44,547 bases of DNA from Thauera phenylacetica B4P (lineage in GTDB: Bacteria; Pseudomonadota; Gammaproteobacteria; Burkholderiales; Rhodocyclaceae). The position numbers and the translations under genes are program-made. Shown in pieces: positions 1 through 44,547 of this stretch. Where the stretch lies: NCBI RefSeq assembly GCF_000310225.1, contig NZ_AMXF01000009.1:1-44547 (forward strand), given 5' to 3'. Below the pieces are notes generated by a model, which made no database searches, was not told the DNA's origin, and saw only the letters and a list, made by a program, of their open reading frames with translations. Positions within the stretch are counted from its first letter, which is position 1, and each line of letters begins with the position of its first letter.

Positions 1-300
1 CGAACACGGCGGCGCGGCGTTCGGCGCATTGGCACGATCCGACGGCTGCATTCGCGCCTGCCGGCGCTCCTACACAAACCGCCACGCACCCGCAGCCCCT
101 TTAGCAACGGCGGCAGCCGCGAACACGGCGGCGCGGCGTTCGGCGCATTGGCACGATCCGACGGCTGCATTCGCGCCTGCCGGCGCTCCTACACAAACCG
201 CCAAGCACCCGCAGCCCCTGTAGGAGCGGCGGCAGCCGCGAACACGGCGGCGCGGCGTTCGGCGCATTGGCACGATCCGACGGCTGCATTCGCGCCTGCG
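1..300. repeat. Tandem REP/BIME array, 119-bp unit, about 2.5 copies
   Basis: A 119-bp unit begins at 1, 120 and 239; the third copy diverges after about 300. Each unit carries two different REP-type palindromes in opposite orientation: the 'GCGCCTGCCGGCGCTCCTAC' form (51-74 and 170-193) and the 'GGAGCGGCGGCAGCCGCG' form (219-240, degenerate near 101-121). The spacer between them is conserved too. Small open frames across it are repeat-driven and not credible genes. The array may continue left of the window. The stretch 1-368 holds nothing else recognisable. Confidence 0.9.
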
Positions 301-368
301 GTACGCCAGGTCGCGGCGTGGCATCATCGGGGCACGGCCTGATCTCTCCGCCTGCTGCCTTCAAAGCC

Positions 369-965
369 ATGGAACTGCACCTCATCCGCCACCCCCGTCC
401 CGACGTCGCGCCCGGCATCTGCTACGGCCAGACGGACGTCGGCCTGGCCGAATGCCCCGCCACGGTGGCAGACCGCCTGCGGCCGCTGCTGCCGGAATCG
501 TTCGCCCTGCACGCCAGCCCTCTCTCGCGCGCGCGCCTGCTCGCCGAGGCACTGGGCAAGCCGCGCCTCGACGACAGACTCAAGGAGATCCACTTCGGCG
601 ACTGGGAGGGGCGCAGCTTCGACGACATCGGCGCCGCCATCGACGACTGGGCTGCCGATCCGCTGGGGTTCCGGGCGCCGGGCGGCGAATCGCCGCGCGA
701 GATGGCGGCACGCGTGCTGGCGTGGCTCGCGGAGCAGGGAAATAGGGGACAGACCCCGATTTCATCTGAAATTGGGGTCTGTCCCCTATTTCGCCACCCG
801 GAGCACCTCGTCGTCGTCGCCCACGGCGGCCCGCTGCGCGCCATCGCCGGCCACCTCCTCGGCATGCCGCCGGAGCGCTGGCTGGGGCTGGACTTCGGCT
901 GCGGGCAGGTGACGCGGATCGACGTGGAGAGCTGGGGGGTGGTGCTGAAGTGGTTCAACCGCTGA
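369..965 (+). CDS. cobC: Histidine phosphatase, alpha-ribazole phosphatase (CobC) type
   Basis: 198 aa. Members of this phosphoglycerate-mutase-like family dephosphorylate alpha-ribazole 5'-phosphate in cobalamin nucleotide-loop assembly. The N-terminus reads LIRHPRPD with the catalytic His at residue 8, followed by CYGQTDV, typical of CobC; the second catalytic His is at 152 in VVAHGGPLR. The frame is open from 267, but the ATG at 369 is where family similarity begins and earlier codons lie in REP sequence. Residues about 125-141 are encoded by a 54-bp perfect-type palindrome inserted in frame between the conserved motifs. No other cobalamin gene is visible, so its partners are probably left of the window. 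It could be another histidine phosphatase, but the RHPRP...CYG pattern favours CobC. Confidence 0.85.
   Translation: MELHLIRHPRPDVAPGICYGQTDVGLAECPATVADRLRPLLPESFALHASPLSRARLLAEALGKPRLDDRLKEIHFGDWEGRSFDDIGAAIDDWAADPLGFRAPGGESPREMAARVLAWLAEQGNRGQTPISSEIGVCPLFRHPEHLVVVAHGGPLRAIAGHLLGMPPERWLGLDFGCGQVTRIDVESWGVVLKWFNR
739..792. repeat. Palindromic element inserted in frame inside cobC
   Basis: Two 26-nt arms (739-764 and 767-792) separated by 2 nt are inverse complements except for one G-T type mismatch. Each arm carries the core GGGGACAGACCCC or its complement, bounded by AAAT/ATTT. Length is 54 nt, divisible by three, and it contains no stop in the cobC frame. Related shorter palindromes occur at 19371, 38453 and 39115. 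Such palindromes resemble REP-like units mobilised by REP-associated tyrosine transposases, but no such transposase gene is in the window. Confidence 0.9.
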
Positions 966-997
966 AGCGTCGCTCGCAGCGAGGCGGCACTTCCAGC

Positions 998-1026
998 TTG
1001 CGACATTCGCACACAACACCTATCTT
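998..1026 (+). promoter_or_regulatory. Putative sigma70 promoter for the DUF4143 ATPase gene
   Basis: TTGCGA (998-1003) and TATCTT (1021-1026) are separated by 17 nt. They stand just before an AT-rich leader with repeated 'actttaa' words, unlike the GC-rich surroundings, ending at the ATG at 1059. Assigned by eye only. Confidence 0.45.
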
Positions 1027-1058
1027 ACAAATCTAAACTTTAACTTTAAATTTGCAAG

Positions 1059-2228
1059 ATGATCCCACGATCGGCGCTCTCGACCCTGCAACGCCTGGCC
1101 CGTGGCTTCCCCGTGATCGCCATTACCGGCCCACGGCAGGCCGGCAAGACCACGCTCGCCCAGCAAACCTTTGCCGACAAAGCTTATGTCTCGCTCGAGA
1201 ACCCCGAAGAACGTGAATTCGCCGAATCCGACCCCAGGCGCTTTCTCGCTCGCTTCGAGGACGGCGCCATTCTCGATGAGGTCCAGCGCTCCCCCCAGCT
1301 CTTGTCGTGGCTGCAGGGCATCGTCGACGCACGCAAGCGCATGGGCGACTTCGTGCTCACCGGCTCACAGCAATTCGAACGGGTCTCGGGCATGACACAA
1401 TCGCTCGCGGGCCGGGTGGGCCGGGTCGAGTTGCTCGCGCTCTCCACGCAGGAGCTGGCTGCGGCAGATCGTATGCCCGCGCGCCTCGACGACATGTTGT
1501 TCCAGGGGGGCTACCCCGCCCTGTACGACCGAGACCGGAACCCGGAGGACTGGTTCGCCAACTACGTCGCCACCTATCTTGAGCGCGACGTCCGCCAACT
1601 GATCGCGGTGCGAGATCTCACCCAGTTCCAGCGCTTCGTCCGCATGTGTGCCGCGCGCTCCGGCCAGCTGCTGAATCTGAGCGCGCTCGGCGCCGACTGC
1701 GGCATCACTTCGGTCACTGCCCGCGAGTGGCTGTCCGTGCTCGAGGCCAGCTATCTCGTGGTCCGCATCCCGCCCTATTTCGAGAACTTCGGCAAACGCC
1801 TGGTCAAGACACCCAAGCTCTACTTCCTCGACGTCGGCCTGATGTGCTGGCTGCTCGGCATCCGCGACGCCGAGACGATCGCCACCCACGCCATGCGCGG
1901 CGCGCTGTTCGAGACATGGGTCGTCTCCGAATTCGTCAAGCAACAGCTCAATGCTGGCCGCCCCGCCGACCTCTATTTCTGGCGCGACAACGTGGGGCAT
2001 GAGGTCGACCTTCTGCTCGAGACGCGCGATGGCTTGCAGGCGGTCGAGATCAAGTCGGGCCACACCTTCGCCAGCGACTGGCCGGCTTCCGCCTTGAAGT
2101 GGCAGAAGCTGAGCGGCAGCCCGCTGGCACCGTGGATCATCTACGGGGGCGAGGGGGAATATGAACGCCAGGCCTGTCTCGCCCTCGGCTGGCAGGCATT
2201 CGCTGGCCGACCGGCACCCAACCGATGA
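1059..2228 (+). CDS. AAA ATPase with C-terminal DUF4143 domain
   Basis: 389 aa. The N-terminal AAA domain has a Walker A motif GPRQAGKTT (residues 24-32), a Walker B-like AILDEVQ near 89-95 and a sensor-like VLTGSQQF. The C-terminal half is DUF4143, with a PD-(D/E)XK-like signature GHEVDLLLE...AVEIKSG. The biological role of this widespread, horizontally moving family is unsettled; proposals include mobile-element, defence or TA-like roles. The gene has its own AT-rich leader, different from its neighbours, and its stop overlaps the next start by 4 nt (ATGA), probably by chance of insertion. A second, different ATPase of the same broad group lies at 16603-17796. Confidence 0.85.
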   Translation: MIPRSALSTLQRLARGFPVIAITGPRQAGKTTLAQQTFADKAYVSLENPEEREFAESDPRRFLARFEDGAILDEVQRSPQLLSWLQGIVDARKRMGDFVLTGSQQFERVSGMTQSLAGRVGRVELLALSTQELAAADRMPARLDDMLFQGGYPALYDRDRNPEDWFANYVATYLERDVRQLIAVRDLTQFQRFVRMCAARSGQLLNLSALGADCGITSVTAREWLSVLEASYLVVRIPPYFENFGKRLVKTPKLYFLDVGLMCWLLGIRDAETIATHAMRGALFETWVVSEFVKQQLNAGRPADLYFWRDNVGHEVDLLLETRDGLQAVEIKSGHTFASDWPASALKWQKLSGSPLAPWIIYGGEGEYERQACLALGWQAFAGRPAPNR

Positions 2229-3145
2229 CAGGCGCCTCGCCCATGACCACCCTCTGGCTCATCACCGACAACAAGCCCGGCCACCGCAGCCAGCTGCAGG
2301 GGCTGGCGCAGGCGCTGGCAGCGCGCACGACGGTCGAGACGCACTGGATCGACACGCCGGCCGGCCTGGCGGCCTTCGGGCACTGGCTTACTGGCCGCTT
2401 CCCGCCCGGCGCCGCGCTGCCGGATCCGGACCTGATCCTCGTCGCCGGCCATCGCACCCATCTGGCTGGCCTCGCCACACGACGCGCGCGCGGCGGCAAG
2501 CTCATCGCGCTGATGCGGCCCAGCCTGCCGCTGGGCTGGTTCGACCTGTGCGTGATCCCGCAGCACGACAATCCACCCGTCCGACCAAACGTCGTCGCCA
2601 CCCGCGGCGTGCTCAACACCGCCCGCCCCAGCGCCGAGCGCGAGGCCGGCAAGGGCCTGTTCCTGATCGGCGGCCCATCGAAGCACCACGGCTGGGACAG
2701 GCCCGCCCTGCTCGCCCAGATCGACGCCATCCTCACCGCCACGCCCGCGATGCGATGGACGCTGACCACCTCGCGCCGCACCCCGGCCGACACCGAATCG
2801 GCGCTGCTGGCCCTGCGCGAACGCGGCGTCGACGTGCGCCCGGTACGCGACACCGCGCCCGGCTGGGCGATGGAACAGGTGGCGCGCAGTGCGCAGGCCT
2901 GGGTGACCGAGGACAGCGTGTCGATGGTCTACGAGAGCCTCACCGCCGGCGCCGCCACCGGCCTGCTCGCCGTGCCGCGCCTGGGCGAGACGCGCATCAC
3001 CGCCGGCGTGGCCGAGCTGCAGCGCGAGGGCTTCGTCACCCCGTTCGCCGATTGGCAGCGCACCGGCCGCCTGAGCACGCCCCCCGAGCGCCTGGCCGAA
3101 GCCGACCGCGTGGCCGAGGCGGTGCTGGCGCAGTTCGGAGCGTGA
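2225..3145 (+). CDS. ELM1/GtrOC1-like family protein (Mito_fiss_Elm1, DUF1022)
   Basis: 306 aa. The N-terminus LITDNKPGHRSQ and the later LTTSRRTP and VTEDSVSM motifs are those of the ELM1 family, a GT-B-like fold named after a plant mitochondrial fission factor. Bacterial members often lie in LPS or nucleotide-sugar gene clusters and may be glycosyltransferase-like; the substrate is unknown. The start is either the ATG at 2225, coupled to the ATPase stop, or the internal ATG at 2243 (MTTLWLI), which matches where conservation starts. A second family member is at 6560-7549 with the same three motifs. A REP pair follows the gene. Confidence 0.8.
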   Translation: MTGASPMTTLWLITDNKPGHRSQLQGLAQALAARTTVETHWIDTPAGLAAFGHWLTGRFPPGAALPDPDLILVAGHRTHLAGLATRRARGGKLIALMRPSLPLGWFDLCVIPQHDNPPVRPNVVATRGVLNTARPSAEREAGKGLFLIGGPSKHHGWDRPALLAQIDAILTATPAMRWTLTTSRRTPADTESALLALRERGVDVRPVRDTAPGWAMEQVARSAQAWVTEDSVSMVYESLTAGAATGLLAVPRLGETRITAGVAELQREGFVTPFADWQRTGRLSTPPERLAEADRVAEAVLAQFGA

Positions 3146-3181
3146 GCACAATTTCGAGTCCCATGCACCGCGACGGTTTCC

Positions 3182-3276
3182 TGTAGGAGCGCCGGCAGGC
3201 GCGAAAGCCGCCTTGCGGTGCACGGCGCGGGGGAAGAAGCCCGACTGCCGCATTCGCGCCTGCCGGCGCTCCTACA
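3182..3276. repeat. Inverted pair of REP elements (BIME)
   Basis: A REP in one orientation at 3182-3205 faces one in the other orientation at 3253-3276, across a 47-nt spacer. It follows the ELM1 gene and may stop or stabilise its transcript. The interval 3146-3358 holds nothing else recognisable. Confidence 0.85.
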
Positions 3277-3358
3277 GAAACCCATCGCCTCTCCAGGGCT
3301 CCGGGCCCGCCGCCGACCTACAATACCGCCATCCCCCGAACCGGATCGGAGCACCGCC

Positions 3359-3952
3359 ATGGGTGTCGCACTGCGCAAGGAAAAGCACTACACCTACGCC
3401 GACTATCTGACTTGGCCGGACGACGCGCGCTACGAGCTGATCGACGGCGAAGCCTTTCTCATGCCACCGGCGCCGCTGGTCGAGCATCAGGAGGTCGCCG
3501 GCGAGGTGTTTCGCCAGCTCGCCGACCAGCTCGACGGCCAGCCCTGCCGCCCCTACATCGCGCCGGTCGACGTCCGCCTGCCGCGCACGGACGAAGCCGA
3601 CGCCGCCATCGACACCGTGGTCCAGCCCGATGTCCTCGTGGTATGCGACCCCGGCAAGGTCGACCGCCGCGGCGTGCGCGGCGCGCCCGACTGGGTGCTC
3701 GAGGTGCTCTCGCCCAGCACCGCCGCCCACGACCAGATCGCCAAGCGCCGCACCTACGAGCGCGCCGGGGTGCGCGAGTACTGGCTGGTGCATCCTGGCG
3801 ACCGCACGCTTACGGTCTACGTGCTCGAAAACGGCCAGTACGGTCGCCCGGAGATCTACGAACTGAAGGACGAAACCCCGATCGGCGTGCTGCCAGGCGT
3901 GTCGATCGCCTGGGACGCGCTCGTGACTCGTCTGCCGAAGCCGGAGTACTGA
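3359..3952 (+). CDS. Uma2 family (DUF820) endonuclease-like protein
   Basis: 197 aa from the ATG at 3359; the frame is open earlier but that part runs through REP sequence. Uma2 proteins have a restriction-endonuclease-like PD-(D/E)XK fold of unknown role. Visible family signatures are YTYADYLTWPDD, RYELIDGE, VVQPDVLVV, PDWVLEVLSPST and KRRTYERAGVREYWLV, with the acidic and lysine residues spaced as expected. Two further Uma2 genes lie at 39226 and 39979 but are more like each other than like this one. It stands alone between a REP pair and a TA module. Confidence 0.85.
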   Translation: MGVALRKEKHYTYADYLTWPDDARYELIDGEAFLMPPAPLVEHQEVAGEVFRQLADQLDGQPCRPYIAPVDVRLPRTDEADAAIDTVVQPDVLVVCDPGKVDRRGVRGAPDWVLEVLSPSTAAHDQIAKRRTYERAGVREYWLVHPGDRTLTVYVLENGQYGRPEIYELKDETPIGVLPGVSIAWDALVTRLPKPEY

Positions 3953-3986
3953 TCCAGCGCAGCCTCCCGGTACGGAACCCTGCGGC

Positions 3987-4015
3987 TTGATCGCATCTCA
4001 TATGCGATACATAAT
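3987..4015 (+). promoter_or_regulatory. Putative promoter with overlapping operator for dinJ-yafQ
   Basis: TTGATC (3987-3992) and CATAAT (4010-4015) are 17 nt apart. A 7-bp inverted repeat, ATCGCAT at 3990-3996 and ATGCGAT at 4002-4008, fills the spacer. An operator placed between the -35 and -10 boxes is typical of autoregulated type II TA operons. The assignment is by inspection. Confidence 0.55.
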
Positions 4016-4039
4016 CCGCGCTCAGCAAGCGAGGAAGCC

Positions 4040-4312
4040 ATGGCACAGAGTTCAATGCTCCACATCCGCGTCGACGACGAAACCAAGACCCAGGCCACCG
4101 AGGCGCTGGCCGCCATGGGCCTGTCGATGTCGGACGCCGTGCGCATCTTCCTCAAGCGCGTCGTCAACGACCAGGCCTTCCCGCTCGAGCTCAAGGTCCC
4201 CAACGCCGAAACGCGCGCCGCCATGGAAGAGGCGCGCGCCATGATGAAGGCGCGCCAGGCACGCTTCGAATCGGCCGACGCCCTGCTCGATGCGCTCGAA
4301 AAAACCCGCTGA
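4040..4312 (+). CDS. dinJ: RelB/DinJ family antitoxin
   Basis: 90 aa. The N-terminal ribbon-helix-helix region (IRVDDETKTQATEAL...GLSMSDAVRIFLKRVV) matches the RelB/DinJ family, which binds DNA as a dimer; the C-terminal part wraps and neutralises a RelE/YafQ-type RNase. The ATG at 4040 follows an AGGAAG ribosome-binding site; a second Met at 4055 is possible. It overlaps the toxin gene by 23 nt, as in a translationally coupled TA operon. The inverted repeat upstream is a likely self-binding operator. Confidence 0.85.
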   Translation: MAQSSMLHIRVDDETKTQATEALAAMGLSMSDAVRIFLKRVVNDQAFPLELKVPNAETRAAMEEARAMMKARQARFESADALLDALEKTR

Positions 4313-4610
4313 GGCCAAGCGGGCAGCGCTGCCGCGCGCCGCGGATTTCAGCAAGGGCTTCCACAAGGACTGGGAACGCCTGAGCCGTTCCGGCCGCTTC
4401 GACCTGAAGCGGCTCAAGGAAGTCATGCTGCTGCTCATCGCCAACGACGCCCCGCTCGGCCCGGAGTGGTTCGACCACGCGCTCAAGGGCGAGTGGGCCG
4501 ATCACCGCGAATGCCACGTCGGCGGCGATTTTCTGCTCATCTACAGCGCCGACGACCGACAGATTACCTTCGTCCGGGCGGGCACCCATGCGGATCTCTT
4601 CGAGGGATGA
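4290..4610 (+). CDS. yafQ: YafQ family type II toxin (ribosome-dependent mRNA endonuclease)
   Basis: 106 aa. The C-terminal half carries the YafQ pattern DHALKGEWADHRECH...DFLLIY...RAGTHADLF. Residues corresponding to the E. coli YafQ active site are visible as His63, His76, Asp80 and His100, with Glu74 where E. coli has Asp. YafQ cuts mRNA in the ribosomal A site. The ATG at 4290 overlaps the antitoxin; a slightly later start is possible. It appears intact, so this is probably a working TA module. The next gene starts 8 nt after its stop. Confidence 0.85.
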   Translation: MRSKKPAEAKRAALPRAADFSKGFHKDWERLSRSGRFDLKRLKEVMLLLIANDAPLGPEWFDHALKGEWADHRECHVGGDFLLIYSADDRQITFVRAGTHADLFEG

Positions 4611-4617
4611 GGCACGA

Positions 4618-5742
4618 ATGAAAGCCCTCAAGGTCCTGCAACTCCTCCCCGCGCTAGACGGCGGCGGCGTCGAGCGCGGCACGCTCGAGATCGCGCGCGC
4701 GCTGGTCGCGGCCGGGCACGAATCGGTGGTGCTGTCCAAGGGCGGGCGCATGGTCGAGCAGTTGCAGCACGAAGGCTCGCGCCACCTCGCGCGCGACCTC
4801 GGACGCAAGTCGCCGACCACCTTCCTGCAATATCGCGCGCTGCGCACGCTCTTCGAGGCCGAGCGCTTCGATATCATCCATGCCCGCTCCCGACTGCCCG
4901 CCTGGGTGGCCTGGCTCGCCTGGCGCGGCATGCCGGCCCACGCCCGGCCGCACTTCGTCACCACCGTGCACGGCATGCACTCGGTGAGCCGCTACAGCGC
5001 CATCATGTGCGCCGGCGAGCGCGTGATCGCGGTCAGCGACACGGTGCGCGACTACCTCCGCACGCACTACCCGCCGGGGCGCTGGCCGCACCTGGCGGAC
5101 GAGCGCATCACGGTGATCCCGCGCGGCATCGACCCGGCGGAGTTTCCGCGCGACTATCAACCGTCGGATGAGTGGCTGGCGCGCTTCCATGCCGAGTTTC
5201 CGCAGATCGCCGAGCGCAAGGTGCTGACGCTGCCGGGGCGGCTGACGCGGCTCAAGGGGCATCACGACTTCATCAGCCTCGTTGCCCGGCTGGTTGGCGA
5301 AGGGCTGGACGTGGCGGGGCTGATCGTCGGCGGCGAAGACCCCAAGCGGCCGGGCTACGCGAAGGAGATCCGTGAGCGCGTGCAGGCGGAAGGGCTGGGC
5401 GAGCGCATCGTGTTTACCGGGCATCGCAGTGACGTGCGCGAGATCTATGCGGTGTCGGATTGCGTGCTGAGCCTGTCGAGCACGCCGGAGTCGTTCGGGC
5501 GTACCGTGCTGGAACCGCTGGCGATGGGGCGGCCGGTGGTGGGGTATGCGCACGGGGGGGTGGCGGAGATTCTGGGGGAGCTGTTTCCGCATGGGGCGGT
5601 GGGGAAGGGGGATGTCGCAGCGGCCACGGAGCGGGCGCAGGACGTGATCGCCGGGCGGACGCCTGTGGTGGAGTTCAACACGCGCTTCCTGCTCGAACGC
5701 ATGCAGGCGCAGACGCTGGCGGTGTACGGAGTGCTCGCATGA
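4618..5742 (+). CDS. Glycosyltransferase family 4 (GT-B), LPS type
   Basis: 374 aa. The N-terminus MKALKVLQLLPALDGGGVER and the C-terminal nucleotide-sugar motif TPESFGRTVLEPLAMGRPVVG (the two Glu of the EX7E pattern) identify a retaining GT4 enzyme. RLTRLKGHHDF and GHRSDVREIYAVSDCVLSLS are further GT4 signatures. It presumably adds a sugar to LPS core or O-unit at the cytoplasmic face; the sugar cannot be read from sequence. It begins 8 nt after yafQ and overlaps the deacetylase start by ATGA, opening a tightly coupled five-gene run to 9439. The start at 4618 (not 4588) is where the family begins and follows a GAGG-type RBS. Confidence 0.85.
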   Translation: MKALKVLQLLPALDGGGVERGTLEIARALVAAGHESVVLSKGGRMVEQLQHEGSRHLARDLGRKSPTTFLQYRALRTLFEAERFDIIHARSRLPAWVAWLAWRGMPAHARPHFVTTVHGMHSVSRYSAIMCAGERVIAVSDTVRDYLRTHYPPGRWPHLADERITVIPRGIDPAEFPRDYQPSDEWLARFHAEFPQIAERKVLTLPGRLTRLKGHHDFISLVARLVGEGLDVAGLIVGGEDPKRPGYAKEIRERVQAEGLGERIVFTGHRSDVREIYAVSDCVLSLSSTPESFGRTVLEPLAMGRPVVGYAHGGVAEILGELFPHGAVGKGDVAAATERAQDVIAGRTPVVEFNTRFLLERMQAQTLAVYGVLA

Positions 5743-6563
5743 CCCTGTGGCTCGTCCTCGGCGCAGTGCTCATCGCCGGCTGGTTCTCCAACCGCTACGC
5801 CTGGTGGCGGCGGCAGGTCGACCCGCGCCATCCGCGCGTGCTGATGTACCACATGGTCAGTCCGCACCGCCCGGGCGCGAAGTTCAACGGCCTGCGCGTG
5901 ACGCCCGAACATTTCGAAGCCCAACTCGCCTGGCTGCAGCGGGAGGGCTGGCAGTTCTTCACCGTCAGCGAGCTGTGGGAGCAGTGGGACACCCTGCCCG
6001 CGAAGAGCGTCGCCCTCACCTTCGACGACGGCTACGCCGACAACCTGCACAACGCCCTGCCGCTGCTGGAGAAATACGACGCCAGGGCCACGATCTACAT
6101 GGTCGTCGACCGCCACGAGCGCGACTGGTCCACCGCCAAGAAGGCGCATCACAACACCGGGGAGCTTGCACGCGAACCCAAGCTCAGCGATGAGGAACTG
6201 CAGCGCCTGGTCGCCAGCGGCCGCATCGAGATCGGCTCGCACACGCTCACCCACATCAACCTGCGCACCACGGCCACGGACGACAAGCGCCGCGAGTTGG
6301 CCGAATCCCGCCGCCTGCTGCAGGCGCAGACCGGGCAGGCGGTGACGAGCTTCGCCTACCCCTTCGGCATCTACGGCGAAGAGGACGTCGCGCTCGCGCG
6401 CGAGGCCGGCTACACGACCGCGGTGACGACCCTCGACGGCATCGACACGCGCACGCCGTGCCCCGATCCGCTGCAGCTCAAGCGCATCAAGGTCAGCGGC
6501 AAGGACAACATGCTGGCCTTTGTGATGCGGATGCGCGGGGGGAAGCGGGGGTGGAAGAAGTGA
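5739..6563 (+). CDS. Polysaccharide deacetylase (NodB/CE4 family), membrane anchored
   Basis: 274 aa. One N-terminal hydrophobic segment (residues about 3-16) is followed by a CE4 domain: VLMYHMVSP, the TFDDGYADN motif with catalytic and metal-binding Asp pair, SHTLTHINL with the metal-binding His pair, and FAYPFG. CE4 enzymes remove N- or O-acetyl groups from sugars. In LPS clusters such proteins may deacetylate a core or lipid A-linked residue, which is inference here. ATGA overlap on the 5' side and GTGA overlap on the 3' side show translational coupling. Confidence 0.85.
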   Translation: MTLWLVLGAVLIAGWFSNRYAWWRRQVDPRHPRVLMYHMVSPHRPGAKFNGLRVTPEHFEAQLAWLQREGWQFFTVSELWEQWDTLPAKSVALTFDDGYADNLHNALPLLEKYDARATIYMVVDRHERDWSTAKKAHHNTGELAREPKLSDEELQRLVASGRIEIGSHTLTHINLRTTATDDKRRELAESRRLLQAQTGQAVTSFAYPFGIYGEEDVALAREAGYTTAVTTLDGIDTRTPCPDPLQLKRIKVSGKDNMLAFVMRMRGGKRGWKK

Positions 6564-7549
6564 AGCCGCTCACCGTCTGGCTGCTCAGCGACGGCGCGCC
6601 CGGCCACCTCAGTCAGAGCCGCGGCATCATCGACTCACTCGCCACCCGGCGCCCCGTGGAGGTCAGCACGGTCGAGCTGAAGATCCGCAGCACGCTGTGG
6701 AAGCGCCTCGGCCGGCTCGCGCTGCCGCACATCCGCGACGCGGCGGGCTGGTTCCGGCGCATCTACGGCGCCGCCCCGCCGCCGGGCCAGCCCGCGCTGA
6801 TCGTCTCCTCCGGGGCCAACACCCTGCTCGCCAACGCCCTGCTCGCCCGGCTGCACCGCGTGGCGAACGTCTACAGCGGCACCCTCAAGGGCTACGACCC
6901 GGCCGCCTTCGACCGCGTGTTCACCGTGGTGCCGCTCGACGTGGCCTGCAACCACGTGCTGCCGTTGCCGCCGGTGCCGGGCGAGCTCGCCCGGCCGCTG
7001 CCGCTGCCGCCGGAAGGAGAGAAGCGCATCGCCGTGCTGGTCGGCGGCGACGGCGCCGGCTACGTCTTCAAGGAAGCCGACTGGCGCGCCTTCGGCGCGG
7101 GGCTGGCCGCACTCGCCCGGCGCGAGGGCGGCCGCCTGCTGCTCACCACCTCGCGCCGCACCGGCGCCACCGCCGAAGCCTGGCTGCGCGACAGCCTCCC
7201 CGCCGAGCTGATCGCCGACGCGGTGTGGTGGTCGCAGGCGCCCCGCAAGGTCATGCGCGACTTCCTCGGCGCGGCGCAGGCCATCGTCGTGACCGAGGAC
7301 AGCCTCAGCATGGTTGCCGAGAGCCTCTACTCCGGCCGGCCGGTGGTATCGGTCTCGCCTGCCCTCGCCCAGCCCAATGCCAACGACGGCGCCGCGCTGC
7401 AGGCCTACGCGCAACGCGGCCTGCTGCTGCGCCAGCCGATCGCGGGCCTCGCCGATGTCGCGCTCCCCGCCCGCCGCGCGGCCGTGCCCGACGTGCAGGG
7501 CGAGATCGCCGACGTCGTCCTCGCGCTGCTGGAGCCGAAAGCCCCATGA
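6560..7549 (+). CDS. ELM1 family protein (Mito_fiss_Elm1, DUF1022), second copy
   Basis: 329 aa from a GTG at 6560 that overlaps the preceding stop (GTGA). A GTG at 6551 is an alternative. The N-terminal LLSDGAPGHLSQSRGI, the central LLTTSRRTG and the VTEDSLSMVAESL motif match the family and the protein at 2225-3145. Overall similarity between the two is modest, so this is not a recent duplicate. The position inside a glycosyltransferase operon with 4-nt overlaps on both sides argues for a role in LPS assembly, perhaps as a GT-B-type transferase. No experimental function is implied. Confidence 0.8.
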   Translation: MKPLTVWLLSDGAPGHLSQSRGIIDSLATRRPVEVSTVELKIRSTLWKRLGRLALPHIRDAAGWFRRIYGAAPPPGQPALIVSSGANTLLANALLARLHRVANVYSGTLKGYDPAAFDRVFTVVPLDVACNHVLPLPPVPGELARPLPLPPEGEKRIAVLVGGDGAGYVFKEADWRAFGAGLAALARREGGRLLLTTSRRTGATAEAWLRDSLPAELIADAVWWSQAPRKVMRDFLGAAQAIVVTEDSLSMVAESLYSGRPVVSVSPALAQPNANDGAALQAYAQRGLLLRQPIAGLADVALPARRAAVPDVQGEIADVVLALLEPKAP

Positions 7550-8622
7550 AGAAGGTGCTGATCTGGGGCCGCTACGGCAACTACGGCCCCGACTACCCGC
7601 GCAACCGCGTCATCGAATCGGTGCTGCGCGAGCTCGGCTGCGAAGTCGACCGCTTCCTGCCCACGCTGTCGGCCACCGCCGACCTCGAGTACGCGCTACG
7701 CCGCGGCGCCCGCCCCGACCTCGTCTGGGTACCCTGCTTCCGCCAGCGCGACCTCGCCGCTGCCGCGCGCTACGCACGCCGCCAGCGCCTGCCGCTGGTC
7801 TTCGACCCGCTGATCAGCGCCTACGACAAACAGGTGAACGAGAAGCACAAGTTCGCCGCCGGCAGCGCCCAGGCGCACAAGCTGCTCGCCTGGGAGTCGC
7901 GCCTCTTCAAGCTGCCCGACTGGCTGATCGCCGACACCGAAGGCCACGCCGACTACTTCCACGCCACCCACGGCGTGCCGCGCGAACGCATCCGCGTGAT
8001 CCCGGTCGGCGCTGAAGAAGCGCTCTTCACCCCCCAGCCCTGGCCGCAGAAGCCCGCTGACGCACCGCTCGAGCTCGCCTTCTTCGGTACCTTCATCGGC
8101 CTGCAGGGCGTCGACGTGCTGGCCCGCGCCATCCTGCAGTACGACGGGCCACCCACCCACTGGCGCCTGATCGGCGAAGGCCCGATGAAGGCCGAATGCG
8201 AACGCCTGCTCGCCCGGCTCGTCGGCGCCAGCGGCCCCAGCCGCGTCAGCTTCGAAGGCTGGGGCCCGCTGCCCGAACTCCCCGGCCGGCTCGCCAGCGC
8301 CGACGCCATCCTCGGCATCTTCGGCACCAGCGACAAGGCGCTGCGGGTGATCCCGAACAAGGTGTACCAGGGACTGGCCATCGGGCGCGCGGTGCTCACC
8401 TCAGCGACGCCGGCCTTTCTGCCGGCCTTGCGGGCGGATGAAGCGCAGGGGCTGGTGTGGGCGCGGCCGGGGGAGGCGGAGAGCATCTGCGCGGCGGTCG
8501 CCCGGCTGCATCGGCGGCACGAGCAGTTGCCCACACTCGGCCAGGCTGCACGCGCCAGCTACGAAACCCATTACTCGAACCGCGCCATCGCCACCGTGCT
8601 GCGCGACCTGCTCGACCTCTGA
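7546..8622 (+). CDS. Glycosyltransferase, GT4-like
   Basis: 358 aa. MKKVLIWGRYGNYGPDYPRN begins a GT-B N-terminal domain; the C-terminal half has ELAFFGTFIGLQGVDVL, WRLIGEGP and VIPNKVYQGLAIGRAVLTS, as in GT4-type enzymes that lack a strict EX7E. It starts at an ATG overlapping the previous stop by 4 nt. The acceptor and sugar are unknown. A GT2 gene follows after 16 nt in the same direction. Confidence 0.8.
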   Translation: MKKVLIWGRYGNYGPDYPRNRVIESVLRELGCEVDRFLPTLSATADLEYALRRGARPDLVWVPCFRQRDLAAAARYARRQRLPLVFDPLISAYDKQVNEKHKFAAGSAQAHKLLAWESRLFKLPDWLIADTEGHADYFHATHGVPRERIRVIPVGAEEALFTPQPWPQKPADAPLELAFFGTFIGLQGVDVLARAILQYDGPPTHWRLIGEGPMKAECERLLARLVGASGPSRVSFEGWGPLPELPGRLASADAILGIFGTSDKALRVIPNKVYQGLAIGRAVLTSATPAFLPALRADEAQGLVWARPGEAESICAAVARLHRRHEQLPTLGQAARASYETHYSNRAIATVLRDLLDL

Positions 8623-8638
8623 CCAAGCACGCCACGCC

Positions 8639-9439
8639 ATGCAACCGCTCGTCTCGATCATCATCACCAACTACAACTACGGACGCTTCCTCGGCGAGGC
8701 CATCGAGTCCGCGCTGGCGCAGACGTGGCAAGACCGCGAGATCCTCTTCATCGACGACGGCTCGACCGACGACAGCCTCGACATCGCCAGCCGCTACCCG
8801 ATCACCCTCCTCACCCAGAAGAACTCGGGCGTCTGCATCGCACGCAACAATGCGCTAAGCCTCGCGCGCGGCGAGTTCGTGATGTTCCTCGACGCGGACG
8901 ACCGCCTTGTGCCCACCGCCTTGGAGCACATGCTCGCCCGGCTGCGCGCAGCGCCGCCCGAGGTCGGCTACGTCTACGGCCAGATGCAGTACTTTGGCGT
9001 CAAGACCGGCCTCTTCGCCTCAAGCCCCTTCGATGCACGCAAGCTCGCCAAGGCGAACTTCGTCTGCGCCACCACACTGCTGCGCAAGCGGGTCATCATC
9101 GATGCCGGCGGCTACGACGACGGCTTCCGCATGCTGCGCGAGGACTGGGAGCTCTACCTGCGCCTGTGGTCGCGCGGCTTTCGTGGCGAGTTCCTGCCCG
9201 AGGTCATCCTGGAGTACCGCAAGCACAAGGGGCCGACCGTCGGCACCTCGCCCACCAAGGCGCTGACGATCGCGATGCTGATCAAGCTCTATCCCCGCCT
9301 GATGTGGCGGCATCTGCTACGGCACCCTTGGCGGTATGGGTCGAAGGTGTTGTTCGGTGGGCTCGATTCACGTATCCGTCGATACGGCCCGCATCCCGAC
9401 GAATCCGGACTGTGCCTGCTCGGAGCAACAGCCTCGTGA
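8639..9439 (+). CDS. Glycosyltransferase family 2
   Basis: 266 aa. A GT-A fold is shown by VSIIITNYNYGRFLGEAI (residues 5-22), DDGSTDDS (39-46), SGVCIARNNAL and the metal-binding FLDADD (84-88), then LREDWELYLRLWSRG, an acceptor-side motif. The real start is the ATG at 8639. The last 24 codons overlap, tail to tail, the 3' end of the ligase gene on the other strand (9368-9439), so the two convergent operons share coding DNA. It is the last gene of the left-hand LPS operon. Confidence 0.85.
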   Translation: MQPLVSIIITNYNYGRFLGEAIESALAQTWQDREILFIDDGSTDDSLDIASRYPITLLTQKNSGVCIARNNALSLARGEFVMFLDADDRLVPTALEHMLARLRAAPPEVGYVYGQMQYFGVKTGLFASSPFDARKLAKANFVCATTLLRKRVIIDAGGYDDGFRMLREDWELYLRLWSRGFRGEFLPEVILEYRKHKGPTVGTSPTKALTIAMLIKLYPRLMWRHLLRHPWRYGSKVLFGGLDSRIRRYGPHPDESGLCLLGATAS

Positions 9440-10627
9440 ATCGGCTCGAGCCATGAATGCGGCGGCGATCATGAAGACGCCGAGCGGCTGCAGATCGATC
9501 AGCTTCATGTCGGTGAGCCCTTTCCCGGCCATGTACACCGCACCCAGAAAGCCCAGCATCGCCAACGGGTCGCTCAGGACGGCGGTACGACTGCAGTGAC
9601 GGAAGACGCCGAAGAGCATCACCATGAAGACGGCCATCCCCACAAGACCAAAAGAGAACAGGGCTTCCAGGTAGATTTGGTGCGGATACAGGAAAGCCGT
9701 GCCATCGATGGCCGCCTGAGGCAGGCCCTTGAAATTGTTCATGCCATACCCGAACCACGGCTGCTGGCCGATCAATTCGAGCACGCGGGCATTGATCACC
9801 GAGCGGATCTCGAAACCGCCCAACCGGATCCCCAGCGCAGCCTGGACTGCATCGGGCCAGAGCATCTGCACGACATAGCCGCCCACCCCAAGCACCAGGC
9901 CCGCCACGGCAAACGCACGCACCACACCACCGTAGCGCACGGCAGCCCAGCCGAGCGCGCACAGAGCAAAAGCCAGCAGCGTTCCTTCCGATTTCAGGAC
10001 CCACTGGAACCACAAGGCGAACAACAACAGCGCACCGCAGACAAGACGCTGCAACCACCCCCGCTCGAGCATCAGAATCACTACCAGGCACAGCACCGAC
10101 AGCGCGGAAACGTTGATCAGGTTGTGGACGTTGCCGAAATGCACGTCAGCCCAGCGGTAGATCTCGTACATGACCGAGCGCTGACTGAAATACCAGAAAT
10201 ACAGAGCCCCGCTCGCCAGCGTCGCCATTACCGCAAACGCCTTCATCCAGCCGAGTACCTGCCTGCGCTCCACCTGCATCACGAGCAGCACCGCGGGGAT
10301 CATCAGCGACATGCTACGCAGCAACTCGTAACCGCCCGACAGGGCACGCCCAGACACACGGGCGGCAATCGCGTTGATGACGATCAGCGCAAGCATCGCC
10401 CATACGGCCATCCGATACTGGTTGAAGAATGGGCGCCATCCGCCCAAGTTAAGCGCGAGGCCAACACTGAGCAGCCAAGCGACAGGGACACCATACGCAC
10501 CCGGCGCGGGAATCATGAAGAAGCAGAACAGCACGCCCGCGGCCAGCAGGTGCATCTGCCAGGTGCGGAGCCGGGAGGTCACTGCCACAGTGGCGACAGG
10601 CACGGACATCGAAGCGCTCGCACTCAT
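9368..10627 (-). CDS. waaL: O-antigen ligase family membrane protein
   Basis: 419 aa with about ten hydrophobic segments. The large periplasmic loop and its surroundings hold the Wzy_C/WaaL-type features: SEGTLLAF, ARVLELIGQQPWFGYGMNNF and YPHQIYLEALFSFGLVGM, with the conserved His in the last. Ligases move completed O-chains from undecaprenyl diphosphate to lipid A-core in the periplasm. The ATG at 10627 overlaps the upstream GT4 stop (ATGA). A Wzy polymerase would share this fold, but a separate Wzy candidate lies at 24683, favouring ligase here. Confidence 0.8.
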   Translation of the reverse strand: MSASASMSVPVATVAVTSRLRTWQMHLLAAGVLFCFFMIPAPGAYGVPVAWLLSVGLALNLGGWRPFFNQYRMAVWAMLALIVINAIAARVSGRALSGGYELLRSMSLMIPAVLLVMQVERRQVLGWMKAFAVMATLASGALYFWYFSQRSVMYEIYRWADVHFGNVHNLINVSALSVLCLVVILMLERGWLQRLVCGALLLFALWFQWVLKSEGTLLAFALCALGWAAVRYGGVVRAFAVAGLVLGVGGYVVQMLWPDAVQAALGIRLGGFEIRSVINARVLELIGQQPWFGYGMNNFKGLPQAAIDGTAFLYPHQIYLEALFSFGLVGMAVFMVMLFGVFRHCSRTAVLSDPLAMLGFLGAVYMAGKGLTDMKLIDLQPLGVFMIAAAFMARADSRGCCSEQAQSGFVGMRAVSTDT

Positions 10628-11682
10628 CCCCGATGCCCCCCGCGTTCAGCCACCAACTCCCGGATGCGCGTATCCAGCATCTCCGCCACCACCTCGTCCG
10701 CGTAGCAGAGCACTGCCTGCTCCCGCGCATTCCGGCCCAGACGAGCTCGCATGTCCGCATCCCTGCTCAAACGTTCCAGCGCATCCGCCAACTGCTCGGG
10801 ATCGCCTACGCGAGTCACCAACGCAGTCTCCTCATTCACGTAACAGCTAGAGCCGCCGAGGACGTCGGTGCCGACAAGGGCCTTGCCCCAGCCGAAGGCC
10901 TCGAGCACGGTCAGAGGCTGCACGTCGCGACCCGAGGTATAGCAGACGACGTCCACACTACGGTAGAACGCAGCCTTCCCGGCCTCGTCCAGCCAGCCCG
11001 GGACTTCAACGCGATCCGCAAGTAGCGCTTCCTCGACTAGCCTCTCCAGCGCCGGGCGCAATTCACCATCCCCGGCAATCGTCGCCCTGAAATCGATGCC
11101 GCGCCGGGCGAGCAAGGCGAGCGCGGCAACCAGCGTGTCGAGCCCCTTTCCTTCCACCAGCCGGGATATCGCCCCGATCGAGAACCTGCCATCTCCTTCA
11201 CGCCGCAGCTCCGACTCCGCCGGAACGCTCACCGCATTGCTGATCACATGGGCCGGCTTCGTCCCGCCGGTCGCTGCATCGACGATCTGTTTCATGTAAG
11301 GCGTGATGCAGAAGAAGGCGTCGGCCTTCAGCGTGCGCTTGATGTTGTGGCTGTGGTTGAAGGCGATCACCGGCACCTGCGCTGGCGCAGCACGTTTCAG
11401 CAGATGCACGGCGCGGCCGCTGTGGGCGATCACCGCATCCACGGCACGCTGCCGCAGCAGACGCGCCGCCTTGACGCTCGCGAGCAGGTCGTAATGCCCG
11501 GAATTGCGCAGGGTGACGACCTCGATGCGCTCCGCGCCGAAGTCGGGCACCTTGTCCTGATCGCAGGGATCGATCAGCAGGATCACCTCATGGCCGCGGC
11601 CCGCCAGCAGGCGGGCGGTCTTGATGGTGGCCGCCCAGCGTCCGCCCGTCGAGTCCCCGTAAACCGCATTGACGATCCTCAA
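10624..11682 (-). CDS. Glycosyltransferase family 4, tandem paralogue A
   Basis: 352 aa starting at a TTG (RIVNAVYGDSTGGRW follows) that overlaps the upstream stop as TTGA. GT-B features include SIGAISRLVEGKGLDTLV, ATIAGDGELR, VPGWLDEAGKAAFY and a C-terminal DVQPLTVLEAFGWGKALVG pattern with the nucleotide-binding Glu. It is a paralogue of the next gene upstream, sharing the block FNHSHNIKRTLKADAFF through ITPYMKQIVDAATG almost unchanged. The pair probably adds similar sugars in LPS core. Coupled to the ligase gene by ATGA. Confidence 0.85.
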   Translation of the reverse strand: MRIVNAVYGDSTGGRWAATIKTARLLAGRGHEVILLIDPCDQDKVPDFGAERIEVVTLRNSGHYDLLASVKAARLLRQRAVDAVIAHSGRAVHLLKRAAPAQVPVIAFNHSHNIKRTLKADAFFCITPYMKQIVDAATGGTKPAHVISNAVSVPAESELRREGDGRFSIGAISRLVEGKGLDTLVAALALLARRGIDFRATIAGDGELRPALERLVEEALLADRVEVPGWLDEAGKAAFYRSVDVVCYTSGRDVQPLTVLEAFGWGKALVGTDVLGGSSCYVNEETALVTRVGDPEQLADALERLSRDADMRARLGRNAREQAVLCYADEVVAEMLDTRIRELVAERGGHRG

Positions 11683-12749
11683 GCGCCCCTCCTTGCCTCG
11701 CCCCCGCGAGCGCGGGCTACCAGATCGGAAACATGGGAATCCAGCAACTCGGCGATCACCTCGTCAGCATATGCCCCACGCGCTTGCCGTCGCGCGTTTG
11801 TCGCAAGCGTACTCCGCAGCACCGGGTCATCATGCAGCCGCCGCAGCGCCACGGCCAGCGCAAAAGGATCATTCGGCGGAACGACCAGTGCCGTCTTGGC
11901 ATCTTCGTAACAGCTAGACGGCCCATCGATGTCGGTGCCGATCAACGCTCTGCCCCACGCAAAAGACTCGAGGATCACCAGCGGCTGAACGTCCCATTCG
12001 GAGGTGAAACAGATCACGTCCGCATCACGGAAGAACGCCTGCTTCTGCTCCGCCCGAAGCCAGCCCGGAAAACTCACCCTGTCCTGCAGCCCCAACTCTG
12101 CGACACGCGCCTCCAGCTGCGCCCGCACCTCACCGTCGCCAGCAATGACGGCACGGAACGCGACCCCCTCGCGACTCAACAGCCCCAGTGCCTCGACGAG
12201 ATCGGAAACCCCCTTGTTCGGCGCCATGCGCGCCATCGCGCCAACGGTGAACACGGGGTTCTCGGGCCGCACAAGCAATTCGTCTGGCGGCACGTTCACC
12301 GCATTACTGATCACGTAGGCCGGCTTGGTCGCGCCGGTCGCGGCATCGACGATCTGCTTCATGTAGGGCGTGATGCAGAAGAAAGCGTCGGCCTTCAGCG
12401 TGCGCTTGATGTTGTGGCTGTGGTTGAAGGCAATGACCGGCACGCCAGTCGGCACGGCACGCTTGAGCATATGGATGGCACGACCACTGTGTGCGATGAC
12501 GGCGTCGATCTTCCGCGCGCGGATCAACCGCCGCGCCCTCCAGCTCGCAATCAGGTCGTAGTGGCCGGAATTCCTCAGGGTCACCACGTCGATGTTGGTG
12601 CCCGCGTAGTCCGGAACCTTGCCGGCGTCCTCGGGCGCAATCAGCAGGGTCACCCGATGCCCGCGCTGCGTGAGCAACTCCCCGGTCTTCAGCGTGGCGC
12701 TCCAGCGTCCGCCCGTCGAGTCACCGTAGACGGAATTCAAGATGTGCAC
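11679..12749 (-). CDS. Glycosyltransferase family 4, tandem paralogue B
   Basis: 356 aa from the GTG at 12749, which aligns exactly with the start of paralogue A (HILNSVYGDSTGGRW) and has AGGGAA 8 nt upstream; a TTG at 12755 is possible but too close to that site. Motifs are TVGAMARMAPNKGVSDLV, AVIAGDGEVR, FPGWLRAEQKQAFF and DVQPLVILESFAWGRALIG. It is homologous along its whole length to the following gene. The preceding gene in the operon, a GT2, is a pseudogene ending 33 nt upstream. Confidence 0.85.
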   Translation of the reverse strand: MHILNSVYGDSTGGRWSATLKTGELLTQRGHRVTLLIAPEDAGKVPDYAGTNIDVVTLRNSGHYDLIASWRARRLIRARKIDAVIAHSGRAIHMLKRAVPTGVPVIAFNHSHNIKRTLKADAFFCITPYMKQIVDAATGATKPAYVISNAVNVPPDELLVRPENPVFTVGAMARMAPNKGVSDLVEALGLLSREGVAFRAVIAGDGEVRAQLEARVAELGLQDRVSFPGWLRAEQKQAFFRDADVICFTSEWDVQPLVILESFAWGRALIGTDIDGPSSCYEDAKTALVVPPNDPFALAVALRRLHDDPVLRSTLATNARRQARGAYADEVIAELLDSHVSDLVARARGGEARRGA

Positions 12750-12782
12750 GATCAATGTTCCCTAATTTCAATTGCGGCTCTC

Positions 12783-13802
12783 TCAGCCACGAGCCTCCGC
12801 ACGCTTGAACAGACGCCGCACGAGACTTTTGAGATCAACGACCAACATCCGTCGGATCTCGTCCACAACCGCAGCAGGCAAACAAGAACGGGCCTGGATT
12901 CGAGACCATAGCCGTCCTTCATGGAAGCTCAGCCGATCCTCGGCATCACGAACACCCGCTTCGATCGCCGCGACCACCTCCGGCGCCGAGTCCACAAACG
13001 CGCGATAGTCGGCGAGCCGTTACCGATACACCGCCCGCTTCAGCTCGAGCGAGCGAATCCGGTTCTTCGTCCGGTCAGCCCTCTCGAGCGGCTTCTGCTT
13101 TCGGCTCAAACCGGTATCGATCCTGTACCGCACCAGGGGCGACTCGATGTAGGCCAGCTTGCCCAGCAGCCGAGCGCGGAAACCGAGCACCAGATCCTCG
13201 TACGCCTCTCGTTCGACGAGCGGCCCGAAGCGCTCGAACACCGCCCGCCGGTACGCCCCGGTCGCGCCGATATGGATACCGAAGCCACCCGCAATCGCCA
13301 GGAGATCGTCAGCCTTGCCCGCGATCGGCGGCTGCCAGACGCCAAGCTCGTGACCGTCCCGGTTCAGTTTGACGACATCCGAATGCACCATCATCACCGC
13401 GGAATCTCACCGGAAGGCTTCGACGATGCGCACGACTCTCTCCGGCAGAGAAACGTCATCGCCCGCCGCAAGTACGACTATCTCGCCTCGAGCCATTTCG
13501 AACAGCGCGTTGACGTGACCGATGAGACCCAGGTTGTGCGGATTCCTGTTCAGTCTGAGCTGGTGCGGCCCTTCATAGTCGTCGACCGCCGCAGCTGCGC
13601 ACTCGAAGGCCCGGTCAGTCGAGCAGTCGTCCGAGATCAGGATCTCGAGCGGCGAATACGTCTGTGCCAGGGCACCCCCGACGGCACCCTCGATCATCTG
13701 CTCCTGGTTGTAGGCCATCAGGGCAAGTGTCACAAGCGGGCGGGAGGGCAGATCCATTGGGGTTGGCTTATTCGTTCCAGAACCGGAGATGGCATGCGCC
13801 AT
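12783..13802 (-). pseudogene. Glycosyltransferase family 2, broken by two in-frame stop codons
   Basis: One continuous reading frame of about 340 codons encodes a GT2 protein but is cut by TGA at 13407-13409 and TAA at 13020-13022. The first part has LVTLALMAYNQEQMIEGAV, ISDDCSTDRAF and LAAGDDVSLPERV. The second resumes at once with AVMMVHSDVVKLNRDG, GATGAYRRAVFERFGPL and YEDLVLGFRA. The third is a charged C-terminal region. Both stops are one C-to-T change away from sense codons (CGA, CAA). No frame change is needed. The first or second piece alone could not form a full catalytic domain. Confidence 0.85.
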
Positions 13803-13950
13803 CCCTCAATAAACTAGGCAGCCCGTCGAGATTGCACAGGACGAACCGACTGGACAGCGGGCAGAAGTATAGCCGCTCCAGCACGGCAATTTGCCCGACC
13901 ACAAAGGGAGTGTAATACTGCGCCGTAATATCACAACATGGAGCGCCAAC
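13803..13950. promoter_or_regulatory. Divergent promoter region: vapBC (+) and LPS operon (-)
   Basis: Toward vapBC, TTGCCC (13891-13896) and TAATAC (13913-13918) are 16 nt apart, and GTAATA occurs twice 13 nt apart (13912 and 13925), a possible VapB-binding repeat. Toward the minus-strand glycosyltransferase operon, a good -10 box TATACT lies at 13866-13871 (complement) without a convincing -35. All sites are assigned by eye. Confidence 0.4.
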
Positions 13951-14202
13951 ATGAGCACCACGGCACGAATCTTCATGAGCGGGCGAAGCCAGGCTTTGCG
14001 CTTACCCGCCAAACTGCGCCTTCAGGCCAAGGCCGTTCGTATCGAGCAGATTGGCAACGATTTATGGGTGCACCCCGAAACGCCCCGTGAGCAGGACATG
14101 GGCGCGTGGCTGCAGCAGTTCTATGCGAGTCACGACACGCTGCCGGCAGAGTTCCTCGCAGAACGTCACGACCAGCCCGCCCAAGAACGCGACTGGTCCT
14201 GA
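13951..14202 (+). CDS. vapB: VapB-type antitoxin (SpoVT/AbrB fold)
   Basis: 83 aa. The N-terminus ARIFMSGRSQALRLPAKLRL is the swapped-hairpin AbrB DNA-binding region of VapB antitoxins; the C-terminal WLQQFYASHDTLPAEFL would occupy the toxin. I chose the ATG at 13951, where the family starts, although the frame is open from 13891. It is 17 nt upstream of vapC. Such antitoxins repress their own operon together with the toxin. Confidence 0.85.
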   Translation: MSTTARIFMSGRSQALRLPAKLRLQAKAVRIEQIGNDLWVHPETPREQDMGAWLQQFYASHDTLPAEFLAERHDQPAQERDWS

Positions 14203-14219
14203 TACGGCGAGCCGCTACC

Positions 14220-14627
14220 ATGTTGCGCACGCTGGACACGAACATCTGCAGTTACATCTTGCGCCGACACCCGGCCAGCATGATCGAGCGCTTCGCCGTC
14301 CTGAATCCCGACCAGGTGTGGCTATCGGCGATCGTTGCAGCCGAGTTGCGCTTTGGCGCCATCAAGCTGGCAGCCCCGAGATTTCACGCCGCCATCGAGG
14401 CCTGGCTGGCTGGATTCGACGTGCGACCTTGGCCGCTGGACGCAACCCACCACTACGCACAAATCCGTGCAGCCCTGGAGCGCGCAGGGAAGCCCATCGG
14501 CGGCATGGACCTGATGATTGCAGCCCATGCCATGGCCGAAGACAGCGTCGTCATCACCAACAATGCCCGCGAGTTCTTGCGCGTGCCGGGGTTGGCGGTG
14601 GAAGAATGGGCCATCGACGCGCCCTGA
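14220..14627 (+). CDS. vapC: VapC-type PIN-domain toxin (ribonuclease)
   Basis: 135 aa. PIN-domain acidic residues are all present: Asp6 in LDTNI, Glu42 in AAELRFG, Asp97 in GGMDLMIAAHA and the TNN motif near 113-115. VapC toxins cleave tRNA or rRNA and are held by VapB. The ATG at 14220 follows vapB closely and sits within an ORF extending further upstream. The last codons (AIDAP and stop) belong to a direct repeat found again at 16574. The module looks functional. Confidence 0.85.
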   Translation: MLRTLDTNICSYILRRHPASMIERFAVLNPDQVWLSAIVAAELRFGAIKLAAPRFHAAIEAWLAGFDVRPWPLDATHHYAQIRAALERAGKPIGGMDLMIAAHAMAEDSVVITNNAREFLRVPGLAVEEWAIDAP

Positions 14628-14722
14628 TGCGCAAACCTGTGTTCAATACAAGAACCCAAACATCCACAACGGCACCCGCCGCCCCCGCCCGTGCTCGATG
14701 TCGTCCAGCGCCAGATACGCGT
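14610..14722 (+). repeat. Direct repeat copy 1 (vapC end plus ATPase end)
   Basis: Positions 14610-14627 match 16574-16591 at 17 of 18 bases, and 14643-14722 match 16603-16682 at 76 of 80 bases, with short unlike linkers between. Similarity fades over the next 40 bases. The two copies are in the same orientation about 1.96 kb apart and enclose the hipA remnant and the GNAT/DUF1778 pair. Confidence 0.85.
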
Positions 14723-14757
14723 CGCTGTGCGCCTCGATCTGGCGACCGAACGCATCG
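14643..14757 (-). pseudogene. 3' remnant of an ATPase gene like 16603-17796
   Basis: Reading leftward, the codons give HSDAYLALDDIEHGRG and VPLWMFGFLY then stop, nearly the same as the C-terminus of the ATPase at 16603. Only the last 38 or so codons survive. Upstream sequence is replaced by the hipA fragment at about 14757-14770, marking a recombination junction. Confidence 0.8.
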
Positions 14758-14769
14758 ACGAAGGTCGGC

Positions 14770-15642
14770 CCCATCCCCGCGAACCTCGAAGCCATCTTTG
14801 TCGACGGCACGGCCTTGGGCGGCGCGCGCCCCAAGGCATCGATCCGCGACGAGGCCGGCGTGGTGTGGCTGGCCAAGTTCGCAAACCACCACGACGCCTT
14901 CGACATCCCCGCCATCGAGTGCGCCGCGCTTCACCTGGCCCGCCTTGCCGGGCTGACCACGCCGCCGGCGCGCACCGTCATGCTGGGCGATCGGCGGGTG
15001 ATGCTCATCCGCCGCTTCGATCGCTACTGGGCAGCACCGGACGCGACACCCGCCCCGGATGCAGATTTGCTTGTGACCGGCCCCGGCAAGGGGTCTGCCG
15101 AGCACCGCAAGGGTTTCGTCAGCGGCCTCACCCTGGCGGGCTGCAACGAATCCGAGTCACGCACCAAGTCGTACGCCGACCTCGCGGAAGCCGTGCGCCG
15201 CCACTGCCACCCCGCGGTCATCCGCAAGGACACCGTCGAGTTGTTCAAGCGCATGATCTTCAACATCTTCGTGAGCAATGACGATGACCACCTCCGCAAC
15301 CACGGCTTCCTGTGGGACCCGCGCCTGTCCGGCTGGCGCCTCAGCCCGCTTTACGACGTACTGCCGCGCCCCAGCCACGCCAGCGAACGCTTCCTGCATC
15401 TGGGCGTCGGCCCCCAAGGCCGGCTGGCGACGCTCGACAACGCACTTGCCGCGCACGAACGATTCACGCTGTCGCTGGCGGCCGCGTGCAAACTTATCGA
15501 CGAGGTCTGGCGAGTCGTGCGCCAGTGGCGCGGTCACCTCACCGAGGCCGGCGTGCCAGCGACCGAGCAGGACAAAAGCGCCCCGGCGTTTCGGCACATC
15601 GACGATGTCTCCACTTCAGCCTTGCGGAAGCTGCTTCCGTAA
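14770..15642 (+). pseudogene. hipA: HipA-like kinase, N-terminus lost
   Basis: The frame encodes the kinase part of HipA: LGGARPKASIRDEAG (nucleotide-binding Ser-Gly-rich loop region), LAKFANHHD, VMLIRRFDRY, FNIFVSNDDDHLRNHGF (catalytic Asp and Asn) and LSPLYDVLP (metal-binding Asp). The usual N-terminal subdomain of 100 residues or more is missing: upstream codons belong to an antisense copy of an ATPase gene end. No hipB is next to it. The frame is open from 14518 and an ATG at 14698 could start a chimeric protein of about 314 aa, so residual expression cannot be excluded. Confidence 0.75.
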
Positions 15643-15680
15643 GGCGGGTCTGCCCACGCCTGCCGCCACCCTACCGCCCA

Positions 15681-16187
15681 TCACTCCGCCAGCAACGCCT
15701 TGAGGTCCTTGACCATCAAGAACAGGTGGTAGGGGTCAGTCGGGCTTGACTCGAACTCCCACGACACGTACCACTGCCGCGCCAGCTCATCCTTGGCGTG
15801 CACCAGCAAGCAACGAATGCCGGCAATGTCAGCGGCCTGCGCAGTTCGCAGCAGCGCATCCTTCAGCAGCGCCTTCCCCAGGCCCCTGCCTTGGTGGTCC
15901 TTGTCTACGGCGAGTCGCGCCAGGATCATGACCGGCACCGGATGCCGGGCCAGGCCCTTCATGACGCGCGCCGGAGCATCCTCCGGATCAACGCTGCCGA
16001 CAGCCAGGCTGTAGAAGCCCACCACCTCGCCGCCCCGGCAACACACGTAGGTTTGTGCGCTATTGGCTTTCTGGTTGACGAGCGCATAGCGCTGCAGGAA
16101 CTGGTTGAGTGCCGGCTGCCCACAATCGAATGCCTCCACCGAATCCCCTGCCGAGAGCTTGCGGACGGGTTCATAGGCTGCACTCAA
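15681..16187 (-). CDS. GNAT acetyltransferase toxin, AtaT/TacT type
   Basis: 168 aa from a TTG that overlaps the antitoxin stop (TTGA); no in-frame ATG or GTG gives a better start. The acetyl-CoA site is ARLAVDKDHQGRGLG (90-104), followed by LLVHAKDELARQWY with the catalytic Tyr at 140 and FESSPTDPYHLFL. Toxins of this family acetylate the amino group of aminoacyl-tRNA and stop translation. The partner DUF1778 antitoxin lies directly upstream, the normal order. An extended frame to 16274 would overlap the antitoxin and is unlikely. The module looks intact. Confidence 0.85.
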   Translation of the reverse strand: MSAAYEPVRKLSAGDSVEAFDCGQPALNQFLQRYALVNQKANSAQTYVCCRGGEVVGFYSLAVGSVDPEDAPARVMKGLARHPVPVMILARLAVDKDHQGRGLGKALLKDALLRTAQAADIAGIRCLLVHAKDELARQWYVSWEFESSPTDPYHLFLMVKDLKALLAE

Positions 16188-16462
16188 TCCAGAACTCCCT
16201 GCTCGCCGAGCAACTTCTTCAGGCGCGGTTTGGCTTGCACGGGACGATCCAGCGCGTGCTGAAAGGCCTGCCACTGGTCATCGTTCAACACAAAGTGACG
16301 GCGATCCGCCAAAGCCTGGTTGGCGGCGGTCACCCCGGCATCGAGCAGGAACTCGCTGACGTTCTTGTGGCATGAGCGCGCAGCCTCTTGCAGCAACTGT
16401 TTCACGGCGCTGCTGGCGCGGACATCGATGCGTTCGGTTTTGGAGGGGTTCAAGGTGCTCAT
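16184..16462 (-). CDS. DUF1778 ribbon-helix-helix antitoxin (AtaR/TacA type)
   Basis: 92 aa. KTERIDVRASSAVKQLLQEAA is the RHH DNA-binding part; CHKNVSEFLLDAGVTAANQAL and RHFVLNDDQWQAFQHALD are typical DUF1778, the latter contacting the toxin. The ATG at 16462 has AGGAG 6 nt upstream and is preferred over the 16522 ATG, which would place the promoter inside the gene. It overlaps the toxin start. Confidence 0.85.
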   Translation of the reverse strand: MSTLNPSKTERIDVRASSAVKQLLQEAARSCHKNVSEFLLDAGVTAANQALADRRHFVLNDDQWQAFQHALDRPVQAKPRLKKLLGEQGVLD

Positions 16463-16493
16463 TACAACTCCTGTCTTCTGAGAGGCGAGCCCG

Positions 16494-16522
16494 ATCATAA
16501 CGTCCGGATAACGTACTGACAA
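16494..16522 (-). promoter_or_regulatory. Promoter and possible operator of the DUF1778/GNAT operon
   Basis: Read on the minus strand, TTGTCA (16517-16522) and TATGAT (16494-16499) are exactly 17 nt apart. ATAACGT occurs twice on the plus strand 11 nt apart (16497 and 16508) between the boxes, suitable for side-by-side RHH dimers. This is one of the better promoters in the window by eye. Confidence 0.6.
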
Positions 16523-16573
16523 ATCAAGAGCGCGCCAATGTTACTCGTCGAGGCCTTGGCGACAGACGAGCAA

Positions 16574-16682
16574 GCCATCGACGCACCCTGAAGCCCTGCC
16601 CCTCAATACAAAAACCCGAACATCCACAACGGCACCCGCAGCCCCCGCCCATGCTCGATGTCGTCCAGCGCCAGATACGCGT
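16574..16682 (+). repeat. Direct repeat copy 2 (vapC-end remnant plus ATPase end)
   Basis: This is the second copy of the repeat at 14610-14722. Its first 18 bases look like the last codons of a vapC gene (AIDAP and stop) with no credible vapC body upstream, and its remainder is the true 3' end of the intact ATPase gene. Confidence 0.85.
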
Positions 16683-17796
16683 TGTCGTGCTGCTCGACTT
16701 GGCGTGCAGTCTTTCCAGGCCCGCCGATCTCGAACAACCAGCGGTCGTCCACAACGAAGTCCCCACCCTCGGCCGGATAGCGCAGCGCGTGCGCATGGGC
16801 GAGCTGGCTCGCGAAGAAAGTCTCACGCAAGGTTCCCACCGGCGGCGCAGGGCATAGCGCCCAGGCGTTGTTGGTGTTGGCCAGGTACAGCTTCTCGGGC
16901 TTGCTCAACATCGAGGCATTGCGCCCCGCCCCCCAAACGCTGCGCAGGATGTTCGCCTGCTCCAGATAGTGCAGGTAGGCGTACGTCGTGCTGCGCGTGC
17001 TGCCGATCGCCGCCGAGAGCTTGCTGATGTTGATCCGGTTCGGCACCGACTGGCAGAGCAGCATCAGCAGCTTCTTCAGCGATACCAGCTTGTCGCGCTC
17101 GACCTTGAACAGCAGCGGAATGTCCAGGTCGATGGCCAGCGCGAGCGTCTGTTCGAGCTTGCGGTGGTAGGTCTCGACCGACTCGCGGAAGTACGGAAAG
17201 TAGCCGTACTTCAGATAATCGCCAAAGTGCGCCAGCGGCCGGATGCGGCGGTTGATCTCCAGGCTCAAGGTCTCGTGCTCGGCCAGCACCTGCTCCAGCG
17301 GCCACACCGCAAAGGGTTCGCCGATCTGCAGTTCCAGATACTCGCGGAACGACAACCCGCTCATCGCATACATCACCGCCCGGCGCGACAAGTCCGCCTT
17401 GCTGTGCTCAAGATGCAGCGCCGACGAGCCCGAGAACACCACCTGCAGATCGAGGGCGTCGTGGATGCTCTTCAGCTCGCGCTCGAAATCGGGGTAGTGG
17501 TGGATCTCGTCGAGCACCAGCAGTCTGCCACCCTGCTTGCGAAACTGGTCGGCCAGGGCATAGAGCTGGATGCCGCTCGCGTGGATGCTGTCGAGGCTCA
17601 CATACAGCGTGCTGCGCAGAAAATCGGGCGTCTCACCGATGAGCTGCAGCAGGAAGGTCGTCTTCCCCACCCCGCGCGGGCCCAGCACGCCGGAAAGACG
17701 CTCAGCGCGGACGAACTCGCGGTGAAGGTAGCGCCGGTAGGGCTCGTCGAAGCGAGCCATTAGCTGGATGAAGTCGGCGTGGAGGAGATCGAGCAT
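16603..17796 (-). CDS. AAA-type ATP-binding protein (AAA_14/DUF4143-like)
   Basis: 397 aa. Walker A is GPRGVGKTT (39-47) and Walker B is LLVLDEIH (92-99), followed by VFSGSSALHLE and SGLSFREYLEL, signatures of the AAA_14 group. A winged-helix-like segment (ISKLSAAIGSTRSTTYAYLHYLEQ) comes before the C-terminal domain, which has GGDFVVDDRWLFEIGG, a nuclease-like pattern. The role of these proteins is not established. The leader 17797-17870 is AT-rich with TGTATTTTACA symmetry, unlike the neighbours, suggesting transfer. A 3' fragment of a close homologue lies at 14643. Confidence 0.8.
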   Translation of the reverse strand: MLDLLHADFIQLMARFDEPYRRYLHREFVRAERLSGVLGPRGVGKTTFLLQLIGETPDFLRSTLYVSLDSIHASGIQLYALADQFRKQGGRLLVLDEIHHYPDFERELKSIHDALDLQVVFSGSSALHLEHSKADLSRRAVMYAMSGLSFREYLELQIGEPFAVWPLEQVLAEHETLSLEINRRIRPLAHFGDYLKYGYFPYFRESVETYHRKLEQTLALAIDLDIPLLFKVERDKLVSLKKLLMLLCQSVPNRINISKLSAAIGSTRSTTYAYLHYLEQANILRSVWGAGRNASMLSKPEKLYLANTNNAWALCPAPPVGTLRETFFASQLAHAHALRYPAEGGDFVVDDRWLFEIGGPGKTARQVEQHDNAYLALDDIEHGRGLRVPLWMFGFLY

Positions 17797-17968
17797 GCGG
17801 GCGGCCCGTCGTGTCTTGTTGAGTAAGCAATCAATAACGTTTATTGTATTTTACAATGCACACTCATGCCCGATAACCGTTCTTCCAATCGAACACAAAG
17901 AAGCGGACGAATCAGTGCCCTCCCCCTCTCCCCCCCTCTGCCCACGCGGGACAGCCCAGGCCGGGGAT

Positions 17969-17988
17969 GAGCAAATGAAAGACCTGAC
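17969..17988 (+). repeat. Dispersed short repeat, copy 1
   Basis: A 20-base word reading GAGCAAATGAAAGACC and on to TGAC recurs exactly, in inverse orientation, at 39868-39887. This copy lies between the ATPase and the Wzz-like gene. The interval 17797-18081 otherwise has an AT-rich leader of the ATPase gene, a C-rich stretch and a possible -10 box GATAAT at 18048-18053 for the downstream operon, with no clear -35. Confidence 0.75.
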
Positions 17989-18081
17989 CCCGTTCGTACC
18001 TCCCAAACTATTACCTTTGTCCAGTACTAAAACCCCCACTCAAGTGAGATAATCCGGGTTTCCCCTCATCATCACCGTCCC

Positions 18082-19272
18082 ATGCAGAACACGCAGCCGC
18101 CCGCACAAGCCTACGAAGACGACGAGATCGACCTGCGCCAGTTGGTCAGCACCCTTTGGGCACAGAAGGGGCTGATCGCGGGCGTCGGCGTGCTGGGCGC
18201 AGCGCTGGGCGTGGGCGGCAGCCTGCTGTCCACCAAGTACGTCACCGAGGGGCTCTTGCTCACGCCGAGCGTGTTGGCCACCGACTACAAACGCTATGAG
18301 AGCGTGCTGTCGAGCGGCGCGCGGCTGGAGGAGTTCCTGCGCCTCGGCGCGCAGTCCGACACCGCCGACGGACTGCGGCTACAAAGGCTCGCGCGCACCC
18401 CAAACGGCCTGCGCGAAAGCATCAAACCCGAGTTCGCCCTCACCGAGAAAGATCAGAAGGCCTTCGGCATCAAGCCCAACGGCGAGGCCCAGAACGCCCT
18501 CGTCGGCATGCAGATCCGCTACGCCGACAAGGACCCGAGCAACGGCACTCCGCTCGCCCTGCTCGCCGAATACGTCCGCGACTCGGTCATCAAGGTCGAC
18601 CTCGCCGACAGCACCCTCGGCAACTGCAACACCTATGCCACCCGGGCGCAGGAGCTGCGCAACCAGCAGCTGCAAAGCGACTTCACCATCCGCCAGGAAG
18701 CCCAGCGCATCACCGACCTGCGCGAGATCATCGCCCGCCACCCTGACGCCGGCGCGGCGGAGAGCCGCCAGATCGTTTCGCTAGAGAGAGGCACGGAGCG
18801 CTTCCTCTCGCCCGCCGCACAGCTCGTCGCGGCCGAGATCCAGATCGCCGACCTCAAGCTTGCCGAAGCCCAACGCGAACGCGAGCGTGTGGCGAGCGAG
18901 CTCAAGCGCAAGTACTACTGCGACGCAGAAGCCGCGCTCAAGCAACCGATCTCGGGCCGCAAGCTGCTTGCCGAGTTGCAAAACCTCCAGGCCACCGCCT
19001 TCCAGGGCCGCGACCGCGCGACCGACATCGTCGAGCAGACCTGGAACGAGCTGGAGCTCGAACGCGAGCGCTGGAACAACACCTATCTGGCGGGCATGCG
19101 CTTCGTCGCGCCGCCGGAAGGGACGGAGGTGCGGGAGCGCAAGCCGGGGTTGGCGATGGGCATCGCATTGGGCGGTGTGCTGGGCGGCATGCTCGGGGTG
19201 ATGATTGCGCTGGTTCGAGCGTGGTGGCGCGGTAGTCGCGAGGGCGAAGCCGGCATTAGCACGAAGGTGTGA
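18082..19272 (+). CDS. Polysaccharide chain-length determinant (Wzz/PCP family)
   Basis: 396 aa. Two membrane segments (about 31-50 and 356-378) flank a long periplasmic region with helical, charge-rich stretches between about 200 and 320, the architecture of polysaccharide co-polymerases. The N-terminal DDEIDLRQLVSTLWAQKGLI is typical of the Wzz domain. No tyrosine-kinase domain follows. It presumably sets O-chain length together with Wzy. Its stop is 5 nt before the truncated glmS start at 19278, so the original operon order was probably this gene then glmS. Confidence 0.8.
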   Translation: MQNTQPPAQAYEDDEIDLRQLVSTLWAQKGLIAGVGVLGAALGVGGSLLSTKYVTEGLLLTPSVLATDYKRYESVLSSGARLEEFLRLGAQSDTADGLRLQRLARTPNGLRESIKPEFALTEKDQKAFGIKPNGEAQNALVGMQIRYADKDPSNGTPLALLAEYVRDSVIKVDLADSTLGNCNTYATRAQELRNQQLQSDFTIRQEAQRITDLREIIARHPDAGAAESRQIVSLERGTERFLSPAAQLVAAEIQIADLKLAEAQRERERVASELKRKYYCDAEAALKQPISGRKLLAELQNLQATAFQGRDRATDIVEQTWNELELERERWNNTYLAGMRFVAPPEGTEVRERKPGLAMGIALGGVLGGMLGVMIALVRAWWRGSREGEAGISTKV

Positions 19273-19277
19273 TCCCC

Positions 19278-19385
19278 ATGTGCGGAATCAACGCCGCCGT
19301 CTCGCCTGCCGCCAACATCGTCCCCGTCCTGCTCGAGGGCCTGCGCAAACTCGATTACCAGAAAAAGGAAGAAAATAGGGTCTGA
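19278..19385 (+). pseudogene. 5' fragment of glmS (duplicate of 21040 start)
   Basis: The first 27 codons match the glmS start at 21040 at 72 of 81 bases, including ATG-TGC (the catalytic Cys after Met). After RKLDYQ the sequence runs into unrelated bases and a palindrome-like element, stopping at TGA 19383-19385 (35 codons). It sits directly behind the Wzz-like gene. Confidence 0.85.
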
Positions 19386-19394
19386 CCCCAATTC
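19371..19394. repeat. Palindrome-like element at the glmS fragment end
   Basis: AAAATAGGGTCTGACCCCAATT is an imperfect palindrome of the same type as those at 739 and 39115. It marks the junction between the glmS fragment and the inserted ATPase gene, and supplies the stop codon of the fragment. From here to 19472 nothing else is recognisable. Confidence 0.6.
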
Positions 19395-19472
19395 ACCAAT
19401 TCAGAACCACCAATTCGGCACCAAGGCCTGATTACAGTCTCCTGCGCCTTTTCGACACCCACCCGCCCCTTC

Positions 19473-20960
19473 ATGCCCCACCCAATCGACCACCTCCTGC
19501 AGCAGCCCGAAGGTAAGACGCTCGAGTTCAAGCGCGACCTTTCGTCGCCGCGCAACGTGCTCAAGACGCTCGTCGCGTTCGCGAATGCGGCAGGCGGCTG
19601 CCTGGTCATCGGGGTGGGTGACGCGCGACAGGTGCTGGGCGTGAGCGATCCGCTGGATGAAGAGGCGCGGATCTGCAACCTGATTGCAGACGGCATCTCG
19701 CCGCGCCTGGTGCCCAGTGTCGAACTCGTAAGCGTAGGCGATCGCACGCTGCTGATCGTGGAAGTGTTCCCCAGCAGCGCGCGCCCACACTACCTCAACA
19801 GCCTCGGGCCGGAAGCAGGCGTTTACGTGCGCCTGGGCGCCAGCAACCGTCAGGCCGGACCAGACTGGATCGCCGAAACGCACCGCGCCACCGCCGGCCA
19901 AGTCTTCGACGAGCAGCCCATGCCCGAGCTCGGCGTGGACGACCTCGATACGACCGCCATGGCACGCGTGTTCGGCCCGACACGGACGCTGGATGAAAAA
20001 TCCCTACAGACCCTGAAGCTGCTGCGCACCGAACAAGGCCGTTTCGTACCCACACGCGGCGCTGTCCTGCTGTTCGGCAAGGCGCGGGAGCAGCACTTCC
20101 CCGACGCCTGGATACAGTGCGGACGCTTCCGGGGACTCGACAAGGTGGACATCTTCGACCAGCACGAAGTGCACGCCCACCTGCCCGACGCCGTGGAAGA
20201 GATCGAGCTGTTCCTGAAGAAACACGCCTTCAAGACCGCGCGCTTCGGTGCCATGCGGCGCGAAGACGTCTGGAGTATCCCGCTGACCATGCTGCGCGAG
20301 GCCATCATCAACGCCCTCGTTCACAGTGACTATGCCCAGCGCGGCACGCCGATACGCGTGGCCTTCTTCGACGATCGCATCGACATCGAGAGCCCCGGCC
20401 TGTTGCTGCCGGGGATGACCATCGACGACATGAAGAGCGGCGTATCCCGCATTCGCAACCCCGTCATCGCCCGCGTGTTCCGCGAACTCGGGCTGATCGA
20501 GCAATGGGGCAGCGGCGTGCGGCGCATCTTCGACGAAGCCACCCGGCAAGGTCTGCCTGCTCCGGTCATCGAGGAGATCGCCACTGGCGTGCGACTGCGT
20601 ATTCGCCTGGCGCAGCAGCATGCGCCGGAGTTGCCCCCGTCAAACACCCGCCAAGAGTCAGACGATGATCGAGCCAGCCTGCCACGGCTAGAGTCACGGC
20701 TAGAGTCACGGCTAGAGTCGAAGCTGGCTGCCAAGATCGTCCTGCAACTCGGCACCCAGCCGTCCGGGAAAGCCGAACTGGCGAGAGCACTGGGGCACAC
20801 CACGGTTTCGGGGGAGTTGCACAAACAGATCCGCCGGCTCCTCGATCTGAGCCTGGTCGAAATGACCATCCCCGACAAACCGCAAAGCCGCCTGCAGCGC
20901 TATCGGCTGACGCAGACAGGGCGCCAGCTGTTCGATCCAATTGAAGGCAAGACCACATGA
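19473..20960 (+). CDS. AlbA_2 (Schlafen-like) ATP-binding protein, COG2865 type
   Basis: 495 aa. The N-terminal AlbA_2 domain reads EGKTLEFKRDLSS, FANAAGGCLVIGVGD and VYVRLGASNRQA. A GHKL-type ATPase-like domain follows with LREAIINALVHSDYAQRG, FFDDRIDIESPG and NPVIARVFRELGLIEQWGSG. The C-terminus is a winged-helix region. These proteins are annotated as transcriptional regulators or defence-linked proteins; the function is not settled. A 12-bp triple repeat encodes an RLES-type linker near residues 404-415. The gene has no pathway link with its neighbours and lies between two copies of the glmS 5' end, so it is most likely cargo. Confidence 0.85.
   Translation: MPHPIDHLLQQPEGKTLEFKRDLSSPRNVLKTLVAFANAAGGCLVIGVGDARQVLGVSDPLDEEARICNLIADGISPRLVPSVELVSVGDRTLLIVEVFPSSARPHYLNSLGPEAGVYVRLGASNRQAGPDWIAETHRATAGQVFDEQPMPELGVDDLDTTAMARVFGPTRTLDEKSLQTLKLLRTEQGRFVPTRGAVLLFGKAREQHFPDAWIQCGRFRGLDKVDIFDQHEVHAHLPDAVEEIELFLKKHAFKTARFGAMRREDVWSIPLTMLREAIINALVHSDYAQRGTPIRVAFFDDRIDIESPGLLLPGMTIDDMKSGVSRIRNPVIARVFRELGLIEQWGSGVRRIFDEATRQGLPAPVIEEIATGVRLRIRLAQQHAPELPPSNTRQESDDDRASLPRLESRLESRLESKLAAKIVLQLGTQPSGKAELARALGHTTVSGELHKQIRRLLDLSLVEMTIPDKPQSRLQRYRLTQTGRQLFDPIEGKTT
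20683..20718 (+). repeat. Three perfect 12-bp repeats in the AlbA_2 ATPase gene
   Basis: The 12-base unit CACGGCTAGAGT occurs at 20683, 20695 and 20707. In frame it encodes repeated R-L-E-S in the linker before the winged-helix domain. Gain or loss of units keeps the frame, so linker length may vary among strains. Confidence 0.85.
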
Positions 20961-21039
20961 GATGCGCCACCATCCCCACTCGCGGCGGTAGCAAACGCAC
21001 CCTGTGCGATAGCACAGCCAACACGGAGTGCACCCGCTA
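20961..21039 (+). promoter_or_regulatory. Leader before glmS with ops-like word and small hairpin
   Basis: GGCGGTAG at 20984-20991 equals the conserved part of the ops/JUMPstart element bound by RfaH in enterobacteria, though the following bases differ. A short hairpin, CTGTGC-GATA-GCACAG, lies at 21002-21017. Position before polysaccharide genes is suggestive, but eight bases can occur by chance in GC-rich DNA. Confidence 0.25.
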
Positions 21040-22368
21040 ATGTGCGGAATTGTCGCTGCCGTCTCGCCGGCCGCCAACATCGTCCCCGTACTGCTCGAAG
21101 GCCTGCGCAAGCTCGAATACCGCGGCTATGACTCGGCCGGCATCGCAGTGCTAAATGGCGCCGGCGTGCAGCGCATGCGCACCGCCGACCGCCTGCGCAT
21201 CGCCGACACCAGCGGCGCACCGGTCGAGCGCCCGGTCGTCGTCTCGCAGCTTTCCGCCGATGCGGTCGAGCTGGGCCAGTACCGCCACTACATGCAGAAA
21301 GAGATCTTCGAGCAGCCCGAGGCCCTGGCCAACACGCTCGAGCTCATCGGCAACGGCGGCCGGCTGCAGCCCGGCATCTTCGGCGCCGAGGCGGCCAGCC
21401 TGCTCGACGGCGTGCGCTCGGTGCTGATCCTCGCCTGCGGCACCAGCTACCACTCCGGCGTCACCGCGCGCTACTGGCTCGAATCGCTCGCCGGCATCCC
21501 TTGTACGGTCGAGATCGCCAGCGAATACCGCTACCGCAGTTCGGCTGCCGACCCCGACCAGCTCGTCGTCGCCATCTCGCAATCCGGCGAAACCGCCGAC
21601 ACCCTGGCCGCGCTGCGCCACGCCAAGGACCTCGGCCACACCCGCACGCTGGCCATCTGCAACGTGCCGGAATCGGCCATCGTGCGCGAATGCGCGCTGC
21701 GTTTCATCACCCGCGCCGGGCCGGAGATCGGCGTCGCCTCCACCAAGGCTTTCACCACCCAGCTCGCGGCGCTGTTCCTGCTGACGCTGGTCGTCGGCAA
21801 GCTGCGCGGCCGCATCGACGAACAGGCCGAGCACGACCACCTGGCCTGCCTGCGCCACCTGCCGGTCGCCGTCGCCCGCGTACTCGAACTCGAACCCAGC
21901 ATCCAGACCTGGGCGCAGAACATCGCCCACCGCCACCACGCCCTCTTCCTCGGCCGCGGCCGGCACTGGCCGATCGCCCTCGAAGGCGCGCTCAAGCTAA
22001 AGGAAATCTCGTCCATCCACGCCGAGGCCTACGCCGCCGGCGAACTCAAGCACGGCCCGCTCGCCCTGGTCGACCGCGACATGCCCGTCATCGCCGTCGC
22101 ACCCAACGACAGCCTGCTCGACAAGCTCAAGTCCAACCTCAAGGAAGTCCAGGCTCGCGGCGGCGAGCTGAATGTGTTCGCGGACGCGGACAGCCACTTC
22201 CCCGAGACCGAGCAGATCCACGTTCTGCGGCTGCCGGAGCATTACGGTGACCTGTCGCCGATCCTGCATGTCGTGCCGCTGCAGTTGCTGGCGTATCACA
22301 CCGCGCTGGCGAAGGGGACGGATGTGGATAAGCCGAGGAATCTGGCGAAGTCGGTTACCGTTGAATAG
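21040..22368 (+). CDS. glmS: GlmS-type glucosamine-6-phosphate synthase lacking most of the glutaminase domain
   Basis: 442 aa against about 610 for the family. The first 50 residues are normal (MCGIVAAVS with Cys2, [20 protein letters not shown]), but after RMRTADRL the sequence passes straight to [12 protein letters not shown], which normally follows some 170 residues later. The glutaminase residues for glutamine binding and catalysis are therefore gone. Both sugar isomerase (SIS) domains look complete: [53 protein letters not shown] and the C-terminal [13 protein letters not shown]. It may use free ammonia, deaminate, or be inactive; a full-length housekeeping glmS presumably exists elsewhere. 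The GTG at 21028 is a less likely start. Confidence 0.85.
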
Positions 22369-22474
22369 CGATATTTTTTAGCTTACTCGCTGGAATCAAG
22401 AAAGCATTTTCATTGACATGCGCCTACCCTTTGAAACCGCAAATCACAAAATTTTCTGAGAGCAAGTCCGGAAC

Positions 22475-23746
22475 ATGCAAATAGCCGAGCGAACTCAAAG
22501 AATACTCAGAAATATCGCTTGGCTGCTACTTGAGCGAGGAGGAATTGTTCTCTCCTCTCTATTGATTAGCGCATTGCTTGCTCGCAATTTAGGCGTAGAG
22601 AACTTCGGCAAGTTTCAATACGCGTTAGCCGTCTTCAACACGTTCCTCGCAGCCACCTACATCTGCGGGGCCGAAGTTGTTGTACCAGCGCTTGTGGGCG
22701 CGTCCAATGACCGTAAGCATGCCATCTTGAAAAGTGCGTTTGCTCTCAGGTTATTTTCAGCTTGCGTTGCGTTTTCCCTCTTGCTGTTTTTCGCCTTTGG
22801 CACCTCTCTCTCCGACACAAGAGCACTGCTAATAACGCTCGGCTTAATGCTATTCCTAAAGGAACCTGCTGGAGTAGTAATTGCATTATTGCAATCCGAG
22901 ACAAATAACAAAGCAGCGTCAATCATCCAGCTATTTGCAAGTGGCGCAAAGCTACTCGTTGTATTTGGCCTTTTTTTATTTGGCATAGGCACCTTAAGCA
23001 CGTACGCAATACCATGGCTAATCGAATCCCTTATCGTCGCAACAGGCCTTTATCTCTTGTACCGCAAGAGAGCTCCAAATCACACTGAAAGTATCAAGAT
23101 TGGCGACGCTATCGCCCTCTTAAAAATAGGCGCACCTTTTTGGCTTGGCCTAATCATGATGAACGTCTTTCAGAAAATGGATCGTCTTCTGCTAGAACAC
23201 CTTTCCACACCATCTGAGCTCGGGCTCTATTCGGCCGCAATCCAGGTGACCGAGAATATAAATCTCATTGCAAGCATCCTAGTAATCTCCATTGCTCCAT
23301 CTTTCATCTACTCAGAGACGTCACATTCTACAGTACGCGCTCGCACACTGAGGCTGACGCTGGCAATGCTCGCCGTCGGAGCAATAACAGCACTTACCTT
23401 GGCGCTCTGCTCTGAATTGATTATTTCAATTCTATACGGCAACTCATTTTTAGAGGCGACCCCCTTACTACGAGCTTGCGCAGGAATATCTATACTTTTC
23501 TTCATTGACGCATCCTTAAACACATACCTCGTTAAGTTTAAACTTGGCTCTAAAGTAATCAAGAAATGGGCAATCGCCTTAGTCGCTGCCCTGGGAATAG
23601 GCCTTGCCGTGATACCCCAGTTCGGAAGCGCCGGCGCGCTGCTTGGACTCGGCTCCGGATATACTATCGGCATACTATATGCCCTCTCTATCGTTCTACG
23701 TCACGACGCATCAAGCGTGTCAGCGCCCCCACGTGCGCACAAGTAG
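22475..23746 (+). CDS. wzx: O-unit flippase, Wzx family
   Basis: 423 aa with about 12 to 14 hydrophobic segments and the MATE/PST-like pattern ISALLARNLGVENFGKFQYALAV at the N-terminus. Flippases of this type move undecaprenyl-linked O-units across the inner membrane. Codon use is strongly AT-rich compared with glmS just upstream, and this change starts right after 22368. The 106-nt leader has a TTGACA word at 22413 but no convincing -10 box. It is the first of four consecutive AT-rich genes (to 27095). Confidence 0.85.
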   Translation: MQIAERTQRILRNIAWLLLERGGIVLSSLLISALLARNLGVENFGKFQYALAVFNTFLAATYICGAEVVVPALVGASNDRKHAILKSAFALRLFSACVAFSLLLFFAFGTSLSDTRALLITLGLMLFLKEPAGVVIALLQSETNNKAASIIQLFASGAKLLVVFGLFLFGIGTLSTYAIPWLIESLIVATGLYLLYRKRAPNHTESIKIGDAIALLKIGAPFWLGLIMMNVFQKMDRLLLEHLSTPSELGLYSAAIQVTENINLIASILVISIAPSFIYSETSHSTVRARTLRLTLAMLAVGAITALTLALCSELIISILYGNSFLEATPLLRACAGISILFFIDASLNTYLVKFKLGSKVIKKWAIALVAALGIGLAVIPQFGSAGALLGLGSGYTIGILYALSIVLRHDASSVSAPPRAHK

Positions 23747-23797
23747 CTAGCCTAAAAAACGTGACTAAAGCTCCTATTTCAGTTCAAAAAAGACGGC

Positions 23798-24658
23798 ATG
23801 ACCCTCAAATCCAAAAAATTTATATTGATTGGCACAAGCCAAGGCGGGCGTAACGAACTCGTTGCACGCCTCTTGGAGAGCGTAGCGAATGCCACTTACC
23901 GGAACATCGAGGTCATCTTCGTAGACCAAACGGGAGGAAGTGAACTAGATAGGCTTTTTGATGCCTATAAGACTAGGATCAAATACCTCCTTCTTAAAAC
24001 TAACAAATGCTCACTCTCAGTTGCACGCAATCTTGCACTAAGCTACGCCAACGGCGACATACTAGGGTTTTGCGACGACGATGCATTTTATCCTCGCGAT
24101 TTCTTCGAGATAATGAACTCACAGATTAAGCTCGGCGCCTTCGAAATTGTGTCGGTCCCGGTAATTGATCCATCCTCAGGTGACCCATATGGAGGAAGAT
24201 CCTTCCCTCTTGATTCTGTATCGCTACATTACGGCGATGTTTTCCGGCACTCTTTGAGCGTAGGCACGTTCGTATCGTGCAGTAATTACTTCCCATATAG
24301 GTTTAATGAAAAACTAGGCGCCGGAGCGCAATACGGAGGATCAGAGGAAACCGACTTCTTCCTGAGTTTAAAGTCAGCCGGCTTCGATACTCGGTTTTTT
24401 GCGGGCACTCATGTCCTTCATGACAATGACCCCCCCCAAACCGAACCACGCGAACTAGCCCGCAAGTATTATTCATACGCAATCGGATATGGTGCCGTGT
24501 TAAGGAAGTATATAGCCCACTCAAAACTTCACTTATCGATTGAATTATTATCCATCACATCCAGATCTATCGCGGGCTGCATATTATCTCGGAACAGGCC
24601 CCTCTATTTTGGTCGACTGAAAGGTTTGATAAAAGGCTTCCTGAGGACCACGATTTAA
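23798..24658 (+). CDS. Glycosyltransferase family 2 with C8 tract
   Basis: 286 aa. GT-A features are FVDQTGGSELDRL, CSLSVARNLALSYANGDILG and FCDDDAFYP with the DDD metal site at 93-95; GAGAQYGGSEETDFFLSL is the acceptor-side motif. Sugar and acceptor are unknown. A run of eight C residues at 24430-24437 lies inside the reading frame (encoding D-P-P). It is AT-rich like its neighbours and lies 51 nt after wzx. Confidence 0.8.
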   Translation: MTLKSKKFILIGTSQGGRNELVARLLESVANATYRNIEVIFVDQTGGSELDRLFDAYKTRIKYLLLKTNKCSLSVARNLALSYANGDILGFCDDDAFYPRDFFEIMNSQIKLGAFEIVSVPVIDPSSGDPYGGRSFPLDSVSLHYGDVFRHSLSVGTFVSCSNYFPYRFNEKLGAGAQYGGSEETDFFLSLKSAGFDTRFFAGTHVLHDNDPPQTEPRELARKYYSYAIGYGAVLRKYIAHSKLHLSIELLSITSRSIAGCILSRNRPLYFGRLKGLIKGFLRTTI

Positions 24659-24682
24659 AGGAGGCATCACCTGAGCGCAATC

Positions 24683-26092
24683 ATGACCTCTTCTGTGAAT
24701 ACCACCGAGATCGCCTCATTAGTTCATTATCGATCCACGCCGACAGCGTCTTGTACATTCTTATTTCTCGCGCTCTTGGTTTTTACTCTTTCAAGATTGA
24801 ATCTTGATGCGGCGAACTACTTATTTCCAATCAACGTTATTTTACACATATGGGTGTTATATCGACTATATAAGAGAAGGCTTTTATGCCACTTTGACTC
24901 AATATTCGTCTGCCTATTTCCGTTTTATTATCTATTTAGCTTCCTGCTTTCATTTCACTTCTCTATCGCAGTACTACCTGAAGCCCTTTCGTCAAGCAGG
25001 GAAGTTTTCCTGTATTGCTTTTCCATGTGGCTAATGTCCGTAGCTTTTTTCTTCCTGCGCCCAAAACGCAACTGGAGGAACATTAGACGCGACGCTCAGA
25101 ATCTTCAAGCTAGGCTAGCAGAAGAAAGGACCTCACTCTTTACTCTTTATGCCTTAGCGCTCGCTATATCCATTTTTTTTCTTGGCAAGATCCAATTCTT
25201 GTCAATGGACCAATTAGCAACCCTTAGCAGGGTTGAATTGACGAGCCTAGTCAGTCAAACCGGCTGGTTCTTGAAATACGTGATCATTGCCTATAGCTGG
25301 TATATTGGATCTTTAATTCTCTTGCAGCATCGTCGCTCCTACACAAAAGCCGCTATTTTACTGCTTCCAGTACTAGTTTATTGGCTTTCATTGATTTCCA
25401 TAGGCTCCCGTCGAGAAATTTTTTTCACGGTGAGCGCCTTTGCCGTATTATTTTTTGTTCGATCGGACGGCCGTCTTTCATTTAAGGTCTTTTTGTTCGG
25501 CACCGTTGCGGTGATCGTCCTTCTGCTCTTAGGTGTCTTTCGGTCGCTCGACGGCACCAACACCATAACGTTCATAACCAACGGACTTGGGGAGTTTCTT
25601 TTCCCAATATCGACTTTGGCGTATTATTTTGAGCATTTACAGCACTCAAGCTTTGGCGAGAGCTTTGTGCAGGCTTTTTACAATTTTGTACCCAAAGATC
25701 TTATCGCCGAGAAACCAATTCCATTAGCAAGCCGAATTGCCATCGAGATTGCGGGAAACAGCGACGGCCCCATTATGGGCTATGCTTTCACGCCCGCAAC
25801 GGAGGCCTATTTCAATTTTGGCACTATTGGAGTATTCATTTATCCAGCGTTATTATCTTTATTTTCCTTCTTTGCGGAGGAGCTCGCAAAAGGTAGATTC
25901 TTGCTGACCATGGCCATTTTGGCGCAGACGATAAATTTTCAGCGGTCAGACTTTCCGTCCTTTATTTTTGAAGCAACCGCAGTATCGGGCAGTCTCTTCA
26001 TATGCATCTTCATAGCCCGGCTTGAGTACTTGATCGTCTGCAAACCTTCTAAATTGAAAAGTGCGAACAGGGAAGAGGATGTTAGTATTTGA
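24683..26092 (+). CDS. wzy: O-antigen polymerase, Wzy type
   Basis: 469 aa with about ten to twelve membrane segments and a long loop with GYAFTPATEAYFNFGTIGVF, the 'oligosaccharide repeat unit polymerase' pattern. SIGSRREIFF in the middle is another common Wzy feature. Wzy proteins polymerise O-units in the periplasm and are very divergent, so topology and place between wzx and glycosyltransferase genes carry much of the call. T8 and T7 runs occur near 25183 and 25429. It overlaps the next gene by 14 nt. Confidence 0.8.
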   Translation: MTSSVNTTEIASLVHYRSTPTASCTFLFLALLVFTLSRLNLDAANYLFPINVILHIWVLYRLYKRRLLCHFDSIFVCLFPFYYLFSFLLSFHFSIAVLPEALSSSREVFLYCFSMWLMSVAFFFLRPKRNWRNIRRDAQNLQARLAEERTSLFTLYALALAISIFFLGKIQFLSMDQLATLSRVELTSLVSQTGWFLKYVIIAYSWYIGSLILLQHRRSYTKAAILLLPVLVYWLSLISIGSRREIFFTVSAFAVLFFVRSDGRLSFKVFLFGTVAVIVLLLLGVFRSLDGTNTITFITNGLGEFLFPISTLAYYFEHLQHSSFGESFVQAFYNFVPKDLIAEKPIPLASRIAIEIAGNSDGPIMGYAFTPATEAYFNFGTIGVFIYPALLSLFSFFAEELAKGRFLLTMAILAQTINFQRSDFPSFIFEATAVSGSLFICIFIARLEYLIVCKPSKLKSANREEDVSI

Positions 26093-27095
26093 TGGAATAA
26101 TCTTCTCTCTCCAGAGATCTGGGGGGATATCGGTTCTATTCTTGGAGCTGTTCCAGAGGCTTCATAAGGATCTTTTTCAGGTCATCAATTTTAATCGAGA
26201 GCTCGATTACGGCATTTATAGAAAACCCCGCATATTGGAACGGTTTAGGGACTTTAAACTTGAATCACCCTGCGCGCTTTTTCATTCAACGTATTACCGA
26301 TTGCCAGAAGCCTTCAAAGGCCCGGTGGTGACAACGGTTCACGATTACACATACGAGAGATACTTCGGGCCAGTGAGAAAGTTTGTGCACTCTTGGCAAA
26401 AGAACCGTGCGATTTTCGGATCTGAGAAGATTATCTGTGTTTCTGAAAGCACTCGCGCGGACTTACTATATTACACGGGAGAGAAATACGAATCACGATG
26501 CGTCGTTATTCCGAACGGCGTCTCTACCGAATATCACCGTCTTGCCTCTTTCACTCCGACTTCTCAGGTCCTTTTTGTTGGGGCTCGAGCCGGATACAAA
26601 AATTTCAAAGCGCTTGTATTGGCCCTTTCGACCCTTCCAGACTTACGCCTAGCGGTCGTGGGCGGAGGGGCTTTCACTTCCAAGGAGAGGGGTTTCTTGG
26701 AGGCGCACCTGAGCAATAGATACGCTCATCTTGGCTACCTTTCCAATAGAGAGCTTAACGTCGAATACAATAGATCTTTTTGTTTGGTGTACCCATCTCT
26801 TTACGAAGGATTTGGTATTCCAATATTGGAAGCGATGCGTGCGGGCTGCCCCGTGATAGCAGTGCGGTCGTCATCGATTCCAGAGGTAGCCGGGGACGCG
26901 GCATACCTGATGGAACGTGGAGATCCTTGCGAAATCCGAGCCGCGCTCGACTTTCTTAACTCCTCGCCTAACAGAGCGGAATTCATACGCAAAGGTCTAG
27001 AGCGATCCGCCCAATTTAGCTGGGACAGAACTTTCGATAGAACGTTGGCCGTCTACGAGCAACTTCTCGGACATCAATTAATGGAGAGAGAATGA
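26079..27095 (+). CDS. Glycosyltransferase family 4, mannosyltransferase-like
   Basis: 338 aa. [18 protein letters not shown] starts a GT-B domain; [46 protein letters not shown] and [20 protein letters not shown] (EX7E) are classical GT4. Similar proteins use GDP-mannose or related donors, plausible next to gmd and manC, but the donor is inference. The ATG at 26079 has GGAAG close upstream and is preferred to the GTG at 26061. Its stop overlaps the gmd start (ATGA), where base composition jumps back to GC-rich. Confidence 0.85.
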
Positions 27096-28210
27096 AAACA
27101 GCCCTCATCACCGGCATCACCGGCCAGGACGGCTCCTACCTCGCCGAACTCCTGCTCGCCAAAGGCTACGAAGTCCACGGCATCAAGCGCCGCGCCTCGA
27201 GCTTCAACACCCAGCGCATCGACCATATCTACCAGGACCCACACACCCCCAACCCGCGCATGGTCCTGCACTACGGCGACCTCACCGACTCATCCAATCT
27301 CACCCGCATCCTGCAGCAGGTGCAGCCCGACGAGGTCTATAACCTCGGCGCGCAGTCGCACGTGGCGGTGAGCTTCGAGTCGCCCGAATACACCGCCGAT
27401 GTGGACGCCATGGGCACGCTGCGCCTGCTCGAGGCCATCCGCCTGCTCGGCCTGGACAAGAAAACGCGCTTCTACCAGGCCTCCACCTCCGAGCTCTACG
27501 GCCTGGTGCAGGAGATTCCGCAGAAGGAGACCACCCCCTTCTACCCGCGCAGCCCCTATGCGGTGGCCAAGCTCTACGCCTACTGGATCACGGTGAACTA
27601 CCGCGAGGCCTACGGCATGTACGCGTGCAACGGCATCCTCTTCAACCACGAGAGCCCGCGCCGCGGCGAGACCTTCGTCACCCGCAAGATCACCCGCGGC
27701 CTGGCCAACATCGCACAGGGGCTGGAAGAGTGCCTGTACATGGGCAACATGGACGCACTGCGCGACTGGGGCCATGCCAAGGACTACGTGCGCATGCAGT
27801 GGATGATGCTGCAGCAGGATCAGCCGGAGGACTTCGTGATCGCCACCGGGGTGCAGTATTCAGTGCGCGAGTTCATCCGCTGGTCGGCTGCGGAGCTGGG
27901 CATCACGCTGCGCTTCGAGGCGAAGGGCGTGGAAGAGCATGCGGTCGTCGAACGCATCGAGGGTGACAAGGCGCCGGCCCTGAAAGCCGGCGATGTCATC
28001 GTGCGAGTCGACCCGCGCTACTTCCGCCCTGCCGAAGTCGAGACTCTGCTCGGCGATCCGACCAAGGCCAAGGAGAAGCTCGGCTGGACGCCGGAGATCA
28101 CTGTGCAGGAGATGTGCGCCGAGATGGTCGCGGAAGACCTCAAGGTGGCGCAGCGACATGCGTTCCTGAAGGCGCACGGGCACGACGTGCCTGTGGCCAC
28201 GGAGAACTGA
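27092..28210 (+). CDS. gmd: GDP-mannose 4,6-dehydratase
   Basis: 372 aa, the usual length. NADP-binding GITGQDG (8-14), [24 protein letters not shown], the catalytic Thr132-Glu134 and Tyr156-Lys160 (YAVAK), and [18 protein letters not shown] are all present. It converts GDP-D-mannose to GDP-4-keto-6-deoxymannose in the cytoplasm. With fcl next it gives GDP-L-fucose. Codon use is high-GC backbone type. Confidence 0.95.
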
Positions 28211-28215
28211 ACCCC

Positions 28216-29187
28216 ATGAACCACACCGACACCATTTTCGTCGCCGGCCATCGCGGCATGGTCGGGTCGGCCATCGTGCGCCGGCTGCAGGCGCTGGGCT
28301 GCGCCAACATCCTCACAGCCGGCCGCGACGAACTCGACCTCATCGACCAGCATGCGGTCAATGCCTTCTTCACCGCCCACCGGGTCGATCAAGTCTATCT
28401 GGCCGCAGCCAAGGTCGGCGGCATCCATGCCAATAACACCTATCCGGCCGAGTTCATCCACCAGAACCTGATGATCGAGGCCAACATCATCCACGCCGCC
28501 CACACAAATGGCGTGCACAAGCTAATGTTCCTCGGCTCGTCCTGCATCTACCCCAAGTTCGCCGAGCAGCCGATGAAGGAAGAGGCGTTGCTCACCGGCC
28601 TGCTCGAGCCCACCAACGAGCCCTACGCCATCGCCAAGATCGCCGGCATCAAGCTGTGCGAGAGCTACAACCGCCAGTACGGCTGCGACTACCGCAGCGC
28701 CATGCCCACCAACCTCTATGGCCCGGGCGACAACTTCCATCCCGAGAACAGCCACGTCATTCCCGCGCTGATGCGACGCATCCACGAAGCCAAGCAGGCC
28801 AAAGCGCCCGAGGTGGTGATCTGGGGGAGCGGCACACCGATGCGCGAGTTCCTGCATGTGGATGACCTGGCCGAGGCGGTCGTGCATCTGCAGAACATCC
28901 CGCAGGAACGCTACGCTGGCGAGACCGAGCCAATGCGCTCGCACATCAACGTCGGCACGGGGACGGATGTGACGATTCGCGAACTGGCCGAGACGCTGGT
29001 GAAGGTCATAGGCTATGAGGGCAAGTTGGTGTTCGACACCACCAAGCCGGACGGCGCGCCGCGCAAGCTCATGGATGTGAGCCGACTGGCACGGCTTGGA
29101 TGGCGGGCGCAGATCAGCCTCGAAAGCGGTTTGCATAATGCCTATGGATGGTATGTGGATAACATCGAACATACGCGCAAGGCTTGA
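28216..29187 (+). CDS. fcl: GDP-L-fucose synthase
   Basis: 323 aa from the ATG at 28216, 5 nt after the gmd stop. NADP-binding GHRGMVG (11-17), [12 protein letters not shown], the catalytic Ser109, Tyr137 and Lys141 ([13 protein letters not shown]) and [21 protein letters not shown] match Fcl/WcaG. It epimerises and reduces the Gmd product to GDP-L-fucose. The frame is open further upstream inside gmd, but that part is not family sequence. Confidence 0.95.
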
Positions 29188-29205
29188 CGGAGCCGAAACC
29201 TGAAT

Positions 29206-30615
29206 ATGCTTACACCAATCATCATGGCCGGCGGGTCGGGCTCCCGCCTGTGGCCACTGTCGCGCCAGCAATATCCCAAGCAGTTCCTCGCCTTGGGCGA
29301 CGAAACGCTCTCGATGCTGCAAGCCACCATCGAACGACTGAACGGTGTGAAGACCAATGCCCCTGTTCTGATCTGCAACGAAGAACACCGATTCCTTGCG
29401 GCGGAGCAACTTCGCCGGCTAGCCATGGACGAAACCAACATCCTGCTAGAGCCGATGGGACGCAACACTGCGCCGGCGATCGCTCTTGCGGCCCTGCAGG
29501 CCGTTCAGGATGGGGAAGATCCTGTCCTGCTGGTGCTAGCCGCCGATCACATGATTGAGGACGTAGGCACTTTCCACTCGGCCATCGGAGTGGCGCTGCC
29601 GCTGGCGAACGACGGCAAGCTGGTGACCTTCGGCATCGTACCCAGCCATGCTGAAACTGGTTACGGCTACATCGAACAGGGGGAAACTACCGGCCAAGGT
29701 GGATTCGCTGTCGCCCGCTTCGTCGAGAAGCCCGACCTCGCCACGGCCCAAAACTACGTGTCGAGCGGTCGCTTCTTCTGGAACAGCGGCATGTTCATGT
29801 TCCGCGCCAGCCGATACCTGGAAGAACTTGAGTGCTTCCGGCCAGACATCCTCGCCGCCTGTCGGGAGGCACTCGATGGCGGCTCGCAGGACATGCACTT
29901 CACCCGCGTCGACGCCGACACCTTTGCGGCCTGTCCGGAGGACTCCATCGACTACGCGGTGATGGAGAAAACCGCCGACGCCGTGATGGTGCCGCTGAAC
30001 GCAGGCTGGAGCGACGTCGGCTCGTGGTCGGCGCTGTGGGAGGTGAGCGCCAAGGACGGGAACGGCAATGTATTCAAGGGCGACGTGCTCGGCCAAGCCA
30101 CACGCAATACCTTCGTGCATGCCGACAGCCGCATGGTGGCCACTGTGGGCGTGGAAGACTTGGTAGTGGTCGAGACCCCGGACGCCGTGCTGGTGGCGCA
30201 CAAGGACAAGGTTCAAGACGTTAAGAGGATCGTCGAGCGCCTCAAGGCCGAGGGGCGGCAGGAGCACATCAGCCACCGCGAGGTGCATCGCCCCTGGGGC
30301 ATGTACGACTCGATCGACAACGGCCACCGTTATCAGGTAAAGCGGATCACTGTGAAGCCCGGTGCCAAACTTTCGGTCCAGATGCACCACCACCGCGCCG
30401 AGCACTGGATCGTGGTCAGTGGCACAGCCAAGGTTACCAACGGGGAGAAGACCTACCTGGTCACGGAGAACCAGTCGACTTACATCCCGATCGGGCAAGT
30501 ACACGCGCTGGAGAACCCGGGGGTGATCCCGCTGGAGTTGATCGAGGTGCAGTCGGGCTCCTATCTGGGCGAGGACGACATCGTGCGCTTTGAGGACAAA
30601 TACGGGCGTGCATGA
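29206..30615 (+). CDS. manC: Mannose-1-phosphate guanylyltransferase / mannose-6-phosphate isomerase
   Basis: 469 aa, the length of the bifunctional type II enzyme. The N-terminal pyrophosphorylase has [19 protein letters not shown] (9-27), [15 protein letters not shown] and [18 protein letters not shown] and [10 protein letters not shown] follow. The C-terminal cupin domain has [30 protein letters not shown] and [12 protein letters not shown], the isomerase metal site. It provides GDP-mannose for Gmd. manB follows after one nucleotide. Confidence 0.95.
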
Positions 30616-30616
30616 A

Positions 30617-32077
30617 ATGAGCCAGCCGATGAGACACCTCGCCGCCGCCCAGAGCGTGCCCTTCGGCACCAGCGGCCTGCGCGGTTTGGTCACCGACCTT
30701 ACCGACCGAGTCTGTTACGCCTATACGCAGGCTTTCCTGAGCACAGTGGCGGCTGACAGTTCCAGCGTCGTCGTCGGTCACGACCTGCGCCCAAGCAGCC
30801 CACGAATTGCGGCTGCTTGCATCCAGGCGATCCGCGACGCCGGCCGTGATGCGGTGTTCGTTGGTGCCGTGCCGACGCCTGCGCTTGCGTATTACTGCGC
30901 GCTGCGTCACAGCCCGGGCATCGTCGTCACAGGCAGCCACATTCCATTCGACCGGAACGGCATAAAGTTTTACCGGGCCGACGGCGAGATCGACAAGGCG
31001 GACGAACAGGCGATCCTGGATGCGGAGGTCGCGGTGCCCGACACGCTGTCTCCGGCAGCGCTGCCAGCAGTGGATACCACAGCGCTGGACGCCTACATCG
31101 CGCGCTACACAGGCTTTTTCGGCCAAGGAGCCTTGGCGGGTTTGCGCATCGCGCTGTACGAGCATTCGAGCGTAGCGCGCGACGTGCTGCGAAGCGTACT
31201 TGAGTGCTTGGGTGCAGAGGTCTTGTCGCTCGGGCGTACAGACACGTTCGTGCCGATCGACACCGAGGCGGTGCGCGCCGAAGACGTCGCGCAGGCGCGC
31301 GCGTGGGCGAATGTGCATCGTTTCGACGCCATCCTGTCTACCGACGGCGATGCCGACCGACCGCTGATCGGGGATGAGACGGGCACCTGGCTGCGTGGTG
31401 ACGTAGTGGGCATCCTCTGCGCGCAGTATCTAAAGGCCGACGTGGTAGTGACACCCGTAAGCAGCAATACGGCGGTGGAGAAGTGCAACTCGTTCCGTCA
31501 GGTAGTACGCACGCGGATCGGCTCGCCCTACGTGATCGGCGGCATGGAGGCGCATCGGGGCACCGGGCTTATCGTGGGCTACGAAGCCAACGGCGGATTC
31601 CTCCTGGGGGGCGACATTGAGAGCGGCAGTCTTACACTGAAGGCTCTACCGACCCGTGACTCCGTGCTGCCAATGCTCGCACTCCTCGCGATGGCACGAG
31701 ATAAAGGTTATCGGCTATCACAACTAGGTCAGACGTTGCCCCGCCGCTTTACTGCAAGCAACCGGATTCAGAATATCCCCCTCAATGTTAGTCGTACCCT
31801 CATCGATACACTCGAGAAAGACATAGAGAACGCCGCTGCGACGATGGCACCCAATTCGGGCGATGTAACAGGCCGAGACACGACAGACGGATTGCGCTTG
31901 ACTTTCTCATCGGACGAGATCGTCCATCTCCGCCCTTCAGGTAACGCACCGGAATTGCGGTGTTATGCCGAAGCCGACGACGAAGAGCGCGCAGGAGGGC
32001 TTTGTAACGCTTGCCTTCAACGGATTTCCGAAAAGACTCTGGGAGCGCAAATAGATGACCCAGTGGCTCACCACTGA
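30617..32077 (+). CDS. manB: Phosphomannomutase (copy 1)
   Basis: 486 aa. The alpha-D-phosphohexomutase loops are visible: phosphoserine loop VTGSHIP with Ser107, metal loop DGDADR (243-248), sugar loop GYEANGGF (321-328) and phosphate loop RPSGNAPELR near the C-terminus. It interconverts mannose-6- and mannose-1-phosphate for ManC. A close paralogue lies at 40955-42379; similarity is very high for roughly the first 380 residues and lower afterwards, where this copy also turns more AT-rich. The ATG at 30617 is preferred to the upstream 30590 start. It overlaps the gmm remnant by 23 nt. Confidence 0.9.
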   Translation: MSQPMRHLAAAQSVPFGTSGLRGLVTDLTDRVCYAYTQAFLSTVAADSSSVVVGHDLRPSSPRIAAACIQAIRDAGRDAVFVGAVPTPALAYYCALRHSPGIVVTGSHIPFDRNGIKFYRADGEIDKADEQAILDAEVAVPDTLSPAALPAVDTTALDAYIARYTGFFGQGALAGLRIALYEHSSVARDVLRSVLECLGAEVLSLGRTDTFVPIDTEAVRAEDVAQARAWANVHRFDAILSTDGDADRPLIGDETGTWLRGDVVGILCAQYLKADVVVTPVSSNTAVEKCNSFRQVVRTRIGSPYVIGGMEAHRGTGLIVGYEANGGFLLGGDIESGSLTLKALPTRDSVLPMLALLAMARDKGYRLSQLGQTLPRRFTASNRIQNIPLNVSRTLIDTLEKDIENAAATMAPNSGDVTGRDTTDGLRLTFSSDEIVHLRPSGNAPELRCYAEADDEERAGGLCNACLQRISEKTLGAQIDDPVAHH

Positions 32078-32659
32078 ATCATTCTCTGAAGCCTGCGCCG
32101 CCTTGCCTTTGGTCTCCATTGATCTGTTGGTAATGCGCAGCGGACCAGCCGGACCTGAACTACTCCTGGGACTGCGAAACAATAGCCCAGCGAAAGGATG
32201 GTGGTTCACTCCAGGGGGCCGAATTCGCAAGAACGAGCCACTCTACGATGCACAATGCCGAGTTGCCAAGGACGAAATTGGGCTTAAAGCGCTTTCCTGG
32301 AACGCTGTACCCTTATTGGTGTTTTCGATCACTTTTACCCAGACAGTGCGTTTGACTCCGCAACCTCAACCCACTATGTAAACCTTCCTTATTTATTGCC
32401 ACTCAACCGCGATGAAGCCACTTCATTGAAGCCTCCATCAGGAATCAATGCGCAACACGCCAACTGGAAATGGCTGAGCTTTTCTGAAGCCACGTTAGAT
32501 CCCTTGGTCCACGAAAATGTGAAGATCACCTTGGAGGCAGCTAACACCAAGCTCTCCGAATCAAGGCACGCCAATCAGAATGCGATGCGGCATAAACGAT
32601 CATTCCCAGGACTAGGCACCAGCCTCGCAACTCAAACGCCCATCCAAAAAAATGCTTAA
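32055..32659 (+). pseudogene. gmm: GDP-mannose mannosyl hydrolase (Nudix), frameshifted
   Basis: The first frame gives PLVSIDLLVMRSGPAGPELL, PAKGWWFTPGGRIRKNE and CRVAKDEIGLKALSWNAVP, the modified Nudix box of Gmm enzymes. The expected continuation GVFDHFYPDSAFDS, STHYVNLPYLLPLNRDEA and HANWKWLSFSEATLDPLVH follows in another frame, so one base appears lost near 32310-32318 (by a run of C). As written, translation ends at 32381. Gmm hydrolyses GDP-mannose or GDP-glucose. The end overlaps the next gene by 8 nt. A sequencing error would look the same. Confidence 0.85.
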
Positions 32660-33398
32660 AGTATCAATTATCACCGTTTGCTATAACAGTGCAGACACGA
32701 TCAGAGACACAATTGAATCTGTAATCAACCAAACCTACCAAAATATTGAATACATAGTCATAGACGGCGCATCGAAGGACAAGACTCTCGATATCGTTCG
32801 AGAGTACGAGGGTCAGATCGCGATCATCCGAAGCGAACCCGACAAAGGCATCTATGACGCCATGAATAAAGGAATAAACTTCGCTAGTGGAGACATCGTA
32901 GGCATCCTCAACTCTGACGATATTTTTGCATCGAATGATGTGATCGAAAAAATCGCGTCAGCCTTTGACGACTCGACAGATGGAATCTTTGCGGACCTTG
33001 TTTACGTCGAGCGAGAAAATATCGACAAGACCACGCGCACGTACAAGTCGGATAGCTTTTCTCCTTGGAAGATTCGATTTGGAATGACTCTTCCTCATCC
33101 GACTTTTTACATTCGACGATCTTTTTATACAAAATTCGGACTCTATAAACTCACCTATCGAGTTGCCGCAGACTTTGAGCTCATCGCTCGATTCATCAAG
33201 AAGGGATTGCGAATCAAGTATCTTCCAATGACCCTTGTAAAGATGCGCGAGGGCGGCATTAGTTCGAGCGAACTAAAGTGGAGAATTCACCAGAACTTTG
33301 AGATTGTTAGAGCTTGCAGAGAAAACAAGATCTACACAAACATACTCTTTGTTGCATTGAAGATACCATTCAAGTTGCTTAGCTACGTCAAGAATTGA
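32652..33398 (+). CDS. Glycosyltransferase family 2, WcaE-like
   Basis: 248 aa. VSIITVCYNSADTIRDTIES, IDGASKDKTLDIV (37-49), SEPDKGIYDAMNKGI (61-75) and LNSDD (86-90) are typical of the colanic-acid-type GT2 group. PHPTFYIRRSFYTKFG and YRVAADFELIARF form the acceptor part. Codon use is AT-rich, unlike the genes on both sides, suggesting separate acquisition. It follows the gmm remnant and precedes the WbpV-like gene by 36 nt. Confidence 0.85.
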   Translation: MLKVSIITVCYNSADTIRDTIESVINQTYQNIEYIVIDGASKDKTLDIVREYEGQIAIIRSEPDKGIYDAMNKGINFASGDIVGILNSDDIFASNDVIEKIASAFDDSTDGIFADLVYVERENIDKTTRTYKSDSFSPWKIRFGMTLPHPTFYIRRSFYTKFGLYKLTYRVAADFELIARFIKKGLRIKYLPMTLVKMREGGISSSELKWRIHQNFEIVRACRENKIYTNILFVALKIPFKLLSYVKN

Positions 33399-33434
33399 GC
33401 AAACAAAACCAGCGCTTTATGCGCGCCAAATTTT

Positions 33435-34376
33435 ATGACTTTTAACAAAGCAAGAGTTCTTTTGACGGGCTCGAGTGGTTTTGTCGGCCGCAGCACCATG
33501 GGGCGACTCCTCGCCGAGGGTGCTATCGTCCGCGGGGCAACAAGGAAGCCCTCTGACCCGAGGACAGATATACAGTCGCCTTCCCTCGCAGAACATGCAG
33601 ATTGGGGACTCCTGCTTCAACAGACCGACGTTGTGATCCATGCGGCGGCAAGAGCGCACGTCCTGAATGAGAGCGCCGGTGACCCCATCAAGCTATTCCG
33701 GGAAGTGAACATGGCGGGAACGCTGCGACTAGCGCGACAAGCGGCCGAAGTTGGGGTTAAGCGCTTCCTCTTCCTCAGTTCAATCGGCGTCAACGGCACG
33801 CAAAGTATCAAACCTTTCACCGAGTCGGATGTGCCCCATCCGGTTGAACCCTACGCCGTTTCCAAGCTGGAAGCTGAACAAGGTTTGATGGAGTTATCGA
33901 GGGAAACGGGGATGGAAGTGGTGATCATTCGACCGCCTCTCGTTTATGGACCAAGCGCACCAGGAAATTTCGGAAAGCTCGCCAACGCCGTTAGACGCGG
34001 GATTCCACTGCCGCTCGGGGCGGTAACCCAAAACCGACGGACGCTCGTTGGGCTGGATAATCTGGTGGACTTGATCGTGACATGTGCGTATCACCCTGCG
34101 GCAGCCAACCAGGCATTCCTCGCGGGCGATGACGAAGACCTATCGACGGCGGATCTTCTGCGAAGAATGGCGAAAGCCTTTGGCGTGAGTCCGCGCCTGT
34201 TGCCTGTCCCGGTCCCCGTGCTAAAGGCGATGGCGCGTGCGGCCGGCAAGAGCGGAATGGTCGAGCGCCTGTGTGGCTCGCTTCAGGTGGATATCACCAA
34301 GGCACGGGAAGTGTTGGGCTGGAAGCCGCCATTGACGGTGGACGAAGGATTGGCACGTGTGGCAGCGGGCTTTTAG
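33435..34376 (+). CDS. NAD-dependent sugar epimerase/reductase, WbpV-like
   Basis: 313 aa, extended short-chain dehydrogenase. The nucleotide-binding motif is TGSSGFVG (11-18), the catalytic Tyr140 and Lys144 are in YAVSK with Ser115-116 upstream (FLSSIGVNG). Proteins like this next to WbpL- and WbpM-type genes reduce the 4-keto intermediate to UDP-FucNAc or UDP-QuiNAc (Pseudomonas WbpV/WbpK route). Context here is the same, so that role is likely but inferred. Which sugar forms cannot be told from sequence. Confidence 0.8.
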   Translation: MTFNKARVLLTGSSGFVGRSTMGRLLAEGAIVRGATRKPSDPRTDIQSPSLAEHADWGLLLQQTDVVIHAAARAHVLNESAGDPIKLFREVNMAGTLRLARQAAEVGVKRFLFLSSIGVNGTQSIKPFTESDVPHPVEPYAVSKLEAEQGLMELSRETGMEVVIIRPPLVYGPSAPGNFGKLANAVRRGIPLPLGAVTQNRRTLVGLDNLVDLIVTCAYHPAAANQAFLAGDDEDLSTADLLRRMAKAFGVSPRLLPVPVPVLKAMARAAGKSGMVERLCGSLQVDITKAREVLGWKPPLTVDEGLARVAAGF

Positions 34377-34390
34377 AGAGATGGTGAGAT

Positions 34391-35416
34391 ATGAGTAGGT
34401 GGTTGCTGGTAGCGGGCGTTGCAGTTGCAGCCTTGCTACTTACATACGCACTTCGCCGGTACGCCTTGGCGAGAAGCCTGATGGACATCCCCAATGCGCG
34501 CAGTTCGCACTCGGTGCCGACGCCGCGCGGTGGCGGGGTTGCCATCGTCGTGAGCTTTCTGGTTGCACTTGGAATCATTGCGGCAACGGGTGGCCTTGAT
34601 TGGTCCACGAGTCTTGCGCTGCTTGGCGCAGGCGGATTCGTCGCCTTGGTCGGTTTTCTGGATGACCACGGCCACATCGCGGCACGCTGGCGTTTGCTCG
34701 CGCACTTCGTCGCGGCCTTCTGGGCGCTTGGCTGGCTGGGCGGCGCCCCGGCATTGCTGCTTTTCGGGGTGCAGTTCGATCTCGGCTGGCTGAGTATCGC
34801 CTTGGTGGCGGTGTACCTGGTCTGGCTGCTCAACCTCTACAACTTCATGGACGGCATCGACGGCATCGCCAGCGTGGAGGCGATCTGTGTGTGCGTGGGC
34901 GGTGCGCTGCTCTATGTGCTGCTGGGCAAGCCGGACCTGGCGTTGCTGCCGCTGATGCTTGCCGCGGCAGTGGCCGGATTTCTGTTCTGGAACTTTCCGC
35001 CGGCGCGGATATTCATGGGCGACGCGGGAAGCGGCTTCCTTGGCATCGTGCTGGGCATCATGTCGATCCAGGCGGGCTGGGTGGATCCTGCGCTGTTCTG
35101 GAGTTGGGTGATTCTGCTCGGGGTGTTCGTGGTGGATGCGACTTTCACCCTGGTGCGGCGCCTCTTGCGCGGAGACAAGGTGTACGAGGCGCATCGCAGC
35201 CACGCGTATCAGTACGCGTCGCGCCAGTACGGTCGGCATCTGCCGGTGACGCTGGCTGTCGGCGTGATCAACATGGCATGGCTGCTGCCGATTGCGCTGC
35301 TCGTTGGCACGGGCCGGGTCGACGGGGTGATTGGGGTCGTGGTGGCCTATGCGCCGCTGGTGCTCCTGGCGATCAAGTTCCACGCGGGAGAACTGGAAGT
35401 GAGGCAGACGGCATGA
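34391..35416 (+). CDS. Undecaprenyl-phosphate sugar-1-phosphate transferase, WbpL/MraY-like
   Basis: 341 aa with about ten membrane segments. MraY/WecA-family motifs are present: IPNARSSHSVPTPRGGG (33-49), FLDD (89-92), NFMDGIDG (151-158) and FMGDAGSGFLG (208-218), and a cytoplasmic AHRSHAYQ with the His motif. It would start O-unit assembly by moving an N-acetylaminosugar phosphate to undecaprenyl phosphate. The pairing with a WbpV-like reductase and a WbpM-like dehydratase supports FucNAc or QuiNAc as first sugar. Confidence 0.9.
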   Translation: MSRWLLVAGVAVAALLLTYALRRYALARSLMDIPNARSSHSVPTPRGGGVAIVVSFLVALGIIAATGGLDWSTSLALLGAGGFVALVGFLDDHGHIAARWRLLAHFVAAFWALGWLGGAPALLLFGVQFDLGWLSIALVAVYLVWLLNLYNFMDGIDGIASVEAICVCVGGALLYVLLGKPDLALLPLMLAAAVAGFLFWNFPPARIFMGDAGSGFLGIVLGIMSIQAGWVDPALFWSWVILLGVFVVDATFTLVRRLLRGDKVYEAHRSHAYQYASRQYGRHLPVTLAVGVINMAWLLPIALLVGTGRVDGVIGVVVAYAPLVLLAIKFHAGELEVRQTA

Positions 35417-35988
35417 GCAAGCGCGTCATCGTGATTGGGGCGGGCGGCCATGGGCGCTCCGTGGCGGAGGCGATTCTACTGGTCGGGCGGGATGAACTCA
35501 TCGGCTTTGTCGATGACGGCGCGGATGCGAACGCGAAGGTGTGGACGTATCCGATCCTCGGCAGGACGGACTCGCTTCACACCTTGTGCGAGTATGCCGA
35601 TGCAGTTGTAGTCGCGATCGGCAACAATGCCGTCCGCGAAAAGCTGCATGCGCGGGTGCGCGAAGCTGGCTTCGAGCTGCTGAGCGTGATCCATCCCACT
35701 GCCTTCGTCTCGCCGACCGCCGCATTGGGCCCTGGATGCGCGGTGATGGCGGGCGCGGTGGTGGGAACGGAAGCCCAGCTTGGCGAGGGCGTGATCGTCA
35801 ATTGCGGCGCCACCGTCGACCACCATTGCAGGGTCGATGCCTTCGGGCACCTCGGCGTCAATGCCTGTATGGCAGGTGGATCGGTGTTGGGGCAGCGTGC
35901 CTGGATGCAGGCCGGAAGCGCGCTCGGCTATGGCGTGCAGGTGAAAGACGACGCAGTGCTTGCACCCGGCGAGGCGCGCTCGAGCTGA
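35413..35988 (+). CDS. NeuD/PglD-like sugar O-/N-acyltransferase
   Basis: 191 aa from the ATG at 35413 (ATGA overlap with the transferase stop). The N-terminal IGAGGHGRSVAEAI and LIGFVDDG form the nucleotide-binding half; hexapeptide repeats follow with VNCGATVDHHCRVDAFGHLGVNA, where the catalytic His sits in VDHHC. PglD acetylates a UDP-4-amino sugar, but no PglE-type aminotransferase is in the window, so the substrate is open. The C-terminus (DAVLAPGEARSS) is shorter than the usual GNPA-type ending. Confidence 0.8.
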   Translation: MSKRVIVIGAGGHGRSVAEAILLVGRDELIGFVDDGADANAKVWTYPILGRTDSLHTLCEYADAVVVAIGNNAVREKLHARVREAGFELLSVIHPTAFVSPTAALGPGCAVMAGAVVGTEAQLGEGVIVNCGATVDHHCRVDAFGHLGVNACMAGGSVLGQRAWMQAGSALGYGVQVKDDAVLAPGEARSS

Positions 35989-36043
35989 GCCCAAACTCTT
36001 TCTTAGGTCGCCCATCGGGGCGGCGCTGGATGCATGGCTGGTT

Positions 36044-37879
36044 ATGAATAATTCAATCCGTTCCGTTCTTGTCTTCCTGTTCGACCTGCTTGCGGTAGTA
36101 ATCGCCTGGGTCGGGGGGATGTGGATTCGCTTCAACTTCGAGTGGTCCAGCACCTATTCTCAAAAGCTGTTGCTTGGCCTTGCCGTGCTGCTCGTGGTCC
36201 ACGCGCTCGCCTGCCGCTGGGCCGGCCTGTACCGGGGGATGTGGATCTTCGCGAGCCTTCCGGATCTGAAGCGCGTTCTGCGCGCGGTGGGCGTCTCGGC
36301 CCTGGCGCTGGTCGCGCTGCTGGCGGTCGATCGCACACCCGGCCCCGAAATCCCCCGCTCCATGCTCGTCCTCTACCCCCTGCTGCTACTCATCGTCATG
36401 GGCGGCGGCCGCGCCGCTTGGCGCATGTGGCGCGAGCATCGTCTCTTCGGCGATCTGGTCGCCGCCGGCAAACCGGTGGTGATCGTCGGCGCGGGCAGTG
36501 GTGGAGCAATGTTGGTGCGCGAGCTCGAGCGCAGTCCGGACTGGCGGGTGGTCGCCCTGGTCGATGACAACCCGACGAAGTGGGGCCTGGAACTCTACGG
36601 CCACCCGGTCGTCGGCAAGATCGAACTGCTGCCGCAGGTGCTCGCGGACTACAAGGCGAATCATGTGATCCTGGCCATGCCCTCGGCAGCTGGCGACACG
36701 CTCAAGCATGCGGCGGACACCGCGGTGCGCGCCGGCGCGCACGTCTTCACCGTGCCCGGCATCGAAGACCTGATGAGCGGCAAGGTGGCGATCAACGCGA
36801 TGCGCCCGGTGGACATCGAGGACCTGCTCGGCCGCGAGCCGGTAAAGATCGACTCGGCGTATGTCCAGGCCATGATCACCGGCAAGACCGTGCTGATCAC
36901 CGGCGCGGGCGGTTCGATCGGCAGCGAGCTTTGTCGCCAGCTCGCGCGCTTCGCCCCGGCCCGGCTGGTGCTGTTCGAGGCCAGCGAGTTCGCGCTGTAC
37001 AACATCGAGCAGTGGTTTCGCGTGCACAAGCCCGAGACGCAGATCGTGCCGCTGGCCGGCGACGTGAAGGATGCGCCGCGCCTGGAGGAGGTGTTTGCCG
37101 AGTGGAAGCCGCAGCTCGTCTTCCACGCCGCCGCCTACAAGCACGTGCCGCTGATGGAGGTGGGCAACGCCTGGCAGGCGGTGCGCAACAACGTGCTCGG
37201 CACGCTGATGGTGGCGGCGCATGCGCAGCGCGTGCGTGCCGAACGCTTCGTGCTGATTTCCACGGACAAGGCGGTGAACCCGACCAACGTGATGGGCGCG
37301 ACCAAGCGCCTGGCCGAGATGGCCTGCGAGGCGCTGAGCCAGTTCCGCGCCGAAGGCACGCAGCTCGAGATGGTACGCTTCGGCAACGTGCTGGGCAGCA
37401 CGGGCAGCGTGATCCCCAAGTTCGCCGAGCAGATCGCACGCGGCGGGCCGGTGACGGTGACGCACCCCGAGATCAACCGCTACTTCATGTCCATCCCCGA
37501 GGCGGCGCAGTTGGTGCTGCAGGCTGCAGCGATGGGCAACGGCGGCGAGGTCTTCGTGCTCGACATGGGCGAGCCGGTGAAGATCGTGGATCTGGCACGC
37601 AACATGATTCGGCTGTCGGGCTACACGGAGGACGAGATCCGCATCGAGTTTTCCGGGCTGCGACCGGGCGAGAAGCTGTACGAGGAGCTGCTTGCGGATG
37701 CCGAGGAGACGCGCGAGACGCCGCATCCCAAGCTGCGCATCGCACGCTCGCGGCCGGTGCCGGAGACCTTCCTCGACGAGCTGACGCAGTGGCTGTCGCA
37801 GCCTGGGCCGGTGAGCGACGGCGAGGTGCGAGCGGGACTGAAGCGCTGGGTGCCGGAGTATGAGCCGGCGAAGCATTGA
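36044..37879 (+). CDS. UDP-sugar 4,6-dehydratase, WbpM/PglF/CapD family
   Basis: 611 aa. Four N-terminal membrane segments (roughly residues 7-28, 42-60, 81-95, 107-122) are followed by a first Rossmann motif GAGSGG (149-154) and a second GAGGSIGSE (287-295). The catalytic region is LISTDKAVNPTNVMGATKR, where Met417 replaces the usual SDR Tyr and Lys421 is kept, as in WbpM. It dehydrates UDP-GlcNAc to the 4-keto-6-deoxy sugar used by the WbpV-like reductase. The ATG at 36044 is chosen since upstream codons in this frame lie in the preceding gene. Confidence 0.9.
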   Translation: MNNSIRSVLVFLFDLLAVVIAWVGGMWIRFNFEWSSTYSQKLLLGLAVLLVVHALACRWAGLYRGMWIFASLPDLKRVLRAVGVSALALVALLAVDRTPGPEIPRSMLVLYPLLLLIVMGGGRAAWRMWREHRLFGDLVAAGKPVVIVGAGSGGAMLVRELERSPDWRVVALVDDNPTKWGLELYGHPVVGKIELLPQVLADYKANHVILAMPSAAGDTLKHAADTAVRAGAHVFTVPGIEDLMSGKVAINAMRPVDIEDLLGREPVKIDSAYVQAMITGKTVLITGAGGSIGSELCRQLARFAPARLVLFEASEFALYNIEQWFRVHKPETQIVPLAGDVKDAPRLEEVFAEWKPQLVFHAAAYKHVPLMEVGNAWQAVRNNVLGTLMVAAHAQRVRAERFVLISTDKAVNPTNVMGATKRLAEMACEALSQFRAEGTQLEMVRFGNVLGSTGSVIPKFAEQIARGGPVTVTHPEINRYFMSIPEAAQLVLQAAAMGNGGEVFVLDMGEPVKIVDLARNMIRLSGYTEDEIRIEFSGLRPGEKLYEELLADAEETRETPHPKLRIARSRPVPETFLDELTQWLSQPGPVSDGEVRAGLKRWVPEYEPAKH

Positions 37880-37957
37880 TTCGAATAGCGTGCAGCAGCC
37901 GGGATACACTTCGTGCGCACAGCAATAGCAGCGAACAATGCTGATTGAGGAGACAGG

Positions 37958-38194
37958 GTGCCGACGATCTTGAGGGTTGAGGGTTATCGACTGTAGTTCT
38001 ACAGCCACGAACCCGGAGAGCCTCCTCATGTCCATATCGACAAAGGGTCTGCAACTGCGAAGGTCTGGCTGCACGATGCGTCGGTTGCGAGAAGCTCAGG
38101 TTTCACGGCCCAGGAGTTGGGCAAACTGCAGCGCCTGGTGCGCAGTGAACAAGTCGTGTTGAAAGGAGCATGGGATGCATTCTTTGGCACATGA
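37958..38194 (+). pseudogene. DUF4160 protein with an in-frame TAG at codon 13
   Basis: From a GTG at 37958 the frame reads PTILRVEGYRL, then TAG (37994-37996), then FYSHEPGEPPHVHIDKGS and the rest of a full DUF4160 domain (AKVWLHDASVARSSGF, LQRLVRSEQVVLKGAWDAFFG). The family has an aromatic residue at the stop position, so TGG or a similar codon was probably mutated. DUF4160 proteins often pair with DUF2442, as here, and the pair is suspected to be TA-like. Overlaps DUF2442 by 20 nt. Confidence 0.8.
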
Positions 38195-38429
38195 CACCGA
38201 CGTTCGGGTGATGAACGTGAGGGTGGATGAAACTCGGCTAGAGGTCGACCTCATGGACGGTCGCACGATCGCGGTACCGCTGGCGTGGTACCCACGGCTT
38301 GCGAACGCAACGGCCGACCAGCGCAGCCACTGGGAATTGGCCGGAGGCGGGTACGGCATCCACTGGCCGATGATCGATGAGGATTTGAGCACGGAAGGCT
38401 TGCTGCGCGGCGCACGGGCGCCGCAATAG
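38175..38429 (+). CDS. DUF2442 domain protein
   Basis: 84 aa. RVMNVRVDETRLEVDLMDGRTIAVPLAWYPRL, and WELAGGGYGIHWPMIDEDLSTEGLL, are the whole of the DUF2442 domain. Partner of the broken DUF4160 gene directly upstream, with overlapping frames. The function of the pair is unknown. This member appears intact. Confidence 0.85.
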   Translation: MHSLAHDTDVRVMNVRVDETRLEVDLMDGRTIAVPLAWYPRLANATADQRSHWELAGGGYGIHWPMIDEDLSTEGLLRGARAPQ

Positions 38430-38452
38430 TTGTAGCGATCTCTACCGGGCCA

Positions 38453-38502
38453 GAAAAAATCGAGTTCTGACCCCTATTTCCCGCTCTGACCTCGATTTCT
38501 CC
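38453..38502. repeat. Imperfect palindromic element, left of ccdAB
   Basis: AAATCGAG (38457-38464) faces CTCGATTT (38491-38498), enclosing two TCTGACC words and CCCCTATTTC. It is of the same type as the palindromes at 739 and 39115 and seems to be made from two degenerate copies. Confidence 0.65.
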
Positions 38503-38527
38503 GCCACATCTCGTAGACTCGCGATCT

Positions 38528-38548
38528 TGCGGTATATTGGTGCGGTAT
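38528..38548 (+). promoter_or_regulatory. Promoter/operator region of ccdAB
   Basis: TGCGGTAT is repeated 13 nt apart (38528 and 38541), with TATATT between as a possible -10 box. Such direct repeats fit binding of an RHH antitoxin (CcdA). AGGAG precedes the ATG at 38568. Assigned by eye. Confidence 0.4.
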
Positions 38549-38567
38549 TTCGAGTAGGAGCCTAGCC

Positions 38568-38822
38568 ATGGTATCTGCCATCAAACGCAAGACGTCCCTG
38601 ACGCTGGACGCCGAGGTGCTTGACTCCGCCAAGGCACTGGAGATTAACGTATCGGCCGTGGCCGAAGCGGCGCTCAAGAGGGCGGTGGCCGAAGCCCGTC
38701 GCAAGCAGTGGCTGACTGAAAATGCAGACAACTTTGCTGCACAAGCTGCGTGGCACGAGCGCAATGGGCACCCGCTGGCCGACATCATGAGTGCTCCAGG
38801 GGCCGCTTCGTGGAACACCTGA
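38568..38822 (+). CDS. ccdA: CcdA family antitoxin
   Basis: 84 aa. RKTSLTLDAEVLDSAKALEINVSAVAEAAL is the RHH DNA-binding part; RKQWLTENADNFAAQAAWHERNG is the toxin-binding tail typical of CcdA. It overlaps ccdB by 13 nt in another frame, as in other ccd operons. It lies between two palindromic elements. Confidence 0.9.
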   Translation: MVSAIKRKTSLTLDAEVLDSAKALEINVSAVAEAALKRAVAEARRKQWLTENADNFAAQAAWHERNGHPLADIMSAPGAASWNT

Positions 38823-39100
38823 ACCGCTACAGCGTGGCGGAATACAAGGGCGTGGCGATGGTTGTGGTCGAAAGCGATCTTTTGCCGCCCGACCCTGCGG
38901 TGGTTGTGATTCCGTTGCTGCCCGACTATCCCGCCGTCAAGGGCTTGAACCCCGAAATTCTTTATGACGGCAAGCGGTTGATTCTTGCCACCCGACTCAT
39001 CGCGGCGGTGCGACGAGCCAATGTGCGTTGCGTCGGGAGCGTGGCCGATCAGGGTGACAGCATCAATCGAGCGGTCGATATTCTGATGTCTGGTGTTTAG
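38810..39100 (+). CDS. ccdB: CcdB family toxin (gyrase poison), altered C-terminus
   Basis: 96 aa from a GTG at 38810 overlapping ccdA. EYKGVAMVVVESDLL, VVIPLLPDY, LNPEILYDGKRLILATRLIAAV and DSINRAVDILM follow the CcdB pattern along its whole length. In F-plasmid CcdB the last three residues W-G-I are needed for gyrase poisoning; here the end is S-G-V, so the key Trp is missing. The toxin may be weak or inactive. The call of family is firm, the activity is not. Confidence 0.85.
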   Translation: MEHLNRYSVAEYKGVAMVVVESDLLPPDPAVVVIPLLPDYPAVKGLNPEILYDGKRLILATRLIAAVRRANVRCVGSVADQGDSINRAVDILMSGV

Positions 39101-39114
39101 TGGCGGATGCGCAC

Positions 39115-39139
39115 GAAATCGGGGTATGACCCCGATTTC
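39115..39139. repeat. Palindromic element, right of ccdAB
   Basis: GAAATCGGGG (39115-39124) and CCCCGATTTC (39130-39139) form a perfect inverted repeat with a 5-nt loop. Same family as 739-792. With the copy at 38453 it brackets ccdAB. It may also end the ccdAB transcript. Confidence 0.85.
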
Positions 39140-39195
39140 CCCTTAGACGTAAGCGTGCCGGTTCGTCCTACCTTGGACGGAGGCGCGCCGGTCCA

Positions 39196-39219
39196 TGTAG
39201 GAGCGCCGGCAGGCGCGAA
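39196..39219. repeat. Single REP element
   Basis: One REP of the GTAGGAGCGCCGGCAGGCGC type lies between the palindrome and the stop of the Uma2 gene on the minus strand, 6 nt from that stop. Confidence 0.85.
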
Positions 39220-39225
39220 CGCCGC

Positions 39226-39795
39226 CTAGAGCTCGACGTCCTCGTACAGTCCATCCAGCGCCAGCGCCGCCCCGACGCTTTCCAGCCTCACCACATCCCC
39301 CTCCCCCGCCGGATGCAGCACCCACAGTCCTTCGCTGTTCTTGCGGAAAAGGTCGGCGTGCTTGCGGTCCTGCTCGATCAGCAGATATTCCTGCAGGGTG
39401 TCGATCTGCTGGTAGTGCTCGAACTTGCGACCACGGTCGAAGGCGGCGGTGGAGTCGGAGAGGACCTCGATGATCAGCGCCGGGTGCTGCTTGGCCAGGC
39501 TGGCCTCGGGCTGGCGGTCGCGCGGGTCGCAGGTGACGAAGACGTCGGGGTAGAAGACGGCGTCGGCGCGGTCGACGCGCAGCTTCATGCCGGAGAGGAA
39601 GGCACGGCAGGGCTTGCCGGAAAGTGCGACCTTCAGGCTCGTCGCGGTGTTGAGCAGGATCGTGTAATGCGCATCCGTGCCGCCGGACATGGCGAAGACC
39701 TCGCCACCGAGGTACTCGTGGCGTTCGGGCTGATCCTCTTCCCACGCCATGTAGGCGTCGACGTCGAATTCGGGCTTGAGCTTGGGCAAGGCCAT
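39226..39795 (-). CDS. Uma2 family (DUF820) endonuclease-like protein
   Basis: 189 aa. YMAWEEDQPERHEYLGGEVFAM, DAVFYPDVFVTCD, PALIIEVLSDSTAAFDRGRKF and EYLLIEQDRKHADLFRK are the Uma2 signatures, with the PD...EVLS acidic residues of a PD-(D/E)XK-like site and a downstream Lys. Function unknown. It is divergent from, and similar to, the Uma2 gene at 39979: both start MALP and share the FYPDV and IIEVLSDSTAA blocks. Confidence 0.85.
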   Translation of the reverse strand: MALPKLKPEFDVDAYMAWEEDQPERHEYLGGEVFAMSGGTDAHYTILLNTATSLKVALSGKPCRAFLSGMKLRVDRADAVFYPDVFVTCDPRDRQPEASLAKQHPALIIEVLSDSTAAFDRGRKFEHYQQIDTLQEYLLIEQDRKHADLFRKNSEGLWVLHPAGEGDVVRLESVGAALALDGLYEDVEL

Positions 39796-39867
39796 CGTGG
39801 GAACTCCTTCGTTTGGTCGAGCATAGCGGGTCGATTTGAGAAAGAAAACCGGGGAAAGAAAACCAGA

Positions 39868-39887
39868 GTCAGGTCTTTCATTTGCTC
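39868..39887 (-). repeat. Dispersed short repeat, copy 2 (inverse of 17969)
   Basis: The exact inverse complement of the 20-base word at 17969-17988, lying between the two divergent Uma2 genes. The next four bases are also related (CCCG against TCTG). Apart from this, 39796-39978 shows no clear promoter. Confidence 0.75.
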
Positions 39888-39978
39888 ACGGCCGCGCCGC
39901 GGCCCGCGGCGCCCATCGAGCGGCCCGCCCTCACCCTGCTAGACTTCAGCCATCTCACCGATCGGGAGCTCGCCCATC

Positions 39979-40542
39979 ATGGCCCTGCCTCAACCCGCCG
40001 AGCGCTTCGAGCGCGCGGATTTCTTCGCCTGGGAGGCCGAACAGCCCATGAAGCACGACTACGTCGCCGGCGAGGTGTTCGCCCAGGCCGGGGCACGGCA
40101 GGATCATGTGGTCGTGGCACTCAACATCGCCACCTCGCTGCGCCAGAAGCTGCGCGGCACGCCCTGCCGGGCCTACATCTCCGACATGCAGCTCGAGGTG
40201 ATGCAGGCCGATGCAGTGTTCTACCCCGACGTGATGGTGAGCTGCCACCCCGAAGACCTCGCCGCCGAGCGCGTGCTGCATCATCCGCGCGTGATCATCG
40301 AGGTGTTGAGCGACAGCACCGCCGCCTACGACCGCGGTGCGAAGTTCGCCGCGGTTCGCATGCTCGACAGCCTGCAGGAGTACGCCCTGGTCGATCCCGA
40401 GCGACGCAGCGTCGAGATCTTCCGCCGCCTGCCCTCCAACGACTGGCTGCTCGCCACCGGCGACAGCGCGCGCGGCCTGGTGCTGGCGGCGCTGGAGCTG
40501 GAGATCGGGCTGGACGAGGTGTTCGAGGACGTCGGCGCCTGA
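39979..40542 (+). CDS. Uma2 family (DUF820) endonuclease-like protein
   Basis: 187 aa. FFAWEAEQPMKHDYVAGEVFAQ, DAVFYPDVMVSCH, PRVIIEVLSDSTAAYDRGAKF and EYALVDPERRSVEIFRR show the Uma2 family. It is a paralogue of the minus-strand gene at 39226, probably from an old duplication. The ATG at 39979 is where similarity starts; upstream frame up to 39882 is not conserved. Function unknown. Confidence 0.85.
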   Translation: MALPQPAERFERADFFAWEAEQPMKHDYVAGEVFAQAGARQDHVVVALNIATSLRQKLRGTPCRAYISDMQLEVMQADAVFYPDVMVSCHPEDLAAERVLHHPRVIIEVLSDSTAAYDRGAKFAAVRMLDSLQEYALVDPERRSVEIFRRLPSNDWLLATGDSARGLVLAALELEIGLDEVFEDVGA

Positions 40543-40892
40543 GACGTAACGGGTGCGCTTCCGTTCCGTGTGGGAGTGGCGGAAGGCGGGAAGGCTGTGG
40601 TTGCGTTGATGCGGTTATTCGGAGGCTGCATTCGCGCCTGCCGGCGCTCCTACAGGGGCAACGGGTCCGCGGCGGCTTGTGTAGGAGCGCCGGCAGGCGC
40701 GAATGCAGCCGTCGGATCGTGCCAATGCGCCGAATGCTGCGCCGCCGTGTTCGCGCCTGCCGGCGCTCCTCATTAGACGGTGCGCTTTCGTTTTGCGCTG
40801 GAGCGGCGGAGGGTTGAAAGGCTGCGGTTGCGTTGGGCGACGCGGTTGTTCGGAGGCTGCGTTCGCGCCTGCCGGCGCTCCTACAAAAAAAC
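40543..40892. repeat. REP cluster with an inverted copy of the 1-300 array unit
   Basis: Four REP cores lie at 40631-40654, 40680-40703 (opposite direction), 40750-40770 and 40862-40885. Positions 40696-40753 equal the inverse complement of the spacer of the 119-bp unit at 1-300 in 56 of 58 bases. A second, about 100-bp, imperfect tandem pair (from about 40550 and 40780) ends in CGGAGGCTGC before a REP. No gene is seen in this 412-nt interval. Confidence 0.85.
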
Positions 40893-40932
40893 CTCGCGGG
40901 CCCGGGGCGGCGGGCGCGAGATTCGTTCTTTT
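40893..40932 (+). terminator. GC-rich hairpin followed by T-rich stretch
   Basis: CTCGCG (40893-40898) pairs with CGCGAG (40915-40920) across a G-rich loop, followed by ATTCGTTCTTTT. It could end transcription coming from the REP region before manB copy 2, or be part of its leader. Weak evidence. Confidence 0.3.
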
Positions 40933-40954
40933 ATCTCTTTGTTCCCTAATCCCA

Positions 40955-42379
40955 ATGAGCACAACACTCCACCACCTCGCCGAGGCCCATAACGCGCGCT
41001 TCGGCACCAGCGGCGTACGCGGCCTCGTCTCCGACCTGACGGACGCAGTCTGCTACGCCTACGCCCAGGCCTTCCTGCGCAGCGCTGCCGCCGGCAGCCC
41101 GCGCATCGTCGTCGGCCACGACCTGCGTCCGAGCAGCCCGCGCATCGCCGCGGCCTGCGCCCAGGCGATCCGCGACGCCGGCCGCGAGGCGATTTTCGTC
41201 GGCGCCCTGCCCACGCCTGCGCTCGCCTACTGTTGCGCGCTGCACGGCGCCGCGGGCATCGTCGTCACCGGCAGCCATATCCCCTTCGACCGCAACGGCA
41301 TCAAGTTCTACCGCGCCGACGGCGAGATCGACAAGGCGGACGAGCAGGCCATCCTCGACACCGAGGTGGCCGTACCCGATGCGCTGTCGCCGTCCCCCCT
41401 CTCCGCGGTCGACACCGCCGCGCTGGACGCCTACGTCGCGCGCTACACCGACTTCTTCGGCATCGGCGCGCTCGCCGGCACGCGCGTGGCACTGTACGAG
41501 CACTCAAGCGTGGCGCGCGACGTGCTGCGCACGGTGTTCGAGCACCTCGGCGCCGAGGTCCTGTCGCTCGGACGCACCGACACCTTCGTTCCGATCGACA
41601 CCGAGGCCGTGCGCGCCGAGGACATCGCGCAGGCGCACGCGTGGGCGCAGGCGCATCGCTTCGACGCCATCGTGTCGACCGACGGCGACGCCGACCGCCC
41701 GCTGATCGGCGACGAGACCGGCACCTGGCTGCGCGGCGACGTGGTCGGCATCCTGTGCGCGCAGTATTTGCAGGCCGACGTGGTGGTCACGCCGGTGAGC
41801 AGCAACACCGCGGTGGAAAAGTGCGGCGCGTTCCGCCAGGTGGTGAGGACGCGGATCGGCTCGCCCTATGTCATCGCCGGCATGGATGCGCAGCGTGGCG
41901 CAGGGCGTGTGGTGGGCTACGAGGCGAACGGCGGCTTCCTGCTCGGCAGCGATGTGGAACGCGGAGGGGCGAGGCTGAAGGCCCTGCCGACGCGCGACTC
42001 CCTGCTGCCGATGCTGGCCCTGCTGGCCATGGCGCGCGCCCATGGCTGCCGCGTGTCGCAACTGGCCGATGCCCTGCCGCGCCGCTTCACCGCCAGCGAC
42101 CGCATCCAGAACGTGCCGACGGAGTTCAGCCGCGCCCTGATCGCGCGCCTGCAGCAGGCTCCTGGCGAAGCCGCCGCGCTGATGGCGCCCGACGCCGGCG
42201 CCGTGACGGCGATCGATACGACCGACGGCCTGCGCGTCCACTTCGCCACCGGCGCGATCGTGCACCTGCGCCCCTCCGGCAACGCCCCCGAGCTGCGCTG
42301 CTACGCCGAAGCCGACGACGAGTCCCGCGCCCGCGCCCTGTGCGACGCCTGCCTCGCACGCATCGCCGCCACCTTGTAG
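40955..42379 (+). CDS. manB: Phosphomannomutase (copy 2)
   Basis: 474 aa with the same residue numbering as copy 1: Ser107 in TGSHIP, DGDADR, GYEANGGF and RPSGNAPELR all present. GC-rich throughout, so it is probably the resident copy. The start at 40955 is preferred; the frame extends upstream to 40703 but through REP sequence. The stop codon TAG lies inside a REP element (42375-42398), so the REP supplies the end of the reading frame. It is alone between REP clusters, close to the dTDP-rhamnose genes. Confidence 0.9.
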   Translation: MSTTLHHLAEAHNARFGTSGVRGLVSDLTDAVCYAYAQAFLRSAAAGSPRIVVGHDLRPSSPRIAAACAQAIRDAGREAIFVGALPTPALAYCCALHGAAGIVVTGSHIPFDRNGIKFYRADGEIDKADEQAILDTEVAVPDALSPSPLSAVDTAALDAYVARYTDFFGIGALAGTRVALYEHSSVARDVLRTVFEHLGAEVLSLGRTDTFVPIDTEAVRAEDIAQAHAWAQAHRFDAIVSTDGDADRPLIGDETGTWLRGDVVGILCAQYLQADVVVTPVSSNTAVEKCGAFRQVVRTRIGSPYVIAGMDAQRGAGRVVGYEANGGFLLGSDVERGGARLKALPTRDSLLPMLALLAMARAHGCRVSQLADALPRRFTASDRIQNVPTEFSRALIARLQQAPGEAAALMAPDAGAVTAIDTTDGLRVHFATGAIVHLRPSGNAPELRCYAEADDESRARALCDACLARIAATL

Positions 42380-42526
42380 GAGCACCGGCAGGCGCGAACG
42401 GCGGCGGTGCGGGTGGCACGCGCATCGATTGCCAGGAGGCTGCGGTTCGCGGCTGCCGCCGCTCCTACATAAGCCGCAAGCGCGCCCGTCGCCGAGTGCC
42501 CCTGTAGGAGCGCCGGCAGGCGCGAA
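42375..42526. repeat. REP cluster after manB copy 2
   Basis: Three REPs: 42375-42398, 42446-42469 (GCGGCTGCCGCC variant, opposite direction) and 42503-42526. The first overlaps the manB stop. The remainder of the 304-nt interval up to 42683 holds no gene and no convincing promoter; a C/T-rich stretch precedes rfbA. Confidence 0.85.
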
Positions 42527-42683
42527 AGCAGCCTCGAACACCGGCACGCGGCTCGATGCCGGCAAGCCTGATCGCGCCGGGCGCAGCTTGGCGTAAGCTA
42601 TCGCGACTCCGCGCGCCGCAGGCCACAAGCTTTCCACCTCCTCGGCCAACCAACTCCTCCCCCTCCTCCCGGACTTTCGCACC

Positions 42684-43562
42684 ATGAAAGGCATCATCCT
42701 CGCCGGTGGCTCCGGCACCCGGCTGCATCCGATCACGCGCGGCGTCTCCAAGCAGCTGCTGCCGATCTACGACAAGCCGATGATCTATTACCCGCTGTCA
42801 GTGCTCATGCTCGCCGGCATCCGCGAGATCCTGGTCATCTCGACCCCGGACGACCTGCCCAACTTCCGCAAGCTGCTGGGCGACGGCGCGGACTTCGGCA
42901 TCGCGCTGAGCTACGCCGAGCAGCCCTCGCCCGACGGCCTGGCGCAGGCCTTCCTGATCGGGGAGGACTTCATCGGCGACGACAACGTGTGCCTGATCCT
43001 GGGCGACAACATCTTCTACGGCTACGGCTTCAGCGCCATGCTGCGCGAAGCGGCCAGCCGCGCGCATGGGGCGACCATCTTCGGCTACCACGTCTCCGAC
43101 CCCGAGCGCTTCGGGGTGGTGGAGTTCGACGCCGGCGGCAAGGCGGTCTCGATCGAGGAGAAGCCCAAGGCGCCCAAGTCCAACTATGCGGTCACCGGGC
43201 TGTACTTCTACGACAACTCGGTGGTGGAGATCGCAAAGCGGGTGAAGCCCTCGGCGCGCGGCGAGCTCGAGATCACCGACGTCAACAACGCCTACCTGCA
43301 GCGCGGCGACCTGCATGTGAGCCTGCTCGGGCGCGGCTTCGCGTGGCTGGACACCGGCACGCACGACTCGCTGATGGAGGCGAGCCACTTCGTGCAGACC
43401 ATCGAGGCACGCCAGGGGCTGAAGGTGGCCTGCCTGGAGGAGATCGCCTACCACCAGGGCTGGCTGTCAGCCGCGCAACTGGCGCGCCAGGCCGAGGCGC
43501 TGAGCAAGACCGGCTACGGCCAGTACCTCCAACGCCTGCTGCGCCAGGAGGTGGTCCGGTGA
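42684..43562 (+). CDS. rfbA: Glucose-1-phosphate thymidylyltransferase
   Basis: 292 aa, normal length. [19 protein letters not shown] is the nucleotide-binding signature, with [37 protein letters not shown] and [14 protein letters not shown]. It makes dTDP-glucose, the first step to dTDP-L-rhamnose. The stop overlaps the rfbC start. rfbB and rfbD are not in the window and may lie to the right or elsewhere. Confidence 0.95.
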
Positions 43563-44095
43563 AAGTCGTCGAGACCGCGCTGCCCGGCGTGCTGATCATC
43601 GAGCCGAAGGCCTTCGGCGACCACCGCGGATTCTTCCTCGAGACCTTCCAGGTCGAGCGCTACCGCGAGGCGGGCATCACCCTGCCCTTCGTGCAGGACA
43701 ACCACTCGCGCTCGCAGCGCGGCGTGCTGCGCGGGCTGCATTTCCAGAGGACGCGCCCGCAGGGCAAGCTGGTGAGCGTGAGCCGCGGGGCGGTGTATGA
43801 CGTCGCGGTGGACATCGACCCGGCCTCGGCGACTTACGGGCAGTTCGTCGGAGTGGAGCTCAACGACGACAACCACCGCCAGATGTGGATCCCGCCCGGG
43901 TATGCGCATGGGTTCTGCGTGCTGAGCGAGGTGGCGGATTTCCAGTACAAGTGCACCGATTTCTACTTTCCGGCGGACGAGGGTGGCCTGCTCTGGAACG
44001 ACCCGGACGTGGGGATCCCGTGGCCGATCACCGAGCCGCAGCTATCGGCAAAGGACATCGACAACCCCCGCCTGCGCGACCTGAAACCGACGTAG
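43559..44095 (+). CDS. rfbC: dTDP-4-dehydrorhamnose 3,5-epimerase
   Basis: 178 aa from a GTG at 43559 that overlaps the rfbA stop (GTGA). The cupin-fold active site shows [16 protein letters not shown] with catalytic His61, [25 protein letters not shown] and the Tyr130 region FQYKCTDFY. It epimerises the 4-keto sugar toward L-rhamnose. Its order after rfbA is common in rhamnose operons. Confidence 0.95.
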
Positions 44096-44101
44096 CCCCC
44101 C

Positions 44102-44547
44102 GTAGGAGCGGCGGCAGCCGCGATGGCTGCGGGTCCATTGGGTGCTGCGCTTGGTCAATGGCCGACTTCGCGCCTGCCGGCGCTCGTGCAGGGGCACGGA
44201 GACGGGTGCGCTCGCGGAGAATGTAGGAGCGGCGGCAGCCGCGATGGCTGCGGGTCGGTTGGGTGCTGCGCTTGGTCAATGGCCGACTTCGCGCCTGCCG
44301 GCGCTCCTACAGGGGCACGGAGACGGGTGCGCTCGCGGTGAATGTAGGAGCGGCGGCAGCCGCGATGGTTGCGGGTCCATTGGGTGCTGCGCTTGTTCAA
44401 TGGCCGACTTCGCGCCTGCCGGCGCTCCTACAGGGGCACGGAGACGGGTGTGCTCGCGGTGAGTGTAGGAGCGGCGGCAGCCGCGATGGCTGCGGGTCGG
44501 TTGGGTGCTGCGCTTGGTCAATGGCCGACTTCGCGCCTGCCGGCGCT
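44102..44547. repeat. Tandem REP/BIME array, 121-bp unit, 3.7 copies
   Basis: Units begin at 44102, 44223, 44344 and 44465 and run to the window end. Each has the GGAGCGGCGGCAGCCGCG form and, facing it, the GCGCCTGCCGGCGCTCCTAC form, separated by a conserved spacer distinct from that of the 1-300 array. Copies differ at only a few bases. The array starts 6 nt after the rfbC stop. Open frames within it reflect the repeat period, not genes. Confidence 0.9.

Follow-up and report, generated by a model that had tools for sequence, protein, structure and literature searches.

Insertions within bacterial proteins are usually expected to break the protein. In Thauera phenylacetica B4P, a gene of the CobC type carries a 54-bp palindrome that is read in frame, and this raises the question of what the element is, how it came to lie there, and how an enzyme would accommodate it. 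We addressed this within the 44,547-nucleotide contig that holds the gene (the whole stretch analysed, hereafter the window), in the rest of the host genome, and across related genomes.

The initial annotation had described 739-792 as a near-perfect inverted repeat, a multiple of three in length and free of stops in the cobC frame, that would form a strong hairpin in the mRNA, and all of this was borne out. An inverted-repeat search over the window returned two 26-nt arms, 739-764 and 767-792, that are 96% complementary across a gap of 2 nt. Upon folding 739-792 as RNA, we obtained a single predicted hairpin of -45.8 kcal/mol against a shuffle mean of -14.1 (z -10.5; 0 of 200 shuffles equalled it), in which 739-763 pairs fully with 768-792 in 25 pairs around a loop of 4 bases, while the same stretch folded as DNA gave -26.1 kcal/mol (z -10.9). 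The half-unit is a 25-nt hairpin, GAAATAGGGGACAGACCCC(A/G)ATTTC, that is itself palindromic and occurs in two inverted copies. Hence, the element consists of two units set head to head around a spacer of four bases and is built like a REPIN: two REP hairpins, inverted orientation, and a short spacer (Table 1). Neither a GTAG nor a CGTC tag was found at either end of 739-792, which sets it outside the GTAG and CGTC REPs. At 54 bp the element keeps the frame, two of the three frames on each strand are free of stops, and cobC reads it as NRGQTPISSEIGVCPLF within an ORF that stays intact throughout.

Table 1. Features of the palindrome and its host gene, in positions of the window
Feature	Position	Strand	Basis
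cobC, alpha-ribazole phosphatase (198 aa), with in-frame insert	369..965	+	Pfam His_Phos_1, TIGR03162, invariant R7/H8/H152
54-bp palindrome, a REP doublet (REPIN-like), read N-R-G-Q-T-P-I-S-S-E-I-G-V-C-P-L-F	739..792		Repeat search, folds and frames; similar doublets with other spacers elsewhere
Left REP unit GAAATAGGGGACAGACCCCGATTTC, own hairpin of -9.4 kcal/mol as RNA	739..763	+	RNA fold; exact core GGGGACAGACCCC
Spacer/hairpin loop, four bases	764..767		RNA fold
Right REP unit, inverted copy of the left	768..792	-	Inverted-repeat search and RNA fold

By its profile matches, the product of 369-965 would be a histidine phosphatase closest to the alpha-ribazole phosphatase CobC, an enzyme of vitamin B12 metabolism. 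It matches Pfam His_Phos_1 (E 4e-29) with both catalytic histidine motifs, as well as TIGR03162 ribazole_cobC (E 7e-43), where in its lengthened form it scores 146.1 bits, under the cut-off of 162.9. R7, H8, and H152 were invariant in an alignment of 50 CobC rows (A1, which leaves out the genus and family rows L025, L036, L038, L074, L076-L081, and L085, the REP-bearing L080 and L081 among them), and the element thus lies between the catalytic His8 and His152 motifs, as had been proposed. An AlphaFold2 model from this alignment reached a mean pLDDT of 92.3, falling to 71 over residues 121-130 and 51 over 131-140, with residues 137-141 below 50, and placed the insert between a helix (109-125) and a strand (146-151). 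The natural reading of the model is that the extra loop leaves the CobC core alone; with its core kept and its insert predicted to be disordered, it agrees with the earlier picture of a loop added to an otherwise normal enzyme. A search of solved structures returned distant relatives only (best 3hjg, E 2e-11), and as their alignments show the loop unclearly, its position is taken from the aligned orthologues together with the model.

The earlier assignment of residues 125-141 to the element was right in location and not in exact range, as the element touches codons 124-142. Similarly, of the claim that about 18 residues were added, the insertion stood and the size did not: at 198 residues the protein exceeds the common length of 183 by 15, which leaves a clean addition of exactly 18 codons unsupported. 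A net gain smaller than the element was seen in cobC (15 of 18 residues) and in uvrA (~14 of 19 in G158, G166, and G172), as if a few target codons had been lost at insertion in both genes. For cobC, the difference between 15 and 18 residues indicates that the insertion was not a clean addition or that the loop had previously changed.

Comparison across orthologues placed the insert within a single lineage. The loop between a helix ending in WL and the strand VVVAHGG measured 11-12 residues in 22 of the 33 rows of a cobC tree (16 rows from the genus Thauera and 6 from other genera), and all 22 of the 22 rows outside one subclade were without the insert, in line with the orthologue check proposed for an in-frame insertion. 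Loops of at least 15 residues occurred in 11 rows that form one Thauera subclade (support 100/99) and correspond to a single length change on the tree, which was built with the loop excluded and in which the 6 rows chosen as outgroup fail to separate from the rest and 9 of the 30 inner branches are open. Of the 29 Thauera-genus genomes, G158, G162, and G165 gave only weak CobC matches and are absent from the tree. A homologue search had matches in 129 of 150 genomes, from which the best 30 places were taken as loci; a few distant matches span more bases (630 in G025, 645 in G144, and 675 in G059).

All 11 expanded loops differ from one another. Six of them contain the GGGG unit, and two of these six also hold a second REP-like palindrome. 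Full doublets are present in the window, G153, and G164, with spacers that vary among cobC loops (CATCTG, CCGCGG), whereas the loop of G157 has two tandem part-units in a different reading frame, and those of G170 and G173 have a single GGGG unit each (in G173 with one core base different), after which a second type of palindrome, GTGGGAGCGGGC..GCCCGCTCCCAC, follows in frame. The nearest kin of the window on the tree, G159 and G103, lack the GGGG unit in their long loops. An orthologue with the same residues in palindrome-free codons would have spoken against an insertion; the orthologues with similar residues, G153 and G164, carry the palindrome itself. As far as the aligned sequences tell, 739-792 is an in-frame insertion in cobC, and cobC is a subclade-specific hotspot for the GGGG-type doublet.

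A set of 79 named cobC loci, which largely repeat the same genomes and include Thauera aminoaromatica S2 and Thauera sp. 28, could be read at the loop in 39 cases (L190-L228), with 9 expanded and 30 short; 29 of the short loops measured 10-11 residues, and L219 was also seen to be short. One of these loci, L192, stems from a metagenome-assembled genome labelled Pseudomonadales (Gw_SlDig_bin_13) and has a Thauera-subclade cobC with a loop nearly equal to that of G164; its contig is probably mis-binned. In the G153 doublet (L060), both arms share departures from the consensus, GTAATGGGGG / CCCCCATTAC, which are missing at the three other exact-core loci of that genome, hinting at arm-to-arm correction in place or at the insertion of a variant.

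Searching the host genome for the arm and for a REP-associated tyrosine transposase, as the initial annotation had recommended, we found the 25-nt unit to recur beside a Y1 transposase gene. Exact cores GGGGACAGACCCC lie elsewhere in the genome at C49:14996, C49:15831, and C53:18209, and those on C49 adjoin the gene for a 253-aa Y1 transposase (Pfam Y1_Tnp, 48.8 bits against a cut-off of 23). At this locus, the transposase gene spans L057:2422-3183 on the minus strand, and units were located at L057:1491 and L057:2326, with a degenerate unit near 3240, upstream of the gene. The sole NCBIfam match of the transposase is REP_Tyr_transpos (NF047646; E 1e-18), at 67.7 bits and thus below the curated cut-off of 80. 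The host genome therefore combines a RAYT-type (Y1) transposase with flanking units, as a REPIN system does, and GGGGACAG in the C49 units beside the transposase fits GGGGWSAS, a motif of TIRYT repeats. Classic REPs are present in hundreds of copies; the 4 merged exact-core loci of the host genome fall short of the high copy number of REPINs. Judged from its sequence and surroundings, the element is probably mobile, presumably by transposition.

The association between doublet and transposase extended beyond this genome. With a threshold of at least 50% identity over at least 150 aa, transposase relatives were present in 13 of 17 genomes with an exact doublet versus 4 of 17 hand-picked genomes without one (Fisher p 0.005), the best match having an internal stop in 3 of the 13 positives (G166, G335, and G357). 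The four doublet genomes without a close full-length transposase were G153, G023 (with a 26-aa remnant), G347, and G381. A near-exact unit occurred in the fetched flanks of 3 of 18 transposase loci, including those of G172 and G292, and in none of the other 15. Of another six Thauera genomes in which units or repeats occur, G172 alone passed the transposase threshold; G170 and G158 hold transposase remnants, and G171 has 8 unit loci and no transposase relative.

We consider it likely that 739-792 is a REPIN-like doublet that was inserted in a length-tolerant loop of CobC and is read through as a disordered loop, with mobilisation, translation, retained activity, and neutrality of the loop all presumed. 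The element would consist of two head-to-head REP hairpins with the core GGGGACAG, would be mobilised as such elements may be by a REP- or TIR-associated Y1 tyrosine transposase (RAYT/TIRYT), and would have entered the surface loop between the helix and the strand named above. We propose three reasons for the survival of the insert: the net change in length preserved the reading frame, two of its three frames are stop-free, and the loop is no part of the conserved core. Ribosomes reading through the element would then yield a CobC with a disordered extra loop, putatively active and unharmed by it. Within one Thauera subclade, the cobC loop may have gained or rearranged such repeats several times, much as the uvrA and polA linkers and the apbE N-terminus would have done.

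The same diversity could instead be decay, if a single REPIN had entered at the base of the subclade and was then scrambled, shortened, or lost by slippage and template switching without repeated transposition. That the 11 expanded loops form one clade with one change in loop length accords with such an ancestral entry, as do the nearly identical loops of G164 and L192, the tandem duplication of part-elements in G157, and the right flank TATTTCGCCACCCG that G157 and the window have in common. However, the presence of REPs on the cobC tree requires at least 4 changes, in counts that do not distinguish gain from loss, and a single REP clade of the six rows was rejected (p-AU 0.00017); moreover, the offsets from the conserved helix, the spacers, and the frame vary, and G170 and G173 bear an unrelated second palindrome. 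We therefore regard a single ancestral insertion as rather unlikely. One change in loop length together with at least four changes in REP presence suggests that the loop became permissive once and that units were then repeatedly gained or lost. An assembly or contamination artefact, to which the 681 contigs of the host assembly might point, is hardly credible, since comparable cobC inserts are present in the assemblies of Thauera sp. 28, UBA6194, and Go_UH_bin_156 and since the single-contig genomes G170 and G173 have repeats in the same loop.

Beyond cobC, the doublet recurs in frame within other genes. The exact doublet pattern was detected in 17 of 395 family genomes, and its reversed control in none. 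Upon manual placement of 27 of the 28 exact doublets (the remaining one being in G292), 15 lay in frame inside conserved genes, at odds with the extragenic location of REPINs: uvrA (in three species of one genus and in G166), polA, a NuoF-like gene, leuS, an Atg22-like MFS gene, an acyl-CoA synthetase, a 4Fe-4S protein, murE, valS, tonB, and cobC twice. Five more stood at the N-termini of exported proteins (apbE twice, flgH, and a cytochrome c/d1 protein twice), whose start codons are uncertain, and two between genes or at gene ends. None of the five read in G292 was counted as an in-frame interior copy: those at L086 and L103 are in ORFs without a Pfam match, that at L102 is in no long ORF, and the fifth is L104:1943. 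In G292, a doublet at L104:828-872 directly precedes the second half of a Transposase_31 match (profile positions 87-200), and as the first half is out of that frame, it possibly broke a dispensable gene.

Gene identities were supported by Pfam searches and, for murE and valS, by family or structure searches. In the NuoF-like gene and the acyl-CoA synthetase, the insert is inside the Pfam domain itself, while in ValS it falls between aligned blocks of which one ends at residue 653 and the next starts at 693. For murE, 14 readable relatives lack the insert and have 69-77 residues in this naturally variable loop, versus 85 with it (5 of the 20 loci gave no readout).

A survey of single cores in Thauera, which overlaps with the family survey of doublets, gave 62 exact cores in 12 of 29 genomes, merging to 43 loci, against 1 match for the reversed control (in G150). 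By manual reading, backed by Pfam matches, 16 of the 43 loci were in gene interiors (uvrA 7, cobC 5, polA 3, metH 1) and 4 at N-termini (apbE 3, a UDG-family gene 1); 5 lay beside transposase genes or remnants, 2 upstream of an apparent purE as judged by eye, and 16 were intergenic or without class. The ORFs around six Thauera copies (L130, L139, L150, L152, L154, and L158) gave no Pfam matches, and the copies at L117 and L156 precede the likely starts of a glyoxalase gene and an rsfS gene.

A linker of uvrA seems to accept several kinds of insert. The open stretch of 1,499 aa around the C53 core of the host genome has UvrA domains and is of the uvrA type; it reads the core in frame as EIGDRPQF, and further along that linker comes a GTAG-type palindrome, likewise in frame. 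In G165 and G156 this linker segment, read at 19 of 24 loci, counts 56 residues; with a doublet it reaches 70 (G158, G166, and G172), and with both repeat types 101-104 (G000, G159, and G103). Other repeat-like peptides were observed in the linkers of L278 (G151) and L292 (G048), namely RGDPPGRPYG and a T-, G-, and E-rich run, the latter in G048. At the N-termini of exported proteins (apbE, flgH, and the cytochrome c/d1 protein), doublets or single units stand directly before the hydrophobic part of the signal peptide (L092, L093, L094, L097, L105, L123, L144, and L153), where they could either alter the signal peptide or place a hairpin at the start of translation.

The reading frames in use bear on whether the encoded peptide itself is kept. 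The NRGQTPIS frame is used in cobC, polA, and murE, the EIGDRPQF frame in most uvrA copies, valS, leuS, metH, and tonB, and the NRGLSP frame on the other arm also by interior copies; the stop-bearing third frame was not seen among interior copies. Interior copies in the open frames and not in the stop-bearing one fit opportunistic survival better than a selected peptide. The palindrome could alternatively be a dedicated protein-coding module, selected as a peptide in the manner of the Rickettsia RPE, for which the frequency of in-frame copies (the 15 of 27 doublets above) might speak; the use of two frames, of the NRGQTPIS and EIGDRPQF types, means that no single peptide is kept and rules out a fixed one, leaving this reading improbable. 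Still less probable is that the hairpin acts as a regulatory RNA inside cobC, despite its very stable predicted fold: no T-run follows position 792, which speaks against a terminator or attenuator, cobC outside the subclade does without the element, and the same hairpin resides inside unrelated genes. With the opportunistic REPIN-like insertion as the preferred reading, a broader view is possible, which we put forward tentatively: a low-copy class of REPINs might be sheltered mainly inside proteins, tolerated through its two open frames in linkers of housekeeping enzymes that are flexible. The linkers of cobC, uvrA, and polA and the apbE N-terminus might then be landing sites used again and again, where repeats of two unrelated REP families pile up, and an element driven by a RAYT would keep making new protein loops in free-living Betaproteobacteria.

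Palindromes within coding genes have precedents. In its passages on REPs of the GTAG and CGTC families, a survey by Di Nocera et al. (2013, PMC3733652) describes units in frame inside genes, often as dimers, many of them in genes of DNA synthesis and repair (uvrA, DNA polymerase I) and others in those for tRNA synthetases; Thauera is named among the hosts, and recB of two Xanthomonas species carries REPs at roughly one and the same site. The 54-bp element resembles the units of these passages in being a short palindrome, a dimer, in frame, and in similar target genes, and differs from them in its GGGG core without either tag. The same passages describe TIRYTs as Y1 transposases flanked by inverted repeats, some with GGGGWSAS, many of the repeats forming dimers or clusters, and excerpts of PMC6006769 place TIRYT proteins mostly in TnpA-REP subclass 2.1. 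Like these TIRtrons, our system has a Y1 gene with flanking repeats, and its GGGGACAG fits the GGGGWSAS that is a motif of some TIRs only; unlike them, GGGG dimers sit in frame inside genes, a situation described for the TIR type neither in the passages of PMC3733652 nor in the literature searched. The REPINs of Pseudomonas fluorescens SBW25, as described in parts of PMC3116915, likewise consist of two inverted REPs forming one long hairpin, but there 14 of 1,067 sixteen-mer copies overlap genes, while the GGGG copies are few with a large share inside genes. The Rickettsia palindromic elements, an older case of palindromes in coding genes, are ~150 bp long and encode a conserved peptide according to passages of PMC3733652 and PMC10969869; GGGG palindromes share with them the in-frame position within unrelated genes and differ in measuring 54 bp in cobC and in using two frames instead of encoding one conserved peptide. 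In-frame REPs of the GTAG/CGTC families and of Rickettsia are thus already published, and what is new is the GGGG class, its high coding share, and its repeated occurrence in the same linkers.

It is an old proposal that novelty in proteins can be created by selfish palindromes. Here, one small class of palindrome appears to have added loops to UvrA, PolA, LeuS, ValS, MurE, and CobC in related species, and insert-free relatives provide natural controls for cobC and murE. These controls make the proposal directly testable, with the cobC loop as a natural before-and-after series.

The window also holds palindromes of another kind, to which the initial annotation had related the 54-bp element. 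Their sequences are unrelated to 739-792, being of the TGTAGGAGCGCCGGCAGGCGCGAA type with a GTAG tag, and kinship is ruled out on that ground; the tag is that of the GTAG REP superfamily as portrayed in passages of PMC3733652. GTAG-type units were located at 65-242, 3170-3288, 39196, 40617-40717, 40876, 42446-42526, and 44222-44493, many as inverted pairs of TGTAGGAGCGCCGGCAGGCGCGAA and TGTAGGAGCGGCGGCAGCCGCGAA variants, and just upstream of cobC a unit of ~120 bases carrying them is tandemly repeated (1-300). A Thauera RAYT with Pseudomonas-like REPs was noted earlier in a passage of PMC2817692, and that description fits the GTAG-type units of the window rather than the GGGG class.
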